From: Lachnospiraceae bacterium
GTDB taxonomy: Bacteria; Bacillota; Clostridia; Lachnospirales; Lachnospiraceae
Reading direction: 5' to 3'
DNA length: 64,000 nucleotides
Assembly: GCA_017543445.1 (NCBI GenBank)
Contig: JAFYGB010000069.1
Coordinates: 109,954 to 173,953, forward strand
Part shown: one piece after another, positions 1-64,000 of the stretch
Numbering within the stretch: the stretch's first letter is position 1
Layout of the letters: each line of letters begins with the position of its first letter
Notes under the pieces: model-generated
What the model was told of the DNA's origin: nothing
Databases searched by the model: none
The model's input: the letters and a program-made list of their open reading frames with translations, nothing else
Position numbers and translations under genes: made by a program

Positions 1-46
1 GACAGAAACGATCGCACAGGATCTTAGAGAAGAGGAGGTTTTACAA

Positions 47-2197
47 ATGAAGAATAAGGTGGCAAATGAAGTGTTCGAAAAGCGGGCACGTGAACTGGTA
101 TCCAAGATGACGCTGGAGGAGAAGGTGTTCCAGACCCTTCACTGGGCGGCGGCGATCGACCGCCTCGGTATCCCTGCGTATAATTACTGGAATGAAGCAT
201 TGCACGGCGTAGCCAGAGCCGGCGTCGCTACAGTGTTCCCGCAGGCGATCGGTCTGGCGGCAACTTTTGATGAGGATTTCCTGGAGAAAGTCGCAGACAC
301 GATTTCGACTGAAGGTCGTGGTAAATACAAGATGCAAAGTGAACACGGAGATCGTGATATCTACAAAGGCCTTACGTTCTGGTCGCCGAATGTAAACATT
401 TTCCGCGATCCCAGGTGGGGGCGCGGTCACGAGACCTTGGGTGAGGACCCGTACCTGTCCTCCCGTCTCGGAACCGGTTTCGTCCATGGTATCCAGGGGC
501 GCGATGACAAATATCTGAAGGCGGCAGCCTGCGCGAAGCATTTCGCTGTACACTCCGGCCCGGAGGACATTCGCCACAGTTTCAACGCAGAGTGCAGTGA
601 GCAGGATCTGCGCGAGACCTACCTGCCTGCGTTTAAGACGCTCGTCGAGGAGGCGGACGTCGAGGTCGTTATGGGCGCTTATAACCGGACCAATGGAGAG
701 CCGTGCTGCGGCAGCGAGCGTTTGCTGGTCGACATCTTGCGTGGCGAGTGGAAGTTCGAAGGCCACGTGACCAGTGACTGCTGGGCCATCCGTGACTTCC
801 ACGAGAACCATAAAGTAACGGCCAATGCAGTCGAATCCGTTGCATTGGCCATGAACCGCGGTTGTGACTTGAACTGCGGGCATATTTACGTGAACCTGCT
901 CGAAGCGGTGAAAGAGGGCCTTGTGACTGAGGAGACCTTAAGCACAGCGGTCACCCGACTCCTGACCACGCGTATGAAACTCGGACTGTTCGATCCCGAT
1001 GAGAAGGTTCCTTACGCGTCCATCGGTTACGATCAGGTCGACTCGAAGGCGAACCGCGAACTGAACCAGAAGGCGGCGGAGAAAATCGTCGTCCTGTTGA
1101 AGAATGAAAACAACCTCCTTCCGCTTAAGAAGGACGCGATCCGCACCATCGGTGTGATCGGCCCGAATGCCAACAACCGGAAGGCATTGGTCGGAAACTA
1201 TGAAGGCACCGCGTCCCGCTACATCACGATCCTGGAAGGCATTCAGGATTATGTGGGCGATGATGTTCGCGTGCGTTTTTCCGAAGGCTGCCATCTGTGT
1301 AAGGAGAAGGTGCAGGATCTGGCTGCAGGTCCGGACCGCATGGCAGAAGTGCAGGCCGTGTGTGAAGAGAGCGATGTGATCATCGCGTGCATGGGACTCG
1401 ACGCAGGCCTCGAAGGAGAGGAGGGCGACCAGGGCAATCAGTTCGCCAGCGGTGATAAGCCGAACCTCAACCTGCCCGGCATCCAGGAAGATGTCCTGAA
1501 GCTCATCGTAGCGTCCGGTAAGCCGGTCGTTCTGGTGCTTCTGTCCGGAAGTGCACTTGCAGTGACCTATGCGGACGAAAACATTCCTGCGATCCTGCAG
1601 GGCTGGTATCCCGGTGCGCAGGGCGGTAAGGCGATCGCGAAGATCCTCTTCGGCGAAGCATGTCCGGAAGGAAAACTGCCCATCACATTCTACCGGTCCA
1701 CGGAAGAATTGCCCGCATTTACCGATTACAACATGAAGGGACGTACCTACCGCTATATGAAGAACGAGGCGCTGTACCCGTTCGGCTATGGTCTGTCCTA
1801 CACCACGCTGAAGTGTTCCGCGATGGTCTCCACGGACGAGATCGTTCCCGGAGACTCTGTCCTGGTTACAGCGGTGATCGAAAACACAGGCAACTATGAC
1901 ACCAATTATACGCTGCAGGCATACGTGAAATATCTGGACGGCGACGAGAGCACGCCGAACTGCCAGCTGAAAGGCATTAAGAAGGTGCCGATCGCAGCCG
2001 GCGAAACGAAGACCGTAACGCTCGAGCTTCCTGCGGAAGCATTCGCCTTGTACGACAAGGCCGGCCAGCTGGTCCTCAACAAAGGCGCGTACCAGCTCTT
2101 CATCGGCGACAGCCAGCCCGACAGCCGCAGTGCGCAGCTCACCGGACAAACTCCCGCCTGCTTCAACCTTAAATGTGTCACCGTTGCAGGTCTGTGA
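47..2197 (+). CDS. GH3 family glycosidase, probable xylan 1,4-beta-xylosidase
   Basis: This 716-residue protein has the GH3 layout: an N-terminal TIM-barrel, an alpha/beta sandwich from about residue 345, and a C-terminal fibronectin-III-like domain. The motif NYWNEALHGVAR near residue 46 is typical of GH3 beta-xylosidases. KHF (164-166) lies in the active site, and D244 in VTSDCWAI is the expected nucleophile. No signal peptide is visible, so it probably acts on imported xylo-oligosaccharides. The neighbouring alpha-glucuronidase operon supports a role in xylan use. The start is set by AGAGGAGG 8 bases upstream. The reading frame is open to the window edge, so a longer protein is not fully excluded. 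The last residues (CVTVAGL) and the stop codon lie inside a repeat element starting at 2172. Beta-glucosidase activity is the main alternative. Confidence 0.9.
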   Translation: MKNKVANEVFEKRARELVSKMTLEEKVFQTLHWAAAIDRLGIPAYNYWNEALHGVARAGVATVFPQAIGLAATFDEDFLEKVADTISTEGRGKYKMQSEHGDRDIYKGLTFWSPNVNIFRDPRWGRGHETLGEDPYLSSRLGTGFVHGIQGRDDKYLKAAACAKHFAVHSGPEDIRHSFNAECSEQDLRETYLPAFKTLVEEADVEVVMGAYNRTNGEPCCGSERLLVDILRGEWKFEGHVTSDCWAIRDFHENHKVTANAVESVALAMNRGCDLNCGHIYVNLLEAVKEGLVTEETLSTAVTRLLTTRMKLGLFDPDEKVPYASIGYDQVDSKANRELNQKAAEKIVVLLKNENNLLPLKKDAIRTIGVIGPNANNRKALVGNYEGTASRYITILEGIQDYVGDDVRVRFSEGCHLCKEKVQDLAAGPDRMAEVQAVCEESDVIIACMGLDAGLEGEEGDQGNQFASGDKPNLNLPGIQEDVLKLIVASGKPVVLVLLSGSALAVTYADENIPAILQGWYPGAQGGKAIAKILFGEACPEGKLPITFYRSTEELPAFTDYNMKGRTYRYMKNEALYPFGYGLSYTTLKCSAMVSTDEIVPGDSVLVTAVIENTGNYDTNYTLQAYVKYLDGDESTPNCQLKGIKKVPIAAGETKTVTLELPAEAFALYDKAGQLVLNKGAYQLFIGDSQPDSRSAQLTGQTPACFNLKCVTVAGL

Positions 2198-2563
2198 CCT
2201 GCAACAAGGACGGTTCCATTTGACACATTTTGGGGCCTATTCCAAGCCACGAACGGTTTTTACTTCCGCGAGATACGATTTCTCCCGGTCAGTTCACTCA
2301 CTGTGAAAAACATGCCGTTCGTTTGATGCCGGATTTGAGGGGGCCCGCTTCGACAGAGGCCGTTTTCTTGATGAAAACGTCCTCAGCTCACGCGAAAAGC
2401 GATCTCGGAAATCGCTTTTCTCCCCTCATCCGTCACCTCACTCTCGGTGTTTTTCTACAGCTCGTTCACATGCTCGGTCGAGATCGTATCTCGCGGAAGA
2501 ACCGTTCGTAGCTATGTGATCGGCTTTGAATGTGTCAAAAGGAACCGTCCCCACTGACACATT
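2172..2563. repeat. Foldback element, copy 1, bounded by 35-bp-type palindromes
   Basis: This non-coding stretch starts inside the end of the GH3 gene. Its left boundary (2172-2229) is an enlarged AATGTGTCA...TGACACATT palindrome with an inner GTTGCAGGT/ACCTGCAAC stem. Its right boundary (2529-2563) is a 35-bp palindrome of the same family. In between, the arms are imperfectly complementary: CGAACGG...CGCGAGATACGAT near 2258 pairs with ATCGTATCTCGCG...CCGTTCG near 2500. A 102-base core (2331-2432) recurs at 14259-14360 with two differences and forms two local hairpins. No convincing reading frame is present. It may be a non-autonomous mobile element or a structured RNA. Confidence 0.75.
2529..2563. 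repeat. 35-bp palindromic repeat (REP-like)
   Basis: AATGTGTCAA and a TGACACATT end flank a central GGAACCGTCCCC. This is the canonical 35-base form, also seen at 3511, 10369 and 41737 in either orientation. Here it closes the first foldback element and opens the next repeat segment. Confidence 0.8.
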
Positions 2564-2674
2564 GCCCGGCTCGTGTGAAAAAAGCAATGCGCCAAAAAGC
2601 AAGCATGTCGGATGATGAAGGCTTCTCGGCAAAGGAGCAGAGCGAGAAGGTGAGAGAGCGATGGAATAAGAGGG

Positions 2675-2758
2675 GTATCACAGTAAAAAGCCCATGTCAA
2701 GGCCGAGCCGCCTGCGGCGGTGCTTCGCAGCCTTGACATGGGTTTTTTACTGTGATAC
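2675..2758. repeat. Long hairpin on the left flank of the 61-bp array
   Basis: GTATCACAGTAAAAAGCCC at 2675 pairs with GGGTTTTTTACTGTGATAC ending at 2758, with a GC-rich inner stem (AAGGC...GCCTT). A related hairpin lies at 3283-3366, and the outer AGGGGTATCACAG of this one is the reverse complement of CTGTGATACCCCT there. The two hairpins therefore form an inverted pair enclosing the tandem array. Confidence 0.75.
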
Positions 2759-2823
2759 AGGGTGATCAAGGCCGTTGTAAGCCGGCTTACGCCGTCCCAA
2801 CGGCCAAGGAGGGGAAATCACCT

Positions 2824-3215
2824 CCTATAGCAAATCGACGTCGTATAGGAGGTTCGAGCGAGACAGGGTCGAAGAAAAAAGCATCCTATAGAGAGTCGAC
2901 GTCGTATAGGAGGTTCGAGCGAGATGGGGGCGAAGAAAAAAGCATCCTATAGAGAGTCGACGTCGTATAGGAGGTTTCAGTGAGATGGGGTCGAAGAAAA
3001 AAGCATCCTATAGAGAGCCGACGTTGTATAGGAGGTTCCGGCGAGACGGGGTCGAAGAAAAAAGCATCCTATAGGGAGTCGACGTTGTATAGGAGGTTTC
3101 AGTGAGATGGGGTCGAAGAAAAAAGCATCCTATAGGGAGTCGATGTCGTATAGGAGGTTTCAGTGAGATGGGGTCGAAGAAAAAAGCATCCTATAGAGTG
3201 TCGACGTCGTATAGG
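2824..3215. repeat. 61-bp tandem palindromic repeat array (7 palindromes)
   Basis: The palindrome CCTATAG...TATAGG, with central GTCGACGTCG, recurs at 2824, 2885, 2946, 3007, 3068, 3129 and 3190, an exact 61-base step. The inter-palindrome part (AGGTTCGAGCGAGATGGGGT then CGAAGAAAAAAGCAT) is also conserved, with a few substitutions. Because the whole unit repeats without unique spacers, it is not a CRISPR. The period is not divisible by three and no plausible protein results. Confidence 0.9.
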
Positions 3216-3230
3216 GAAAAAAGAAGTAAC

Positions 3231-3366
3231 CCAAGGCCGATGTAAGCGGCGTAAGCCGCCTTACATCAACCTTGGCCACCACGTACCACAGCAAGGGAGC
3301 CCTGTCAAGGCTGCGTAGCACCACCGTAGGCGGCTCGGCCTTGACAGGGCTCACCTGCTGTGATAC
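3231..3366. repeat. Paired hairpins on the right flank of the 61-bp array
   Basis: Two hairpins lie side by side. The first (3231-3275) has arms CCAAGG...GATGTAAG and CTTACATC...CCTTGG. The second (3283-3366) has arms CACAGC..GAGCCCTGTCAAGGC and GCCTTGACAGGGCTC..GCTGTG. The second mirrors the hairpin at 2675-2758 in inverted orientation. Confidence 0.7.
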
Positions 3367-3396
3367 CCCTCCCACTCGCTCGTGCAACCTCTCGGA

Positions 3397-3545
3397 CTGT
3401 GTCATCGTTGCAGGTCCGTGACCTGCAACAAGGACGGTTCCATTTGACACATTCACAGTATTTCGCAGACCACGCCCCTCAAAAAACTGGGGCGTGGTCT
3501 AACACAAAGAAATGTGTCAAATGGAACCGTCCCCCTTGGCACATT
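3397..3545. repeat. Palindrome pair flanking a GC-rich hairpin, abutting the araC-type gene stop
   Basis: An enlarged palindrome (3397-3453), nearly identical to that at 2172-2229, is followed by a 12-bp-stem hairpin, AGACCACGCCCC/GGGGCGTGGTCT (3467-3500). A 35-bp palindrome (3511-3545) then shares its last base with the stop codon of the AraC-type gene. The hairpin could end transcription of that gene, but no clear T-run follows it. Confidence 0.75.
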
Positions 3546-4438
3546 CACACGATGTAGCTTTCGCCGTCGGGGCGGTTGTACATGTTTTTGAATTCGGTGG
3601 GGGTGCAGTTCTTCGTGCTCTTGAAGACGCGGTTGAAGGTCGAGATGCTTGAGAAGCCCGACTGGATCGCGACATCGGTGATGGTCATGGACGGATCCAG
3701 AAGCAGGCGCTCGGCCTCTTTTACTTTGCGCTGGTTCAGGTAGTCGTAGAACGACTGGTTCGTGTACTGCTTAAACAGACGCGAGAAATGGAACTTGCTG
3801 AAGCCGGCGACGCGGGCGATATCCTCGAGGGAGATGTCCTCAGTGAAATTCTTATCGATGTAATCGAAAATGATGTTGAATTTGTAGATGTACTCCATCT
3901 GCTTATGGCCGCGGGCTTCCGGAAAATCTCCGGTGTTCGAGTAGATGAACTTGCGGCCGATGATGACATTCATTTCCAGGATCTTTGCGTAGATCGAAGC
4001 GGCCTTCAGCGGTACGGGCGGGTCGGAGAAATATTCCGACTCGATCTCGAGCATGATGCGCTTCAAGGACTCGTGGATGTCCGGCGCCGTCTCGGGCGTG
4101 AGCAGGCGCGTACGGTTGGTGATGCGGATGATCTTCTCGAAATCCCACAGATTGTTGATGATCGCAAAGTCGAACTGCAGGATCAGGCGCACGCCGGTCT
4201 TCGGCGCGATGAGCTGGTGCAGTTCCCCCGGAGGGATGCAGATCATGTCGAACGGCTTCAGGTGGTATTCCACGCGGTCAATGATGACCGTATAGTCGTT
4301 TTCGATGGGCATGATGTACTCGAAACCGGTGTGCCAGTGGACCGGATAATTCTCCGATATGTCGTTTCGGTACAGCAGGATCGAGTTGGAATTGTTGTAT
4401 TTGATGGTCTCGAAGATACCATTTAAATTTTGAATCAT
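3545..4438 (-). CDS. AraC family transcriptional regulator
   Basis: This 297-residue regulator has an N-terminal cupin-like sensor (HWHTGFEYIMP, then PPGELHQL) and a C-terminal double helix-turn-helix of the AraC/XylS type from about residue 200 (DISLEDIARVAGFSKFHFSRLFK, shown here only in part as DIARVAGFS, and DVAIQSGFSS). It is divergent from the alpha-glucuronidase operon and probably activates that operon in response to a xylan-derived sugar or uronate; this is inferred from position. The start at 4438 follows GGAGG at the proper distance. An upstream in-frame ATG at 4492 lacks a ribosome site. A 35-bp repeat touches its stop codon. Confidence 0.88.
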   Translation of the reverse strand: MIQNLNGIFETIKYNNSNSILLYRNDISENYPVHWHTGFEYIMPIENDYTVIIDRVEYHLKPFDMICIPPGELHQLIAPKTGVRLILQFDFAIINNLWDFEKIIRITNRTRLLTPETAPDIHESLKRIMLEIESEYFSDPPVPLKAASIYAKILEMNVIIGRKFIYSNTGDFPEARGHKQMEYIYKFNIIFDYIDKNFTEDISLEDIARVAGFSKFHFSRLFKQYTNQSFYDYLNQRKVKEAERLLLDPSMTITDVAIQSGFSSISTFNRVFKSTKNCTPTEFKNMYNRPDGESYIV

Positions 4439-4578
4439 TGTAAACCTCCCTGAAGGCTCTGCCCGCCCTCTTCCGAAGGGCGATGGTGGCATAGAACCGA
4501 GAAAAGCAATTATTGAATATCGAACGGGAGTATTTCCCTTCGTTCTGTACGAAGCGGGAAATGTCTCGCTTATCCTTG

Positions 4579-4607
4579 ATTTTACACCATTTTCTGCAGT
4601 TTGTAAA
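4579..4607 (-). promoter_or_regulatory. Promoter of the AraC-type gene
   Basis: On the minus strand, TTTACA (4602-4607) and TAAAAT (4579-4584) are separated by 17 bases. They lie about 140 bases upstream of the start codon, leaving a long leader that contains a small CTTCGT/ACGAAG hairpin. Confidence 0.55.
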
Positions 4608-4769
4608 GCAAGAATCAGGGAAACAATAATCGGATTTGCGGAAATAAAGACAAGATTTGAGTATCATTTGTTGTCATTTTCCGAAAGACGCGATAGATTC
4701 CGCGAAAAAAACCGCAATAATTGGGAAATACAAGCGGAGAAATGAAAAGCAATCCGTGAAAAACCGATG

Positions 4770-4775
4770 TATAAT
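4770..4775 (+). promoter_or_regulatory. -10 box of the glucuronoxylan operon, no clear -35
   Basis: A perfect TATAAT is present, but nothing like TTGACA lies 16-18 bases upstream. A promoter with a good -10 and a poor -35 is what one expects of an activator-dependent operon, and the divergent AraC-type gene is the obvious candidate activator (inference). Confidence 0.5.
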
Positions 4776-4856
4776 AGAGCCAAAGTGAATAGGTAAGTGG
4801 CGCTTTCGACCTGTGAGAGCCTTCGCAGATCGCCAAACCGCCACCGGGAGGTCTTC

Positions 4857-6884
4857 ATGGAGTATACCGAAGCTTGGCTGAAGTATCGGCGTCTTTCTCT
4901 GAGCAGGCAGCAGTGCGAAGAGAGACTATACGACAGCTTAATTTCATATGCGATTCCATTCGAAGAGGGGTTGAAAGAGTCCCCTTGTTTTGGTGCGCTT
5001 ATTTCTGAATTTGAGAATGGTGTGGAAGCGTTGCTGGGCATGCGTCCGCAGAGAGTCACAGATGGCTCTGAAACGCTGCGATTTGCCGTAGATCCGGCTT
5101 TTGGGAGCGAGGATGCATATTCGATCGATTTTACACAAAATGGCAAAAACGGGGCGATCACGGCTTCTGACGTGCGCGGCCTGTTATACGGCGTGTTCCA
5201 CCTGCTTCGGCTGGTGGCGACCGGGAAGTCGCTCGCGGACTTTTCGCAGACCTGCGTTCCGTCCAATCCTTTGCGTATGCTGAATCACTGGGATAACATG
5301 GACGGTTCGATCGAACGTGGTTATTCGGGGCGGTCGTTCTTCTTTGCCGATGACCAGGTCCTGGTAAATGATCGCACGCGCGCCTATGCGCGCCTCGTTG
5401 CATCCGTCGGCATCAACGCCGTCGTGATCAACAATGTAAACGTTAAGAATGCCGCGACGTATCTGATCACGGACCGGTATTTCGATAAAGTGCGTGCTCT
5501 GTCCGAGATCTTCGACGAGTACGGCATTGCCCTCTATTTGAGTTTGAATTTCGCGGCTCCGATGGAGCTGGGCGGCCTGGATAAGTCTGACCCGCTGGAT
5601 CCGGGCGTGATCGAATGGTGGCAGAAGAAGATGGCGGAGGTTTTTATCGCGGTGCCGAAACTGGGTGGCTTCTTAGTGAAGGCTGACAGCGAGGGGCGCC
5701 CCGGTCCGTTCACCTACGGACGCGACCACGCGGACGGCGCGAATATGCTCGCGCGTGCGGTGGCGCCGTACGGCGGCCGCATCATCTGGCGCTGCTTTGT
5801 TTACAACTGCCGTCAGGACTGGCGCGACACGAAGACGGACCGCGCACGTTCCGGCTACGATAATTTCATGCCCCTCGACGGTCGTTTCCTGGACAATGTC
5901 ATCCTCCAGATCAAGAACGGCCCCATGGATTTCCAGGTGCGAGAGCCTGTGCATCCGCTGTTCGGCGGTCTGATGAAGACGAACCAGATGCTGGAAGTGC
6001 AGATCGCGCAGGAGTACACCGGCCAGCAGAAGCACGTCTGCTACCTGATGCCGATGTTTAAAGAGATCCTGGATTTTAAGACATACATGCCCGGCCACGA
6101 GGACGCGACGGTCGCGGACATCATCAGCACCCGAACGCTGAAGAACGCGAACGGCGGTATCGTCGCAGTCGCAAACACGGGTAACGACGAAAACTGGACC
6201 GGCCACGATTTCGCGGCGGCGAACTTGTTCGGCTTCGGACGCCTCGCGTTCGATACGACGCTGGATCCGGAAAGCATTGCCCGCGAGTGGGCGGAGCTGA
6301 CGTTTGCGGGCAGCACGAAGGCGGCGATCGATGCGATCGTCAATATCCTGATGCGTTCCTGGCCAGCGTATGAAAAATACACATCCCCGCTGGGTATCGG
6401 CTGGATGGTGAACCCGAACCATCACTATGGACCAAACGTAGAGGGTTACGAGTTCGACCGTTGGGGCACGTACCACCGCGCGAACTGGCGCGGCATCGGT
6501 GTGGACCGTACGACGAAGGGCACTGGCTACACGATGCAGTACCGCGAGCCGAACGCATCGATGTATGAGCATGTTGAGACTTGCCCCGAAGAGCTGTTGC
6601 TGTTCTTCCATTTCATCCCGTACGATTACAGGCTGAAGACCGGAAAGACGCTGATCCAGCATATCTACGATACTCATTTCGAGGGTGCGCAGGATGCGGC
6701 GGATTTCTTAGACACATGGAAGAATTTAGACGGGCAGATCAGTGATAAGGAAGCGTACGAGCGCGTGCTCGAGCGCCTGAAGATCCAGGCGGAGAGTGCG
6801 GTCGAATGGCGCGACCGGATCAATACATACTTCTACCGCCACTGCGGTACGGAGGATGAACACGGACGGAAGATCTACGAATAG
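4857..6884 (+). CDS. GH67 alpha-glucuronidase
   Basis: The 675-residue enzyme removes (4-O-methyl)glucuronic acid from the non-reducing end of xylo-oligosaccharides. E279 in KADSEGRPGP matches the GH67 general acid. D358 in GPMDFQVREP and E386 in AQEYTGQ match the paired catalytic bases, and their spacing of 28 equals that of the characterised Cellvibrio enzyme (D365/E393). No signal peptide is seen, so it is probably cytoplasmic. The start at 4857 follows GGGAGG. A longer frame from 4797 lacks a ribosome site. It is the first gene of a three-gene operon with uxuA (28-base gap) and the mannonate oxidoreductase gene. Confidence 0.95.
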   Translation: MEYTEAWLKYRRLSLSRQQCEERLYDSLISYAIPFEEGLKESPCFGALISEFENGVEALLGMRPQRVTDGSETLRFAVDPAFGSEDAYSIDFTQNGKNGAITASDVRGLLYGVFHLLRLVATGKSLADFSQTCVPSNPLRMLNHWDNMDGSIERGYSGRSFFFADDQVLVNDRTRAYARLVASVGINAVVINNVNVKNAATYLITDRYFDKVRALSEIFDEYGIALYLSLNFAAPMELGGLDKSDPLDPGVIEWWQKKMAEVFIAVPKLGGFLVKADSEGRPGPFTYGRDHADGANMLARAVAPYGGRIIWRCFVYNCRQDWRDTKTDRARSGYDNFMPLDGRFLDNVILQIKNGPMDFQVREPVHPLFGGLMKTNQMLEVQIAQEYTGQQKHVCYLMPMFKEILDFKTYMPGHEDATVADIISTRTLKNANGGIVAVANTGNDENWTGHDFAAANLFGFGRLAFDTTLDPESIAREWAELTFAGSTKAAIDAIVNILMRSWPAYEKYTSPLGIGWMVNPNHHYGPNVEGYEFDRWGTYHRANWRGIGVDRTTKGTGYTMQYREPNASMYEHVETCPEELLLFFHFIPYDYRLKTGKTLIQHIYDTHFEGAQDAADFLDTWKNLDGQISDKEAYERVLERLKIQAESAVEWRDRINTYFYRHCGTEDEHGRKIYE

Positions 6885-6912
6885 TGTAGGGATATGAAAG
6901 GATAGAATTACT

Positions 6913-7989
6913 ATGGAAATGACACTTCGCTGGTATGGCAGCAAAAATGACAGTGTGACCCTCAAGCAGATCCGGCAGATCCCGGGTGTGGTAGGCGTTA
7001 TTTCGGCGCTTCACGACATTCCGGTCGGTGTTGCATGGACTTATGAGGAGGTCAAGGCGCTTAAGGACGAAGTAGAGGCAGCCGGCCTGAAACTCGTCGG
7101 CATCGAGAGCATCAACGTGCACGAGGACATTAAACTCGGCGATGTGACGACGCGGGACATGTACATTGAGAACTATTGCAAGTCCCTTGAGGCAGTCGGC
7201 AAGAACGGCATTCACCTCGTATGCTATAATTTCATGCCGATCTTCGACTGGACACGTACGGATCTGGCGATGCCGCTTCCGGATGGTTCCAACGCGCTGG
7301 CATATGATGAGAACGTGATCGCCGGTATCGACCCGAACGACATGTTCGAGCGCATGGAGAAGGAGAGCGGCGGTTTCGTGCTGCCCGGCTGGGAGCCGAA
7401 CCGTAAGGATGAGATCAAGGAGTTATTTATGCGTTATCAGGGCATGACCGCGGAGCGTCTCATGCAGAATTTCAAGTATTTCCTGGACGGCATCATGCCG
7501 ACCTGTGAGAAATATCAGATCAAGATGGCTGTACACCCGGATGATCCGGCGTGGAGCGTTTTCGGTTTGCCGCGCATTGTGACGAGCGAAGCGAGACTCT
7601 TGGAGATCGCGTCGCTGAACCCGAGCATTTACAACGGTTTCACATTCTGTACGGGCAGCCTAGGCAGCAATCGTGAGAATGATCTGCCGAAGATCATCCG
7701 CAACCCGAAGATCGCAGAGCGTATTCATTTCGCACACATCCGCAACATTAAGTTTGAGGACGAGGGCGTGTTCCACGAGAGCTCGCATCTGTCCACGGAC
7801 GGTTCTTTTGATATGTACGAGATCATGAAGGCACTGTCAGACATGGGCTTCGACGGTGTGGTCCGCCCGGATCATGGACGTATGATCTGGGACGAGCAGG
7901 CACGCCCGGGCTATGGTCTGTACGACCGTGCGCTGGGCGTTGCATACATGAACGGCCTTTGGGAAGCGATCAAAAAGAGTGGTAAATAA
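6913..7989 (+). CDS. uxuA: Mannonate dehydratase
   Basis: UxuA dehydrates D-mannonate to 2-keto-3-deoxygluconate. The 358-residue length and the N-terminus (MTLRWYGSKNDSVTL) fit the xylose-isomerase-like UxuA family. The barrel ends with HIRNIKF, HESSHLSTDG and RPDHGRMIWDE, which carry the metal-binding His/Asp residues of the family. Its gene lies between the alpha-glucuronidase and the oxidoreductase genes, with 9 bases to the next, so the three are almost certainly co-transcribed. A glucuronate isomerase (uxaC) and KDG kinase/aldolase must lie elsewhere. Confidence 0.95.
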   Translation: MEMTLRWYGSKNDSVTLKQIRQIPGVVGVISALHDIPVGVAWTYEEVKALKDEVEAAGLKLVGIESINVHEDIKLGDVTTRDMYIENYCKSLEAVGKNGIHLVCYNFMPIFDWTRTDLAMPLPDGSNALAYDENVIAGIDPNDMFERMEKESGGFVLPGWEPNRKDEIKELFMRYQGMTAERLMQNFKYFLDGIMPTCEKYQIKMAVHPDDPAWSVFGLPRIVTSEARLLEIASLNPSIYNGFTFCTGSLGSNRENDLPKIIRNPKIAERIHFAHIRNIKFEDEGVFHESSHLSTDGSFDMYEIMKALSDMGFDGVVRPDHGRMIWDEQARPGYGLYDRALGVAYMNGLWEAIKKSGK

Positions 7990-7998
7990 GGAGAGATC

Positions 7999-9648
7999 AT
8001 GAGACTTTCAGATTTGAACGAAGTAACGGACGAGGTCCGAAAGCAGTGGGAGAGTAAGGGGTATAAGCTTTCCACGTTTGATCGCGCGGCGGTCACAAAG
8101 CGTACGAAAGAGGCGCCTACGTGGCTGCATTTCGGCGCGGGTAATATTTTCCGTGCATTCCCGGCGGCGTTTGCGCAGGATTTGCTGGAAGCGGGACAGA
8201 TGGACACTGGTATCATCGCCTGCGAGGGCTTTGACTACGATATCATCGGCAAGGCGTACGCTCCGTATGATAACCGCAGTCTGCTGGTAACGCTGAAGAG
8301 TACCGGTTCCATAGAGAAACGTGTGATCGACTCGGTCGTAGAGTCATTGACCGCGAACCCTGCGTGCGCCGAGGACATGGCGCGCCTGTTTGAGATCTTC
8401 GCGGCGCCTTCCCTGCAGATGGTGAGCTTTACGATCACCGAGAAGGGCTATGCGATCACACGGGGCGACGGAAGTTTGCTTCCCGTGGTAGAGGCGGATT
8501 TTGCAGCCGCAGACGCGGGGCAGCTGAGCGTTCCGAAGCATTTGATGGGTCTGCTGACTTACCTGCTGTATCATCGTTTCCAGGCGGGAAAACTGCCGGT
8601 CGCAATGGTGAGCATGGATAACTGCTCGCACAACGGTGATAAGCTGAAGGCCGCGATCGTGGCATATGCAAAGCGCTGGGTGGAAGCGAAGATCGTGCCG
8701 GCGGAGTTCCTGGCCTATGTCGAGGATCCGGCGCAGGTTTCCTTCCCTTGGAGCATGATCGATAAGATCACACCTCGGCCGGACGCACAGGTCGTTCGCA
8801 TGCTGGATGAGGATGGCTTTGAGGATACCGACATCATCATTACCGATAAGAAGACCTATACCGCGCCTTTCGTGAATGCGGAAGAAACGCAGTATCTGGT
8901 CATCGAAGATACATTTCCCGCGGGACGTGCGGCGTTTGAGAAGGCGGGCGTGTTGTTCACGGACCGCAATACCGTCGACCGCGTGGAGAAGATGAAAGTC
9001 TGCACCTGCCTGAACCCGCTGCATACATCGTTGGCGATCTTTGGATGTTTGCTTTCTTACACCAGCATCCATGCGGAGATGAAGGACGAGGCCCTGGTGT
9101 CTCTGGTGAAGCAGCTCGGCTACAAAGAGGGTATGCCCGTCGTTGTGGATCCGGGTATCATCCGCCCGAAGGATTTCATCGACGCAGTTATCGGACAGCG
9201 TCTGCCGAACCCGTTCATGCCGGATACGCCGCAGCGTATCGCGACGGATACCTCGCAGAAGATCCCGATCCGTTTTGGCGAGACACTGAAAGCCTACGAT
9301 AAGAAGAATGATACCGAGAGCATAGGGAAGCTTGTGGCGCTGCCGCTGACATTGGCCGCGTATGCCCGCTACCTGATGGGCGTGGACGATGGATGCCAGG
9401 CGTTCATCCCGAGCCCGGATCCGCTCTTAGAGCGCCTTCAGAGCCTCGTAGCGCCGCTGAAACTCGCAACGTCGGATACTCCGGCCGTGATGCCGAAAGA
9501 GGTCTGCAAAGCGCTGTACAGTGACACGTCGATCTTCGCTGTCGACCTGTATAAAATCGGCCTGGGCGAGAAGATCGAAGGCTACCTGTGGGAGATGTTG
9601 CAGGGTCCCGGTTCCGTTCGTAAGACGCTGAATAAGTACTTTGGTTAA
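7999..9648 (+). CDS. uxuB: D-mannonate oxidoreductase (fructuronate reductase), mannitol dehydrogenase family
   Basis: This 549-residue protein belongs to the long-chain mannitol dehydrogenase family. FGAGNIFRAF (about residue 38) is the NAD-binding turn, and the C-terminal catalytic domain contains the lysine-rich region MKVCTCLNPLHTSL. In this operon it most plausibly interconverts D-fructuronate and D-mannonate, supplying UxuA. Other mannitol-dehydrogenase relatives act on tagaturonate or mannitol, but the uxuA neighbour argues for fructuronate. The gene ends the operon, and a strong terminator follows 12 bases after the stop. Confidence 0.9.
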   Translation: MRLSDLNEVTDEVRKQWESKGYKLSTFDRAAVTKRTKEAPTWLHFGAGNIFRAFPAAFAQDLLEAGQMDTGIIACEGFDYDIIGKAYAPYDNRSLLVTLKSTGSIEKRVIDSVVESLTANPACAEDMARLFEIFAAPSLQMVSFTITEKGYAITRGDGSLLPVVEADFAAADAGQLSVPKHLMGLLTYLLYHRFQAGKLPVAMVSMDNCSHNGDKLKAAIVAYAKRWVEAKIVPAEFLAYVEDPAQVSFPWSMIDKITPRPDAQVVRMLDEDGFEDTDIIITDKKTYTAPFVNAEETQYLVIEDTFPAGRAAFEKAGVLFTDRNTVDRVEKMKVCTCLNPLHTSLAIFGCLLSYTSIHAEMKDEALVSLVKQLGYKEGMPVVVDPGIIRPKDFIDAVIGQRLPNPFMPDTPQRIATDTSQKIPIRFGETLKAYDKKNDTESIGKLVALPLTLAAYARYLMGVDDGCQAFIPSPDPLLERLQSLVAPLKLATSDTPAVMPKEVCKALYSDTSIFAVDLYKIGLGEKIEGYLWEMLQGPGSVRKTLNKYFG

Positions 9649-9656
9649 TAGAATTG

Positions 9657-9696
9657 AAAAACCCCGGTGCCGACGAGTCGGTACCGGGGTTTTCGT
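9657..9696. terminator. Bidirectional rho-independent terminator
   Basis: ACCCCGGTGCCGAC and CGGTACCGGGGT (9661-9690) pair, with AAAA on the left and TTTT on the right. The hairpin can therefore end both the uxu operon and the convergent surface-protein gene. Confidence 0.88.
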
Positions 9697-9716
9697 CACA
9701 TATTCAATTGTAGGAA

Positions 9717-10214
9717 TTAAGCTTCTCTCTTACGAAGAACAACCATAGCTGCGCAGGAAGCGAGAGCGATAATAGCGATAGCGGTGATCGGTGTAGCGTC
9801 GCCAGCAGCTGCAGCACCTGCCTCTGTAACGATGACAACACTCTTAACCTTCATATCGTTGTAGAAGTTTACGTTCGGCTGGTCACCGAGGTCAGCTTTA
9901 ACTGCCGCGATATCCCATGTAAACTCGAACTCGTCACCCTCAGCGGGCTTGGAAGGCAATGTAGCGGTGTACTCGATCTTCTTAACTTCCCATTCGCCGG
10001 TAGCGCAAAGCCCACCAACGCCCCAGTTAGCGTCAACATCGGCGTTAACGTACTGGTAACGATAAGCTTTGACCTTGATCGTTCCTGCGGTGTAGGAACT
10101 CAGATCAACTGTACCATTGCCCGTCATACCCAGATCAACTTCGTCTGCGAATACTACGGTGCTCATAGCCATAACTAAGATGGCTGCCAACAAAAGTGAT
10201 AAGAATTTCTTCAT
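9717..10214 (-). CDS. Small secreted, membrane-tethered protein with degenerate sorting signal
   Basis: The 165-residue product starts with a signal peptide (MKKFLSLLLAAILVMAMS...VFA) and ends with GDATPIT, a hydrophobic helix and RKREA. This tail resembles the cell-wall sorting signals of gut Firmicutes, where LPXTG/NPXTG-D precedes the helix, but here the threonine motif has decayed to AAAGD. The mature part (about residues 24-135) has no recognised domain and looks beta-rich. It is a paralogue of the next minus-strand gene (10491-11036), sharing the tail and the signal peptide style. It has its own promoter and terminator. Function unknown; surface display is inferred. Confidence 0.75.
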   Translation of the reverse strand: MKKFLSLLLAAILVMAMSTVVFADEVDLGMTGNGTVDLSSYTAGTIKVKAYRYQYVNADVDANWGVGGLCATGEWEVKKIEYTATLPSKPAEGDEFEFTWDIAAVKADLGDQPNVNFYNDMKVKSVVIVTEAGAAAAGDATPITAIAIIALASCAAMVVLRKREA

Positions 10215-10263
10215 GAGAGATTCCCCCTTTTTAATATTTGTGACGCCCTAATCACATGGCATC

Positions 10264-10292
10264 ATTGTATCACACAACGTGAAGAAATGCAA
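10264..10292 (-). promoter_or_regulatory. Promoter of the 165-residue surface protein gene
   Basis: TTGCAT (10287-10292) and TACAAT (10264-10269) on the minus strand are separated by 17 bases, about 50 bases ahead of the start codon. Confidence 0.6.
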
Positions 10293-10368
10293 TGCTTTTT
10301 TTAGAAAATTTGTTGTTTAATACTGTTATGGATGGGCATATATCGGCTCGGACGAGATAGTCGAGAAA

Positions 10369-10403
10369 AATGTGTCAATGGGGATGGTTCTTTTTGACAC
10401 ATT
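10369..10403. repeat. 35-bp palindromic repeat (REP-like)
   Basis: AATGTGTCAA, a central GGGGATGGTTC and TTGACACATT make a canonical 35-base copy. It lies between the promoter of the 165-residue protein gene and the terminator of its upstream paralogue. Confidence 0.8.
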
Positions 10404-10427
10404 CGAGAGATATGGCGAGCATTTTCA

Positions 10428-10461
10428 CAAAAAAAAGACCCGCACCGAAAAGGTGTGGGTC
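10428..10461 (-). terminator. Rho-independent terminator of the 181-residue surface protein gene
   Basis: GACCCGCACC/GGTGTGGGTC with a GAAA loop (10437-10461) is followed, on the minus strand, by a run of eight T. Confidence 0.85.
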
Positions 10462-10490
10462 CTTTGTATAACGTATGATTTCGTTCGCTA

Positions 10491-11036
10491 TTAAGCTTCC
10501 TTCTTACGAAGTACAACTACGCCTGCGAGAGATGCAAGAGCAACGATCGCAAGTGCGGTAACAGGAGTAGCGTCACCTGTAGGAGCACCGGAACCCATAA
10601 CGATCTTTGTAGGGTTGATGCCGTTCCAGCAGTTCAGTACAAGACCATCACATGTAGCGCTCTGAGCGATCATAGCTTTAAGCTCACCAACGGTGAATGT
10701 GATCTCTGTGGTCTCGCCGTCAGCAGCGAAGTCGCCCGGATAAGGGCTCTGAGTTCCTGCTACAGAGTTGGTCCACCACTGGTAACCCTCGGTAGTAGAC
10801 TCATTGTAGCACCAGCAGAAACCGGGATCTGCGCTGAAGTGGTCCACAACTGTGAGTGTAATAACGACCGGCTCGCTATCTTCGTGTCCGTCGAAAACGG
10901 CCTTGCCAAACTCAACAAAGTTAGCGTTGCTCGGATCAACGGTAAGGGTTGTTCCGTCAAAAGAACTTGCAAATGCCACGCAAGACATGCACACAACCAT
11001 CGCTAACATCAAAACGACTGCGGTAAATTTCTTCAT
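10491..11036 (-). CDS. Secreted surface protein with sorting-signal-like C-terminus
   Basis: The 181-residue protein has a signal peptide (MKKFTAVVLMLAMVV...AFA) and a C-terminal PTGDATPVT, hydrophobic helix and RKKEA. APTGD is close to the NPxTGD sorting signals of related bacteria, better preserved than in its neighbour paralogue. The ectodomain is rich in Trp, Cys and acidic residues (FCWCYNES, YQWWTN), which could suggest carbohydrate or protein binding, but no domain is recognised. The start at 11036 follows GGAGG; an in-frame ATG at 11111 lies upstream of the promoter and is not used. Confidence 0.75.
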   Translation of the reverse strand: MKKFTAVVLMLAMVVCMSCVAFASSFDGTTLTVDPSNANFVEFGKAVFDGHEDSEPVVITLTVVDHFSADPGFCWCYNESTTEGYQWWTNSVAGTQSPYPGDFAADGETTEITFTVGELKAMIAQSATCDGLVLNCWNGINPTKIVMGSGAPTGDATPVTALAIVALASLAGVVVLRKKEA

Positions 11037-11082
11037 TTTTCTAACCTCCAAAAAATATTTCGATATCTTTACCGATGGACGT

Positions 11083-11111
11083 ATTATAGCACAGACGTGG
11101 TATGTTTTCAA
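11083..11111 (-). promoter_or_regulatory. Promoter of the 181-residue surface protein gene
   Basis: TTGAAA (11106-11111) and TATAAT (11083-11088) on the minus strand with a 17-base spacer. It is divergent from the plus-strand promoter at 11133-11161. Confidence 0.7.
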
Positions 11112-11132
11112 TAATCATTCTGCGTTTTTTAC

Positions 11133-11161
11133 TTGTAAGCTTTCCTATGATTTGCTATAAT
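11133..11161 (+). promoter_or_regulatory. Promoter of the DUF2142-flippase pair
   Basis: TTGTAA (11133-11138), 17 bases, TATAAT (11156-11161). The predicted transcript start near 11168 supports the downstream start codon at 11204. Confidence 0.7.
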
Positions 11162-11203
11162 TTAATCATGGTTTGCGCGGCAGACCGTGATCCGGAGGTT
11201 GCT

Positions 11204-12856
11204 ATGATAAAGAATAAAAGCTTTGCTGCATTCTGCCTGTCGTTTCTGTTTGTGATCGTCCTCGTGGCGTGCGGCATGAAGAACAGCGTCCTTACATTAA
11301 ATGATATGACGAAGATCAAGGCATTCTACGTTTTGATCGTTCTTTTGGGTGTTGCCATAACCGGCTTTTTGGCATGGCGCGTGTTCGAGGCGAAATGTAG
11401 CAAAGACGAAGCAGGTCAGGCTTCCCGGGAGGACCGCCCGGCCGCAAAACGTGACATCACCGCGAAGCGTTTCTGGCTCCTGGCGCTGTGCTGGGGCTTC
11501 TTATATATGTTCGTATTTCCCCCATTATCCTCGCCCGACGAGAATAATCACTACGCGCAAGCGTATTACAATGCAAATATCGTTCTTTCTTCCTCGGAAA
11601 ATGTCTCCTTTCCGGACGGGGATTATCCCGGCATGCGTCTGACGGATCTGGAAGTAGCGGAATTCTACACCCGTCCCGGTGTGGAGGACTACCAGAAACT
11701 GTTTTCCGGCGCTCCGCTGTTTGTGTCCGGTGATCAACAGAATGTATACGGTATCTCGGATCGTACGGAGGCCCTGGGCGGCGTCTTCTGGGCGTACCTG
11801 CCCCAGACGGTGGCGATCCTCATTGGCCGAGTGATCCACCTGGGCGGCCTGTGGACGTTTTATCTGGCCCGCCTCTTTAACTTCGCCGTCTACATGACCC
11901 TGCTTTGGTTTGCTCTGAAGTGGATCCCGTTTGGTAAGAACACCCTCGGCGTGATCGCATTGCTCCCCATGACCTTGCATCTGGTCGCATCGCTCAGCTA
12001 CGACGCGGTCATCCTGGGCCTGTCGTTCTTCTTCATCGCGAAGGTCCTGCAGCTGGCGTACCAGGCGGAGCACGTCACACGCCGTGATATGGCGATCCTG
12101 ACAGCATCGATGGCGCTCCTCGCACCGATCAAGGTGATCTACGTACTGATGGCCTTCCTGTGCTTCCTGATCCCTAAGCAGAAATTCAAGAGTCCGAAGA
12201 GCTTCAAACTCAGCGCCGCCGTTATGGCCGGCATCGTGGCTCTCATCTTCCTTTTGGTCAATATCCCGCGCCTCCTTCCGTATCTGAACGAGTCGAACCT
12301 GACCCTCGAATACGCGGGCGGAGCGGAGTGTTATACACTGGCCGAACTGATCAAAAATCCGGTCAAGACGGTCTACATTTTGTTTAATACGATCCGCGTT
12401 TACGGCGGCGAGCATTTCACCCGCATGTTCGGCGAATGGCTCGGCTGGCTGGAGATCCGGATCCCGTTACTTGCGATCATTCCTTGCATTTTGATGCTGG
12501 CGCTGACGACGGCCGTTACGCCGTCTGAACCGAATGTACGGATCGAGAAGAAGAACCGCGTGATCGGCATCCTGGTGACTGCCGGCGTGATTCTGTTGGC
12601 GATCTTCTCCATGCTGGCAGCATGGACACCGACGGGCAGCAGCGTAGCCGAAGGCGTACAGGGGCGTTACTATCTGCCGATCCTACCGATCGCAGTTCTG
12701 TGCGCGCGCAACCGCTTCCTGGAGATCCATAAGGATCCACGCGACGGCATGTGCCTGGCGCTCTGCATGGTACATATCCTAACACTGACGACGGTGATCG
12801 AGACCATTGTCGTTCGCCTGGGTTATCATGTGGTCAATGGCGTGATCGTGCGTTAG
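11204..12856 (+). CDS. DUF2142-type polytopic membrane protein, putative glycosyltransferase
   Basis: The 550-residue protein has about a dozen hydrophobic segments. The extracytoplasmic loop FPPLSSPDENNHYAQAY carries the acidic DE..H signature of DUF2142, a family related to GT-C type lipid-linked-sugar transferases. Typical neighbours of that family are surface polysaccharide genes, and here a flippase-like gene follows 10 bases later. Together they may modify or assemble a cell-surface glycan (inference). The start at 11204 is fixed by GGAGG; an in-frame ATG at 11102 lies upstream of the promoter. Confidence 0.75.
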   Translation: MIKNKSFAAFCLSFLFVIVLVACGMKNSVLTLNDMTKIKAFYVLIVLLGVAITGFLAWRVFEAKCSKDEAGQASREDRPAAKRDITAKRFWLLALCWGFLYMFVFPPLSSPDENNHYAQAYYNANIVLSSSENVSFPDGDYPGMRLTDLEVAEFYTRPGVEDYQKLFSGAPLFVSGDQQNVYGISDRTEALGGVFWAYLPQTVAILIGRVIHLGGLWTFYLARLFNFAVYMTLLWFALKWIPFGKNTLGVIALLPMTLHLVASLSYDAVILGLSFFFIAKVLQLAYQAEHVTRRDMAILTASMALLAPIKVIYVLMAFLCFLIPKQKFKSPKSFKLSAAVMAGIVALIFLLVNIPRLLPYLNESNLTLEYAGGAECYTLAELIKNPVKTVYILFNTIRVYGGEHFTRMFGEWLGWLEIRIPLLAIIPCILMLALTTAVTPSEPNVRIEKKNRVIGILVTAGVILLAIFSMLAAWTPTGSSVAEGVQGRYYLPILPIAVLCARNRFLEIHKDPRDGMCLALCMVHILTLTTVIETIVVRLGYHVVNGVIVR

Positions 12857-12866
12857 TGAGGTGGCC

Positions 12867-14150
12867 ATGGATCCTTCAAAAACCAAAAAAACATTGATCT
12901 GGATAACGATCTCCGGATTTTTATATGCGTGCATTGCCCTGATCCTGCCCATGGTCACGACGCGCCTGATCGGCGCGGATGCCGGCGAAGCGGCAGGTAA
13001 AGCGGCGGGCGGTGCCGTGGCCGACACGATCAATATCAGTCAGTTACTGATCACGGTCGGTCTGTTTTCGGTACGAACGTTTCAGGTTTCGGACGATAAG
13101 GGACTGTTTTCCTTCACGAAGGCATTTTCCTTCCGGTTGTGGACGGTCCTGCTCATGTCGATCGCATCGGCCGTCTGGATCATCACCGGCGGTTATACGA
13201 CCGAAAAACTGCAACTTTTGATCCTGATGATCGTGTTTAAGATGACGGAAGCATTTTCCGATCTGTTCGAGGGAACCTTCCAGCAGGAGAACCGGTTTTA
13301 CATAGCTGGCCGCATCCTGGCGGTGCAGAATTTCCTCGCGATCGCGGGCTATGTCGCAACCCTGGCGATCACGCATGACTCGGTCATTTCCCTGCTGATC
13401 ACGGACATTTTGTATGCGACAGTCGTTTTCGTGATCCACCCGATGTGTCTGAAGAAACCGCCGGCAGCCTACCGGCCCGTGCTGTTTTCGAAGGACATGA
13501 GCCGCATGTTTCTCGTGTGCCTGCCGGCATTTATGAATGCGTTCCTGTTGGTTTACCTCGACAACTGTGCGAAGTTTGAGGTGGAGAAGACTGGCGGCGA
13601 GGGTGTTCTCATGGAATTCACCGCGCTGTTCCTGTGTGTCTTCGTGATCAATCTGTTCTCGAGTTTCTTCCTGAAAACGATGCTGAAGGACATCGCGGAC
13701 CGATATAATCAGAAGGATCGCAAAGGGATGTTGAAGATCATCCGCATTCTCATCGGCATCATCCTGGCGTTGACGCTGGGCGGCCTGTGTCTGGCGGAAC
13801 TCATCGGTCTGCCGATCCTGGGAGCCTTCTATGGCATGGATCTTTCGAACTACCATTGGGAGATGGGGCTGATCTTCCTGGCCGGCGGCATCAACGCAGT
13901 GAATTCTCTGCTTCTGAATGTGCTGATCATCATGCGCAGGCAGTTACCGACACTCGTCTGCACCCTCATTTGCGGGGCGGTCGCCTTCTTCACGATGCCG
14001 TTATTCGTTACGAAGATGTCCGTCCTGATGGGCGGATCCCTGGGTTACCTGGTCATCGTGACTGTACTTTTTGTTCTCTACGCCGGCCTGGCTGTGCATG
14101 GCTTGCATAAGATAGAGAGATCATGTGTCAAGGGGGACGGTTCTAATTGA
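12867..14150 (+). CDS. Flippase-like membrane protein (MOP/oligosaccharide flippase superfamily)
   Basis: The 427-residue protein has roughly twelve to fourteen hydrophobic helices and the long polar loop between halves seen in Wzx-like flippases. A pocket-lining acidic run (DLFEGTFQQENRFY) is preserved. It likely moves lipid-linked saccharides together with the preceding DUF2142 protein. ATG 12867 is preferred over GTG 12861 because of its spacing to GTGAGGTGG. The final residues (CVKGDGSN) and stop codon are encoded by a 35-bp-type repeat, suggesting that the original C-terminus was replaced on insertion. Confidence 0.7.
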   Translation: MDPSKTKKTLIWITISGFLYACIALILPMVTTRLIGADAGEAAGKAAGGAVADTINISQLLITVGLFSVRTFQVSDDKGLFSFTKAFSFRLWTVLLMSIASAVWIITGGYTTEKLQLLILMIVFKMTEAFSDLFEGTFQQENRFYIAGRILAVQNFLAIAGYVATLAITHDSVISLLITDILYATVVFVIHPMCLKKPPAAYRPVLFSKDMSRMFLVCLPAFMNAFLLVYLDNCAKFEVEKTGGEGVLMEFTALFLCVFVINLFSSFFLKTMLKDIADRYNQKDRKGMLKIIRILIGIILALTLGGLCLAELIGLPILGAFYGMDLSNYHWEMGLIFLAGGINAVNSLLLNVLIIMRRQLPTLVCTLICGAVAFFTMPLFVTKMSVLMGGSLGYLVIVTVLFVLYAGLAVHGLHKIERSCVKGDGSN

Positions 14151-14491
14151 CACATCGCCATATTGTGCAAGGCTTCTGACCGGGAATTGTGCGTTATATC
14201 CGCCTGTTCCCGGTCAGGTCACTTCGCGGTGAAAAACATTGCCGTGTTGACCAAGGTCGGATTTGAGGGGGCCCGCTTCGACAGAGGCCGTTTTCTTGAT
14301 GAAAACGACCTCAGCTCGCGCGAAAAGCGATCTCGGAAATCGCTTTTCTCCCCTCATCCGACTCGGGCCTCACGGCGTTTTTCATCTGCTCGCTCCAATG
14401 CCCGGTCGCAGGTGGATATAACGCAATCCCTTAGTCAGAAGCCAGCCGCAGACAGTGAATGGCTCAAATGGAACCGGCCCCCTTGTCACAG
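14123..14491. repeat. Foldback element, copy 2, overlapping the flippase stop codon
   Basis: A palindrome (ATGTGTCA...TTGACACAT, 14123-14155) opens the element and a degenerate one (14460-14491) closes it. The 102-base core at 14259-14360 matches 2331-2432 with two differences. The arms align to copy 1 more loosely: CCCGGTCAG, CGGTGAAAAACATTGCC, then GGCGTTTTTCATCTGCTCG and GCCCGGTCG. Within the core, GAGGCCGTTTTC/GAAAACGACCTC and GAAAAGCGAT/ATCGCTTTTC form hairpins. No gene is seen inside. Confidence 0.78.
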
Positions 14492-14523
14492 TGGGGGGCG
14501 AAAGGAATAGAAGATATAGTAAA

Positions 14524-14558
14524 ACGTCCTAAGCACGAGAGTGCTTAGGACGTTTTTT
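14524..14558. terminator. Rho-independent terminator
   Basis: ACGTCCTAAGCAC/GTGCTTAGGACGT around a GAGA loop, followed on the plus strand by six T. On the minus strand GTTTTAC follows, so it can also end the small ORF at 14568-14639. Confidence 0.85.
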
Positions 14559-14567
14559 GTAGGGAGG

Positions 14568-14639
14568 TTACTCTTTGTAGTTTGTGGTGCTGAGCATCAG
14601 TGCGAGGGCTGTGGAAACTGTGATCATTCTTCTTCTCAT
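14568..14639 (-). CDS. Putative 23-residue peptide
   Basis: A short frame starts at ATG 14639, seven bases after AGGAGGTAG-type sequence (complement of 14648-14653). It encodes MRRRMITVSTALALMLSTT followed by NYKE. The Arg-rich start and hydrophobic stretch resemble a signal peptide or small membrane peptide. It has a promoter (TTGATT/TAGATT) 40-70 bases upstream and a hairpin terminator just downstream, so it forms a complete small transcription unit. A leader peptide or a signalling peptide are possibilities; nothing in the sequence decides. Confidence 0.5.
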   Translation of the reverse strand: MRRRMITVSTALALMLSTTNYKE

Positions 14640-14681
14640 AATATCTACCTCCTGGGATCGTGTTTTGCTTGATCCACCTAC

Positions 14682-14710
14682 AATCTAGCAGAAGAAAAAT
14701 GTGAAATCAA
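14682..14710 (-). promoter_or_regulatory. Putative promoter of the 23-residue peptide ORF
   Basis: On the minus strand TTGATT (14705-14710) and TAGATT (14682-14687) are 17 bases apart. Confidence 0.5.
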
Positions 14711-14803
14711 TGGTTCCGGGCGAAGTTTAAAACAACTATAACAAACTTTAATATATCCGAAACAGGATGAAAATAATTTGTAATACACGTGTAATATACA
14801 CGC

Positions 14804-14868
14804 AAAAAAAAGACCGCCTTACGCCGGATGTGCGCCGAAGGATCGGGCATGCACGGACGATAAGACGG
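14804..14868 (-). terminator. Terminator of prs
   Basis: GACCGTCTTA and TAAGGCGGTC (minus strand) pair across a loop that has internal self-complementarity (GGATGTGCG/CGGGCATGCACG region); eight T follow on the minus strand (complement of 14804-14811). Confidence 0.7.
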
Positions 14869-14888
14869 TCGAGTTTATTCAAAGTGTT

Positions 14889-16070
14889 TTATGCCAGATT
14901 CGGATCTTCCTTATACCGGGCGAGCAGGCGATTGATGCGTTCGGTCGGGTTCAGCAGATCGTGAATGCTGGCGTTGTGATTCAGGTGATCGATCAGCATC
15001 GCGATGTATTTGCTTAAGTCAACGGATACGTAGTACGGGCGGGAGAGCAGCTCCGGGGTCTGGTAGATCAGGTTCGTCGTGTAGAGACGGTCAATGATGC
15101 CCGCCTCGTAGGCGTTATCGAACTTCGCTAGGCCGTTGGTGAAGAGACCGAAGGTTACGACGCCGAATACACGGCGTGCCTTACGGCGCTTCAGTTCGCG
15201 CGCTACATCGAGGATGCTGTCACCGGAGGAGATCATGTCGTCGACGATGATCACGTCCTGGCCGGCAACGTCCGCTCCGAGGAATTCGTGCGCTACGATG
15301 GGGTTGCGTCCGTCCACGACCTTCGAATAGTCGCGGCGCTTGTAAAACATACCCATGTCGACACCCAGACGGTTCGCGTAGTGGATGGCGCGGCGGGTGC
15401 CGCCCTCATCCGGGCTGATGACCATCAGGTGTTCGGGATCGATGGTGAGATCCTTCTCGGTTTTTAAGAGTGCTTTGATGAACTGGTAGATACAGGGCAC
15501 ATCCTCGAACGAAACGAGGGGGATGGCGTTCTGTACACGGGAGTCATGGGCATCAAACGTGATGATGTTGGATACGCCCATATTGACCAGTTCCTTCAGT
15601 GCGATGGCGCAGTCGAGAGACTCGCGGCCGCTGCGCTTATCCTGACGGCTTTCGTACAGGAAAGGCATGATGACCGAAATACGGCGCGCCTTACCGCCAA
15701 TGGCAGCGATCATGCGCTTCAGATCCTGGAAATGATCATCCGGCGACATGTGGTTGACATGTCCGCAGAGCGAATACGTCAGACTGTAGTTGCAGACATC
15801 GACCATGAGGTAGATGTCGTCACCGCGGACGGACGCATTGATCACGCCCTTTGCCTCGCCGGTGCCGAAACGGGGCGCCGAGGCCTCGATGATGAACGAG
15901 GGCTTTTCATAGCCTGCAAACGAAATCGTGTGGGCCTGCTCATGCTCACGCTCGCGACGCTGACGCGCCAGGTGTGCATCGACCTGCTTACCGAGTGCTT
16001 CGCAGCTCTTCAGCGGAATGAGACCCAAAGGTCCGATGGGAATTGCATTGGACAAAAGTTCGGCTGCCAT
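14889..16070 (-). CDS. prs: Ribose-phosphate pyrophosphokinase
   Basis: Prs makes PRPP from ribose 5-phosphate and ATP for nucleotide, His and Trp synthesis. The 393-residue protein is longer than the usual 315-320. The PRPP-binding loop DVIIVDDMISSGDSI (around residue 275), the FDAHD segment and the flexible RQDKRSGRES loop are all present. The extra length is mainly at the N-terminus (about residues 1-50) and in the C-terminal tail. This long form is common in Lachnospiraceae. GGAGG precedes the start, and the promoter is in the gap after dnaC. Confidence 0.92.
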   Translation of the reverse strand: MAAELLSNAIPIGPLGLIPLKSCEALGKQVDAHLARQRREREHEQAHTISFAGYEKPSFIIEASAPRFGTGEAKGVINASVRGDDIYLMVDVCNYSLTYSLCGHVNHMSPDDHFQDLKRMIAAIGGKARRISVIMPFLYESRQDKRSGRESLDCAIALKELVNMGVSNIITFDAHDSRVQNAIPLVSFEDVPCIYQFIKALLKTEKDLTIDPEHLMVISPDEGGTRRAIHYANRLGVDMGMFYKRRDYSKVVDGRNPIVAHEFLGADVAGQDVIIVDDMISSGDSILDVARELKRRKARRVFGVVTFGLFTNGLAKFDNAYEAGIIDRLYTTNLIYQTPELLSRPYYVSVDLSKYIAMLIDHLNHNASIHDLLNPTERINRLLARYKEDPNLA

Positions 16071-16187
16071 AATAATCCTCCCGGATGTTTTTTGAAGACG
16101 GGCGCTAGCCCGAAATGTGGGAAATGTCTGATATGCGACCGAAGATCGGGTGACCGGATGTACGGATCGTGCCGCTTCGGCGTAAAC

Positions 16188-16216
16188 ATATTAGCACTTA
16201 CCCAAGCCCATGTCAA
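16188..16216 (-). promoter_or_regulatory. Promoter of prs
   Basis: TTGACA (16211-16216) and TAATAT (16188-16193) on the minus strand with 17 bases between. It lies directly after the dnaC stop at 16220 and drives a leader of about 110 bases. Confidence 0.65.
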
Positions 16217-16219
16217 GAC

Positions 16220-17239
16220 TCACGAACGGTTTTTGAGCACGTGACGCACATTAAAGTCCACGCCGTCCGTCGTACACAGGTGCGTATACGGGGCGGAAGT
16301 GATGCGGTCGACCACACGCTCGGTGTAGGTCCGCCGAAGCAGATCCGGCGTGTAATTCGACGTCAGGATGGTGCTTTTCTTCGCGACCAGGCGATCATTG
16401 ATCAGGCGGAAGAAGTACGACGCAGTGTGCGCCGTGGCCGGTTCCGTTCCCAGATCGTCGATGATCAGAAGGTCACAGTCGAAGAGCATTCCCGTGCGGT
16501 CAGCATCCTCATCCTCGGCATCCTCATCCTTAAAGGACCAGGTGCTCTGCCGAAGGGTAGAGAAGGCGTCCGTTGCCGAAAGATAGAGCACGGAGTAACC
16601 GCGATCCATGACCCTGTGGGCAATGCAGCCGGAGAGGAAGGTCTTACTGGTGCCGGTGTTTCCGGTGATCAGAAGGCTTTCTGCATCCTCCGCCGAGAAG
16701 TTCTCGGCGTAGTTCTTGCAGAAATCCACGATCTGCTCCATGATGTCGCGAACGCTCCATCCGCCGGCTTCGTTCTTCACATTCTCCGGATACAGGCTCA
16801 TATCGAGTTTGTCGAAATTCTGCTCCTCCAGGGAGGTGAGGTTCGAGTAGCGGTAGAGTTGCGAGATGATCAGCTGCCGGCTGCAGGTGCAGGGCTTCCC
16901 GGCGACGAAACCGGTATCCTTACACAGCGGGCAATGATAGTACGGCTCCAGGTAATCCTCGGGAATGCTATTCGCCGCAAGCAGTTGCTTCTGTTTGCGT
17001 CCCAGTTCCTTAAGTTCCTCGGCGAGCGCTGCCCGTTTGCCGGAATCAGCCGGCTCACCGGACAGTGCCGCACGTGCTGCCTGGGCCGAGATCCGCGCCT
17101 GCTCGGCGGCCAGTTCACGATAGCCCGCGACGTTCTCGAATACATGGGTACGCCGCTCGTTATCGATCCGTACGTTTTCATTACGGAGAAGCGAGTAGTG
17201 ACGATTGATCAGGTTTTTGATCTCGTTCGGATAACTCAT
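16220..17239 (-). CDS. DnaC/DnaI-like helicase loader ATPase
   Basis: The 339-residue protein has an N-terminal helical region, a zinc site (CPLCKDTGF...CTC, about residues 103-120) and a RecA/AAA+ domain with Walker A GNTGTSKT and Walker B LLIIDDLGTE. This is the architecture of DnaI/DnaC loaders that place the replicative helicase. The glycine of the usual GxGKT is serine here. It starts within the last codon of the DnaD-like gene (4-base ATGA overlap), so translation is coupled. IstB-like ATPases share the fold, but the DnaD partner favours a primosome role. Confidence 0.88.
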   Translation of the reverse strand: MSYPNEIKNLINRHYSLLRNENVRIDNERRTHVFENVAGYRELAAEQARISAQAARAALSGEPADSGKRAALAEELKELGRKQKQLLAANSIPEDYLEPYYHCPLCKDTGFVAGKPCTCSRQLIISQLYRYSNLTSLEEQNFDKLDMSLYPENVKNEAGGWSVRDIMEQIVDFCKNYAENFSAEDAESLLITGNTGTSKTFLSGCIAHRVMDRGYSVLYLSATDAFSTLRQSTWSFKDEDAEDEDADRTGMLFDCDLLIIDDLGTEPATAHTASYFFRLINDRLVAKKSTILTSNYTPDLLRRTYTERVVDRITSAPYTHLCTTDGVDFNVRHVLKNRS

Positions 17240-18546
17240 GCATTCACCTTCTCTTTCAGCTTCTTATAGATCGCCTCGTTCGCATGACGATTGTAGTCGT
17301 AATCATGCTGCGGGAAATCGTTGAAGTCTTTCTGGGGTGCTGCGGCTTTGCGGGCCGCGGCGGCCGCCTTCTGTTCGTTGCGATGGGCTTCGCTGGCTGC
17401 CCGGATCTCATCCAGAGTGCGCAGTCCTGCCTTATTCCAGTTCGACAGGAGCACATTGTAGTAGTGCAGGATCGAGAGAGAGTCTCCGCTCGAAACGGCC
17501 TGGAGCTGGCGTGTGCGTGTGCGATCGCAAGCTTCCAGGAGGATCTCGTCGGAGGAGGATCCGAAGGTCTCACGCCAACTGTGGATGGAATTCATCTCGC
17601 CGATGGTCGGCTTCATGGTATCCAGTCCGAGTTTCGAAAAGACGATCTTCGTAAACGTGGAGTCCTCCTCGGTGTAGAACGGGTCCGTCTCAAAACGATG
17701 CGCATAGGTGAGGTTCAGGAAATCCGAGACCAGTTTCCGCACGTCGTTCTTCTGCATCGGGATAACATCCTTCAGGCTTTCGTAAACGTCGTCCGCGGTT
17801 TCCTTAAAGGTGTCGAACTTCAGAACGGGTTCTCCGGTCTTCAGGCTCTTTTTGGACTTATACTTCTGGCAATAATCCGCGATCGCGAGTATGGCTTCCT
17901 CATCCTGCTCGAAGCGGCGGAAGATCTCCAGAAGAATGTCGACCTGTACACGCTTCAGTTCACGGTTCATCAGGGAAGGCGCCTGCAACGTCTGCATCAG
18001 GATCATGAAACGAGGATCCGACTCCAGTTTCAGAAGTTCATCCGACTGCTGTGCGGGAACACGGGCTGCTGCTGCATCCTCCAGGCCGTAGCGCATGGGC
18101 TTACGCTCCTGCACAGGCTCACTCGCCTGGGCGGGCTCCACCTCCTGTACAGGCTCGGAAGCAACAACGGTAGTCTCAACGTCCCGAAGTGCCATCTGCA
18201 TCTGACCGTCCTCATCATCTTCGAAGATCAGCATCTTCTCACGACGCGGCGTGACCGGAAGAAGCGTGATCGAAGATAAACGTGCCCCCTTCTGTTCCAG
18301 CGCGATCAGGCCGTTATCTGCCCAGTAGTGCAGGGCATAACAAAGCGAAGTGCGGCTTACGCCGAGCGCCTGCTCCATGTCTTTTAGGCCGATCGAAGCG
18401 CCGTCCGAAGCGGTGAGCGCGTTCAGAAGATAAAGGTAGGTCTTCAGGCAGATTGCATCCGCCGTCATCATGTAATCCGTGATAAAAATGCGCGGCAGCT
18501 GGATCGTGTCCGGCTGCATGCGGTTGTTGACAGGTATCTGTGCCAT
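17236..18546 (-). CDS. DnaD-like replication initiation protein
   Basis: The 436-residue protein carries an N-terminal winged helix (LPRIFITDYMM...SLCYALHYWADNGLI), an acidic Pro/Glu-rich linker (about 110-180) and two DnaD-type C-terminal helical modules. The second has YxxI/W-type residues (ILHYYNVLLSNWNKAGL). In Firmicutes, DnaD recruits the DnaI-loaded helicase to origin or restart complexes. The following gene encodes that loader. The start at 18546 is chosen from homology-like alignment of MAQIPVNN; a longer frame from 18618 would include the promoter region. Confidence 0.85.
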   Translation of the reverse strand: MAQIPVNNRMQPDTIQLPRIFITDYMMTADAICLKTYLYLLNALTASDGASIGLKDMEQALGVSRTSLCYALHYWADNGLIALEQKGARLSSITLLPVTPRREKMLIFEDDEDGQMQMALRDVETTVVASEPVQEVEPAQASEPVQERKPMRYGLEDAAAARVPAQQSDELLKLESDPRFMILMQTLQAPSLMNRELKRVQVDILLEIFRRFEQDEEAILAIADYCQKYKSKKSLKTGEPVLKFDTFKETADDVYESLKDVIPMQKNDVRKLVSDFLNLTYAHRFETDPFYTEEDSTFTKIVFSKLGLDTMKPTIGEMNSIHSWRETFGSSSDEILLEACDRTRTRQLQAVSSGDSLSILHYYNVLLSNWNKAGLRTLDEIRAASEAHRNEQKAAAAARKAAAPQKDFNDFPQHDYDYNRHANEAIYKKLKEKVNA

Positions 18547-18608
18547 AGTTTCTAAGTCCCCATTTTCCTGTGACCGGCGCCGATCGCACCGGTTACACTC
18601 TACGAAGA

Positions 18609-18637
18609 ATTCTAACACAGAAAGGCGACTTTGTTAA
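18609..18637 (-). promoter_or_regulatory. Promoter of the dnaD-dnaC operon
   Basis: Minus-strand TTAACA (18632-18637), 17 bases, TAGAAT (18609-18614). Confidence 0.55.
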
Positions 18638-18695
18638 GGCAAAAACGGCACTTTTTCCGCCCGTTGGGAGGGCTTTTCTTGAGTTCGTTTTGCTC

Positions 18696-18869
18696 TGTGG
18701 AAAGTGTTGAAAAAGTGGATAAATCGGTTTTCCAAATCGGGCAAATGTGGCGTTTTCCCAGGCCGTTCGGTGGTTTGAAGAGGGGAGGGCTCCGCCGTGT
18801 TCAATCCACAAATAATCCACATTTTCCGAAGCCGCCGGAGGAACCGTAGCTTGTGGAAAATGTGGATAA
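18696..18869. promoter_or_regulatory. Cluster of DnaA-box-like sites
   Basis: One exact DnaA box (TGTGGATAA, 18861-18869) is joined by one-mismatch sites AGTGGATAA (18714), TAATCCACA (18813) and TGTGGAAAA (18852), and two-mismatch sites TGTGGAAAG (18696) and CAATCCACA (18802). They fill the gap between the murC stop and the dnaD promoter. DnaA control of the primosome operon is the simplest reading. Confidence 0.5.
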
Positions 18870-18888
18870 AAGATACACCAAAGATGGG

Positions 18889-20289
18889 TTATTCGTTTGA
18901 AAGTAAGTAATCACCGAACTCGTGGATGTTTCCGCTGCCGCTCATGGTTATCAACAAATCGCCGTTGATATCCTGCTTGAGAAGGAAATTCTTCATATCG
19001 TCAAATGTCGGACAATAGTGCGCGTCGACCCCGTTTTTTTGCAGCGCTTCGCACAAAAGTTCGGAGCTTACGCCGAGGGTGTCGGTCTCGCGTGCAGGGT
19101 AGAGTTTCATGAGTACGACGTGGTCCGCCAGAGACAGTGCCTGCACGAATTCGTTGAAGAATTGCTTCGTGCGGGAGTAGGTGTGGGGCTGGAAGAGCGC
19201 CCAGATCTGACGGTGCGGGAAGTTCACCGCGGCCTTAAGGGTCGCCTCGATCTCCTGCGGGTGGTGGGCGTAATCGTCGTAGAGCATGCCGCCGCCCCAC
19301 GGACCCTTTTTCTCGAAGCGCGCGCCTGCGCCGGTGTACTCCGCGATCGCGGGAACGATCGTCTCGGGGCGGATGCCCATCAGTAGCGCTGTTACGATGG
19401 CGGAGAGGCAATTGCCCACGTTGTGGATGCCCGGCACGGAGAGCTGAACATGCATCAGACGCATCGCGCAGCCCTTCTTACATACGTCGAATTCGTAGTA
19501 GGGCGTGCCCGGGATCAGGGCGATATTCTCCGCGTGATAATCCGCGTTCACGTCGGTCATATTATAAGTAACGACGCGGCAAGCCAGACCGGCCGTCAGC
19601 TCGTCGAGGTTTTTGATCGCGTAGTCGATCACGACCGCGCCCTCGGCGGGAACATTTTCCATGTAAACACGGAAGGAATGGCGGACATCGTCCATGTCTT
19701 TAAAGAAATCCATGTGCTCCGCCTCGATGTTGAGAACGATCTCATACAGGGGGTAGAGGTAGTGGAAACTGTTGGTGTATTCGCAGGCCTCCGCCAGGAA
19801 GACGGGGCTCTTGCCGCAGCGCACGGTGCCGCCGATCTTCGGAAGCTCGCTGCCGACGGTGATGGTCGGGTCCAGACCGGCCGCCAGGAGGATGTGGGAC
19901 ATGATCGAGGTGGTCGTGGTCTTACCGTGGGTGCCGGCGACGCCGACGGAGATCGGGTATTCGCGCATGATCTGGCCCAGCAGCTCGCCGCGGGTGAGCA
20001 TCGGGATGTTCATGGCCGCCGCTTTCGCGAATTCCGGGTTATCCGGATGGATGGCTGCGTTATAGACCAGCAGGCCGACATCCTCGGTAATGTGGGAGGC
20101 ATCGTGGCCGATCCACACCTGAAAGCCTAAGTTCTTCAAATAGTTGGTCTCGATGCTTTCCGCACGGTCGGAACCGGTGACGTGAAAGCCCTTCTCTCTG
20201 AGTATAAATGCGAGTCCGCTCATGCTCATTCCGCCGATGCCGATGAAATGAACGTGGCAGGGCTTCTCCGAATCGATCTGAAATGACAT
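18889..20289 (-). CDS. murC: UDP-N-acetylmuramate--L-alanine ligase
   Basis: MurC adds L-alanine to UDP-MurNAc in cytoplasmic peptidoglycan synthesis. The 466-residue protein starts with the nucleotide motif FIGIGGMSMSGLA, has the ATP loop GTHGKTTTTS, and ends with a Mur ligase C-terminal domain containing DDYAHHPQEI and QPHTYSRT. All three Mur domains are complete. The start at 20289 follows AGGAAAGG. Frames reaching 20376 begin upstream of the predicted promoter. It is transcribed alone. Confidence 0.95.
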   Translation of the reverse strand: MSFQIDSEKPCHVHFIGIGGMSMSGLAFILREKGFHVTGSDRAESIETNYLKNLGFQVWIGHDASHITEDVGLLVYNAAIHPDNPEFAKAAAMNIPMLTRGELLGQIMREYPISVGVAGTHGKTTTTSIMSHILLAAGLDPTITVGSELPKIGGTVRCGKSPVFLAEACEYTNSFHYLYPLYEIVLNIEAEHMDFFKDMDDVRHSFRVYMENVPAEGAVVIDYAIKNLDELTAGLACRVVTYNMTDVNADYHAENIALIPGTPYYEFDVCKKGCAMRLMHVQLSVPGIHNVGNCLSAIVTALLMGIRPETIVPAIAEYTGAGARFEKKGPWGGGMLYDDYAHHPQEIEATLKAAVNFPHRQIWALFQPHTYSRTKQFFNEFVQALSLADHVVLMKLYPARETDTLGVSSELLCEALQKNGVDAHYCPTFDDMKNFLLKQDINGDLLITMSGSGNIHEFGDYLLSNE

Positions 20290-20354
20290 AGTAGTAAGCC
20301 TTTCCTGAAACTGTAAGGACATGCGCCCCACAGTATGTGATAAATAATAAATCA

Positions 20355-20383
20355 AGTATAGCGCAATCCGCGTCAAAGTTCAA
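20355..20383 (-). promoter_or_regulatory. Promoter of murC
   Basis: Minus-strand TTGAAC (20378-20383) and TATACT (20355-20360), 17-base spacer. Confidence 0.6.
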
Positions 20384-20466
20384 GATGAGGGGGCATTTTC
20401 CGCATAAAAACGAGGGGGGATTCCTTACGAAGCGATTACGCTTTCCTTAAGGATTTTCGCGGGTGA

Positions 20467-20495
20467 TTGTACGAGAAAAATACATCTTGTATAAT
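20467..20495 (+). promoter_or_regulatory. Upstream promoter of the zinc-ribbon/TIR array
   Basis: TTGTAC (20467-20472), 17 bases, TATAAT (20490-20495), about 120 bases before the first gene of the array. Confidence 0.55.
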
Positions 20496-20528
20496 GTCGG
20501 TAGTACGGTGGGAAACCATCGGTTTTTC

Positions 20529-20581
20529 CTTTACGTGCGCGCGCGCATGCGGTATAATAGAGTATTATAGGCAGCACGTAA
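20529..20581 (+). promoter_or_regulatory. Inverted repeat around a second -10 box
   Basis: CTTTACGTGC (20529-20538) and GCACGTAAAG (20572-20581) form a perfect 10-bp inverted repeat that encloses TATAAT at 20551-20556. It may be an operator or, when transcribed from the upstream promoter, a leader hairpin 37 bases before the first start codon. Confidence 0.45.
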
Positions 20582-20617
20582 AGAATAGACATAGGTGAGC
20601 CGGAGAGGAGGTCCGAT

Positions 20618-21745
20618 ATGCACGCTTATAATTGTAAGATCTGCGGTATGCCGTTGGACATTCTTGAGGGAATGCATGTCTGTACGTGTGAACATTGCGG
20701 CAGTTCCCAGACATTACCGAAACTCGGCAACGAGGAGCGTATCGCGGCGATCAACCGGGCGAACCAGCTCCGTCGAAACGGGAATTTTGATCGTGCTTTG
20801 CAGATGTTCGAGGAATTGGTCGCACAGAAGGATCCGTACGATCTTTATGATAACGAGGATGCCGATCTGATCTGGTCGCTGGTTTTGTGCCGCTATGGCA
20901 TCCGCTATGAGGTCGATCCTACGACCCAAAAGCCAGTTCCGGTCTGCCGCCGGCCGCAGGATAAGAATATTACAGAAGACGAGGATTATCAGCGCGCTCT
21001 ATCCTGTGCGGATTTCGAGCAGAAGGTTGCGATCATGGATGCGGCGCGTCGGATCTCAAATACAGGAAACATCACGTTGGAATGTCCGAAACCGGAAGAG
21101 GTTCAGGACGCTCCGAAAACATTTAGCAAGGAAGATGTCGACGATATCCTGGAAGCGATCCGCGGAGAGAATGAATACGATGCACCGGAAGTAGCTCGTG
21201 AGGAAAAAGCGTCCGATACCGTGACAGCGGAAGCCGTTTCGATGGTATCTCAAGAAGCGGTTCAAACGCAGACAGAGCGCGATTCACGGGAGGTTCGGAA
21301 TACGCGACTTGCGCTCCAAGAAGTCGATGATGAATGGAACTGGTTGGAGAAGGAGGACGCATATCACTATTTGGTATCGCTGGGGGATTATGAAGACGCG
21401 AATTTGATCTTAGATGAGTATCGATATGAACAACTCCCGAAAAAAAAGAATGATGAGTGGCTGAGTCAAGAGGATAAAAAGGGGCTGCGGTACGTGCTTT
21501 TGGCGCTTGCGGGGATCAGCCTGATCGTCGGGATCGCCTTGGGCAGTCAGGCAACTAAGAGCGACTCCTATGAGGGCAGTTTCCTTACGGCCGTGTTGGA
21601 AGTGACGATCCTTATGATGATCGTTCTCGGTATTCCGGTCGCACTGTATCTATTTAACGACCGAATCGCGAAATGGAAGAGAGATTTTTTTGGAAGAAAT
21701 GAGGAATCTGAGGAAGACCGGGAATCGGAGGAGGACCCAAAATGA
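20618..21745 (+). CDS. Zinc-ribbon/TPR-like membrane protein, TIR-less member 1 of the array
   Basis: This 375-residue protein begins with a zinc ribbon (CKICG...CTCEHCG) and the AINRANQLRRNGNFDRALQ helical repeat shared by all five array members. Up to AARRISNTGN (about residue 150) it aligns with its neighbours. It then lacks the TIR domain and runs through an acidic linker, a LGDYEDANLI repeat and two membrane helices (about 290-345) with a charged tail. GAGAGGAGG precedes the start. The stop overlaps the next start (ATGA), so the array is an operon. Function unknown; it could be an accessory or decoy partner of the TIR members. Confidence 0.72.
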   Translation: MHAYNCKICGMPLDILEGMHVCTCEHCGSSQTLPKLGNEERIAAINRANQLRRNGNFDRALQMFEELVAQKDPYDLYDNEDADLIWSLVLCRYGIRYEVDPTTQKPVPVCRRPQDKNITEDEDYQRALSCADFEQKVAIMDAARRISNTGNITLECPKPEEVQDAPKTFSKEDVDDILEAIRGENEYDAPEVAREEKASDTVTAEAVSMVSQEAVQTQTERDSREVRNTRLALQEVDDEWNWLEKEDAYHYLVSLGDYEDANLILDEYRYEQLPKKKNDEWLSQEDKKGLRYVLLALAGISLIVGIALGSQATKSDSYEGSFLTAVLEVTILMMIVLGIPVALYLFNDRIAKWKRDFFGRNEESEEDRESEEDPK

Positions 21746-23769
21746 CTGTATATACATGTAAAATGTGTGGTGCCCCGTTGAAGATCACCGAGGGCATGAC
21801 GGTTTGCGAATGTGAGTACTGCGGTACCTCTCAGACTCTGCCGAAGATCGGCGATGAGAAGCGTATCGCGGCGATCAACCGTGCGAACCATCTGCGCCAG
21901 AGCGGGGATTTCGACCGCGCGGAGCAGGTGTATGAGGATCTGATCGCACAGGAGGAGTCCGGCGAACTGTACGGGAATGTTGACGGCGCGGGGGATGTAA
22001 GCCGGGCCGAAGAGCTCGCTGCGATCCGGCAGATGGATGCGGATCTGTTTTGGTCATTGACACTGTGCCGTTACGGCATCGAGTATGTGACTGATCCTAC
22101 GACCGGACGGAAGATCCCGACCTGTCACCGCCTGCAATATAAGAACATTCTGGACGACGATGATTATCGTCGTGCGGTTTCCTATGCGGATTTCGAGCAG
22201 AAGGAATTGATCCTGTCCGAGGCCCGTTATATTTCGAACGTGCAGAAACGCATCCTCGAGATCTCGAAGCAGGAAGATCCGTACGATGTGTTCATCTGCT
22301 ATAAAGAAAGCGATGAGCAGGGCACTCGCACGAAGGACAGTGTGCTGGCCCAGGATATGTATTATCTATTGGTTCGTGAAGGTTTTAAGGTCTTCTTCGC
22401 CCGTGTGACTCTGGAGGGGAAATTGGGAACCGAATATGAGCCTTACATATTTGCGGCCTTGCATTCAGCGAAGACCATGATCGTGATCGGCACGAAGAAG
22501 GAATATTTTGAGGCGCCCTGGGTGAAGAATGAATGGATGCGGTACCTGGCCATCATGAAGGAGGACCGCAGCCGTCGTCTGATTCCGGCGTATCAGGGAA
22601 TGGACCCGTATGACCTGCCGGATGCGCTTGCAACGTTCCAAGCACAGGATATGTCGAAACTCGGTTTCATGCAGGACATCCTGGCAAACATTGGCCGAAT
22701 GGCTCAAGAAGAGAGCGGGAAGAACTCTGCGATCCGAGAGACACTGGTAGTCGCGGACATGACCGAGACGGCGCCGTTATTACGTCGTATCGGCTACTTC
22801 CTCGAGGACGGGGAGTTCGACCGGGCGGCGCAGTATTGCGATCGCGTGCTGAATATAGAACCCGAATGTGCACAGGCCTATGTGTATAAACTGATGGTCG
22901 AGAAGAAAGCACACACGCTCGAGGAACTGGAGTGGACGCTCGATGAGGACGGAATCACCTACGACGACAGTTATAAAAAAGCGATCCGTTTTGCGGATCC
23001 GGAGTTGAAGGAAAAACTCAAGCGGCTCGACCAGCAGATGATCTACAACGATGCGGTTTCCAAAATGCAGAAGACCGAGGATCTGGTCCTTATGGCAGAG
23101 GCGGTTTCGGAGTTTCGGACCATTCCCGGGTTTAAGGATGCGGATGAGAAACTTTTGGAATGCATTGTGCTGAAGAAAGAACTGTTGGAGAAACAGTATA
23201 ACGAGGCAACCCAGGATATGGCGAGATTACTGGACCCGGCGACGCCGCGATATGCCTCACCGTTTTTCAAATTGGCCCAGCAGTTTGATACGATCGCACA
23301 TATGCAGCCGGACGAGGAACTGAGTGGACTGGAGCGAGACCAGATCCGCATTTGCATCCAGATCAGTGCGGATAAGACACGGGAGTGCAAATACCTCGGT
23401 GCGGTCGCAGAATTAGACCGGGCGACGCTTCCGAACGATGTGAAGACGGCGTGCAGGCATCTGGAGGAATTGGGTGACTATAAGGATGCACGGAAATTAG
23501 CGAGTGCATGTCGAAGCAACATTAAAAATCGGGAAATGTGGAGGTTGACCAGCGCAGCCAGGACGGCGGAGCGGGTGGCACAGGAAACCGCGGAAAGAGA
23601 GAGGTCCGTGGGCGGATCTGAAAGGGGCTTCCGAGATCTTCCGGCACCGCTTCAAGTCATTATTGCTCTGGGCATAGCAGCTTTTGTGATAGTGATTCTC
23701 TATGGGTTCCTGACGGGAAAACTCACATTAGGGGAGCTGTTCAAAGCACTTCTTGAGATAGATGACTGA
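21742..23769 (+). CDS. Zinc-ribbon/TPR/TIR membrane protein, member 2 of the array
   Basis: The 675 residues hold a zinc ribbon (C6, C9, C24, C27), TPR-like helices (about 38-175), a TIR domain (about 181-318: YDVFICYKES, FKVFFARVTLEGKL, EYEPYIFAAL, MIVIGT, APWVKNEW), a helical-repeat region with LGDYKDARK, and one C-terminal membrane helix (about 632-655). Acidic residues E231/E233 sit where TIR NADases carry their catalytic glutamate; which one is catalytic cannot be told by eye. The family is widespread but uncharacterised in gut Firmicutes. NAD-cleaving immune or stress signalling is a hypothesis. Confidence 0.78.
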   Translation: MTVYTCKMCGAPLKITEGMTVCECEYCGTSQTLPKIGDEKRIAAINRANHLRQSGDFDRAEQVYEDLIAQEESGELYGNVDGAGDVSRAEELAAIRQMDADLFWSLTLCRYGIEYVTDPTTGRKIPTCHRLQYKNILDDDDYRRAVSYADFEQKELILSEARYISNVQKRILEISKQEDPYDVFICYKESDEQGTRTKDSVLAQDMYYLLVREGFKVFFARVTLEGKLGTEYEPYIFAALHSAKTMIVIGTKKEYFEAPWVKNEWMRYLAIMKEDRSRRLIPAYQGMDPYDLPDALATFQAQDMSKLGFMQDILANIGRMAQEESGKNSAIRETLVVADMTETAPLLRRIGYFLEDGEFDRAAQYCDRVLNIEPECAQAYVYKLMVEKKAHTLEELEWTLDEDGITYDDSYKKAIRFADPELKEKLKRLDQQMIYNDAVSKMQKTEDLVLMAEAVSEFRTIPGFKDADEKLLECIVLKKELLEKQYNEATQDMARLLDPATPRYASPFFKLAQQFDTIAHMQPDEELSGLERDQIRICIQISADKTRECKYLGAVAELDRATLPNDVKTACRHLEELGDYKDARKLASACRSNIKNREMWRLTSAARTAERVAQETAERERSVGGSERGFRDLPAPLQVIIALGIAAFVIVILYGFLTGKLTLGELFKALLEIDD

Positions 23770-23800
23770 TACTCTCGCGGGGGAATATGGAGAAGGAAAT

Positions 23801-25897
23801 ATGATCGTTTATACATGTAAAATGTGCGGTGCGCCGTTAAACATCACGGAGGGGATGACGGTTTGCGAATGTGAGTATTGCGGTACTTCCCAGACGCTGG
23901 CGAAGATCGGCGATGAGAAACGTATCGCAGCGGTCAACCGCGCAAATCATTTTCGCCAAAGCGGGGATTTCGACCGGGCGGAGCAGGCCTATGAAGAATT
24001 GATCACACAGGGGGGATCGGACGGCAATGTGGACGATGCGGATCTGTACTGGTCCTTGACTCTGTGCCGATATGGCATCGAATATGTGACCGATCCCACG
24101 ACCGGGCGGAAGGTCCCGACCTGCCATCGCCTGCAATATAAGAACATCCTGGACGATGATGATTACCGCCGTGCGGTTTCCTGTGCGGATCTCAGCCAGA
24201 AGAGAGTGCTCTTGTCTGAGGCCTGCTATATTTCAGACGTGCAGAAGCGCATCCTCGAGATCTCGAAGCAGGAAGATCCGTACGATGTGTTCATTTGTTA
24301 TAAGGAGAATAACGAGCAGGGCGCGCGCACGAAGGACAGCGTACTGGCGCAGGATATGTACTATCAATTGCTTCGTGAGGGTTTCAAGGTTTTCTTTGCC
24401 CGAGTGACGTTGGAGGGAAAACTGGGGGCCGAATACGAGCCTTATATATTTGCGGCCTTGCATTCGGCGAAGACCATGATCGTGGTCGGCACGAAGAAGG
24501 AATTCTTTGAGGCTCCTTGGGTGAAGAATGAATGGATGCGGTACCTGGCCATCATGAAGGAAGACCGCAGCCGTCGCCTGATCCCTGCCTATCTGGGAAT
24601 GGATCCTTATGACCTGCCGGATGCGCTCGCGACGTTTCAGGCGCAGGATATGTCGAAGCTCGGTTTCATGCAGGATATGCTGACGAACATTGGCCGGAGG
24701 GACCAGAAGGAACGGGATAAGACGGCCGCGAAGCGAGAGACTCTGGTGGTTGCGGATATGACCGAGACGGCGCCGCTGTTGCGTCGTATCGGCTACTTCC
24801 TCGAGGACGGGGAGTTCGACCGGGCGGCCCAGTACTGCGACCGCGTGCTGAACATAGAACCCGAATGCGCGCAAGCCTATGCATATAAACTGATGATCGA
24901 GAAGAAAGCGCATACGCTCGAAGAGCTGGGGCAGGTGCTCGATCATGATGGCATCACCGCCGATGACAGCTACAAGAAGGCGGTCCGGTTTGCGGATCCG
25001 GAGTTGAAGGAAACGCTCAAACGGCTCGACCAGCAGATGATCTACAACGATGCGATCACGAAGATGCAAAAGGAAGATGATCTGGAGGCCATCCGTGAAG
25101 CGATCCATGAGCTCGGCGTCATAGCGGGGTTTAAGGATGCGGATCAAAAGCATTCCGAAGCGATCGATATATTTACCCAAACCTCCGAGAAACTGTTCCA
25201 TACCTTGAACCGGGAGATGGAGGACCTGGAAGGAAAAACGGATCATTCGGCGATGGAACGGTATTCGCAACTGGCCGAACGTTTCGTGAAATTTCAGAAG
25301 GTCCGCGTTTTGGATGAAATGGGAGCGGCTGAGAAGGAAGAATTCATGAAACGCGCGTTCCTGTGTGAAGAGGATGCAAAAGCCTGCCGGTTCCAGGCTG
25401 CCGTTATAAAGGTCAGTGAAGCGGAAACGCAGAAATCCCAAACGCCGTATGACCGGCTTCAAGCAGCGAAAGAAATGAGAAAATTCGGAGATTATCGCGA
25501 CGCTGCAGAACGGGCGGCTGCCTGTGAGAAGATCGCACATGAAGAACTCTACGACCATGCGAAGAACGCCATGAAAAAAGCCCGCAGACCGGAGGATTAT
25601 TATGGCGTAGCGAAACTGTTTGAAGAGATCATGGGGTATGCGGATTCCCGGAGAATGGTCGAGAAATGCCGAAACAAGGCGGTTACAAAGGAGTTTGTGC
25701 ATACGTTTTATCCGTTTGTTCTGATCATTATCGCCGGCCTCGGCGAGATCCTTAGCTATGTGTACTTGCACGGCCAGCCGGAGAATAATACGCTATATAC
25801 AGTTCTCGCCAGTATATTTGCCATACCGCTCTTGATCGGGGGCATTGTGGTTGCGATACGTTTGGCGATCTGGCTTGAACAATTCTCGGATATGTAG
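23801..25897 (+). CDS. Zinc-ribbon/TPR/TIR membrane protein, member 3 of the array
   Basis: This 698-residue protein is nearly identical to member 2 over the zinc ribbon, TPR-like region and TIR domain, including long stretches of identical DNA. It diverges after about residue 410, where its helical repeats (FGDYRDAAERAA) differ. It ends in two membrane helices (VLIIIAGLGEILSYVYL and AIPLLIGGIVVAIRLAI). This looks like a recent tandem duplication followed by divergence or replacement of the C-terminal half. ATG 23801 follows GGAGAAGGA; the frame is open upstream to 23762, inside member 2's end. The role is presumably that of member 2. Confidence 0.77.
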   Translation: MIVYTCKMCGAPLNITEGMTVCECEYCGTSQTLAKIGDEKRIAAVNRANHFRQSGDFDRAEQAYEELITQGGSDGNVDDADLYWSLTLCRYGIEYVTDPTTGRKVPTCHRLQYKNILDDDDYRRAVSCADLSQKRVLLSEACYISDVQKRILEISKQEDPYDVFICYKENNEQGARTKDSVLAQDMYYQLLREGFKVFFARVTLEGKLGAEYEPYIFAALHSAKTMIVVGTKKEFFEAPWVKNEWMRYLAIMKEDRSRRLIPAYLGMDPYDLPDALATFQAQDMSKLGFMQDMLTNIGRRDQKERDKTAAKRETLVVADMTETAPLLRRIGYFLEDGEFDRAAQYCDRVLNIEPECAQAYAYKLMIEKKAHTLEELGQVLDHDGITADDSYKKAVRFADPELKETLKRLDQQMIYNDAITKMQKEDDLEAIREAIHELGVIAGFKDADQKHSEAIDIFTQTSEKLFHTLNREMEDLEGKTDHSAMERYSQLAERFVKFQKVRVLDEMGAAEKEEFMKRAFLCEEDAKACRFQAAVIKVSEAETQKSQTPYDRLQAAKEMRKFGDYRDAAERAAACEKIAHEELYDHAKNAMKKARRPEDYYGVAKLFEEIMGYADSRRMVEKCRNKAVTKEFVHTFYPFVLIIIAGLGEILSYVYLHGQPENNTLYTVLASIFAIPLLIGGIVVAIRLAIWLEQFSDM

Positions 25898-25905
25898 GAG
25901 GGACT

Positions 25906-27966
25906 ATGGCAGTATATACTTGTAAAATGTGCGGAGGTAAGTTGAAGACCGAAGAGGGGACATCCATCTGCACCTGTGAATATTGCGGAACGCGGCAGAC
26001 ATTGCCCCTGATCAATGACGAACAGGCGGCCAATATGATCAACCGCGCGCATCATTTCCGCCAGCTCGGAGAGTTTGATAAGGCGGCGGATGCTTATACG
26101 AAACTGATCGCCACAGAAGGGGGCGCAGGTTCGGAAGGAAGACCGGGGGCGGACCCGGATCTGTTCTGGTCGCTGGTGCTGTGCCGTTACGGCATCGAAT
26201 ATGTCAACGATCCGGTGACGCATACGTGGATCGCGACCTGCCATCGCATGCAGTATAAGAGCATCCTGGATGACGCGGATTATCTGCAGGCGGTGAAGAC
26301 GGCGGATGCGATGCGCCGTATGTATTACGAGCAGGAGGCGCAGTATATTGCGACGATCCAGAAGGGCATCCTGGAGATATCGGAACGGGAAGAGCCGTTC
26401 GATGTCTTTTTGTGTTACAAAGAGACGGACGCGGATGGCAAGCGTACGAAGGACAGCGTCCTGGCGCAGGAGATGTACTACCAGTTGATGAAGGACGGAT
26501 TTAAGGTATTCTTCGCCCGGATCACTCTGGAAGGAAAACTCGGAACCGAATATGAGCCTTATATTTTCGCGGCGCTGCATTCGGCGCGCACCATGGTCGT
26601 GATCGGCACCGATCCGGCTTACTTCAGTGCGCCCTGGGTGAAGAATGAATGGGCGCGTTACCTGTCGATCATGCAGGAGGAGGGCTTCCGTACGCTGATC
26701 GTGGCGTATAAGGACATGAACCCGTACGACATCCCGGATGCATTGTCCATGTATCCGGCACAGGATATGAGTGAACTGGGATTCTTGCAGGAACTGACCC
26801 GCGGTATCCGCAAACTGACGCATAAGGAAGAGGAGATCCAAAACCGAAGTCGTGCCCGTGAGACCGTTGTGATCACCGCAAATTCCAATGTCGATCCGCT
26901 CCTGCGGCGTATCGGTATGTTCATGGAGGATGGCGATTTCACCAGCGCCATGGAGTATTGTGAAAAAGCGTTGGACATTTACCCCGAATGCGCACAGGCC
27001 TACCTGTATCTCTCCCTTGCAAAGCGGGGATGCAAAACGGTGGAACAGGCACTGACGGTCGGAACGGCCCAAAGCCTTCTGGAAGATCATGATTTTCAGA
27101 AGGTCCTTCGCTTCGGCGATGAAACCTTCACGAAGAATTTTAAAGATATGGTCCGCGAGAGTGAGTACGTGGCGGCCGTGTCCCTGTATGACGCATTCTT
27201 GGAAGAAGAACTGCGGGACGGAAAACTCCCGGCGGAGCGGGTCCGTGATCTGATCGCACGGTTCTCGAATATGAACGAATATAAGGACAGCGCCATGTAC
27301 ATAGAATTGCTGGAGAGAAAATTCACCACAAATTACATGGCGGAGGTCGCAGACCAGCTGAGACAGGCGAAGACGCTGGCGGAGCTTAGCGCGGTGGCGG
27401 ATCTGATCCGGGGCATGAAAGATCAGCGGGATACCGCTGAATTTCAGAGAACTTTCGATTATCCGGACGACGCGACCCTTTATGAAAAGGCGATCGGGAT
27501 GATGCTTCCCGGGCGGCATGTTTCGGAATACCTCCAGGCGGCGCGGATGTTTGCTTATTTGACGGATTATCAGGATTCACCGGCACAGATGAAGGAATGT
27601 TGCCAAAAAGTCCTTTATGAAGAGGGGTGTGCGGCATCGCTCGGGAACTCAGCATCCGATCTGGCCAATGCCATGCGGATATTCAATTCCCTCGGTGATT
27701 ATGCCGACGCGCCCGAAAAGGCGCAGCTCGCGAAAGATAAGTGGCAGAAACAGCTCTATTCCGTGGCAGATAACACTTTGGTTTGCGGCAAGACACCGGA
27801 GGATCTCGAGCGGGCAGTAAACATTTTCCGGTCGCTGGGCAGCTATTCGGATTCCGAGGAACGGGCTCTGGAGGCTGAGAAGAAACTGAAGAAAATGGTC
27901 GGTAAGATCAACGAAGAAAGTGTAGACAGCAAGGGCGGCGGATTCATGATGAAAAAGTGGTTGTAA
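25906..27966 (+). CDS. Zinc-ribbon/TPR/TIR protein without membrane helix, member 4 of the array
   Basis: The 686-residue protein has the same order: zinc ribbon (CKMCG...CTCEYCG), MINRAHHFRQLGEFDKA repeat, TIR (FDVFLCYKETD to about residue 315) and a long C-terminal helical-repeat region (LTDYQDSPAQ, LGDYADAPEK, LGSYSDSEER). It differs from members 2 and 3 in lacking a C-terminal membrane segment; it ends with GGGFMMKKWL. It is therefore probably the soluble member of the set. GGAGGG precedes the start 8 bases after the previous stop. Confidence 0.76.
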   Translation: MAVYTCKMCGGKLKTEEGTSICTCEYCGTRQTLPLINDEQAANMINRAHHFRQLGEFDKAADAYTKLIATEGGAGSEGRPGADPDLFWSLVLCRYGIEYVNDPVTHTWIATCHRMQYKSILDDADYLQAVKTADAMRRMYYEQEAQYIATIQKGILEISEREEPFDVFLCYKETDADGKRTKDSVLAQEMYYQLMKDGFKVFFARITLEGKLGTEYEPYIFAALHSARTMVVIGTDPAYFSAPWVKNEWARYLSIMQEEGFRTLIVAYKDMNPYDIPDALSMYPAQDMSELGFLQELTRGIRKLTHKEEEIQNRSRARETVVITANSNVDPLLRRIGMFMEDGDFTSAMEYCEKALDIYPECAQAYLYLSLAKRGCKTVEQALTVGTAQSLLEDHDFQKVLRFGDETFTKNFKDMVRESEYVAAVSLYDAFLEEELRDGKLPAERVRDLIARFSNMNEYKDSAMYIELLERKFTTNYMAEVADQLRQAKTLAELSAVADLIRGMKDQRDTAEFQRTFDYPDDATLYEKAIGMMLPGRHVSEYLQAARMFAYLTDYQDSPAQMKECCQKVLYEEGCAASLGNSASDLANAMRIFNSLGDYADAPEKAQLAKDKWQKQLYSVADNTLVCGKTPEDLERAVNIFRSLGSYSDSEERALEAEKKLKKMVGKINEESVDSKGGGFMMKKWL

Positions 27967-27981
27967 TTCTTCTTTAAAGCC

Positions 27982-28010
27982 TTTTCAAATCACTCGAAAT
28001 GTGTTATAAT
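27982..28010 (+). promoter_or_regulatory. Internal promoter before member 5 of the array
   Basis: A perfect TATAAT (28005-28010) has TTTTCA 17 bases upstream (27982-27987). The 124-base gap here is the only sizeable one inside the array. Confidence 0.45.
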
Positions 28011-28090
28011 AACAGACAGATATACTATCGGAATCCAATATGTGCGAAAACGAGAAGAATCGAGTCGATATGTAAAGGAGAAAATATACC

Positions 28091-29647
28091 TTGGCTGTAA
28101 TGAATTGTAAAATGTGCGGGAACCCGTTGTTCGTGATGGACGGGATGACGACCCGCGAATGCACGACGTGTAAGACCGTGCAGACGGTTCCGAAGAATAT
28201 AAGCAACGAGAACCTCGACATGATCAACCGCGCGACCGCATTTCGCCAGAGCGGCGACTACGATAAAGCGACGAAGATCTATAAAGACCTGGTGGCCCGG
28301 GAGCAGGATGCAGACCTGTTTTGGGGCCTGGTCCTGTGTCGTTATGGCGTACATTACGTTGACGACGCGAGCAGCGGACGTAAGATCCCGGCATGTGATA
28401 ACCCGCAGTACCAGAGCGTCTTGGCGGACGACAACTATCTGCGCGCGTGCGAACTGGCCACACCGGAGCAGTATGAACTGTTCTCGGAGGAGGCTCGCAT
28501 CATCGCAGCCATCCAGAAGCGCCACCTGCAGGAAGTAAATGCAAAAGAAGCCGCCGAGTCTCGTATGCTTTCCGACGGTTCCGACCGTTTCCCGGGAGAG
28601 GAGCCCGGTGACGGGGCCTCCGGCGATGAAGCGTCGGTTTCGTTGTTGCCGGCCGTTCTCGGAAGGCAGAAACTTGTCGATCCGGAGATGGCAGAGGCGG
28701 ACCGTATCTTCGCCCGCGGTATCCTGGATACGCGTTCCCTGAATAATCTGGCGAACCGCTATGAGAAACTGGCGGCTGTTCGTGCGAAACCGGGGGACAG
28801 TAAGGAGGTCCGTGCGGCGCTGGAGGAGCGGCGCGTGGAATGCCTTGAGAAGGCGAAAGAGTGCCGTTATCGCTCGGCGAATATGATCCTGGAAGCGAAC
28901 GGAAACGCGGAGAGCATGATGAATGCATCCAACACGTTCGCACAGTTGGAGTACTACAAAGACTCCAAAGACCTGATGCTCAATTGTATGGACCGTGCTT
29001 TGGATAAGACGCGTAAGGTGCAGGATCGCCTGGCGTCCGCTTCGGTGTCTGACCGAAGACTTTTGGCGGATCTGTCCATGCGATACAAAGAATTGACGGA
29101 TGAAGAGATCCCCATGAGCGTTCCGGATGAGATCCGGAAGTCGTTGAACAGCCGTAAGCGTGAGTTTACCATCCGGGCCAATGAGTGTGATTACCTGATC
29201 GCTCTCATCGACATGGAGAATTCAAAGGATCCCGAGATCTTACGGACGGCGGCGGAGACATTCCAGAACCTCGGTAAGTTCCGTGATGCTTCCAAGCGCA
29301 TGGATGAAGCGCAGAAGAAGTCGATGGCAGCGATGTACGAGCGTGCAGAGCAGGCCATGAAGTGGGCCTATGAGCCGGAGCAGTTCGAAGAGGCGGCGGC
29401 TTTGTTCGAGGAACTCGGAGATTACCGTGACAGCGTGCTGCAGGCTTCCGTTTGCCGTAAGAAAGCTGTCCGCAAGGAACTTAAGCACATCAGCAATAAA
29501 CGCTGGCACCTGATCGTCGCGGCGGTCGCGATCACCGTTATCCTGATCGTAGCGCTTCTGGTCTGGATACAGCCGGAACTGCCTGTATGGGTCGGCGTAT
29601 TTTTGGGCGTTGGTTATCTGTGGAAGCGGATCCTGGAAACTTTGTAA
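28091..29647 (+). CDS. Zinc-ribbon/TPR-like membrane protein, TIR-less member 5 of the array
   Basis: The 518-residue protein starts at TTG 28091, giving MAVMNCKMCG like member 4 and good spacing to AAGGAG. ATG 28100 would be too far. After the shared zinc ribbon and ATAFRQSGDYDKATK repeat it stops aligning near IAAIQKRHL, the same junction at which member 1 loses the TIR domain. A Gly/Glu-rich linker, several helical repeats (LEYYKDSKD, LGKFRDASK, LGDYRDSVLQ) and two C-terminal membrane helices follow. It is not translationally overlapped with member 4 and has its own -10 box. Confidence 0.72.
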   Translation: MAVMNCKMCGNPLFVMDGMTTRECTTCKTVQTVPKNISNENLDMINRATAFRQSGDYDKATKIYKDLVAREQDADLFWGLVLCRYGVHYVDDASSGRKIPACDNPQYQSVLADDNYLRACELATPEQYELFSEEARIIAAIQKRHLQEVNAKEAAESRMLSDGSDRFPGEEPGDGASGDEASVSLLPAVLGRQKLVDPEMAEADRIFARGILDTRSLNNLANRYEKLAAVRAKPGDSKEVRAALEERRVECLEKAKECRYRSANMILEANGNAESMMNASNTFAQLEYYKDSKDLMLNCMDRALDKTRKVQDRLASASVSDRRLLADLSMRYKELTDEEIPMSVPDEIRKSLNSRKREFTIRANECDYLIALIDMENSKDPEILRTAAETFQNLGKFRDASKRMDEAQKKSMAAMYERAEQAMKWAYEPEQFEEAAALFEELGDYRDSVLQASVCRKKAVRKELKHISNKRWHLIVAAVAITVILIVALLVWIQPELPVWVGVFLGVGYLWKRILETL

Positions 29648-29707
29648 AAGGAATGGAATTATTTAAGAGGCATGGCCTCTAAGAATAAGGATAAAAGGAG
29701 TGATTTT

Positions 29708-30982
29708 GTGATTAAAAAAGAAATGATCGCGATGCTGCTCGCGGGCGGACAGGGAAGCCGCCTTGGAGTTCTTACTTCCAAGGTAGCTAAACCGGCGGTG
29801 GCATTCGGCGGAAAGTATCGTATCATCGATTTTCCGTTGAGTAACTGTATCAATTCGGGTATTGATACGGTCGGCGTGCTGACACAGTATCAGCCGCTTC
29901 GTCTGAACACCCATATCGGCATCGGTATTCCGTGGGACTTGGACCGCAACGTGGGCGGTGTATCCATCCTGCCTCCGTACGAGAAGAGCACCAACAGTGA
30001 GTGGTATACCGGTACGGCAAATGCCATCTATCAGAATATTGATTACATTGACAGCTATAATCCGGATTATGTGCTGATCCTTTCGGGTGACCACATTTAT
30101 AAGATGGATTATGAGGTCATGCTCGATTATCATAAATCGAATAATGCCGCGCTTACGATCGCGACCATGCCCGTTCCGCTTTCGGAGGCGAGCCGCTTCG
30201 GTATCGTCATTACCGATGAGAACGGACGGATCCGTGAATTCGAGGAGAAACCGGCGAACCCGCGCAGCAACCTGGCATCCATGGGTATCTACATCTTCAC
30301 ATGGTCGGTGCTTCGTGAGGCATTGCTCGCACAGAAGGATGTGCCGAACTGCGACTTCGGTAAGCATGTCATTCCGTACTGCCACGAGCGCGGAGAGCGT
30401 ATCTTCGCATACGAATATAATGGCTATTGGAAGGATGTCGGAACGCTCGGATCCTACTGGGAAGCTAACATGGAGCTCATCGATATCGTACCGGTATTCA
30501 ACCTCTACGAAGAGTTCTGGAAGATCTACACCCGTACGGATTCATTGCCCCCGCAGTACATCGCGGGCAATGCGCACGTGGAGCGGTCGCTTCTCGGTGA
30601 GGGCAGCGAGATCTACGGCGAGGTCTACAGCAGCGTTATCGGCGCGGATGTCGTGGTCGAGGAGGGCGCCGTGGTGCGCGACTCCATCATCATGCAGGGC
30701 GCGGTGATCGGCGCAGGAACGCACCTCGAGAAGTGCATCATCGCTGAGGGTACCGTGATCGGTAAGAACTGTGATCTCGGCGTTGGCGAGTACGCCGAAA
30801 GCAAACTGGATAAGAAAGTCTATGTTTTCGACCTCGTGACCATCGGTGAGAATTCCGTCGTACCGGACGGCGTTCGCGTTGGCAAAAACACTGCGATCTC
30901 CGGCGTTACGACTGCCGAGTATTACCCGGACGGCGCTCTGGAGAGCGGCGGTTACATCATAAAGGCAGGTGGTAAGGTATGA
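29708..30982 (+). CDS. glgC: Glucose-1-phosphate adenylyltransferase
   Basis: GlgC makes ADP-glucose, the committed step of glycogen synthesis. The 424-residue protein has the nucleotide-binding [16 protein letters not shown] near its start, the catalytic [10 protein letters not shown] region, EEKPANPRS, and a C-terminal left-handed beta-helix (hexapeptide repeats such as [16 protein letters not shown]). GTG 29708 follows AAAAGGAG at the right distance; ATG 29672 lacks one. It overlaps glgD by 4 bases. It starts only 60 bases after the TIR-array member 5 with no terminator seen, so read-through from the array is possible. Confidence 0.94.
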
Positions 30983-32103
30983 GAGCGATCGGTATTATTT
31001 TAGCAGGCGGAAATAACAAACGCATGAATGAACTGTCGCAGAAGCGTGCCGTTGCGGCCATGCCCATCGCCGGCAGTTACAGAAGCATCGATTTTGCACT
31101 GAGTAACATGACGAACTCCCACATCAACAAGGTGGCCGTCATCACCCAGTACAACTCCCGTTCCCTGAACGAGCATTTGAATTCCTCCAAATGGTGGAAC
31201 TTCGGACGTAAGCAGGGCGGACTGTTCATCTACAACCCCATGATCACCATGGATAACGGAAACTGGTATCGCGGAACCGCGGACAGTATGTACCAGAATC
31301 TGAACTATCTGAAGAACAGCCACGAGCCGTACGCAGTCATCGCATCCGGCGACGGAATTTATAAACTTGACTACAACGCGGTTTTGGAATATCATATCCA
31401 GAAGAAAGCGGACATCACCGTCGTTTGTAAGGATCTCGATCCGCAGAAGGAAGACCTGACCCGTTTCGGTCTGGTCCGTCTGGCAGATGACAACCGCATC
31501 CTGGACTTCGAGGAGAAGCCCATGGTGCCGAGTTACAACACCGCTTCCTGCGGCATCTATATCGTCCGCAGACGTCAGCTCATCGAGCTTCTGGAGCGCT
31601 GTGCGGCAGAGGATCGTTACGATTTTGTAAACGACATCCTCATCCGGTATAAGAACCTGAAGCGCATCTACGCGTATAAGATCGATACCTACTGGAGCAG
31701 CATTTCCAGCGTCCGTTCGTACTACAACACGAACATGGACTTCCTGAAGCCGGAGATCCGGAAGTATTTCTTCCGTGAGTACCCCGATGTCTACTCGAAG
31801 GTAGACGATAACCCGCCGGCGAAGTACAACCCCGGTTCGGCGGTTCACAACAGCCTGGTTTCCAGCGGCTGCATCATCAATGGTGTGGTGGAGAACAGCG
31901 TACTGTTTAAGAAGGTTTTCGTGGGCAATAACTGCGTGATCAAAAACTCGATCATCCTGAACGATGTTTACATCGGGGACAATACAGTCATCGAGAACTG
32001 CATCGTGGAGAGTCGCGATACGATCCGCGCGAACACGACCTACATCGGCGATCCGAATGATATCAAGATCGTCGTTGAGAAGAACGAAAGATACTCGCTG
32101 TAG
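30979..32103 (+). CDS. glgD: GlgD subunit of glucose-1-phosphate adenylyltransferase
   Basis: The 374-residue GlgD resembles GlgC but has an altered N-terminal loop ([12 protein letters not shown] in place of the catalytic GxGxRL) and is the non-catalytic or regulatory partner in Firmicutes GlgCD complexes. The NTP-transferase domain is followed by a shortened beta-helix ([28 protein letters not shown]). Overlap with glgC (ATGA) indicates coupled translation and stoichiometric production. Confidence 0.94.
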
Positions 32104-32143
32104 CCTTAGTTTATAAGGCCTGCGGGCAGAAAAAAGAACAGGA

Positions 32144-32206
32144 TGGTTTGCGTAGGCAAACCTCGGCGCACGGAGGCTGCTTTTTCTTGCAGCCTCCCTC
32201 GTGCGT
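32144..32206 (+). promoter_or_regulatory. Two hairpins in the glgD-pth gap
   Basis: GGTTTGC/GCAAACC (32144-32162) is followed by GCACGGAGGCTGC/GCAGCCTCCCTCGTGC (32167-32205). The second could act as a partial terminator or protect the 3' end of the glg message; only TTTAT follows. They lie 18 bases before the pth start codon. Confidence 0.5.
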
Positions 32207-32223
32207 TTATAACAAGGAGTAAT

Positions 32224-32784
32224 ATGTACATTATCATCGGACTGGGTAACCCGGAGAACAAATACGTGGGAACACGTCATAACATGGGATTTGATGTGGT
32301 GGACCGCCTGGCGTATCAGCACAATATCACCATGGATACGGTGAAGCATAAGGCGCTTCTCGGTAAGGGTGTGATCGGCGGACAGAAGGTCCTGCTCGCA
32401 AAGCCTCTGACCTACATGAACTTAAGCGGCGAGAGCGTACGTGCGCTGGTTGATTTCTATAAGGTGACTCCGGCGGATATTATCGTGGTCTATGATGATA
32501 TCGCTCTGGATCTGGGGCGTATCCGCGTGCGCGAAAAAGGCAGCGCGGGTGGCCACAACGGCATGAAGAATATCATTCTGCACCTGGGGACGCAGGAGTT
32601 CGTCCGCGTCCGTGTCGGCGTCGGTGAGAAGCCGCCGCGCATGGATCTGGCGGATTATGTCCTGTCCCGCTATAAAGCAGAGGAGATGCCTTTGGTGCGC
32701 GAGGGCGTGGTAGCCGCGGCGGACGCGATCGAGCTCATCCTGGAGCAGGGCGCGCCGGCGGCCATGAACCGTTTCAACGGGTAG
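32224..32784 (+). CDS. pth: Peptidyl-tRNA hydrolase
   Basis: Pth recycles tRNA from dropped-off peptidyl-tRNA. The 186-residue protein shows the full family pattern: IGLGNPENKYVGTRHNMGF with the catalytic His, KPLTYMNLSG, YDDIALDLGRIRVREKGSAGGHNGM and RVRVGVGEKP. ATG 32224 follows AAGGAG; upstream in-frame ATG 32143 lies within the leader hairpins. It sits 8 bases before mfd, the common Firmicutes pair. Confidence 0.95.
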   Translation: MYIIIGLGNPENKYVGTRHNMGFDVVDRLAYQHNITMDTVKHKALLGKGVIGGQKVLLAKPLTYMNLSGESVRALVDFYKVTPADIIVVYDDIALDLGRIRVREKGSAGGHNGMKNIILHLGTQEFVRVRVGVGEKPPRMDLADYVLSRYKAEEMPLVREGVVAAADAIELILEQGAPAAMNRFNG

Positions 32785-32792
32785 GGGGGAAC

Positions 32793-35700
32793 ATGCAATT
32801 TAAACAAACCTATTTCAGTCCGCTTCCGGAGACGGCGGCTTTCGAGGAGTTGCTCGAGACGCTGAAGAAAGAGGGCGGACCGGTCCTGGCGGGCGGTTGT
32901 GTCGAGTCGCAAAAAGTCGACCTGATGCAGATGTTAGGGCGCGAGGCACAGAAAGCGCACGAGGACTCCTGGCAGGTCGTGGTCACGTACAACGAGCTTC
33001 GTGCGAAGGAGATCTTCGAGGATTATCGTTTATTCACGGATGATGTCTACCTCTTTCCGGGTAAGGATGTCATCTTTTTTCAGTCGGACCTGCAGAGTAA
33101 GCAGATCCTGCGAAACCGGCTCTCCGTGCTGGAGGCGGTCGGCGATCCGACACGAAAGGGTGGCGTGATCGTCACGACCACGCGCGCCATGATGAACGTC
33201 ATGGGCGATCCGACGGCACTCTTTGAGGCGGCTGTTACGGTTCAGGTGGGAGATGAGATCTCTTATCCTGAACTGGCGGAGAAACTGGTGCTGCTGGGGT
33301 ACGAGAAGGTCGGTCAGGTCGAGAGTCCGGGCCAGTTCGCAGTGCGCGGCGGCATCATGGATGTGTTTTCATTGACCGCGGAATATCCGATCCGAATGGA
33401 GCTCTGGGGCGATGAGATCGACTCGCTGCGCAGCTTCGATGTCGAGAGCCAGCGCGCGGTGCTGACGTTAGAGGAGGTGCGGATCTTCCCTGCGACGGAA
33501 TTCGTACTGACCGAAAAGCAGGTGAAGAAGGGGCTTTCAGCGGTGCAGAAGGAGGCCGACGCGGCGGCGCCCGGCTCGACGTCCCGCGACGACGCCCTCC
33601 GCTTCATCGAGCAGATGGAGTACCTCCCCGCATTCGCCCAGATGGATGCCTACATCCCGTACTTTTTGTCGAAGAAGCTGCACTTCGCGGACTTCTTTGC
33701 CGGAAAGAATGTGCAATGGATCATCGACGAAGCGCAGCTGCTCAATGAGAGCGCCACAGGCATAGAAACAGAATATCTGGAGAGCGTGAAGAACCGTCTG
33801 GAGAAGGGGTACCTCCTTCCGGGACAGACGGGGCTTTTGCATGAGAAAAAATCGGTGCTGCGTCGGTTGTACGGGCCGACGACGGTCTGCGTGAGCACGC
33901 TGGATTCGGCGCCGCGGGGCATCATTCACCACGTGGTCTCGTTCCACGTCCAGACCATCCACACCTATAAAAACGGACAAGAGATCCTGTTTAAGGATCT
34001 GCAGAAATACCATAAAGACAAATTCCGCGTCGTGCTGCTGTGCGGCTCGAAGACGCGTGCCATGCGTCTGGCGGACCAACTGTCGCAGGAGGATCTGCTG
34101 GCGTACTTTAAGGAGGCGCCGACCGAGCAGGTCTACCCCGGCGAGATCTGTGTGACCGTGGGCAGCCTGCACGGTGGCTTCGCCTACCCGCAGGTGCAGT
34201 TCGTGCTGATCACCGAAAGCGACATGGTGCGCGAACAGCGCCGCGTGAAGCACCGGCAGACGCAGTATAAAGGAAAGAAGATCAGCGACCTGTCGCAGCT
34301 GTCCATCGGCGACTACGTGGTGCACGAGAAGTATGGTCTGGGCATCTACCGCGGCATTTCCCGCCAGGAAGACCAGGGCATCCAGCGTGACTACATCCAG
34401 ATCACATACGACCAGGGCGGCCAGCTCTACGTGCTCATGCAGAATCTGGACCAGATCATGAAGTACTCGGGCGGCGATGGTGAGCATAAGCCCAAACTGA
34501 ATAAACTGGGCAATGTCACGGCCTGGAAGAAGACGCGTCAGAAGGTGCAGACCCACGTTGAGAACCTGGCGCGGGAACTGGTGCTCCTGTACCATGCCCG
34601 CGACAATGGAAGCGGGTACGCGTACGGACCCGACACGGTCTGGCAGAAGGAATTCGAGGAGATGTTCCCCTACGAGGAGACGCCGGACCAACTCGAGGCA
34701 ATCGAGCAGACGAAGGCCGACATGGAGAGCCCGAAGATCATGGATCGACTGATCTGCGGCGATGTCGGCTACGGAAAGACGGAGGTGGCGCTGCGCGCCG
34801 CGTTTAAGGCGGTGCAGGACGGCAAACAGGTGGCGTACCTGGTGCCGACGACTATTCTGGCTTCCCAGCATTTCAATACGTTTAAACAGCGCCTGAAGGA
34901 CTATCCGGTGCGCGTGGACCTGCTGTCGCGTTTCTGCACGCCGCTGCAGGTGAAGGATACATTGGCCAACTTGAAGAAGGGTCTGGTCGATATCGTCATC
35001 GGCACCCACCGCATCCTTTCGTCGGATGTGGCGTTTAAGGACCTGGGCCTGCTCGTCATCGACGAGGAGCAGCGCTTCGGCGTGGCGCATAAAGAGCGTA
35101 TAAAGCAGATGAAACAGCAGGTGGACGTGCTGACATTGACCGCGACGCCCATTCCGCGAACGTTACACATGAGCCTCATCGGTGTGCGCGATATGTCGGT
35201 GCTGACCCAGGCACCCAGCGACCGCGTGCCCATCCAGACTTATGTCTGCGAATACCAGGACGAGCTGGTGCGTGAGGCGATCAATCGTGAGCTGGCGCGC
35301 GACGGCCAGGTCTACTATGTGTATAACCGCGTGCAGGACATCGCGGATTTCACCGATGGTATCCGGAAACTGGTGCCGGACACCACCGTCGCCTATGCCC
35401 ACGGACAGATGCCGAAGGCAGACTTAGAGCGGATCATGATGGACTTCATCAATGGCGACATCAAGGTCCTCGTTTCGACGACCATCATCGAGACGGGGCT
35501 GGACATCTCGAATGTCAATACGATCATTATCCACGATTCGGATCGCTTCGGTCTGTCGCAGCTCTACCAGCTGCGCGGACGTGTGGGACGTTCGAACCGC
35601 ATGGCGTACGCGTTCATCATGTACCGGCGAGATAAGATCCTGAAAGAGGAGGCGCAGAAGCGTCTGCAAGCCATCCGCGAGTTCACGGAACTGGGCTCCG

Positions 35701-36353
35701 GCGTGAAGATCGCACTGCGGGATCTGGAGATACGCGGCGCCGGCAACCTGCTCGGCGCGGAGCAGTCCGGCCACATGCAGGAGGTCGGTTATGACCTGTA
35801 TTGTAAGATGCTCTCCGAGGCGGTCGAAGCATTGGCCACGGAGAACGGAGAGGTCGTTGCAGCGCCTCGCCTGCCTTCCTTCGAGACCACGGTGAACTTC
35901 ATGATCGAGGCCTACATCCCGGAGGAGTACATCCACAACGAGAGTACGCGCCTGGAGGTCTATAAGAAGATCGCGACCATCGAGGGCGACGAGGACTGCA
36001 TGGACATGCAGGACGAACTGACCGACCGATTCGGCGACATTCCGCAGCCAGTGTTGTTGCTGCTGGAGATCGCGAAGGTGAAGGCTCTGGCCCACGCCGC
36101 CTACATCGAGGAACTCTCGGGCAATGCGTTGCAACTGAAGGCGAAACTGTTCTCTGAAGGCCCCGAGATCGACGGCATGAAGGCGACGGAAGTCCTGTCG
36201 GAAAACCGCAAAGTCATGAAATATGTCGGCGGAAAGAATCCGTTTTTCGTGTGGGAACCGCAAAAAAAGGTGAAAATGTCGCCCGAAGAGATACTGGAAG
36301 AGGCGAAAAACTTCATCGGAGCAATAAATTGCTTGCTAGTAAGCGAGAAATGA
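32793..36353 (+). CDS. mfd: Transcription-repair coupling factor
   Basis: The 1186-residue Mfd releases stalled RNA polymerase and recruits UvrA. The N-terminal UvrB-homology module (about 1-350) is followed by the RNA polymerase interaction domain (SIGDYVVHEKYGLGIYRG, about 505), the DNA translocase with Walker A GDVGYGKT (about 656) and DEEQRFGV (about 757), the TRG motif region, and the C-terminal D7 domain. Length and order are standard. It is co-transcribed with pth. Confidence 0.96.
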   Translation: MQFKQTYFSPLPETAAFEELLETLKKEGGPVLAGGCVESQKVDLMQMLGREAQKAHEDSWQVVVTYNELRAKEIFEDYRLFTDDVYLFPGKDVIFFQSDLQSKQILRNRLSVLEAVGDPTRKGGVIVTTTRAMMNVMGDPTALFEAAVTVQVGDEISYPELAEKLVLLGYEKVGQVESPGQFAVRGGIMDVFSLTAEYPIRMELWGDEIDSLRSFDVESQRAVLTLEEVRIFPATEFVLTEKQVKKGLSAVQKEADAAAPGSTSRDDALRFIEQMEYLPAFAQMDAYIPYFLSKKLHFADFFAGKNVQWIIDEAQLLNESATGIETEYLESVKNRLEKGYLLPGQTGLLHEKKSVLRRLYGPTTVCVSTLDSAPRGIIHHVVSFHVQTIHTYKNGQEILFKDLQKYHKDKFRVVLLCGSKTRAMRLADQLSQEDLLAYFKEAPTEQVYPGEICVTVGSLHGGFAYPQVQFVLITESDMVREQRRVKHRQTQYKGKKISDLSQLSIGDYVVHEKYGLGIYRGISRQEDQGIQRDYIQITYDQGGQLYVLMQNLDQIMKYSGGDGEHKPKLNKLGNVTAWKKTRQKVQTHVENLARELVLLYHARDNGSGYAYGPDTVWQKEFEEMFPYEETPDQLEAIEQTKADMESPKIMDRLICGDVGYGKTEVALRAAFKAVQDGKQVAYLVPTTILASQHFNTFKQRLKDYPVRVDLLSRFCTPLQVKDTLANLKKGLVDIVIGTHRILSSDVAFKDLGLLVIDEEQRFGVAHKERIKQMKQQVDVLTLTATPIPRTLHMSLIGVRDMSVLTQAPSDRVPIQTYVCEYQDELVREAINRELARDGQVYYVYNRVQDIADFTDGIRKLVPDTTVAYAHGQMPKADLERIMMDFINGDIKVLVSTTIIETGLDISNVNTIIIHDSDRFGLSQLYQLRGRVGRSNRMAYAFIMYRRDKILKEEAQKRLQAIREFTELGSGVKIALRDLEIRGAGNLLGAEQSGHMQEVGYDLYCKMLSEAVEALATENGEVVAAPRLPSFETTVNFMIEAYIPEEYIHNESTRLEVYKKIATIEGDEDCMDMQDELTDRFGDIPQPVLLLLEIAKVKALAHAAYIEELSGNALQLKAKLFSEGPEIDGMKATEVLSENRKVMKYVGGKNPFFVWEPQKKVKMSPEEILEEAKNFIGAINCLLVSEK

Positions 36354-36361
36354 TATATAAT
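36333..36361 (+). promoter_or_regulatory. Promoter of the foldase lipoprotein gene
   Basis: TTGCTA (36333-36338), 17 bases, TATAAT (36356-36361). It overlaps the end of mfd. A small GCGAGGGA/TCCCTGCGC hairpin lies in the leader. Confidence 0.55.
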
Positions 36362-36457
36362 GATACAAGTTATGAGCCCATGCGAGGGAAGATATCCCTG
36401 CGCATATATGGCGAATGAAAACAGGCTCCGGCGATTTTGGAGCTTTAGGAGGAGAAT

Positions 36458-37864
36458 ATGAGGTTTAAAAAGGGATTGACACTTGCTGCCGCTTCCGCGA
36501 TGGCATTGACCGCGGTGACCGGCTGTGCAGGAGCCAGAAAGGTAAGCGAATCAAAGTTTCCGACGACCGTCGGCGCGACCTATGGAGATGAGAAGATCTA
36601 TCTGGATGAACTGTTCTTCTATGCACGTTTAGAGCAGTCATCCTATGACGCTACGTATGATTGGCTGGCTGGATATGGTTTTATCACTTATTCACTGGAC
36701 GAGTACTACAAGAAAATCTACGATGAGGATAACAACCTTACGACGTGGAATGTGGTTCGACAGAGTGCCGTACGTCTGGCTCAGCAGACACGTGTCCTGA
36801 GAGATTATGCGAAGGAGCACGACATTACGCTTTCCGAGGAGGATATCAAGAAGGTCGAAGAGGAAGTCGGTTGCTTCACGACCGGTGAAGAGGCTTATCT
36901 GTTCGCGGATACGTGTGTTACCGAGGAACTCATCAAGCAGATCCTTACGGACAATGCGCTCGCGAACCGCGCGCATGAAAAACTGTGCGAGGGCTACGAT
37001 CCGACCATCAATAAAGCCGATTACCGTGTGGCTCGTGGATACTATTTCCTGATCCCGAAGGATAAGTACGATGACACGGACGAAGAGCAGCGTGCAAACG
37101 ACGTTCTCGCGGCGGTAAAGGCAGCCTATGCGGAGAAGGAAAAGAAGATCGAAGACGTAGATTTCAATGCGATCGCAGATCAATTCACTGATAAAGAAAA
37201 GACGGCTGAAACGCCGACGAACGAAGCCGGCGAGACGGTCGAGGCGACCGAGGCAGCGACGCAGGAAGCAAAAGAGGAACAGCATCTGATCAAAGTTTAT
37301 GGTTATAAGGACGAGGCCATAACGATCGGCGGCAGTGATTCGAAACTGGCATCGGTGGCTAGTTACCTCCCTGTGGGCACATTTGCAAAGGCCGATGATG
37401 ATCAGTATTATTACATCGTGTACGTGAGCGAGCCGACCGATGAGAAGTCCACACAGTCGAAGATCGATCAGGCAATCAGCGACCGTAAGGAAGAAAAGTT
37501 TAAAGAGAACTACGCCGAAGTACTGAAGAATGCACCGGAACTCAAGGTCAAGGATGCCGTTTTGGATCTGAATCTCGTTTTCACGGAGATCCAGTATCCG
37601 GAGACCACGACCGCAGAACCTGAGTCCGAAGAGCCTACGACGGAGGAAGGCACCGAGGAAGTAACGACCGCTGAGGCTACGACCGCTGAGGTAACGACCG
37701 AAGAGGCAACGACTGAAGAAGTAACGACCGAAGAGGTTACGACCGCAGAGGAAGTGACCGAGGATGCTTCCGTTGAGGAAACGAACGCGGAAGAGGCTAC
37801 GACCGAAGAGGCTCCTTCGGAAGAGGAAGCTACCGTTGAGGATACAGTAGCGGCACAGGAGTGA
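36458..37864 (+). CDS. SurA/PrsA-like peptidyl-prolyl isomerase lipoprotein
   Basis: The 468-residue protein has a lipoprotein signal (lipobox VTGC, Cys23) and a SurA-N-like helical domain (about 40-190). A parvulin-like segment follows (about 190-360, including YGYKDEAITIGG and LPVGTFAKADDDQYYYIVYV). It probably assists folding of exported proteins at the outer face of the membrane. The last 80 residues are a low-complexity acidic tail of TTEE/TTAE units, encoded by imperfect DNA repeats (about 37610-37850) and likely variable between strains. An acidic tail of this kind may span or bind the wall. Confidence 0.8.
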   Translation: MRFKKGLTLAAASAMALTAVTGCAGARKVSESKFPTTVGATYGDEKIYLDELFFYARLEQSSYDATYDWLAGYGFITYSLDEYYKKIYDEDNNLTTWNVVRQSAVRLAQQTRVLRDYAKEHDITLSEEDIKKVEEEVGCFTTGEEAYLFADTCVTEELIKQILTDNALANRAHEKLCEGYDPTINKADYRVARGYYFLIPKDKYDDTDEEQRANDVLAAVKAAYAEKEKKIEDVDFNAIADQFTDKEKTAETPTNEAGETVEATEAATQEAKEEQHLIKVYGYKDEAITIGGSDSKLASVASYLPVGTFAKADDDQYYYIVYVSEPTDEKSTQSKIDQAISDRKEEKFKENYAEVLKNAPELKVKDAVLDLNLVFTEIQYPETTTAEPESEEPTTEEGTEEVTTAEATTAEVTTEEATTEEVTTEEVTTAEEVTEDASVEETNAEEATTEEAPSEEEATVEDTVAAQE

Positions 37865-37936
37865 TACTATCCCCGTAAAATGTCCGATTTTCAAGGCTTT
37901 TTCGCGATTTTCCGTGGTAAAACTTGACGGAAATAC

Positions 37937-37965
37937 TTGAATGACCGGGGAATGTGTGATATAAT
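37937..37965 (+). promoter_or_regulatory. Promoter of hup-rqcP
   Basis: TTGAAT (37937-37942), 17 bases, TATAAT (37960-37965). A TTGACG at 37924 is 30 bases away and cannot pair with this -10 box. Confidence 0.6.
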
Positions 37966-37980
37966 ACGGGGCGTATGGGC

Positions 37981-37996
37981 GTGAAAGTGCTTTCAC
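37981..37996. promoter_or_regulatory. Perfect 16-bp palindrome, cre-like
   Basis: GTGAAAGTGCTTTCAC lies at about +9 of the hup transcript. Its core TGAAAGTGCTTTCA differs from an ideal catabolite-responsive element (TGAAAGCGCTTTCA) at one central base. A LacI/CcpA-family regulator bound here would block hup transcription (inference). Confidence 0.45.
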
Positions 37997-38026
37997 GTAC
38001 AAAAAATACAATTGGAGGAATGATCC

Positions 38027-38302
38027 ATGAATAAGAAAGAGTTAGTAGCTGCTATCGCAGCAAAGAGCGAATTGTCTCAGAAGGATGCTGAGAAGGCATT
38101 AAAGGCTGTATTTGATGTTGTTACCGCAGAGCTTGTTGCAGGCCAGAAGGTAGCTGTTCCCGGTTTCGGTACATTCGAAGTAGCTCATAAGGAAGCTAGA
38201 ACCGGTCGCAATCCTAAGACTAAGGAAACCATCAAGATCGCTGCATCCAACGCAGCTAAGTTCAAGGCAGCTAAGGCTTTGAAGGATTCTCTTAACGCTT
38301 AA
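38027..38302 (+). CDS. hup: HU-family DNA-binding protein
   Basis: The 91-residue nucleoid protein shows the HU signature GFGTFEVAHKEARTGRNPKT in the DNA-clasping arm and the N-terminal MNKKELVAAIAAKS. Codon use is strongly biased to preferred codons (GCA/GCT, AAG), unlike the neighbouring genes and consistent with high expression. The TAATG overlap with rqcP couples the two genes. Confidence 0.96.
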   Translation: MNKKELVAAIAAKSELSQKDAEKALKAVFDVVTAELVAGQKVAVPGFGTFEVAHKEARTGRNPKTKETIKIAASNAAKFKAAKALKDSLNA

Positions 38303-38556
38303 TGAGATTAGACAAATATTTAAAGGTTTCCCGTCTGATCAAACGGAGGACCGTTGCGAATGAGGCCTGCGATGCGGGCCGTGTGAGCATCAACGGTAAG
38401 GTCGCGAAAGCTTCACAGGAAGTGAAGGCCGGCGACATCATCTCCATCGGTTTCGGACAGAAAACCGTAGAAGTCGAGGTTTTGGAGGTCGCGGAAGTCA
38501 TCCGAAAGGACGAAGCAAAGGAAATGTTCCGACTGATTTCCGACAAGCAAAACTAG
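38302..38556 (+). CDS. rqcP: S4-domain RNA-binding protein, RqcP (YabO) type
   Basis: The 84-residue protein is a single S4 domain (MRLDKYLKVSRLIKRRTVANEACDAGRV, here abbreviated RLDKYLKVSRL, and VNGK-type loop SINGKVAKAS). RqcP joins RqcH in tagging nascent chains on obstructed 50S subunits, and it occupies the same place after hup as yabO does in Bacillus. A terminator follows. Confidence 0.9.
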   Translation: MRLDKYLKVSRLIKRRTVANEACDAGRVSINGKVAKASQEVKAGDIISIGFGQKTVEVEVLEVAEVIRKDEAKEMFRLISDKQN

Positions 38557-38560
38557 ATGG

Positions 38561-38621
38561 AATAAAGGGAGTGCCCCTGGGGCACTCCCTTTTATATTGC
38601 CTCAGGGGCACTCCCTTTATT
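38561..38621. terminator. Terminator with a repeated inverted arm
   Basis: AAAGGGAGTGCCCC/GGGGCACTCCCTTTT forms a terminator (38564-38594). A second copy of the right arm ends at 38621, so AATAAAGGGAGTGCCCCTG (38561) also pairs perfectly with CAGGGGCACTCCCTTTATT. Two alternative hairpins are possible. Confidence 0.8.
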
Positions 38622-38788
38622 CCTGGGAGAAGAGGGAGAGATAATTTTCTGGAGGAGTAAAAGGGGAGAAGCTTTCGCATTTTGGCAAAAATCTGGTCTT
38701 GAGGTGGGGATAGTTAGTGTGTTGGGATGTATTTGGGAGTGGTTTGGTGGGAATATACAATATGTAGTGGTAAATTCGTAAAAACCTC

Positions 38789-38817
38789 TTGAAATTGTAG
38801 TTGCATTGATATATACT
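38789..38817 (+). promoter_or_regulatory. Promoter of divIC
   Basis: TTGAAA (38789-38794), 17 bases, TATACT (38812-38817). The 38622-38788 stretch upstream holds nothing recognisable. Confidence 0.55.
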
Positions 38818-38888
38818 GAATGTGGAGTTTTGTAATTTTCGTTGATCGGCAGGGAAACTGCTATACGATAGAAAGGAGGGCATGGGCC

Positions 38889-39248
38889 ATGGCGAGCAAT
38901 AAACGCCGCAAGCGTCGCAAGAGAACCGGAATTCGCAAACTGCCGCTACTCATCGTTGCCATGGTTGCTGTGATCCTCAGTGTGGCACTCTACTCACAGA
39001 GGGAGAACCTGCTGCATAAGTCTTCGTTGCAGGACGAGCGCATCCGGGAGTTGGAGTTGCAGATCCAGAAAGAGGAGATCCGTCGGGCGGAGATCCTGGA
39101 TTATGAGAACTATGTGAATTCTCCGCAGTTTGTAGAGGATAAGGCGCGTGAGAAGTTCGGTCTCGTTTACGAAGACGAAGTGATCATCCGCGAAGGAAAA
39201 GAAAAAGAGTGGGTGGAACCGCCGACCGAAAGCGCGCCCACTGAGTAA
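38889..39248 (+). CDS. divIC: DivIC/FtsB-like septum formation initiator
   Basis: The 119-residue protein has a very basic cytoplasmic N-terminus (NKRRKRRKRTGIRK), one membrane helix (about 20-40), an extracellular coiled coil and the family motif FVEDKAREKFGLVYEDE. It forms part of the DivIB-DivIC-FtsL division complex. ATG 38889 follows AAAGGAGG with eight bases between. In spore formers yabP and yabQ lie between rqcP and divIC; here only 330 non-coding bases do. Confidence 0.85.
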   Translation: MASNKRRKRRKRTGIRKLPLLIVAMVAVILSVALYSQRENLLHKSSLQDERIRELELQIQKEEIRRAEILDYENYVNSPQFVEDKAREKFGLVYEDEVIIREGKEKEWVEPPTESAPTE

Positions 39249-39317
39249 TATGTATTATACGCACGGAAACGGGACGTGCGATATGATAGTTCAACGAGGA
39301 AACCTTTTAGCGAAGTT

Positions 39318-39355
39318 GCCGTATCAGTGCCAGTCACTGGACGGCGGCTTTTTTT
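39318..39355 (+). terminator. Terminator after divIC
   Basis: GCCGTATCAGTG/TCACTGGACGGC around a CCAG loop, followed by a run of seven T. It isolates the division gene from the toxin-antitoxin operon. Confidence 0.75.
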
Positions 39356-39363
39356 GTACTTAT

Positions 39364-39467
39364 TATACCCGAAGAGGTATAATGTAGTATGTATCGAGAG
39401 CGAATATACCCGAAAAGGTATATTTTCGACAATAATAGTTGACATTATACCTGAAAGGGTATATAAT
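39364..39467 (+). promoter_or_regulatory. Three phased operators and promoter of the hipBST-type operon
   Basis: Three 18-bp palindromes of form TATACC-N6-GGTATA start at 39364, 39405 and 39446, exactly 41 bases apart. The third lies in the 17-base spacer of a consensus promoter (TTGACA 39439-39444, TATAAT 39462-39467). HipB-like antitoxins bind such palindromes as dimers, so autorepression by the downstream protein is the natural reading. Confidence 0.85.
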
Positions 39468-39501
39468 ATTCACGGAAACACTTCGAATGGGAGGATAGTA
39501 T

Positions 39502-39705
39502 ATGAACCCGATCGCTGAATTTGTTAAGAAAAGTCGAAAGAATGCGGGGCTGACCCAGGAGGAATTTGCTATGCGTTCCGGGTTGGGGCTTCGTTTCGTA
39601 AGAGATCTGGAACAGGGAAAGGAAACCGTGAGGATGGATAAGGTGAACGTTGCATTGGAAATGTTTGGAGCGATCGCCGTGCCTGGAAGAAAGGAACGTG
39701 AATAA
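39502..39705 (+). CDS. hipB: HipB-like XRE-family antitoxin/repressor
   Basis: The 67-residue protein is a compact Cro/CI-type helix-turn-helix (SRKNAGLTQEEFAMRSGLGLRFVRDLEQGK). It resembles HipB and probably represses its own operon through the three upstream palindromes. Its gene overlaps the next by one base (TAATG). GGGAGG precedes the start. Confidence 0.85.
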   Translation: MNPIAEFVKKSRKNAGLTQEEFAMRSGLGLRFVRDLEQGKETVRMDKVNVALEMFGAIAVPGRKERE

Positions 39706-40034
39706 TGGAAGTGTTCAGAAAGGCTTATGTCTACGTGAGAGATCGTTTTTCAGGGATCCTTTCAGAGACAGATGCCGGATATATGTTTTCATATGATGAT
39801 GATTATTTGGATTCGCCGGGAGCATCGGCAGTTTCATTGACATTGCCCCTTTCGAGAACTCCGTATACGTCGGAAACGTTATTTCCGTATTTTGATGGAC
39901 TTATTCCCGAAGGATGGCTCTTGGAAGTGGTCAGTCGGAATTGGAAGATTGATACGAGAGATCGTTTCGGATTATTGCTGGTTTCGTGCAAGGATGCGAT
40001 CGGCAATGTGAGCATTTCGGAGGAAAAAATATGA
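39705..40034 (+). CDS. hipS: HipS-like protein (HipA N-terminal subdomain)
   Basis: The 109-residue protein matches the N-subdomain-1 of HipA kinases (VYVRDRFSGILSE, YLDSPGASAVSLTLPL, LFPYFDGLIPEGWLLE) encoded as a separate gene. In tripartite HipBST systems this small protein is the antitoxin that restrains the HipT kinase. It overlaps both neighbours (TAATG and ATGA), as expected for three proteins made together. Confidence 0.82.
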   Translation: MEVFRKAYVYVRDRFSGILSETDAGYMFSYDDDYLDSPGASAVSLTLPLSRTPYTSETLFPYFDGLIPEGWLLEVVSRNWKIDTRDRFGLLLVSCKDAIGNVSISEEKI

Positions 40035-40975
40035 ATTGCTATTGCTGTGGGAAAATGCTTCGGGCTGGAGATGAAAATGGTTGGCATCCCGCATGTATCA
40101 AACGTTTTTTCGGTACTATGGTCATCCCGAAGATCGAACTTGATGAAGCTTCACTGGAGCGAACGGTGAACGAAAACACGAACAGCAGGATAAGCGTACC
40201 GGGAGTGCAGAAAAAACTGTCACTCAGTCTGTATTCGGATGGAAGAACCACGAGACTGACACTGGTCAATTATCCCGCCGGATATATTTTGAAACCACAG
40301 GTGGACGAGTTTGAATGTATGCCGGAGGCAGAGCAACTTGTGATGTCGATGGCAGAGATGACAGGCATATCGACCGTTCCACATGCGCTGATCAGGAACG
40401 GAGAAAAGATCGCTTACATATCGAAAAGAGTCGATCGCGTATTTGATAAGTCGGGAGCCAAAAAATTGGCTATGGAGGACTTTTGCCAGTTGGATCTGAG
40501 ACTGACGCAGGACAAATACCGTGGCTCCTATGAACGGTGCGCGAAGGTGATCGAGAGATACTCTTCCAGACCGATGCTGGATATGACGGAACTGTTTATG
40601 CGTCTTGTGTTCTCTTTTGTCGTCGGAAACTCCGATATGCATTTGAAAAACTTTTCTCTGATCGAAACAAAGGAAGCAAGCAACCAGTATGTTTTGGCGC
40701 CTGCCTATGACTTGCTTCCGGTCAATGTGATCATGCCGGAGGATCCGGAGGAGTTTGCATTGACCATGAATGGTAAGAAAACCAATCTGAGAAAAAAGGA
40801 TTTTTATATATTCGCCCAGACATGTGGGATCAATGAGGCATCTGCAAGGAAAATGATCGCGAAGATAGTTTCTATGAAGACCAGATATATGGAGTTGTGT
40901 GAAGAGTCCTTGATGTCGCAGGATGGGAAAACACGATTGCGTAGCTTGATCGAAGAACGATTACAACGACTGTGA
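40031..40975 (+). CDS. hipT: HipT-like serine/threonine kinase toxin
   Basis: The 314-residue protein carries a small cysteine site (CYCCGKML...HPAC) and the HipA kinase core. Visible parts are the flexible loop SRISVPGVQKKLSL, KPQVDEF, the catalytic loop VGNSDMHLKNFSL and the metal-binding YDLLP. The HipA N-terminal subdomain is missing here and is supplied by the preceding gene. HipA/HipT kinases phosphorylate aminoacyl-tRNA synthetases (GltX or TrpS in studied cases); the target here is unknown. The SxxS spacing in the loop resembles the autophosphorylation serines of HipT. Base composition is AT-richer than flanking genes. Confidence 0.85.
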   Translation: MNCYCCGKMLRAGDENGWHPACIKRFFGTMVIPKIELDEASLERTVNENTNSRISVPGVQKKLSLSLYSDGRTTRLTLVNYPAGYILKPQVDEFECMPEAEQLVMSMAEMTGISTVPHALIRNGEKIAYISKRVDRVFDKSGAKKLAMEDFCQLDLRLTQDKYRGSYERCAKVIERYSSRPMLDMTELFMRLVFSFVVGNSDMHLKNFSLIETKEASNQYVLAPAYDLLPVNVIMPEDPEEFALTMNGKKTNLRKKDFYIFAQTCGINEASARKMIAKIVSMKTRYMELCEESLMSQDGKTRLRSLIEERLQRL

Positions 40976-41000
40976 AAAAGGGTTGACATTTTTCGGTAGG

Positions 41001-41037
41001 GACAGTATAAAAAAGAACCGTCCCCATTGACACATTT
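41001..41037. repeat. Partial 35-bp palindromic repeat
   Basis: GAACCGTCCCC and TTGACACATT form an intact right half; the left half is degenerate (GACAGTATAA). It lies just after the hipT gene. Confidence 0.6.
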
Positions 41038-41066
41038 ACAGGGGGCATCAAAAGGAAAGGAATACT

Positions 41067-41735
41067 ATGATCAAACGATTTGAACGAATTGAAGGACGCT
41101 ACGTTGAGATGATCTATGGGCAGGAGAGGCTCGCCTACTCCCGCTCGGCAAATGATGACCTTTACGACTTGGCTGAGTGGGCAGAGCGCGGGGGCTACCC
41201 GGGGAGCGAGATCTCGTTTTACGACTGTACGAATGGAAAGGTATATACCCCGTTTGCGAAGCGGCGTGACACGATCTACAGCGAGCCGGTCTACGCTGAC
41301 GGCGGGTATTACTTCCTGCAGGGAGACTACGCTGCGCAGAATATCACGCTGTACCGCTTCATGCTGCCAGACGACGCGGAGCCGGTCACGGAGGAGGTCG
41401 CAAGCTTCGACATTGGCGAGGTGAGCCTGTATAACCTGCGCGTTACCGGAAAGCCGGTCTACGTCTTCAACCAGGACGGGAGCACATTCAACTGCATTTA
41501 CCCGGAGAAGTTCTCCTTCGCCCTGGAGCCGCACCAGACTGTGGCCTTCGTCGAGGACGGAAAGGTCTACCTCGAGGAGTGGATCGAAGAAGGCTGGGAC
41601 GAGGAGCAAGACTGTGCCTCGGAGGACTACAAGTATTACACTAAGGTCATCGTGAAAGATTTTGAGGGCAATACATTGTCTGAAGAGGTCGGATTTTTAT
41701 TGCCCACGCCGGACGGAAACTATTGGCTGGCGTAA
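41067..41735 (+). CDS. Conserved-looking protein of unknown function
   Basis: The 222-residue acidic protein (MIKRFERIEGRYVEM...) has no signal peptide or membrane segment. Alternating short beta-like stretches (YYFLQGDYAAQNITLYRF, KPVYVFNQDGSTFNC) suggest a beta-propeller-like or beta-sandwich fold. No family is recognised. GGAAAGGA precedes the start. Palindromic repeats sit on both sides, the downstream one starting two bases after the stop codon, so the gene is a self-contained cassette. Confidence 0.7.
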   Translation: MIKRFERIEGRYVEMIYGQERLAYSRSANDDLYDLAEWAERGGYPGSEISFYDCTNGKVYTPFAKRRDTIYSEPVYADGGYYFLQGDYAAQNITLYRFMLPDDAEPVTEEVASFDIGEVSLYNLRVTGKPVYVFNQDGSTFNCIYPEKFSFALEPHQTVAFVEDGKVYLEEWIEEGWDEEQDCASEDYKYYTKVIVKDFEGNTLSEEVGFLLPTPDGNYWLA

Positions 41736-41736
41736 A

Positions 41737-41771
41737 AATGTGTCAACAGGGACGGTTCTGTTTGACACATT
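41737..41771. repeat. 35-bp palindromic repeat contributing a -35 box
   Basis: AATGTGTCAA, CAGGGACGGTTCTG and a TTGACACATT end make a complete copy beginning two bases after a stop codon. Its TTGACA (41762-41767) is also the -35 element of the next promoter. Confidence 0.85.
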
Positions 41772-41790
41772 TTCGGGGTTGTGCTATAAT
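41762..41790 (+). promoter_or_regulatory. Promoter of the permease gene, -35 supplied by a repeat
   Basis: TTGACA (41762-41767), 17 bases, TATAAT (41785-41790): a full consensus promoter of which the -35 half lies inside the 35-bp repeat. Confidence 0.8.
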
Positions 41791-41829
41791 CACCTCTGTT
41801 TTTTAATAAACAAGATAAGAGGTTATTCT

Positions 41830-43182
41830 ATGCTCCTGGCGCAGGTTTTTGCGGTTCTTATATTTCTTGGAATGTTCGTCCTGATCATTATGGATAAGAT
41901 CGAGAGGCACTATGTCGCGCTCGGCAGTGCCTTGCTGACACTCGTTTTGACCTTCGGCCTATGTTTGCAGGACGGCGCGGCCATACTGAAAACGCTGGCT
42001 TTCGGCGACTTTTTTATACGGGAATTCTGGTATCAGGTCGGAGAGAGCGAGAGCGCGGGCATCAACTGGGCCACGATCCTGTTCATCGCCGGCATGATGC
42101 TGATGGTCGAAGGAATGGCCAGATCCGGCTTCTTCCGCTGGCTGTGCATGAAGATCGCCTTCCTGGTGAAATGCCGGACGGTCCCGATCTTCTTCACCTT
42201 TACGATCATGGCGGCCGTGCTGTCCATGTTCATCGACAGTATAACGGTCATCCTGTTCCTTGCGGCGGTGACGGTCGAACTGGCGAAACTCTTGAAATTC
42301 CATCCGGTCCCGATGATACTGGCAGAGATCTTCTGCGCGAACTTAGGCGGCAGCGCCACGATGTGCGGAGACCCGCCGAACATCATCATTGGTACATCGC
42401 TGGGCTTCTCGTTCTTTGACTTTTTGACGAACACCGGCCTGGTGGCGGGCATTAGCCTCGTCGTATCCGTGATCTTTCTGTACTTTGCTTTCCGCAAGGA
42501 ATTGAACGCGGGGCAGGGTGCGAAAGTCGACCGGGCGGACCTCCCGAAGCCTTCGGAAGCGATCCGGGATAAAAAAGGATTTGTGATCAGCAGCATCATT
42601 TTCGCATGTGCGATCCTTCTTTTGATCACGCATTCCATGACACATCTTACCGTCGCGACCATCGGTCTGTTGGTCGGCGGCGTCACACTTCTGGTGTCGG
42701 GAAAACATGCAGTTCGACTGCTTAAGAAGCTCGATTACAAGACGTTGCTGTTCTTCATCGGTTTGTTTGTTGTCGTCAGCGGACTCGAAGAGACGAAGAT
42801 CCTCGAGAGGATTGCGCAGCTGATCGAAAACATCAGCGGCGGCAACGTTAGGATCATGATCGTCATCATCATGTGGGTATCCGCCCTCGCCAGTGCTTTC
42901 GTGGACAATATCCCGTTTGCGGCGACGATGGTGCCGGTCATCAAAAATCTGTCCGAGGCTGCCGGGATACCGGTCGCCACGCTGGCCTGGACATTGGCCA
43001 TCGGAACGGACATAGGCGGAAGCGCGACGCCGATCGGAGCCTCCGCAAACGTGGTCGGTACCGCCGTTTCGGTGAAGAACGGCTACCCGATCAGCTGGGG
43101 GCGGTATTGCAGGAAACTGGTTCCCGCAACGATCATTGTTTTGATCATTTCGACAGGATACCTATTCATTCGGTTCACTTGA
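41830..43182 (+). CDS. Ion transporter superfamily permease (ArsB/NhaD/SLC13-like)
   Basis: The 450-residue membrane protein has about eleven hydrophobic helices in two inverted halves. Each half carries a re-entrant signature: GDPPNIIIGTSLGFSF and SATPIGASANVVGTAV. These mark the ArsB/NhaD/DASS superfamily, which moves arsenite, sodium or dicarboxylates. No arsenic genes are nearby, and substrate cannot be chosen from sequence. ATG 41830 follows AGAGG. It precedes the cytidylate-kinase-like gene by 15 bases and is likely co-transcribed. Confidence 0.85.
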   Translation: MLLAQVFAVLIFLGMFVLIIMDKIERHYVALGSALLTLVLTFGLCLQDGAAILKTLAFGDFFIREFWYQVGESESAGINWATILFIAGMMLMVEGMARSGFFRWLCMKIAFLVKCRTVPIFFTFTIMAAVLSMFIDSITVILFLAAVTVELAKLLKFHPVPMILAEIFCANLGGSATMCGDPPNIIIGTSLGFSFFDFLTNTGLVAGISLVVSVIFLYFAFRKELNAGQGAKVDRADLPKPSEAIRDKKGFVISSIIFACAILLLITHSMTHLTVATIGLLVGGVTLLVSGKHAVRLLKKLDYKTLLFFIGLFVVVSGLEETKILERIAQLIENISGGNVRIMIVIIMWVSALASAFVDNIPFAATMVPVIKNLSEAAGIPVATLAWTLAIGTDIGGSATPIGASANVVGTAVSVKNGYPISWGRYCRKLVPATIIVLIISTGYLFIRFT

Positions 43183-43197
43183 TGAAAAGGAGGTTTT

Positions 43198-43797
43198 ATG
43201 TCTCAGTTCATTATTTCGGTCGGCCGTGAGTTCGGAAGCGGCGGCCGTGTCATCGCGGAAGCATTGGCCGCGCGGTTTCATGTGCCGGTGTATGACCGCC
43301 ATCTGATCACAAAGATCGCGGAAGAGATGGGCATGACAGAGGAGCAGGTGGAGAAATACAACGAAGTTCCGAAACTCAAATTTCTCTCCCGTACGGTCAA
43401 TGGATACAGCAATTCGATCGAAGATCACATCGCCGACATGCAGTTTGAGATCCTGGAGGAGAAGGCGAAGAGCGGAGAGTCCTTCGTTGTGGTCGGAAGA
43501 TGCTCCGAGATGAAGTTGAAGAAGTATCCGGCGCTGATCTCGCTGTTTATCCACGGCGACATGGACGTGAAGATCGACCGTGTCATGCGGGTCTACAACT
43601 TAGACCAGGACGAGGCGAAAAAACTGATCCTGAAGAAGGACAAAAAGAGAAAGCGCTACCACGACGATCATTGCGAAGGCAAATGGGGCGACTCCCGCTT
43701 CTACGACCTGTCAATCAATAGTTCGCGGCTCGGCATCGATACGACCGTGGATGTACTGGAAGCGTATATCAAGACACGTATAGAAGCGATGGAGTGA
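43198..43797 (+). CDS. Cytidylate-kinase-like family protein
   Basis: The 199-residue protein has the P-loop-like ISVGREFGSGGRVIAEALA, an Asp/Arg segment VYDRHLI, and DKKRKRYHDDHCEGKWGDSRFYDLSINSS typical of the cytidylate-kinase-like family (shown here only by its ends, RKRYHDDH and FYDLSIN). The true substrate of this widespread Firmicutes family is not settled. AAAGGAGG precedes the start. Confidence 0.85.
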   Translation: MSQFIISVGREFGSGGRVIAEALAARFHVPVYDRHLITKIAEEMGMTEEQVEKYNEVPKLKFLSRTVNGYSNSIEDHIADMQFEILEEKAKSGESFVVVGRCSEMKLKKYPALISLFIHGDMDVKIDRVMRVYNLDQDEAKKLILKKDKKRKRYHDDHCEGKWGDSRFYDLSINSSRLGIDTTVDVLEAYIKTRIEAME

Positions 43798-43884
43798 ATG
43801 GATTGATCACATGGTACAGGATGTACTAACACGTTTGCTACTGTTTTTTCAATCGTTCTCAAGGGAAAGATTATAAGTCATCGT

Positions 43885-43936
43885 AACCTAAGCTGCCGCA
43901 CAGTGAATAATCACTGTGCGGCAGCTTAGGTTTTGT
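43885..43936. terminator. Strong 22-bp-stem terminator
   Basis: AACCTAAGCTGCCGCACAG and its perfect complement flank an ATAA loop (43885-43932) and are followed by TTTTG. It ends the permease-kinase unit. Confidence 0.85.
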
Positions 43937-44031
43937 AGTGGACAATGAAGTGAAATTAGAAGTAATAACTCTGATGGATGTGGATAAATTCGAAGATTTC
44001 TTATAAAATGTTAAAAACATCCAACAAAGTG

Positions 44032-44060
44032 TTGACAAATATACCCACATAAAGTATAAT
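44032..44060 (+). promoter_or_regulatory. Consensus promoter of the DUF4417 island
   Basis: TTGACA (44032-44037), 17 bases, TATAAT (44055-44060). It starts a long leader of about 400 bases before the DUF4417 gene. Confidence 0.75.
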
Positions 44061-44189
44061 ACAGGTTAGATATCAACATTTATAAGAAAAGGAAGTAATT
44101 ATCCAAGAGATAAGATTATGATTATTTCCATCACTAGAATAACATGTAAGGAGGAGAGGATTCAAATCTGGAAAAATGAATAAAGAAAA

Positions 44190-44400
44190 ACACCCCGATG
44201 ATTGTATGTACAATCAATCGGAGTGTAATTCTTCGGATGCGAGCACCCGTTTATTCGCAACAAACATTATGCCACATTCGAAGATGAAAGTCAACCCTAA
44301 AGTGCATTGTTTGCATTTTGGGTATGTTTTGTACCTTTATGATTCTTTTTATCAGTAACTTAAATCAACGTTCTTCGGATATGAGCCCCCGTTTATTCGC
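44190..44400. repeat. Leader region with hairpin and 30-bp direct repeats
   Basis: In this stretch without a convincing gene, an imperfect hairpin (ACACCCCGATGATTG/CAATCAATCGGAGTGT, 44190-44226) is followed by two copies of TTCTTCGGATNNGAGCNCCC GTTTATTCGC at 44229-44258 and 44371-44400 (27 of 30 bases equal, 142 bases apart). A 60-codon frame at 44176-44358 crosses it but lacks a well-placed ribosome site. Confidence 0.55.
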
Positions 44401-44469
44401 GTAAACATATAGAGTCATGTCTGAAGGAGTTGATCTTAGGATAATCAATTCAAAAGGGAGGACATGACT

Positions 44470-45132
44470 ATGTCTAGAGTGAAAAGCACCCGAAAAGGGT
44501 GCAGAGATGTCTTTAATGCATTTTTAGTTACCTTAGCTCGTTATGCTGGATTATTTGAATTTCCATGTATCCTTGCTACGTATGAGCTACCTAACCGATT
44601 GATCACATTTTCTAAAGCGCTTTCGAGTAAAGATTATGATCAATGGGTTCATTTCTACGAAAATGACTACCTGTTTGAAAGACTGTGGAGAAACCCAAAG
44701 AGATATTTGGAGCTTCTTAAACGCTTCAATGGCGTAATATTACCCGATTTCAGTTTATACCGGGATATGCCATTAGTAATGCAGTTATGGAATATATATC
44801 GAAGTAGGGCTATCGGCCATTGGCTGCAAAAAAACGGAGTCAAAGTAATCCCCAATATACGTTATGGCGATCGTAGAACTTACAAAGTCTGCTGTGATGG
44901 TATTGAAAAGCACTGTGTAATAGCGGTGGGATCGCATGGTAATATGCATGACCCGATGGATCGTAAGATTTTTCTTGAAGGTTTAGTATCAGTCGTTAGT
45001 AGACTTGAACCCTCGGCTATTGTTATATATGGGGCCGAACATAAAGAAACAATTGCAAAATTCCGGACCGCGGGCATTCAAACTGTCGTATTTGAGGCTC
45101 AGCGTACCACATCTCATAAGGAGGTGGTATAA
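44470..45132 (+). CDS. DUF4417 domain protein
   Basis: The 220-residue protein shows the DUF4417 pattern: a YDQWVHFYENDYLFERLW segment, ILPDFSLYRDMPLVMQLWN, then an RAIGHWLQKNGVKVIPNIRYGD segment (abbreviated GVKVIPNIRYG), and AVGSHGNM. The family occurs on mobile elements and beside toxin-like genes starting MGSGxxGGFG, as here. Its biochemical role is unknown. ATG 44470 gives eight bases to GGGAGG; ATG 44464 is too close. The TAATG overlap with the next gene couples their translation. Codon use and base composition are AT-richer than the chromosome around it. Confidence 0.75.
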   Translation: MSRVKSTRKGCRDVFNAFLVTLARYAGLFEFPCILATYELPNRLITFSKALSSKDYDQWVHFYENDYLFERLWRNPKRYLELLKRFNGVILPDFSLYRDMPLVMQLWNIYRSRAIGHWLQKNGVKVIPNIRYGDRRTYKVCCDGIEKHCVIAVGSHGNMHDPMDRKIFLEGLVSVVSRLEPSAIVIYGAEHKETIAKFRTAGIQTVVFEAQRTTSHKEVV

Positions 45133-45644
45133 TGGGATCGGGCTATCATGGTGGATTTGGAGAGACGCGTGGAAAGCGAGAACAACACAATTTGCCATTA
45201 AATCTACAGTTGTTTGCTTCGGACGAGGTTAAAAAAGGTATTAGCAATTCGTCATTAAATCTACAACTGTTTGCTTCGAAAGCATTTGAGAAAGGTGGGC
45301 ATATTTCTGTAAAGAGTCTTACAGATCATGCGGAGTATTTCCTTGGGAAATCTGCAAAACGTATTGCGAAGGCTCTTCAGCAGATGGGATATAAAACACA
45401 TATCGAACACTCTATTCATGCGAAATCGAAATCAAGAAAGATTGTTGTGGAAAACAACGATAAAACGAAGAATATCACCACAATACGGGTTTCCCGAGGA
45501 TCACGAAGGCATGGAGAAACTCCGTATACTGTGATAAGCACAAACGATATAGGAAGGTATAAAATCGTATCTGATAAGAGTAAGTATAAATCGGATGGCC
45601 ATGAGACTTCAACAATACTATTTGCAAGGAGGAAGGAAGAATGA
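45132..45644 (+). CDS. Putative toxin-like protein with duplicated NLQLFAS motif
   Basis: The 170-residue basic protein begins MGSGYHGGFGETRGK, a start seen on DUF4417-associated proteins. It contains two copies of LNLQLFAS (about residues 24-31 and 43-50) from a 57-base DNA duplication (45196 and 45253). NLQ[LF]FA is a motif of phage head and scaffold N-termini and of some exported toxins. The C-terminal 110 residues (KSLTDHAEYFLGKS, RKIVVENNDK, TTIRVSRGSRRHGETPY) look like a small nuclease-type toxin fold but are not recognised. The immunity-like gene follows with an ATGA overlap. Confidence 0.6.
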   Translation: MGSGYHGGFGETRGKREQHNLPLNLQLFASDEVKKGISNSSLNLQLFASKAFEKGGHISVKSLTDHAEYFLGKSAKRIAKALQQMGYKTHIEHSIHAKSKSRKIVVENNDKTKNITTIRVSRGSRRHGETPYTVISTNDIGRYKIVSDKSKYKSDGHETSTILFARRKEE

Positions 45645-46123
45645 ATTCGATATTTAACGAACAGATCATTCCATATGTCGGAAATGAATCTTTTAAGTTT
45701 GGAATGAGTGAGCAAGAAGTGATAGAGGTGATAAAAGCTGAACGGATGAGCTATCGTGAGTGGACGGATCCTCATAAAGGCTGTACACCAGAGATACCTT
45801 GGAAATATGTTGAGGTAGATAATAGTATCACCTTTTGCTTTGTAGAAGATACTCTCTTTGAAATCGTATTTGAAAACTGTTACGAGGGCACGCTTCCCAA
45901 TGGCATTGGTATAGGATTGAGCATGGAGGAGGCACTTAATAAGGATCCATCAATATCATTCAATGACGAGGATGAAGACTACGTATCCAAAGAGGGATAC
46001 TGGATAGAGGATGACACTTTTTCCGGAAAGGTCGTTTCAATTACTGTATTTGTCCCCCAAGCAGAAGATGCACAAGAGTTTTTTTCATACAAATGGATCT
46101 CGGACTATAAGGTGGAAAAATGA
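45641..46123 (+). CDS. Putative immunity-like acidic protein
   Basis: The 160-residue acidic protein (FNDEDEDYVSKEG, YWIEDDTFSG) overlaps the preceding basic toxin-like gene by four bases. A small acidic protein translated together with a basic effector is the usual layout of toxin-immunity pairs. No immunity family is identified by eye. A bidirectional terminator follows. Confidence 0.55.
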   Translation: MNSIFNEQIIPYVGNESFKFGMSEQEVIEVIKAERMSYREWTDPHKGCTPEIPWKYVEVDNSITFCFVEDTLFEIVFENCYEGTLPNGIGIGLSMEEALNKDPSISFNDEDEDYVSKEGYWIEDDTFSGKVVSITVFVPQAEDAQEFFSYKWISDYKVEK

Positions 46124-46164
46124 GCCTATCAGAGCAGCAGGATAGGACATTGCTTCATAATCAA

Positions 46165-46196
46165 AAAGCCGTCGGTGGTAGGCCACCGACGGCTTC
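46165..46196. terminator. Bidirectional terminator
   Basis: GCCGTCGGTGG/CCACCGACGGC (46168-46193). On the minus strand TTTTTGA follows, ending the rubrerythrin gene; on the plus strand TTCTTGT follows, ending the DUF4417 island. Confidence 0.8.
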
Positions 46197-46228
46197 TTGT
46201 GTATACTCTGAAATTTCTATTTGATCGA

Positions 46229-46774
46229 TTAGCTGAAGTAGCGATCCAAGAATCCCTGGAATGCCTTGCCGTGACGCGCTTCGTCCTTCGCCATCTCATG
46301 AACGGTGTCATGAATCGCGTCGAGGTTCAGCTTCTTCGCGCGCATAGCCAGATCGAGCTTACCAGCGGTAGCGCCGTTCTCGGCAGCTACACGCTTCTGC
46401 AGGTTCTCCTTCGTGCTGGAGCTTACAACTTCGCCGAGGAGCTCTGCGAACTTCGCAGCGTGCTCAGCCTCTTCGTAAGCAGCCTTCTCCCAGTACATAC
46501 CGATCTCTGCATAGCCTTCGCGGAATGCAGCTCTCGCCATAGCCAGGTACATACCAACCTCGGTGCATTCGCCGGTGAAGTTATCACGAAGATCCTTAAT
46601 GATGTCTTCGGGGGTGTTCACCTTACCGATGCCGATCTCGTGCTCGCAAGCCCAGGACATTTCTTCGACCAGTTCTTTGAACTTTGATGCGGGTGCCATA
46701 CAGATGGGGCACTTCTCGGGCGGGGTGTCGCCTTCATAAACATATCCGCAGATCTCACATACAAATTTAGCCAT
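46229..46774 (-). CDS. Reverse rubrerythrin
   Basis: The 181-residue protein detoxifies peroxide or oxygen in anaerobes. It has an N-terminal rubredoxin domain ([10 protein letters not shown]...CPICMAP) and a C-terminal four-helix diiron domain with [22 protein letters not shown] and EARHGKAF. The rubredoxin-first order marks the reverse rubrerythrin group. GGGAGG precedes the start. Confidence 0.93.
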
Positions 46775-46845
46775 AATTTAAGCCTCCCTGTTTTTCTGTT
46801 TTTGGTGCACGATCCTCATTTCTCAGAAAAGAAGATGTTGCGTAT

Positions 46846-46874
46846 ACTATAGCATGGAAACCGCAGTAAGTCAA
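46846..46874 (-). promoter_or_regulatory. Promoter of the reverse rubrerythrin gene
   Basis: Minus-strand TTGACT (46869-46874), 17 bases, TATAGT (46846-46851). It lies 14 bases from the divergent promoter at 46888. Confidence 0.65.
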
Positions 46875-46887
46875 GGCGTATTGTCCC

Positions 46888-46916
46888 TTGCGGCATATCC
46901 TTTCATCGTGTATAAT
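46888..46916 (+). promoter_or_regulatory. Promoter of the FtsX-type permease gene
   Basis: TTGCGG (46888-46893), 17 bases, TATAAT (46911-46916). The transcript would start near 46923, which excludes in-frame starts upstream and favours 46965. Confidence 0.55.
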
Positions 46917-46964
46917 AATAGAGTCCCGGCCATGAAAATGCTTGGTATCGGGGAAAGGATCAAC

Positions 46965-49949
46965 ATGACGAAAGCAATGTGGACGGACCTGTTCCGTGAA
47001 ATAAAACGAAGTCGTGCGCGCTTCTGGTCGCTGTTTGCGATCGTGGCGCTGGGGGTGGCTTTTTTCTCCGGCGTTCGGGCGAGCGAGCCCGATATGAGGA
47101 TCTCGCTGGATGAATACTACGACACGCAGTCCTTTATGGATGTGCGTGTTCTCGGCGACCTCGGAATCACGGATGAGGATATCGAAGACTTGAAAGCCCT
47201 GGGGTGCGTCGAGGACGCCGAGGGGATCTATAACTTAGAAGTACTGAGCCTGCTTCCGCAGCTTATGAAGGATGGAAAAACGAAATCTGACGAGCAGAGC
47301 GAGGCATCCATCCTCCTGATCAGTTGTACGAATCGGGTGAATAAGCCTTATCTGACGGAGGGACGCCTGCCGGAGAAGTCCGGCGAATGTCTGATCGATT
47401 TCGCTATGGCCGAAAACCGCGGCGTGCAGATCGGCGATACGTTGAAACTGACTTCTGGGCAGCGGGATCAGAGCCTGACCGACGGCTCACTCACGACGGA
47501 TGAACTTACTGTATGCGGTATCTGTAAGGTGCCGGCGTACCTGGATCTGGAGCGCGGCAGCGGCAAGCTTGGCGACGGCCAGATCGATTTTGTCGTGCTT
47601 CCGCACCGGGATACATTTTCCGCAAAGGCATTCTGTGAGGTGGCGTTGACGCTGACCGAGGCGAAGGCGATGCAGACCGGAAGCGAAGAGTACGAGGCTT
47701 ACGTGGACGAATGCATGGAGCAGGTGATGGCTCTGGCTGATGGGGCATGTGAGCGCCGCGTTACACGGTTGAAAGACCAGGCGCTGAAGGATGCATTTGC
47801 CGGCGAGGATTATGAACTGGCTTACGAAGCACAGCGGTCAGTGGCGCTCGCGGATGCGAAACAGAAGGCGTACGAGGCCGGATATGAAGCCGAATACGCG
47901 AAGACGCGGGAGGAGACCTTCAGTTCCGTTTACGAGACGTGGAAGACCGAGTACCGCAAGCAGCTGCATGACCAGATGCTGGAAGAGCAGCGCGCGAGCA
48001 TGGATCCGGAGCAGTGGAACCCGGCCGGGCTGATCGCTTTCGAAAGTGAATTTTCTACGTGGTTTGCGGGCATGGAGAGCCAGCTGTTTGAACGCTTCAG
48101 TGAGCAATACGACGCGGATTTCGCCAGCCGGTTTAAAGAAGAATTTGAAAAGGTCTGGAAGGAAGAATACGAGCCCATCTTCGACGAGACCTTCCGGGAG
48201 CAGTTTGATGAATATTTTACGAAGATCGCGAAGGAGAAGATCGACAAAGAGGTGCAAAAGCCGTCCTGGTACGTCCTCGATCGTTCTTCCGTAGCTGCGC
48301 ATGCTTCGTTTTTACAGGATGCGAAGCGGATCGGTAAGATCGGCCTCGTGTTCCCGCTGTTGTTTTTCTTTGTGGCAGCCCTCGTTTCCATGACGACCAT
48401 GACGCGTATGATCGAGGAGTCCCGCCTGATGATCGGCACGGAGAAATCTCTGGGCTACACCGGACGTGCCATCGCCGGGAAATTCATTCTCTACGCGATG
48501 TTCGCGACGCTCGGCGGCAGCGTGGTCGGCTTTTTTGTCGGGGAGAAGATCTTCCCGTACGTCATCATCAAGGCCTACTGCATGCTCTACACCGGAATTC
48601 CGGTGCTTGCGATGCCGTACCATGCCTCCTACGCGCTCTCAGCGACCGCTATGGCCGTTTTTTGCATCTTCATCGGATTATTTGCCGTCTGCCTGCGAAA
48701 TACGCTTTCTATGCCCGCACGGCTCATGCGCCCGCCGGCGCCGAAGCCCGGCAAACGCATCCTCTTAGAGCGCATCACGCCGCTCTGGTCGCGCCTGAGC
48801 TTCGCCCAGAAGGCCAGCGCCCGCAATGTGTTCCGTTATAAGAAGCGCATGTTCATGACCGTCTTCGGCATCGGTGCCTGCATGGGCCTGTTACTGGTCG
48901 GCTTCGGCCTGCGCGACTCGATCCTGGATATCGCGAAGTACCAGTACCGCGAGATCTTCCGCTACGACGCATTGGCCCTGACGGACCGAAAGAATTCGAC
49001 CGAGGCGGAATGGAAGGAATTTACCGATCATTTGGATACCACAGAAGGTATCACCGGCTATAAATTTATACATTCGGAATATAAGGACGTAGCTTCCGAG
49101 CAGGTGCGCCGCGAAGCCACGCTTTTGGTACCCGAAAACGCAGAGCAGCTCCGCGAATTCTTCGATATGCGCGACCGTAAGACGAAGGATCCCGTGGAAT
49201 TCCCGACGGAGACCGGTCATGTGGCGGTCAATGAAAAACTGGCGCGGATGTTGGAGCTGAAGGCGGGGGATAGCCTGCGCATCTACACAGATGAAGTAAA
49301 CTATAAAGAGGTCATTATTGACAGCATCTACGAAAACTATATCCTGCACTATGTGTGCATGAGCAGCGAGACCTATAAGTCGCTGTTCGGAGAAACACCC
49401 GATTATGCGACATTGTGGATGAACACAAGCGATCAGAGCACCGAGTTCGAGAACGCGCTGGCGGCGGGGCTGCTGGAGCATTCGGCCTGCATGGGCGTGC
49501 AGATGACGACAGCCCTGCAGGATAAGATCGACCGCATGCTGAAGAGCCTGAACCTGGTCGTTGTCGTGCTGATCGTGTCCGCCGGCCTGCTGGCGTTCGT
49601 TGTGCTGTACAACTTGAATAATATCAATATCACGGAGCGCCGCCGCGAGATGGCGACGATCAAAGTGCTCGGCTTCTTCGACGGCGAGGTGGCGGCCTAT
49701 GTTTACCGGGATAGCGTCCTGCTGACCCTGTTCGGCTGCATCTTCGGTGTCTTTTGCGGCTACGTCCTGCACCGTTTCGTCATCGAGACGGTGGAGATCG
49801 ACCTGATGATGTTCGGCCGCCACATATCCTTTATGAGCGTGGTCTTCAGCATCCTGCTGACGATCGTATTCTCCGTGATCGTCCAGTTGATCATGTACCG
49901 CAAACTGCGGAAGATCGACATGGTCGAATCCTTACAGAGCGTGGAATGA
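46965..49949 (+). CDS. FtsX/MacB-type ABC transporter permease
   Basis: The 994-residue protein has one N-terminal membrane helix, a large extracytoplasmic part, three central helices, a second periplasmic-type domain and three C-terminal helices. These are the two FtsX modules of large DUF214-like permeases. The first extracellular domain (about residues 230-430) contains a long Glu/Lys/Arg-rich coiled-coil stretch not seen in standard members. Such permeases usually pair with a LolD-like ATPase, but none is in this window. GAAAGGA precedes the start. It may export lipids or peptides, or transmit force to cell-wall enzymes. Confidence 0.83.
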   Translation: MTKAMWTDLFREIKRSRARFWSLFAIVALGVAFFSGVRASEPDMRISLDEYYDTQSFMDVRVLGDLGITDEDIEDLKALGCVEDAEGIYNLEVLSLLPQLMKDGKTKSDEQSEASILLISCTNRVNKPYLTEGRLPEKSGECLIDFAMAENRGVQIGDTLKLTSGQRDQSLTDGSLTTDELTVCGICKVPAYLDLERGSGKLGDGQIDFVVLPHRDTFSAKAFCEVALTLTEAKAMQTGSEEYEAYVDECMEQVMALADGACERRVTRLKDQALKDAFAGEDYELAYEAQRSVALADAKQKAYEAGYEAEYAKTREETFSSVYETWKTEYRKQLHDQMLEEQRASMDPEQWNPAGLIAFESEFSTWFAGMESQLFERFSEQYDADFASRFKEEFEKVWKEEYEPIFDETFREQFDEYFTKIAKEKIDKEVQKPSWYVLDRSSVAAHASFLQDAKRIGKIGLVFPLLFFFVAALVSMTTMTRMIEESRLMIGTEKSLGYTGRAIAGKFILYAMFATLGGSVVGFFVGEKIFPYVIIKAYCMLYTGIPVLAMPYHASYALSATAMAVFCIFIGLFAVCLRNTLSMPARLMRPPAPKPGKRILLERITPLWSRLSFAQKASARNVFRYKKRMFMTVFGIGACMGLLLVGFGLRDSILDIAKYQYREIFRYDALALTDRKNSTEAEWKEFTDHLDTTEGITGYKFIHSEYKDVASEQVRREATLLVPENAEQLREFFDMRDRKTKDPVEFPTETGHVAVNEKLARMLELKAGDSLRIYTDEVNYKEVIIDSIYENYILHYVCMSSETYKSLFGETPDYATLWMNTSDQSTEFENALAAGLLEHSACMGVQMTTALQDKIDRMLKSLNLVVVVLIVSAGLLAFVVLYNLNNINITERRREMATIKVLGFFDGEVAAYVYRDSVLLTLFGCIFGVFCGYVLHRFVIETVEIDLMMFGRHISFMSVVFSILLTIVFSVIVQLIMYRKLRKIDMVESLQSVE

Positions 49950-50053
49950 TGTATAGAATTTGAACTTTTTCTTACTATTTCGTAAAGTCAAAGACAAAGC
50001 AAAATAAATATGCTATAATAGTCTTGTGAGAATGATCGGAGAGGAGAGAAAGT

Positions 50054-50821
50054 ATGTCGAAATATGCCGTGATCACAGGAGCATCGAGCGGGATCGGTGC
50101 CGAATTTGCCCGACAGTTGTCGGCGTTGGGATATGAGACGATACTGGTCGCTCGCCGCGCAGACCGTTTACGCAGTCTGCAGGATGAATTGACCGCTCCT
50201 TCGAAGGTCGTCGAGGCGGATCTGTCCGTGCGCTCGGGATGTATGCGCGTGATGGACGCTTTGGAAGATCAAAACGTTGAGGTATTCATCAACTGTGCCG
50301 GATTCGGGGATTGCGGCAAGTTTATCGAGACTGACGAGGAGAAAGAATCCTCCATGGTGGATGTGAATATCAAAGCCGTTCATTTTTTCACAAAACGTGT
50401 GCTGAAATATTTTAGGGAAGAACGACAGGGTAAGGGATATCTTTTGAATGTGGCTTCATCGGCGGGACTGCTGCCGGCGGGCCCCTACATGGCGACCTAC
50501 TACGCGACGAAGGCATATGTGACCAGCCTGACCCGCGCGGTCAGCTATGAGATGAAGCAGGAAAAAAGTCCGGTCTACGTCGGGTGTCTGTGTCCCGGAC
50601 CGGTGAATACGGAATTCAACGACGTGGCCAATGTCTCCTTCACGCTTCCAGGCATCTCTGCCGAGGCGTGCGTTTCCTATGCGATCAAAAAGATGTTTCA
50701 GAAGAAAACAGTCATCGTCCCGTCGCTGCGCATGAAAGTTGCAGTGACTGCCGGACGGCTTCTGCCGCAGAGCCTGGTCATCCCCATGACCGCGCGCCAG
50801 CAGAAGAAAAAACTAGGATAG
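50054..50821 (+). CDS. Short-chain dehydrogenase/reductase
   Basis: The 255-residue enzyme has the classical SDR fingerprint: GASSGIGAEFA cofactor loop, NCAG-type INCAGFGD, catalytic S (SSAG) and YYATKAYV (YxxxK). A C-terminal stretch (RLLPQSLVIPMTARQQKKK) is as in DltE-like SDRs. RR after VA suggests NADP preference. Substrate is unknown. A TATAAT at 50014-50019 with poor AAGACA 17 bases upstream could serve as promoter. Confidence 0.87.
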   Translation: MSKYAVITGASSGIGAEFARQLSALGYETILVARRADRLRSLQDELTAPSKVVEADLSVRSGCMRVMDALEDQNVEVFINCAGFGDCGKFIETDEEKESSMVDVNIKAVHFFTKRVLKYFREERQGKGYLLNVASSAGLLPAGPYMATYYATKAYVTSLTRAVSYEMKQEKSPVYVGCLCPGPVNTEFNDVANVSFTLPGISAEACVSYAIKKMFQKKTVIVPSLRMKVAVTAGRLLPQSLVIPMTARQQKKKLG

Positions 50822-50856
50822 GTCCGTGTAGCGGACCCCGTACAAGGAGGTAATCA

Positions 50857-51525
50857 ATGGCGGAACCCCATAATGAAGCGGATGAGTGGAAGACCATCAT
50901 GTTTCTCTATAATTCCGCGCTGAAGCAGGTTAACGCGAAGATCGAGATCCTCAACGAGGAGTTCATCAATGTACATAACTACAACCCGATCGAACATGTA
51001 AAGACGCGTATCAAATCTGCGGAAAGTATCGTAAAAAAACTGAAAAAGCAGGGCCATGACGTGACCATCGAAAACATGGTGCGTTACGTGCATGACATCG
51101 CAGGCATTCGAATCATCTGTTCCTTCACATCGGACATTTACAAGATCGCGGACATGATCAGCAATCAGAACGATGTGCGGGTATTGATCATAAAGAATTA
51201 CATCGATAACCCGAAACCGAACGGCTATAAGAGCTACCACATGGTGGTGTCCGTTCCGATCTATCTGTCGGACGGCCCCGTAGAAACGAAGGTCGAGATC
51301 CAGATCCGTACCATCGCGATGGACTTCTGGGCCAGCCTCGAACACAAGATCTACTACAAGTACGAGGGCAATGCACCCGATCATATCCAGAACGAACTCT
51401 TTGAGTGCGCGACGATGATCAACATGCTGGATAATCGTATGTTCCTCCTCAACGAGGAAATCAAGAAAAACGATGCAAAGAATGCCTCGCTGCAAGGCAC
51501 CGCGGAGCGCGCGGCATACTCATAA
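50857..51525 (+). CDS. relQ: RelQ-type small alarmone synthetase
   Basis: The 222-residue protein is a single-domain (p)ppGpp synthetase. It contains RIKSAESIVKKL, DIAGIRIICSF (Mg-binding D), NPKPNGYKSYHMVV (G-loop tyrosine) and VEIQIRTIAMDFWASLEHK (catalytic E). It lacks hydrolase, TGS and ACT domains, which defines the RelQ/RelP group; length and C-terminal helix fit RelQ. GGAGG precedes the start, 35 bases after the SDR gene. Confidence 0.92.
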   Translation: MAEPHNEADEWKTIMFLYNSALKQVNAKIEILNEEFINVHNYNPIEHVKTRIKSAESIVKKLKKQGHDVTIENMVRYVHDIAGIRIICSFTSDIYKIADMISNQNDVRVLIIKNYIDNPKPNGYKSYHMVVSVPIYLSDGPVETKVEIQIRTIAMDFWASLEHKIYYKYEGNAPDHIQNELFECATMINMLDNRMFLLNEEIKKNDAKNASLQGTAERAAYS

Positions 51526-51540
51526 CTGAATAGTAAGGAA

Positions 51541-51569
51541 GTGCAGTCGATTATTCGACTGCACTTTTT
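51541..51569 (+). terminator. Terminator of relQ
   Basis: GTGCAGTCGA/TCGACTGCAC with TTAT loop (51541-51564), then TTTTTG. Confidence 0.88.
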
Positions 51570-51696
51570 GTATGAGTAGGTCTATTCGACCATTCGACCA
51601 TGGGACTTAGGCTGGGGTCCTCGGGGCCCCAGGCGGTCTCTGCGTGGCTTCTACGCAGCTTCTACGCGGTCTCTGCGCGGTCTCTGCGCGGCTTTT

Positions 51697-52190
51697 TTAC
51701 GCGCAACCTGGGGAAAATGGAAGATATGCGCGTAAGGAAGCAAGCTGGGGCGGGGTGGTGTTACGCGCAAATCGGAGGAAAATGGCGACCCTGCGCGTAA
51801 GAAAGCAAGCTTGGACAGGTCGATCTTACGCGCAACCTGGAGGAAATGGCTGGCCTGCGCGTAAGGAAGCAAGCTTGGTCAGGTTGCTTTTACGCGCAAC
51901 CTGGAGGAAATGGCTGGCCTGCGCGTAAGGAAGCAAGCTTGGTCAGGTTGCTTTTACGCGCAACCTGGAGGAAACGGCTGGCTTGCGCGTAGGGAGGCAA
52001 GTAGAGGGGGTTCAATCTTACGCGCAAAGTGGGGGGAACAGCAAACCTGCGCGTAAGGAAGCAAGCTTGAGTGGGTCAATCTTACGCGCAACCTGGAGAA
52101 AATAGCTAGCTTGCGCGTAGAAAAGCGAGCTAGGTCAGGTCGCTTTTACGCGCAACCTGGAGGAAATGGCTGGCCTGCGCGTAAGGAAGC
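51697..52190. repeat. 64-bp tandem palindromic repeat array (8 units)
   Basis: Units begin with TTACGCGCAA at 51697, 51761, 51826, 51890, 51954, 52018, 52082 and 52146 (steps of 64, once 65). Each contains TTACGCGCA...TGCGCGTAA enclosing a short CCTGGAGGAAATGGCTGGCC-type loop, then GGAAGCAAGCTTGGTCAGGT. Whole units repeat, so it is not a CRISPR. Units 4 and 5 are almost identical, others carry a few changes. The preceding 51575-51696 is GC-rich with TCTCTGCGCGG/TCTACGC short repeats. Confidence 0.9.
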
Positions 52191-52258
52191 CCCCACGCGT
52201 AACAACGAACCGGGGCCGGGGGACAATAATCAAATTCAGTAAGAAGGGAGTGATCATC

Positions 52259-53056
52259 ATGGAGGATTACAGAAGCAAGTTAGAGGAGCAGTTAAAGGAA
52301 ATCGAGGCTTTGCTAGAGAAATCAAACAGGAAATTGGAGGAGTTGCGATCGGTGCCAGATCATGGAATAAGAATCCATAAGAGTAACGGACGTGATCAGT
52401 ATGAGTTGATCAACAAAACGACAGGCGAGAAACGTTATGTGAAGGCGGCCGACGTCCAGTCGTTGCGTGGCATAGCCCAGAAGGAGTATGAAAAGAAGAT
52501 AAGCAAGGAATTAATGGCGATGAAGCAAGGCTTAGAATCGTTTTTACAGAATTACGATGTTCGAAAACTGAATGAGGTTTATGAGTGTATGGCGAATGGA
52601 AGAAAAGCGTTGATTGATCCTCTGATCGAAACCGATGACATGTTTGTAGATCGTTGGCAAAGCGTTGTATATGATGATCTGAAGTTTTTCGATGAATCCG
52701 AGCTATTCACGTGTAACGGGGTACGTGTACGTTCCAAATCTGAACTGATCATAGCAAATATGCTAGAACAATATGGCATTCCATATAAGTATGAAAAACC
52801 GCTGTATTTAAGGGGTGTGGGGGACGTTCGGCCGGATTTCAGTTGCTTGAACATGAGATCGAGAAAAGAGGTGATCTGGGAACATTTTGGAATGATGGAC
52901 AATGTGTCGTATGTAAACAAAAACGTGACTAAACTGGCCTGTTACCACCAGAATGGCTTTTATGTCGGAGAGAACCTGATAACGACATTTGAAACATCAC
53001 AAAACCAGATCGGTTCCAAGCTTATCAAAGGGATGATCGAACATTACTTGCTGTAG
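52259..53056 (+). CDS. Coiled-coil protein with PD-(D/E)XK nuclease-like C-terminus
   Basis: The 265-residue protein begins with a coiled coil (about 1-100; EEQLKEIEALLEKSNRKLEE) and ends with a nuclease-like domain. E162 in SKSELIIANML, D193 in RPDFSCL and E208 in VIWEHFGMMDN follow the PD-(D/E)XK order. YVNKNVTKLACYHQNGF and NLITTFET complete the fold. Codon use is AT-richer than its neighbours. It lies directly after the 64-bp array. ATG 52259 follows AAGGGAG. Nuclease activity is unproven. Confidence 0.72.
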   Translation: MEDYRSKLEEQLKEIEALLEKSNRKLEELRSVPDHGIRIHKSNGRDQYELINKTTGEKRYVKAADVQSLRGIAQKEYEKKISKELMAMKQGLESFLQNYDVRKLNEVYECMANGRKALIDPLIETDDMFVDRWQSVVYDDLKFFDESELFTCNGVRVRSKSELIIANMLEQYGIPYKYEKPLYLRGVGDVRPDFSCLNMRSRKEVIWEHFGMMDNVSYVNKNVTKLACYHQNGFYVGENLITTFETSQNQIGSKLIKGMIEHYLL

Positions 53057-53076
53057 CGGAGCAGTCCGTAATTTCA

Positions 53077-53105
53077 TTGACAGAAGCGGCGGTTTGGGAT
53101 AAAAT
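53077..53105 (+). promoter_or_regulatory. Promoter of the tsaC operon
   Basis: TTGACA (53077-53082), 17 bases, TAAAAT (53100-53105). Confidence 0.65.
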
Positions 53106-53188
53106 GATTCTGGGGTTATGGCGATCTGTCCGCGGGGCGGGTGAAGCCGTAAACCGACAGAATTGTTTTTGAAATGAGGCGACGCAGC

Positions 53189-54397
53189 ATGCAGACGGAA
53201 GTGATCGCGATCACATCGAAGGATGATGAAGAGTTAAAGCGTGCCGGGGCGGTGATCCGTGCCGGTGGTTTGGTCGCATTTCCCACGGAGACCGTGTACG
53301 GGCTTGGGGGCAATGCGCTCGATGCCGATGCTTCCCGCCGTATCTACGCGGCGAAGGGACGCCCTTCCGACAACCCGCTGATCGTCCATATTTCGGATTT
53401 TTCACAAGTATATATGCTGGCGGAGGATGTGCCGGAGACGGCGCGGAAACTGGCGGATGCCTTCTGGCCGGGACCGCTGACCATGATCCTGCCGAAGTCG
53501 GAACTGGTTCCGGAAACGACGACGGGCGGGCTACAGACCGTGGCCCTTCGGATGCCGAACCATCCGGCGGCTTTGGGACTGATCGAGCAGGCGGGTGTGC
53601 CTATTGCGGCGCCCTCGGCAAACCGCTCGGGACGGCCCAGCCCAACGACGGCGGCCCATGTTTTCGAGGACATGAACGGGAAGATCCCTATCATCCTGGA
53701 TGGCGGGGAGGTTGAGATCGGCGTCGAGTCGACCATTGTGGACCTGACCGGAGAGAAGCCCATGGTACTGCGCCCGGGGTACATTTCTCGCAAGATGTTG
53801 CAGGAAGTGCTCGAGACAGAGGTGGAGCTGGATCCCGCGATCGTGGTGAAGACGGTGAAGGCCTGCGAGCCCGAGACGAAGGTGACGAACGAAGCAGCCG
53901 AAACGAAGGGGCCGAACGGAGCCGCCGAGACGAAGAATTTGAACGGCGAACCCGATCCGCAGAAGCCGAGTGGTGCAGCCGCAACGAAGGAACCGGAAGC
54001 CGAGGCGCAGCATTTGCGGCCGCGTGCGCCGGGGATGCGTTACCGACATTACGCGCCGAAGGCGCCGCTGATCCTGGTGCAGGGTCCCGCGGAGGCGGTG
54101 ACGGCCTATATTCTGAAGCAGATCGAAGAAGAAAAAAATAAGCCCATCGGGGTGCTCTGCTCGGCTCAGACAGCGCATGTGTATAAGGATGCGCGGCGAG
54201 TGGTCGTTGCAGGCGCGTTCGGCGATCTGCCGGCGTTGGCGCACAATCTGTACGCAGACCTGCGTGACTTCGATGAGGTGGACATTGACCGCATCTACGC
54301 GGAAGACTTTGGTATCGCGGAGGATGCGAACCTGAAGGAGGCCTTGGAGAATCGTATGATGAAGGCCGCCGGAGGACATATCGTAACGGTAGGATAG
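53189..54397 (+). CDS. tsaC: L-threonylcarbamoyladenylate synthase (Sua5 type)
   Basis: The enzyme makes threonylcarbamoyl-AMP for the t6A modification of tRNAs. The 402-residue protein has a YrdC domain (FPTETVYGLG, KGRPSDNPLI, PSANRSGRPSPT, VESTIVDL) and a C-terminal Sua5 domain (about 280-402). The linker, which normally is short before PGMRYRHYAP, is expanded by about 45 low-complexity residues (AETKGPNGAAETKNLNG-like units), apparently grown from short DNA repeats. Either ATG 53174 or 53189 may be the start; GAGG at 53176 favours the second. Confidence 0.9.
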   Translation: MQTEVIAITSKDDEELKRAGAVIRAGGLVAFPTETVYGLGGNALDADASRRIYAAKGRPSDNPLIVHISDFSQVYMLAEDVPETARKLADAFWPGPLTMILPKSELVPETTTGGLQTVALRMPNHPAALGLIEQAGVPIAAPSANRSGRPSPTTAAHVFEDMNGKIPIILDGGEVEIGVESTIVDLTGEKPMVLRPGYISRKMLQEVLETEVELDPAIVVKTVKACEPETKVTNEAAETKGPNGAAETKNLNGEPDPQKPSGAAATKEPEAEAQHLRPRAPGMRYRHYAPKAPLILVQGPAEAVTAYILKQIEEEKNKPIGVLCSAQTAHVYKDARRVVVAGAFGDLPALAHNLYADLRDFDEVDIDRIYAEDFGIAEDANLKEALENRMMKAAGGHIVTVG

Positions 54398-54401
54398 AAT
54401 T

Positions 54402-54959
54402 ATGCTGGATTTTCAACGGATCGTGTTCATATGCATGGATAATACTTCCGGAAGCATCATGGCCGAATCGATTTTCAACAGTGTTATGGAACAGTTGGAT
54501 CCATCGCAGCGGATCGGCGTTTGCTCCCGCGGCCTGGTGGTCCTGTTTCCCGAGCCCTTAAATCCCGGCGTGGAGCAAGTGCTTACGGAGAACCATCTGA
54601 AGATCTCGAAGGAGCATTCCGAGGAGATCGCGGCGCGCGACGTCGCGGGCGGCGAGACCTTGCTGCTGTGCATGACCGACCGCGAAAAGAAGATGACGAA
54701 AGAGCGTTTCCCGACCGTGCTGAACCTCTACACATTGAGTGAATTTGCCGGCGAGCAGGGCGAGATGCGGATGCCGTTCGGCAACGACATGGAAGCCTAC
54801 GGCGAGGCGTTCGAGCGTATGGACATGCTGGTAAAACTGACCGTTCAGCGTCTGGTAGGCACGGGGCGTAGCGAAGAGACAGACGAAACAGATAAAGAAT
54901 TCATATTCGGTAAGACCGAAGGAAAGGTGGAAATAAGCAATGATAGCATTAGGCAGTGA
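54402..54959 (+). CDS. Degenerate low-molecular-weight phosphatase (YwlE-like)
   Basis: The 185-residue protein lies where ywlE lies in Bacillus, between tsaC and rpiB, and keeps the LMW phosphatase start. Its active-site loop, however, reads C11-MDNTSG-S18: the nucleophilic Cys is present, but the arginine of C-x5-R is Gly17 and the second Cys is Ser16. The later DP general-acid motif is also absent (RMPFGNDMEAYGEAF). Catalysis by the family mechanism looks impossible, so it may be a pseudophosphatase that binds a partner. It ends with an acidic tail and overlaps rpiB by 20 bases. Confidence 0.75.
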   Translation: MLDFQRIVFICMDNTSGSIMAESIFNSVMEQLDPSQRIGVCSRGLVVLFPEPLNPGVEQVLTENHLKISKEHSEEIAARDVAGGETLLLCMTDREKKMTKERFPTVLNLYTLSEFAGEQGEMRMPFGNDMEAYGEAFERMDMLVKLTVQRLVGTGRSEETDETDKEFIFGKTEGKVEISNDSIRQ

Positions 54960-55371
54960 TCACGGCGGTTTCGCCCTGAAGCAGGAGATCATCAAACACT
55001 TAGAGGAGCAGGGGATCGCATACCGCGATTTCGGCTGCTATGACGAGTCATCGGTACATTATCCCATCTACGCAAAGGAAGTAGCGAAGGCTATCCTGGC
55101 CGGCGAATGTGAGAAGGGCATCCTCGTATGTTCGACGGGTCTGGGTATCTCGATGGCGGCGAACCGTTTCGCAGGCATCCGCGCGGCAGTCTGCACCGAC
55201 ACATTCTGTGCGAAGATGACGCGCCTGCACAATAATGCAAACGTTCTGTGCCTGGGCGGCCTGGTCGTAGGAAAAGGTCTGGCGATGGATATCGTCGACA
55301 CCTTCCTCACCACCGAGTTTTCCAACGGAGAGCGCCACATCCAGCGCATCCAGATGATCGAGAACGACTAG
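54940..55371 (+). CDS. rpiB: Ribose-5-phosphate isomerase B
   Basis: The 143-residue enzyme interconverts ribose and ribulose 5-phosphates. GSDHGGFALK, the active-site VCSTGLGISMAANRF and the AVCTDTFCAKMTRLHNNANVL segment (abbreviated RLHNNANVL) are all present. The start codon lies inside the end of the YwlE-like gene, and the next gene begins nine bases after its stop, so the four genes form one operon. Confidence 0.95.
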   Translation: MIALGSDHGGFALKQEIIKHLEEQGIAYRDFGCYDESSVHYPIYAKEVAKAILAGECEKGILVCSTGLGISMAANRFAGIRAAVCTDTFCAKMTRLHNNANVLCLGGLVVGKGLAMDIVDTFLTTEFSNGERHIQRIQMIEND

Positions 55372-55379
55372 GAGGTCCT

Positions 55380-55862
55380 ATGAAACGGCAAGATTACATA
55401 TCCTGGGACGAGTATTTCATGGGCGTGGCCATGCTGGCCGCCATGCGCTCGAAGGATCCGGGGACGCAGGTCGGCGCCTGCATCGTCAGCCCGGAAAATA
55501 AGATCCTGACCGTCGGATACAACGGTTTCCCCATCGGCTGCTCGGACGATGAGTTCCCGTGGGATCGCGAGGCGGAGGATCCGTACGACACGAAGTATCA
55601 GTATGTGACCCATGCGGAGATGAACGCGATCTTGAATTTCCGCGGCGGCCGCCTGGATGACGCGCGCGTATACGTTACGCTCTTCCCGTGCAATGAGTGC
55701 ACGAAGGCGATCATCCAGTCCGGTATCAAGGAGATCATCTACAATTGCGATAAATACGCCGACACGCCGTCCATTCGCGCTAGCAAGCGCATGCTGGACG
55801 CTGCGGGCGTGAAATATCGCCAGTACGAAGCCGGCGGGCGGTTCATCGAACTGCACCTGTAG
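55380..55862 (+). CDS. dCMP deaminase family protein (ComEB-like)
   Basis: The 160-residue enzyme has the zinc deaminase signature HAEMNAILN and PCNECTKAI and begins with KRQDYISWDEYFM, typical of Firmicutes dCMP deaminases. It converts dCMP to dUMP for dTTP synthesis. AGGAGG precedes the start; a frame from 55248 within rpiB is not used. A terminator follows. Confidence 0.93.
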   Translation: MKRQDYISWDEYFMGVAMLAAMRSKDPGTQVGACIVSPENKILTVGYNGFPIGCSDDEFPWDREAEDPYDTKYQYVTHAEMNAILNFRGGRLDDARVYVTLFPCNECTKAIIQSGIKEIIYNCDKYADTPSIRASKRMLDAAGVKYRQYEAGGRFIELHL

Positions 55863-55871
55863 TCGAGGCGG

Positions 55872-55906
55872 GCAGGGGAGATGTGATACATTTTCCCTGC
55901 TTTTTT
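55872..55906 (+). terminator. Terminator of the tsaC-dCMP deaminase operon
   Basis: GCAGGG(GAGATGT)/(ACATTTT)CCCTGC pair around GATA, followed by six T. Confidence 0.75.
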
Positions 55907-55986
55907 GATTTTTGTTGTAGGAATGGGAGGGGCCCTTCCGTTCCCTAATTGAAGATATCTTTTTACCCCTATGGGAGGAACCCAAA

Positions 55987-56535
55987 TTGACGCTTTGTTT
56001 GATGGCGTTTGATACGCCGGTAGAGAAGAATTTATTTACCAAACTCTACGAACGGTATCAGTACTACATGCTCTATCTAGCCAATGGTATCCTGCAGAAT
56101 CACTCATTGGCGGAGGATGCAGTCCAAGATGCTTTTCTTACATTAACCCGATACATGGACCGCGTGGAGGACGTGGAGTCCCCGAAGACGCGCAACTTCC
56201 TGGCGACGATCACGAAGAGTCGCGCCGTCGACCTGCTGCGTAAGGAGAAACGGTACATGGAAGCGGCGGACATCGACGAGGAAGGATATCGGATCGAGAG
56301 TAAGGACGAACAGCCGCTGGAGCAGCTGATCCGGGAGTCGGAACACGCACAGTTGCGTGCGTGCATCAAAAAACTGACGCCGGAGCACCAGACGGTTTTG
56401 GAATTAAAATATGTGCACGGGCTGAAGGAACGTGAGATCGCAGACCTTTTGGGCATACCGACGAAGACGGCCGGGATGCGGATCCTGCGGGCGCGTGAGA
56501 AACTTCGGACCATGCTGACCGGAAAGGAGGAGTAA
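55987..56535 (+). CDS. ECF-type RNA polymerase sigma factor
   Basis: The 182-residue protein has sigma region 2 (LAEDAVQDAFLTLTRYMDRV, ATITKSRAVDLLRKEKR) and region 4 (LTPEHQTVLELKYVHGLKEREIADLLG, shown in part). TTG 55987 is chosen since GGAGG lies nine bases upstream; ATG 56002 would be 24 bases away. The next gene, four bases after the stop, encodes a single-pass membrane protein in the position of an anti-sigma factor. Target promoters are unknown. Confidence 0.87.
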   Translation: MTLCLMAFDTPVEKNLFTKLYERYQYYMLYLANGILQNHSLAEDAVQDAFLTLTRYMDRVEDVESPKTRNFLATITKSRAVDLLRKEKRYMEAADIDEEGYRIESKDEQPLEQLIRESEHAQLRACIKKLTPEHQTVLELKYVHGLKEREIADLLGIPTKTAGMRILRAREKLRTMLTGKEE

Positions 56536-56538
56536 GTC

Positions 56539-57510
56539 ATGATGAACGAAGACGAATTGATGAAACAGGCGTTGGAAGACGAACTGGAAGATTCTTATCA
56601 GGAATACCTGACGCATGCGCTAAAGGGCGAGACGCAGGACCTGATGCAGACGAGCTCCGAATATCGGCATAATATGGAGGAACTGTGCCGCGAGTCAGAA
56701 CATCTGGATACAAAGGTCGTTCCGATCCGGCCGATCGCGAAGAAGAAGATCTATCTGTATGCGAAGATCGCTTCCGGTCTGGCGGCCGCAGCTGCTGTGC
56801 TCTTGGTATGTGTGCTCGGCGTGAACATGATCATGAATAAAAACGATGCATCCAACAAAGCCAACGATCAGGTCGATGGTACTTACCGTGAGATCGCGCA
56901 GAACATGACGGATGAACAAAGTGTGATCGGTGCGGGCGGAGATACGAAAACCGCGGCGCCGCTGGCTACGTCAGCTATGATCGAAGACAATAAGAATGAG
57001 GTCACCACTTCCACTCTGCAGATCGGCCTGCCGCCCGAAGTCGTCGCCGCCTCGGTTGAAGATTCCGCCAGCCCGACTGGGGAGATAAAAATCTATAGGG
57101 CGAACTTTTTAACCGCTCGAGCCGGCATAGAAATGAACGGGATCGACTCGATCCCCGGGGCCACGACCGAGCATAACCTGACGATCCCGACCCGCAAAGG
57201 TAAGGATGAGGGAGACCCGCTTGCCGAAGAAAAGAGGGAGAATGAAAACAGCGTAGCATTGTCCCAGGTCGAGGTATTCCTCCCGAAGCAGGGGGGGATC
57301 CTTCCCGGAGCGATCCGATCGGCTTACATTGAGAAGGACCGGATATCCTATTCCGAGATATCGAGAGAAGAGTTAGAAGACGGCGCGCGGGTCGTACTGG
57401 AATTGTCCACCGATCTCGCTGTTGAAGCGGAGCCGGGCGCGAACCGAAATATCCTGTTGATCGTGTTCTACGGGAACAATGATATACTTCTGACTTATCA
57501 GATCCAGTGA
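56539..57510 (+). CDS. Single-pass membrane protein, putative anti-sigma factor
   Basis: The 323-residue protein has a cytoplasmic acidic N-terminus (about 1-65), one membrane helix (about 72-94) and a large extracellular domain. Position after the sigma gene suggests an anti-sigma factor, but the usual zinc HxxxCxxC motif is absent (only an isolated Cys in LCRES). The ectodomain has a repeated beta-like pattern (EIKIYRANF, SQVEVFLPKQGG) and no recognised family. AAGGAGGAG precedes the start. Confidence 0.65.
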   Translation: MMNEDELMKQALEDELEDSYQEYLTHALKGETQDLMQTSSEYRHNMEELCRESEHLDTKVVPIRPIAKKKIYLYAKIASGLAAAAAVLLVCVLGVNMIMNKNDASNKANDQVDGTYREIAQNMTDEQSVIGAGGDTKTAAPLATSAMIEDNKNEVTTSTLQIGLPPEVVAASVEDSASPTGEIKIYRANFLTARAGIEMNGIDSIPGATTEHNLTIPTRKGKDEGDPLAEEKRENENSVALSQVEVFLPKQGGILPGAIRSAYIEKDRISYSEISREELEDGARVVLELSTDLAVEAEPGANRNILLIVFYGNNDILLTYQIQ

Positions 57511-57552
57511 TCCCAAACGAGAGTTAAAAAAGATAGGATCGAACTATAAATG

Positions 57553-57595
57553 CATAACGCTTGCGTACGGTTGTTTCCGTATGCAAGCGTTTCTG
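57553..57595 (+). terminator. Terminator of the sigma/anti-sigma pair
   Basis: ACGCTTGCGTACGG/CCGTATGCAAGCGT around TTGTTT, followed by TTCTGCTTTTT. Confidence 0.75.
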
Positions 57596-57602
57596 CTTTT
57601 TC

Positions 57603-57631
57603 TTGACTTTTTCGCCTCAAAATTCTATAAT
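57603..57631 (+). promoter_or_regulatory. Promoter of the five-gene membrane operon
   Basis: TTGACT (57603-57608), 17 bases, TATAAT (57626-57631). This is a standard sigma-A promoter, so the adjacent ECF sigma is not needed for basal expression. Confidence 0.8.
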
Positions 57632-57678
57632 GTATACGGGTAAGTGTCGAAAAACCCGGGAAGTAAGGAAACAGGGAT

Positions 57679-58305
57679 ATGGCATACGAAAAAGGAACAG
57701 TAACGCGCCAGGCACCGTCCATCGCGGACCTGGAGAAAGACCTGAACTATTACAGGGTCGAATTAGAAGTCGTACAGCTGAAAAAAGCCGAAGCGATCAC
57801 GTTTTCATTGAAGATGGTGCTTCTGATCATCGTGGCAGCAGCCCTTTCGATCTTCGCTGACACAGTCTTGATGAAGAAAGAGGCGCTCCATATATTCGGG
57901 ATCATTCTCATCGTGTTCTGCATCGCAGCGGTAGGCTTCGGTCTGCTGATGCTGATCCAGCGTGTTCCGATGATCGTATCCCAGCGCCACGTGGATACCG
58001 GCGTGATGATGCCGCCCGCCAGATTGATCTTTGAGTATAAGCGCATCATCGACGATAAGGAGAAGCTCCTGGCGCAGGCACGCGCGGCAGAGGAGCGGAT
58101 GGAGCTGGATGCCGAAGCACGTAAGCTTGAGTTCGAAGCGGAACGCCAGGTGATGGAGGTGCAGTTCGGAGTCGGAGAGAACATCCGGCTAGGCGACGAA
58201 AGCGGGATCTCGATGGATGACGATCTGGGACCGACCCTCTCGCTGGAGGATGCATTGTCCGAGATCGAGAACTTTAAGGACGAGGAAGAAGAAACACAAA
58301 GCTAA
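57679..58305 (+). CDS. Two-helix membrane/coiled-coil protein with shared C-terminal motif, operon gene 1
   Basis: The 208-residue protein has an N-terminal helix (about 14-38), two membrane helices (about 44-62 and 70-95), a cytoplasmic coiled coil rich in Ala/Glu/Arg (about 120-165) and a Gly/Asp-rich linker. It ends LSLEDALSEIENFKDEEEE. The (S/P)-x-E-(D/E)-A motif plus acidic end recurs on all five products of this operon. No known family is recognised. AAGTAAGGAAAC precedes the start. Confidence 0.7.
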   Translation: MAYEKGTVTRQAPSIADLEKDLNYYRVELEVVQLKKAEAITFSLKMVLLIIVAAALSIFADTVLMKKEALHIFGIILIVFCIAAVGFGLLMLIQRVPMIVSQRHVDTGVMMPPARLIFEYKRIIDDKEKLLAQARAAEERMELDAEARKLEFEAERQVMEVQFGVGENIRLGDESGISMDDDLGPTLSLEDALSEIENFKDEEEETQS

Positions 58306-58325
58306 GAGTCATCAGGGGAAGTAAA

Positions 58326-58976
58326 ATGGCTATTTTAGGGGATCGTGTTGCACAGCAACAGTATTTGATACGTAAGGAGGCACTGGATAAACAGGAATAT
58401 GCTCTGAAGGACGCCGAGCGGGACCACGGGCGTTATCGTTTGTGGTTTATCGCCAGTCTGGTCATCATGTTGGGCCTGTATTATCTGACGAACATACAGG
58501 ATGTCTTCGAGATCGATAAGATCAAGAAGGATAATTCCATGGAATACGCCCTGTTTATGGGGAGTTTCTCTATGGTCATGGTCTGGGTCTATGTTACCTA
58601 TGCCGTGATCGTGTTCTTCGGTGTGATCGCTTGTGTCGGACTGTACCGTACGATGGTCGTGCGGGACGGAGAGACCGGACGCCGGATGTTTTACGTTTCC
58701 TATGTCAAACTCCAGAAGCAACGGATCCTGCAGGCACGCGAGGCGATGGTTGAACAGAAGAGCCGCGCCCGTGAGGAGCGAGAACGCATCGAGATGGCGG
58801 AGAAACTGCAGATGGACAGTTTCATTGCGATGAAGAACCGCAATGACGGCCAGATGGCGACGGATGACTTGAAGCCGAAGGCGGATGGTATCGCCCGGGA
58901 TGCCAGCGGAAACCTGGTCATTCCGATCGAGGATGCGATCCGTTCCATCTATGGCGAAGACGAAGATACAGAGTAA
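58326..58976 (+). CDS. Two-helix membrane/coiled-coil protein with shared C-terminal motif, operon gene 2
   Basis: The 216-residue protein repeats the design of gene 1: an N-terminal amphipathic helix (EALDKQEYALKDAERDHG), membrane helices at about 40-57 and 80-108, then a basic-acidic coiled coil (REAMVEQKSRAREERERIEMA). It ends LVIPIEDAIRSIYGEDEDTE. Sequence identity to gene 1 is low outside the tail, so homology is suggested by architecture rather than by alignment. Function unknown. Confidence 0.7.
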   Translation: MAILGDRVAQQQYLIRKEALDKQEYALKDAERDHGRYRLWFIASLVIMLGLYYLTNIQDVFEIDKIKKDNSMEYALFMGSFSMVMVWVYVTYAVIVFFGVIACVGLYRTMVVRDGETGRRMFYVSYVKLQKQRILQAREAMVEQKSRAREERERIEMAEKLQMDSFIAMKNRNDGQMATDDLKPKADGIARDASGNLVIPIEDAIRSIYGEDEDTE

Positions 58977-58992
58977 GGGGTTGTGTGTAGAT

Positions 58993-61086
58993 ATGGATGA
59001 AACCGGAATCAGCAAAGCCGAACAGGTCACCCTGTTAAAGGGGCTGATCGAAGAGGGAGTCCGGCAGAAACGGGAGATCGTTTTCAAACATCGGGAAGCG
59101 CAGGAAGAGATGCTACGTTATGGTATCCTGCTCGCGTTTCTCGTAAGCATCAGTTTGGTGAGCATTCTCCGGGATGCTTTGATCGCCCACGGGATTAAGA
59201 GTGGAGATGCCTCGCAAGTGGTGGCCGGATTTACCTTCGGTGGCTTGCTGGACATTTTCTATCTGATCCTCGGGCTCATAGCGCTGGCTTTCATATATAA
59301 GTGTGCGGTCGCATTTTCGAAGTATTCGAGTCCGATCCGCATGAAGGACGGCACCGAGCTTCCTTTTAGGGAGGCGGCGGCCGCGATCGACAGTATGACG
59401 AAGCGGAACTTCCGCAAACTCATCGAGATCCGCCAGGGTATGACACCCGCGGAGATGGATGCCACACGTATGGAACCGTATCGTTTCGACACGGTAAATA
59501 CGGGATATTACGGGGATGCCGTACGGCTGACGGTCCCCCAGATCGAGAAGAACAAAGAAGAGATCAACGAGAAACGTTCGATCGTGGTCCGGGATCTGGA
59601 AGAGATCCAGGTCCATCGGAAGACGAACTGGCAGTTGATGGTCATTGCGATCGTGATCGCGGTGGTTTCCCGAATCCTGGATGGACCGATCGCAAACTAT
59701 TTTCCGACGTATGTTTGGAAGGTTTGGATGGTACTTTCGTATCTGATGTTTTATGGCGGTATCATCGTTGCGATATTCTACGGCATCCGTTATCTCTACG
59801 AAAAGAGGGAGAACCGATTGGTTCCGTCGATCGCATTGATCGACCAGTATGAGAACTCGATCGAAAACTATAACTACCTTCTGACCGATATTGAATTTAT
59901 GCTCGTCTGTGCACAGCGTCGTAAAGACCCGACTTGGAATAAGCCGGTGATCGATATGACCGAGACGAAGACAATCTCCATGGCGGAACTGACCGAGGCG
60001 GTCGCGGAAGCGGAGCGTACGAAGGATGCACAGCAGGAACCGAATATGGAGGTTCGGTCCGGGCAGACAGATCCGAAGACGTCCCAGAAGGAGAATCCTT
60101 ACGATCTTTCCTATGGAAGCGTCGGGACCGATTATGATCTCGTCGGTTCATTTACCTCGTCCGAGGTAGAGCCGATCGATCTAATGCCGAACATCAAAAG
60201 TCCGGTGGAGCCAGAGGCTAAACCTTCCGGTGTGCAGATGGAGGGAAATGCCGAAGCTACGGAGCCAATTGCGGCGGACGATGCGAAGGCGGCTGAGACA
60301 TTGACCGAGGAAGCAAACGCGGCCGATGCAGCGGAGCCGGCGACCGAGGCTGCGCCTGACGAAAAGAGCGAAAAAGCTGCTGCAGATGAGCAGAAAAAAC
60401 TGGAGGAATATATGCGGGATTTGAAGAGAAAAGCACAGGAAGAGGCGGATTTTTCCGCCGAATTGGAAAACGAGATGGAGAGGATCCGTCAGATGCCACA
60501 GGAGGAGATCGTCGAAGAAAAAGAGGTAGCTCCCCAGCATCCGGCCAGCAGTAATCTGTTCTATTATCCGACGGCGACCACGCGCGAGCAGACACCGTTT
60601 GAGGATCAGAATGATGAAGGAAACAGTTACATCAACCATTCTGCCCACGCGGCTGAAGCATTGGCGGATGATGAGCATGCGGCATTCCGGCATCGAACCG
60701 GTGGTGAGAAGGATAAATACAACTATGACGGCCGACCGAAGAAGGCTACTGTACTTCGGCGTGCGGCGATGTCCACCGATCAGGATCCGGTAGATACTTC
60801 CGATTTTCCGAAGGAAGAGACTCCGATCCGTCCCGCACACGAAGAGCCTAAGGTGGAGGAGAAGAAAACCACCTTGCGTACCAGCGACGAATTCGAAGCT
60901 TCCATGACTGAGCATATGCGCTCCCTTCAGGAGGATTACGGCAAGCAGGATGTTTCTGCACGCGAAGTAGGAAGGGCATCGACAGGCCAGGGTTCCCACG
61001 TTCGCATGGACCGCGAACAGGGCCTCACCATCTCGCTGGAAGATGCGCTGAAGGATCTTGAGTCGTATACGGACGATGAAGAATAG
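58993..61086 (+). CDS. Large four-helix membrane protein with long acidic region and shared C-terminal motif, operon gene 3
   Basis: The 697-residue protein looks like two copies of the operon's helix-pair module in one chain. Helix pairs lie at about 38-55/78-100 and 215-235/250-275, separated by a charged segment. About 370 residues of mostly disordered Glu/Ala/Pro-rich sequence follow, including a coiled-coil stretch (EEYMRDLKRKAQEEADFSAE). The protein ends LTISLEDALKDLESYTDDEE. The start at 58993 gives MDETGISKAEQ; the ribosome site AAGGGG is distant, and frames further upstream lie inside gene 2. It is the likely scaffold of the set (inference). Confidence 0.68.
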   Translation: MDETGISKAEQVTLLKGLIEEGVRQKREIVFKHREAQEEMLRYGILLAFLVSISLVSILRDALIAHGIKSGDASQVVAGFTFGGLLDIFYLILGLIALAFIYKCAVAFSKYSSPIRMKDGTELPFREAAAAIDSMTKRNFRKLIEIRQGMTPAEMDATRMEPYRFDTVNTGYYGDAVRLTVPQIEKNKEEINEKRSIVVRDLEEIQVHRKTNWQLMVIAIVIAVVSRILDGPIANYFPTYVWKVWMVLSYLMFYGGIIVAIFYGIRYLYEKRENRLVPSIALIDQYENSIENYNYLLTDIEFMLVCAQRRKDPTWNKPVIDMTETKTISMAELTEAVAEAERTKDAQQEPNMEVRSGQTDPKTSQKENPYDLSYGSVGTDYDLVGSFTSSEVEPIDLMPNIKSPVEPEAKPSGVQMEGNAEATEPIAADDAKAAETLTEEANAADAAEPATEAAPDEKSEKAAADEQKKLEEYMRDLKRKAQEEADFSAELENEMERIRQMPQEEIVEEKEVAPQHPASSNLFYYPTATTREQTPFEDQNDEGNSYINHSAHAAEALADDEHAAFRHRTGGEKDKYNYDGRPKKATVLRRAAMSTDQDPVDTSDFPKEETPIRPAHEEPKVEEKKTTLRTSDEFEASMTEHMRSLQEDYGKQDVSAREVGRASTGQGSHVRMDREQGLTISLEDALKDLESYTDDEE

Positions 61087-61112
61087 GAAAAACGGGAATT
61101 GAGTAACGAATC

Positions 61113-61766
61113 ATGAATTTGGATTTTGCTAAGCATCAACAACAGCTTCAGGAAGTGCACAGGAAACTGGTGGATCATGAAGAGGAATATGCGAACGCAG
61201 TAAAAACGCACGAAAAACAAGGCCATAACATTTTGGTGTGTACGATCGTGATCGTGGCACTGGTGGCTGTGACCGCATTGTTTCGTATGATGGATGACAA
61301 CGTCGACGTGGATCTGGCGAAAAAACAAGGCGGAGGCATCGGGGAGATGACCCTGGTGGGTTACGGACTTACATCCGTCGCGAAATACCTGATGTACGCC
61401 GGTATCGTAGCTCTGGGCGTCATTATTATCCTGAATCTGCGCAGGCGATTTTATTACATTGACCCGGTCAGCCGGGATAATCAAAGTTATGCGCAGTTCG
61501 TGATCCTTCAGGAAGAAGCGATCCGAAAACTTCGGGTGGAAGAGAAGAAACTCGAAGAAGAGGCGAGGGCCATGGAGCAGGCCGCGAAGCAGGCGGCATT
61601 GGCCGACGACAGACAGACGTTCGGTGAGCGACCGGAAGAGAACGTGTTCTCCGATACCGGCGTGATGGACGGAGTCAGCAATACAGACGGAGATCTGGTG
61701 CTATCCATAGAAGATGCATGGGACAGCATCCAAGAGGAGGATGAATATGAAAATAAACAAGAATAA
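61113..61766 (+). CDS. Two-helix membrane/coiled-coil protein with shared C-terminal motif, operon gene 4
   Basis: The 217-residue protein begins with a coiled-coil-like helix (DFAKHQQQLQEVHRKLVDHEE) and has membrane helices at about 38-56 and 88-108. A long cytoplasmic coiled coil (VILQEEAIRKLRVEEKKLEE) follows, with the end LVLSIEDAWDSIQEEDEYE. Its last 20 bases overlap gene 5. Function unknown. Confidence 0.7.
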   Translation: MNLDFAKHQQQLQEVHRKLVDHEEEYANAVKTHEKQGHNILVCTIVIVALVAVTALFRMMDDNVDVDLAKKQGGGIGEMTLVGYGLTSVAKYLMYAGIVALGVIIILNLRRRFYYIDPVSRDNQSYAQFVILQEEAIRKLRVEEKKLEEEARAMEQAAKQAALADDRQTFGERPEENVFSDTGVMDGVSNTDGDLVLSIEDAWDSIQEEDEYENKQE

Positions 61767-62349
61767 TCTGAAAGATGTTGATCTGCAGCGGATCAAAAAG
61801 ATGGTTTCAAATCTGGAGATCGCGCGTGTAGAGATCAAAAAGAACCGCGTTCGGGAGATCTTACGCGTTGTTTTCTATGTTGTGCTCGTATTTGCCTTAT
61901 TCTTCTCATGGGCAGTTTCGGACTTCATGGACGAATATCGGCAGAATGACATGGCAATTGTGGCGAATATGTTCGGTACACTGATCATTCTTCTGTTGAT
62001 CGCCCTCGTTGTGCTGATCATCATGACCGTTCGCCGTATCTTCGTTGTTTACGATCCGTACAACAACCAGTGGCTTCGGTATGAGCATGTTATAAAGAAG
62101 TATGACGAGAAGATCAAGAGACAGCAGATGATCCTGGATCTGGCAGAAGGCAAAAAGGTTTCTTCGGAAGCGCTGAACGAGAATGGCGAGAAGATCGATG
62201 TGGAGATCCTCAATCAGGAACTGGACGAACCGGTGAAGGAATGGAAGGTTTTCGAAGAAGAGGGCGAGGTCATCTACGAGGAAGTTATCCACGATTCGAC
62301 GACCATGTCGATGGAAGAAGTTGCCGAACTGCTGCGTGAAGACGACTAA
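61747..62349 (+). CDS. Two-helix membrane protein with shared C-terminal motif, operon gene 5
   Basis: The 200-residue protein has two membrane helices (about 38-56 and 68-92) and a charged cytoplasmic part, and it ends MSMEEVAELLREDD, the most diverged form of the shared tail. ATG 61747 is chosen because GAGGAGG lies seven bases upstream, within the end of gene 4; ATG 61741 would be too close. No terminator is seen between this gene and the rplM promoter. Confidence 0.68.
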   Translation: MKINKNNLKDVDLQRIKKMVSNLEIARVEIKKNRVREILRVVFYVVLVFALFFSWAVSDFMDEYRQNDMAIVANMFGTLIILLLIALVVLIIMTVRRIFVVYDPYNNQWLRYEHVIKKYDEKIKRQQMILDLAEGKKVSSEALNENGEKIDVEILNQELDEPVKEWKVFEEEGEVIYEEVIHDSTTMSMEEVAELLREDD

Positions 62350-62391
62350 GCTCCGACTGTGAAAAAATGTAAAAAAGTTGCAAACATGTGC

Positions 62392-62420
62392 TTGACATCT
62401 GCTTGCGGCTGTTATATAAT
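62392..62420 (+). promoter_or_regulatory. Promoter of rplM-rpsI
   Basis: TTGACA (62392-62397), 17 bases, TATAAT (62415-62420): a near-perfect promoter fitting ribosomal protein expression. Confidence 0.85.
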
Positions 62421-62426
62421 CCTTTA

Positions 62427-62563
62427 ATGTGACGTCTTCTGCGAAGAAGCCGCCCGATATACCATGCCCCGGAATATCAGGCCAGCATCTGCAGATCACG
62501 AAACGAAGAAAATGACTGACAAGAACACGGTTCATCCCGTGCTACCATAATGGAGGTTAACCA
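62427..62563 (+). ncRNA. rplM leader, candidate L13 autoregulatory RNA
   Basis: A leader of about 135 bases precedes rplM. It contains GTGACGTCTTC-type 5' sequence, paired segments near 62462-62485, and an ACACGG/CCGTGCT hairpin (62525-62541) shortly before the ribosome site. Position, size and this hairpin fit the known Firmicutes L13 leader; a covariance search would decide. Confidence 0.45.
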
Positions 62564-62992
62564 ATGAAGAGTTTCATGGCCAGTCCGGCTACGATTGAAA
62601 GAAAATGGTATGTAGTTGATGCAGCCGGTTGTACACTGGGACGTTTGACATCCGGTGTTGCCGCTGTTTTAAGAGGAAAGAATAAGCCTACTTTTACACC
62701 TCACATCGATACAGGTGACTACGTGATCGTTATCAACGCTGATAAGATCAAGGTTACCGGTAAGAAACTGGATCAGAAGATCTATTACAACCACTCCGAT
62801 TATCCGGGTGGTATGAGAGAAACAACCTTAAGAGAAATGTTGGCAAAGAAGCCTGAGAAGGTGATCGAGCTTGCCGTACACGGTATGCTTCCGAAGGGAC
62901 CTTTGGGCAGACAGATGATCAAGAAGCTTCACGTTGTAGCTGGTGCTGAGCATCCTTACGCAGCACAGAAGCCCGAAGTTTTGACATTCTAA
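62564..62992 (+). CDS. rplM: 50S ribosomal protein L13
   Basis: The 142-residue L13 is complete: [57 protein letters not shown]. It binds early 23S rRNA assembly intermediates. Codons are strongly biased, as in hup. GGAGG precedes the start, and rpsI follows 25 bases later. Confidence 0.97.
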
Positions 62993-63017
62993 TTGAGGTT
63001 GAAAGGAGAGTAATAAG

Positions 63018-63407
63018 ATGGCAGATAAGTTTTACGGCACAGGCAGAAGAAAGAAGAGCATTGCCCGTGTATATATTACGCCCGGTACAGGTGTTGTAAC
63101 GATCAACAAGCGTCCTATGGACGAGTACTTCGGCCTTGAGACCTTGAAGGTTATCGTTCGTCAGCCCCTGGCAGCAACCGAGAACACCGAGAAGTTCGAC
63201 GTACTCGTAAACGTACGCGGCGGTGGTATATCCGGCCAGGCTGGTGCGATCCGTCACGGCATCGCAAGAGCACTCTGCAAGGCAGACGCTGAATTCCGTC
63301 CCGTTCTTAAGAAGGCAGGTTTCCTGACCCGTGATCCTCGTATGAAGGAAAGAAAGAAATACGGACTCAAGGCAGCGAGACGCGCGCCTCAGTTCTCTAA
63401 GAGATAA
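63018..63407 (+). CDS. rpsI: 30S ribosomal protein S9
   Basis: The 129-residue S9 has [15 protein letters not shown], the [22 protein letters not shown] block (abbreviated [14 protein letters not shown]) and the conserved C-terminus QFSKR, whose last Arg contacts the P-site tRNA. A near-copy of the last six codons and the bases after the stop occurs again at 63555-63574. Confidence 0.97.
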
Positions 63408-63574
63408 TTATATTGCAATCAATAGAAGCCTCCCCACACGTGGGGAGGTTTTTTGATTGCAATCTCACTATCGTGAGAAGCGGAGGCCTCCTCAGCATAG
63501 CCTCGAAGGTCTCCGCTAAAAACGTGCCACCGGCACGTTTTCTTAACGCTACGACAGTTCAGCAAGAGATAATT
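63390..63574. repeat. Direct repeat of the rpsI 3' end
   Basis: CAGTTCTCTAAGAGATAATT (63390-63409, end of rpsI) recurs as CAGTTCAGCAAGAGATAATT (63555-63574), 17 of 20 bases equal. The second copy still encodes QFSKR-stop with a different Ser codon. The 145 bases between hold two hairpins (63429-63448 and AAAACGTGCC/GGCACGTTTT at 63519-63541) and no gene. Confidence 0.65.
63412..63463 (+). terminator. Terminator inside an 11-bp inverted repeat
   Basis: CCTCCCCA/TGGGGAGG with CACG loop (63429-63448) and six T. The hairpin is enclosed by ATTGCAATCAA (63412) and TTGATTGCAAT (63453), so a larger stem is possible. Confidence 0.8.
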
Positions 63575-63592
63575 TCATCCTTGAATATACTC

Positions 63593-63629
63593 AAACCCCT
63601 GGAAAATCAAAGCTTTCCGGGGGTTTTTT
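63593..63629 (+). terminator. Second terminator downstream of rpsI
   Basis: AAACCCCTGGAAA/TTTCCGGGGGTTT with six T. It follows the duplicated rpsI end and is probably the original terminator of the operon. Confidence 0.75.
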
Positions 63630-63689
63630 ATGTCGAATCTTTTTGAGGGGTTTTGAAGGCTTTTGACGGGTTTTGATCAAAAAAACCGT

Positions 63690-63735
63690 GTTACAAGAGG
63701 GGTCAACACCCTGTTTTTGTTACAAAAAGGGTCAA
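63690..63735. repeat. Short direct repeats in the 63.6-63.8 kb gap
   Basis: GTTACAAGAGGGGTCAA (63690) and GTTACAAAAAGGGTCAA (63719) are 29 bases apart (15 of 17 equal), with further short TTTTGA repeats just upstream (63649-63676). No gene is seen between 63630 and 63843. This may be the end of a mobile element. Confidence 0.45.
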
Positions 63736-63843
63736 ATGAAGGAGCGAAAGAAGTAAAAATCAGTCAAGTCCTAAATAGTGTGTAAAATAGTTTCCAGGTG
63801 ATTGGTAGATTGCAAGAGGAATAATCAGTTTCAATGCTGTTGT

Positions 63844-64000
63844 TATGCTGCCAAGACCTTCTGCTGTTCTCTGGCTGTGTTTCTAAGTCGAAATTCCAGG
63901 TTTTCAAGTTCAGCGTACTCCGCTTTCTTGAAGTGTAAACGACTTATCGTAAGATATTTCGCGTTCTCCTCCAACAGCACGCTTCCCATCAGCCGGTTCA
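63844..64000 (-). CDS. C-terminal fragment of an unknown protein, cut by the window edge
   Basis: On the minus strand an open frame runs in from the window edge and ends at TAA 63844-63846. It encodes ...NRLMGSVLLEENAKYLTISR, followed by a helical stretch (LHFKKAEYAELENLEFRLR) and a QQKVLAA end. It has the look of a helical C-terminus, possibly of a transposase or phage-type protein, but no family is recognised and the start is not in the window. Confidence 0.4.

Follow-up and report, generated by a model that had tools for sequence, protein, structure and literature searches.

An apparent five-gene operon found in one genus of Lachnospiraceae encodes membrane proteins with a common C-terminal motif and a possible scaffold role

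FtsZ carries a variable disordered linker that ends in a short conserved docking peptide. AmaP, as described in PMC6954212, is a small membrane protein that shares an operon with the cytoplasmic protein Asp23 and holds it at the membrane, and the encapsulation peptides described in PMC12339742 are helices that can form trimers and co-assemble different carriers. Here we analyse five genes, A to E, at positions 57679-62349 of the window, by which we mean the whole 64,000-nucleotide stretch of Lachnospiraceae bacterium DNA. All five lie on the + strand; successive genes are 20, 16 and 26 bases apart, and the last pair overlaps by 20 bases. The initial annotation of this DNA, which had placed five adjacent genes here, was correct on this point.

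57679..58305, + strand: gene A, two-TM protein of 208 aa (reading frame and hydropathy)
58326..58976, + strand: gene B, two-TM protein of 216 aa (reading frame, hydropathy and a low-confidence model)
58993..61086, + strand: gene C, four-TM protein of 697 aa (reading frame, hydropathy and a low-confidence model)
61113..61766, + strand: gene D, two-TM protein of 217 aa (reading frame and hydropathy)
61747..62349, + strand: gene E, two-TM protein of 200 aa (reading frame and hydropathy), overlapping the 3' end of D

The start codon of gene C was taken as the ATG at 58993, and the ATG of gene E at 61747 is preceded by AGGAGG. The gene order A to E is identical in all six genomes of the genus, the set being split over two contigs in one of them. 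Ahead of gene A lie two further elements.

57556..57591, + strand: terminator-like hairpin at the end of the upstream sigma-factor unit (15-pair stem with a T run)
57603..57631, + strand: sigma-A type promoter TTGACT-17-TATAAT ahead of the operon (11 of 12 matches)

The hairpin is discernible by eye in the six aligned genus genomes, and both promoter hexamers are invariant in all six. Since the promoter scan returned about the number of sites expected by chance (10 as compared to 7.3), what counts is that the match is near-perfect and that it is conserved; a 12/12 promoter-like site is located at 62392-62420, ahead of the next gene (rplM by eye). A to E appear to form a single operon, driven by a promoter of the housekeeping type. 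Upstream of them lie an ECF sigma factor (Pfam) and its partner gene, apparently encoding a one-TM protein (window 55987-57510), as well as apparent housekeeping genes. The N-terminus of the partner is well kept and the remainder is changing fast; the gene was found in the genus only (6 of 41 genomes). Control of the operon by this sigma factor is not favoured, because the terminator-like hairpin and the invariant sigma-A type promoter separate the two; judging by the conserved sequence, expression would start from the housekeeping-type promoter.

Downstream of the operon we find rplM-rpsI (by eye) in four genomes and a tad pilus locus in the other two (L025 10847-19699 and L026 1735-10693). 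In L025, TadZ and the T2SSE ATPase are confirmed, and an Flp-like protein and one of ~1230 aa were recognised by eye; genome G004 has a T2SSF match on another contig that equals the tad-locus matches in strength. As the tad locus adjoins the operon in only two of the six genomes, we treat it as a mere neighbour and set a functional link aside. In one relative, several lipoprotein-like paralogues (four by eye) lie 3' of rpsI (L024 12350-16568). Elsewhere in the window, at 20618-29647, five tandem genes encode proteins that, by eye, have a zinc-ribbon-like CxxC pattern at the N-terminus; four of these were scanned, three matching TPR models (one below cut-off) and one matching nothing, and two of the TPR-matching proteins also have a TIR_2 domain.

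A search among relatives recovered the operon in 6 of 41 genomes, its own included; these six all belong to the genus, and 6 of 6 genus genomes analysed have it. The five related records comprise four Lachnospiraceae assemblies and one uncultured Clostridiales, and three of them come from water-buffalo rumen or omasum. Four profiles (E, B, C and a joint one of A, B, D and E), each run against 250 family genomes (two of the genus), gave no convincing member outside the genus and weak matches only. E matched three genomes (E-values 5.8e-5 to 0.008) and B a single one (0.0017); the joint profile matched 19 at E-values up to 0.1 (best 0.0024), and C one, in a frame with internal stops (0.0036). 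The best outside match, conceivably a distant relative, is a single reading frame of genome G121 that lacks a tail and in which two membrane helices can be made out by eye. The earlier statement that no known family is recognised was upheld by four collections. The best Pfam match was DUF5305 on protein E (8.7e-5, 22.5 bits, under the cut-off of 29); NCBIfam gave nothing over cut-off for A to E (best 0.0032), PADLOC nothing at E-values up to 0.1, and PHROGs a best match of 0.0055, which is not convincing. The same goes for solved structures searched by sequence (best 0.056 for the joint profile and 0.69 for C), and no paper title in the literature searched dealt with an operon of this kind or with the genus. 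A mobile element was considered and rejected: no relative of B turned up in viral contigs (none of 27 pattern matches was confirmed), plasmids or phages. Within the genomes searched the operon was thus found only in this genus and appears genus-specific. That a set of no known family is present in six of six genomes, behind an invariant promoter, suggests that the genus likely depends on it.

Hydropathy predicts two membrane helices in every protein except C, which has four and which we therefore read as two hairpins; the paired membrane helices originally claimed for every protein therefore stand for A, B, D and E, and in C become two pairs. An AlphaFold model of B, built from 22 sequences including the paralogues A, D and E (mean pLDDT 61.9), has, at low confidence, helices 2-65 and 72-110, a small beta-hairpin at 111-122 and a helix at 123-177, followed by a disordered linker and a tail helix at 201-209. 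The model of C, for which 5 orthologues only were at hand (mean pLDDT 51.1), has, again at low confidence, helices 8-67 and 74-112, two short strands (115-116, 122-123) and a helix at 125-148. In this model another hairpin unit follows (181-229, 239-270 and 279-310), and after it a largely disordered region that includes helices 330-347, 458-500 and 624-650; the tail helix is at 682-690. Both models are weak, and the sole use we make of them is their agreement in the order of elements: at this low confidence, B and C appear to follow one design of helix, membrane hairpin, small beta-hairpin, long helix, linker and tail helix. The long, acidic and mostly disordered stretch of C holds, at residues 326-648 and apart from the tail, ten islands rich in invariant residues (64-82%). 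The scaffold-like anatomy claimed for the five proteins is supported.

Each of the five C-terminal motifs quoted in the initial annotation was located in A to E.

58237..58266, + strand: tail motif of A, LSLEDALSEI (pattern in orthologues, PSSM)
58920..58949, + strand: tail motif of B, IPIEDAIRSI (pattern in orthologues, PSSM; predicted helix 201-209)
61030..61059, + strand: tail motif of C, ISLEDALKDL (pattern in orthologues, PSSM, pN/pS)
61701..61730, + strand: tail motif of D, LSIEDAWDSI (pattern in orthologues, PSSM)
62305..62334, + strand: tail motif of E, MSMEEVAELL, the weakest member (pattern in orthologues, PSSM p=0.034)

The consensus is hydrophobic-[S/P]-hydrophobic-E-[D/E]-[A/V]-x3-hydrophobic, followed by an acidic end. 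To set the likeness against chance, we took the highest-scoring 12-residue block shared within the final 36 residues and compared it with 400 shuffles: it scores 223 for A to E (shuffle maximum 165) and 167 for A to D (maximum 112), and random internal stretches of the five proteins gave at most 120 in 300 draws. With leave-one-out PSSMs, none of 5000 shuffles equalled A, C or D, and B is at p=0.0002; for E, the p-value against the matrix of A to D is 0.034 within the final 36 residues and 0.064 over the whole cytoplasmic part, and pairing the E tail with any one other tail gave a block score not above shuffles. Leave-one-out tail HMMs for A, B, C and E, run over 254 reading frames of the window, placed C (E-value 5.8e-4) and A (0.017) above all non-members, and B (3.7) below two unrelated frames; E was not listed. 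The tails of A to D are alike beyond chance. That of E is probably a member of the shared motif, a reading helped by its C-terminal place and by the conservation of the E motif. The tail helices have moments of 0.36-0.40, individually not above shuffles (p 0.09-0.22). A second copy of the motif inside C (TISMAELTEAVA, residues 327-338, window 59971-60006) was considered and is not counted, as it scores no better than chance with the tail matrix (p=0.19); TISMAELTEAVA itself is largely retained in five of five orthologues.

Loss of the tail from orthologous operons had been named as an observation that would speak against the shared tag; the motif stands in all 30 orthologous genes of the six genus genomes, a count that describes rather than tests, as the pattern was derived from these same tails. 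The ratio pN/pS is low throughout A to E, and in all five proteins it is lower in the tail than in linker and body: tail and linker values are 0.29 and 0.40 in A, 0.11 and 0.17 in B, 0.019 and 0.41 in C (the extreme case), 0.22 and 0.40 in D, and 0.056 and 0.094 in E. Ranking windows along each protein, 6 of 684 are at least as conserved as the tail in C, as compared to 25 of 195 in A, 36 of 203 in B, 64 of 204 in D and 56 of 187 in E. Conservation of the tail over the rest of the protein is thus modest in A, B, D and E, and stands out in C. In D, the tail region also contains a possible start codon, and the ribosome-binding site of E falls just past the motif; these overlapping signals may restrict silent changes in the D tail.

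Compared across paralogues, tail identity among pairs of A to D is 33-68%, as against a body identity of 15-22% for the pairs of A, B and D. By pair, tail and body identities are 0.54 and 0.22 for B-D, 0.36 and 0.18 for A-B, and 0.41 and 0.15 for A-D; the A and C tails are 0.68 identical, with bodies that have no detectable similarity. With E the tail is slightly ahead for D-E (0.21 and 0.18) and A-E (0.20 and 0.12), and the order is reversed for B-E (0.06 and 0.13). The separate constraint on the tail that had been proposed from the sequence is therefore supported by the comparison of tail with body, and is modest outside C by window ranking.

The bodies themselves had been said to share little sequence. 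A profile of B, tails included, matches D (4e-12) and, in G003, A (1.5e-8). When tail-less profiles were compared pairwise, B-D gave 1.8e-8 (probability 95%), A-B 5e-5 (67%), D-E 1e-4 (58%) and E against the first half of C 3e-4 (40%). No link emerged for the other 11 of the 15 pairs, all at 0.006 or worse; 15 reversed controls range from 0.0046 to 0.6, the reversed control of B-E being better than the true pair. Plain searches link A and C solely across linker and tail. The description is therefore right only in part; as judged from these profiles the B-D kinship is beyond doubt, and the other links are weak. With the clear B-D link and the weak ones of A-B, D-E and C-E, the five are probably one old tandem-duplicated family, and common descent accounts for part of the tail likeness. 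Could the tail then be mainly a leftover of tandem duplication that ordinary purifying selection has preserved, with no binding role common to the five? Some bodies are indeed related, pN/pS is low everywhere and the E tail has drifted, all of which would fit; however, a leftover sits poorly with A and C tails that are 68% identical on bodies whose kinship is beyond detection, and with a C tail at pN/pS 0.019 beside a linker at 0.41, and we consider this explanation improbable.

Who else carries the tail? We searched with a 25-column profile built from 29 of the 30 operon tails. In the six genus genomes it returned 30 matches (E-values 4.5e-12 to 2.7e-7), five per genome and all in the operon. 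With 29 of these tails in the profile such matches are expected, and the real test is the absence of others: the next matches in the genus are at 0.34 and 1.01, and the best among 118 others of 120 family genomes (two of the genus) is at 0.168. The search for chance carriers, which had been named as a way to overturn the shared tag, thus gave none further in the six genus genomes and none above chance in the 118 others, with the reservation that a carrier as divergent as the E tail would escape the profile. The match at 0.34, G000:C15:8144, lies at the start of an open frame, just past a stop codon, and is not a tail, and its strength is within the chance level of other genomes.

The apparent confinement of the tail to the operon bears on what the tail does. 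A degradation tag for a protease adaptor, one of the two roles initially suggested, would agree with a short, C-terminal, hydrophobic-acidic element. However, 4 to 13 residues lie between motif and C-terminus, in A to D these ends differ in length and sequence among orthologues (they hardly vary in E), and no carrier was found outside the operon in the six genus genomes; we dropped this suggestion as very unlikely. Docking on one dedicated cytoplasmic reader encoded elsewhere, with the five proteins as membrane anchors gathering it as AmaP does Asp23, is the main rival reading, possible although somewhat doubtful. One binding surface would fit a motif that five membrane proteins have in common and that is more strongly conserved than the linker, and protein E weakly matches the AmaP anchor model (NF033218; E-value 0.0087), although its 15.8 bits are far under the curated cut-off of 55; A to D were not listed for this model, and the Pfam scan gave no Asp23 match among A to E. 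As, in the stretches read, the downstream genes differ among the genomes and the sigma unit and apparent housekeeping genes lie upstream, no candidate reader is linked to the operon.

With the tail confined to the operon as far as the profile could detect, and no reader candidate linked to it, mutual binding of the tails is the cheapest reading: self-association would explain the same facts without an extra protein. We put even weight on the proposal that the five diverged paralogues of one unit make up a genus-specific membrane scaffold with the common tail as its co-assembly tag. The unit would consist of a cytoplasmic helix, a two-helix membrane hairpin, a juxtamembrane beta-hairpin, a long cytoplasmic helix, a disordered linker and a short C-terminal helix, an order taken from hydropathy and the two low-confidence models, with membrane sidedness inferred. 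The tail, as a short helix on a flexible linker, would gather the five proteins, either by tails bundling together or by all docking on one common partner, and C, with its two hairpins and ten conserved islands, could act as a hub. A more specific version, which we offer tentatively and regard as rather unlikely in full, is a tandem-duplicated hetero-oligomeric scaffold in which a private self-recognising C-terminal helix sorts the five proteins and C is a multivalent disordered hub. If the tails are such a private assembly code, the operon would be a small testable case of a lineage building a new membrane assembly, and the route would be to duplicate one protein and keep one linear motif.

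How does this scaffold compare with the systems described above? The FtsZ C-terminal linker and peptide are alike in combining a variable disordered linker with a short conserved end; the proteins and the peptide are other ones, and the Pfam matches of A to E include no tubulin domain. The AmaP/Asp23 pair, as described in PMC6954212, offers a small membrane protein that is encoded in its partner's operon and anchors a cytoplasmic protein. The encapsulation peptides, as described in PMC12339742, resemble the predicted form of the tails in being short helical domains on disordered linkers, with several proteins per assembly, and are able to self-associate and to co-assemble their carriers, which is the likeness we propose for the tails. 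That the tails are themselves encapsulation peptides of a bacterial microcompartment is a negligible prospect, even though the low-confidence models predict a comparable arrangement of short helix and disordered linker: a PF00936 shell protein was found in none of the six genus genomes, while 2 of 14 control genomes were positive, and the tail carriers are membrane proteins. The likeness is thus drawn without a claim of sequence relation, between a system with shell genes and one that lacks them and whose carriers are integral membrane proteins; if the proposal is true, the operon would encode a membrane-bound counterpart of encapsulation-peptide co-assembly.
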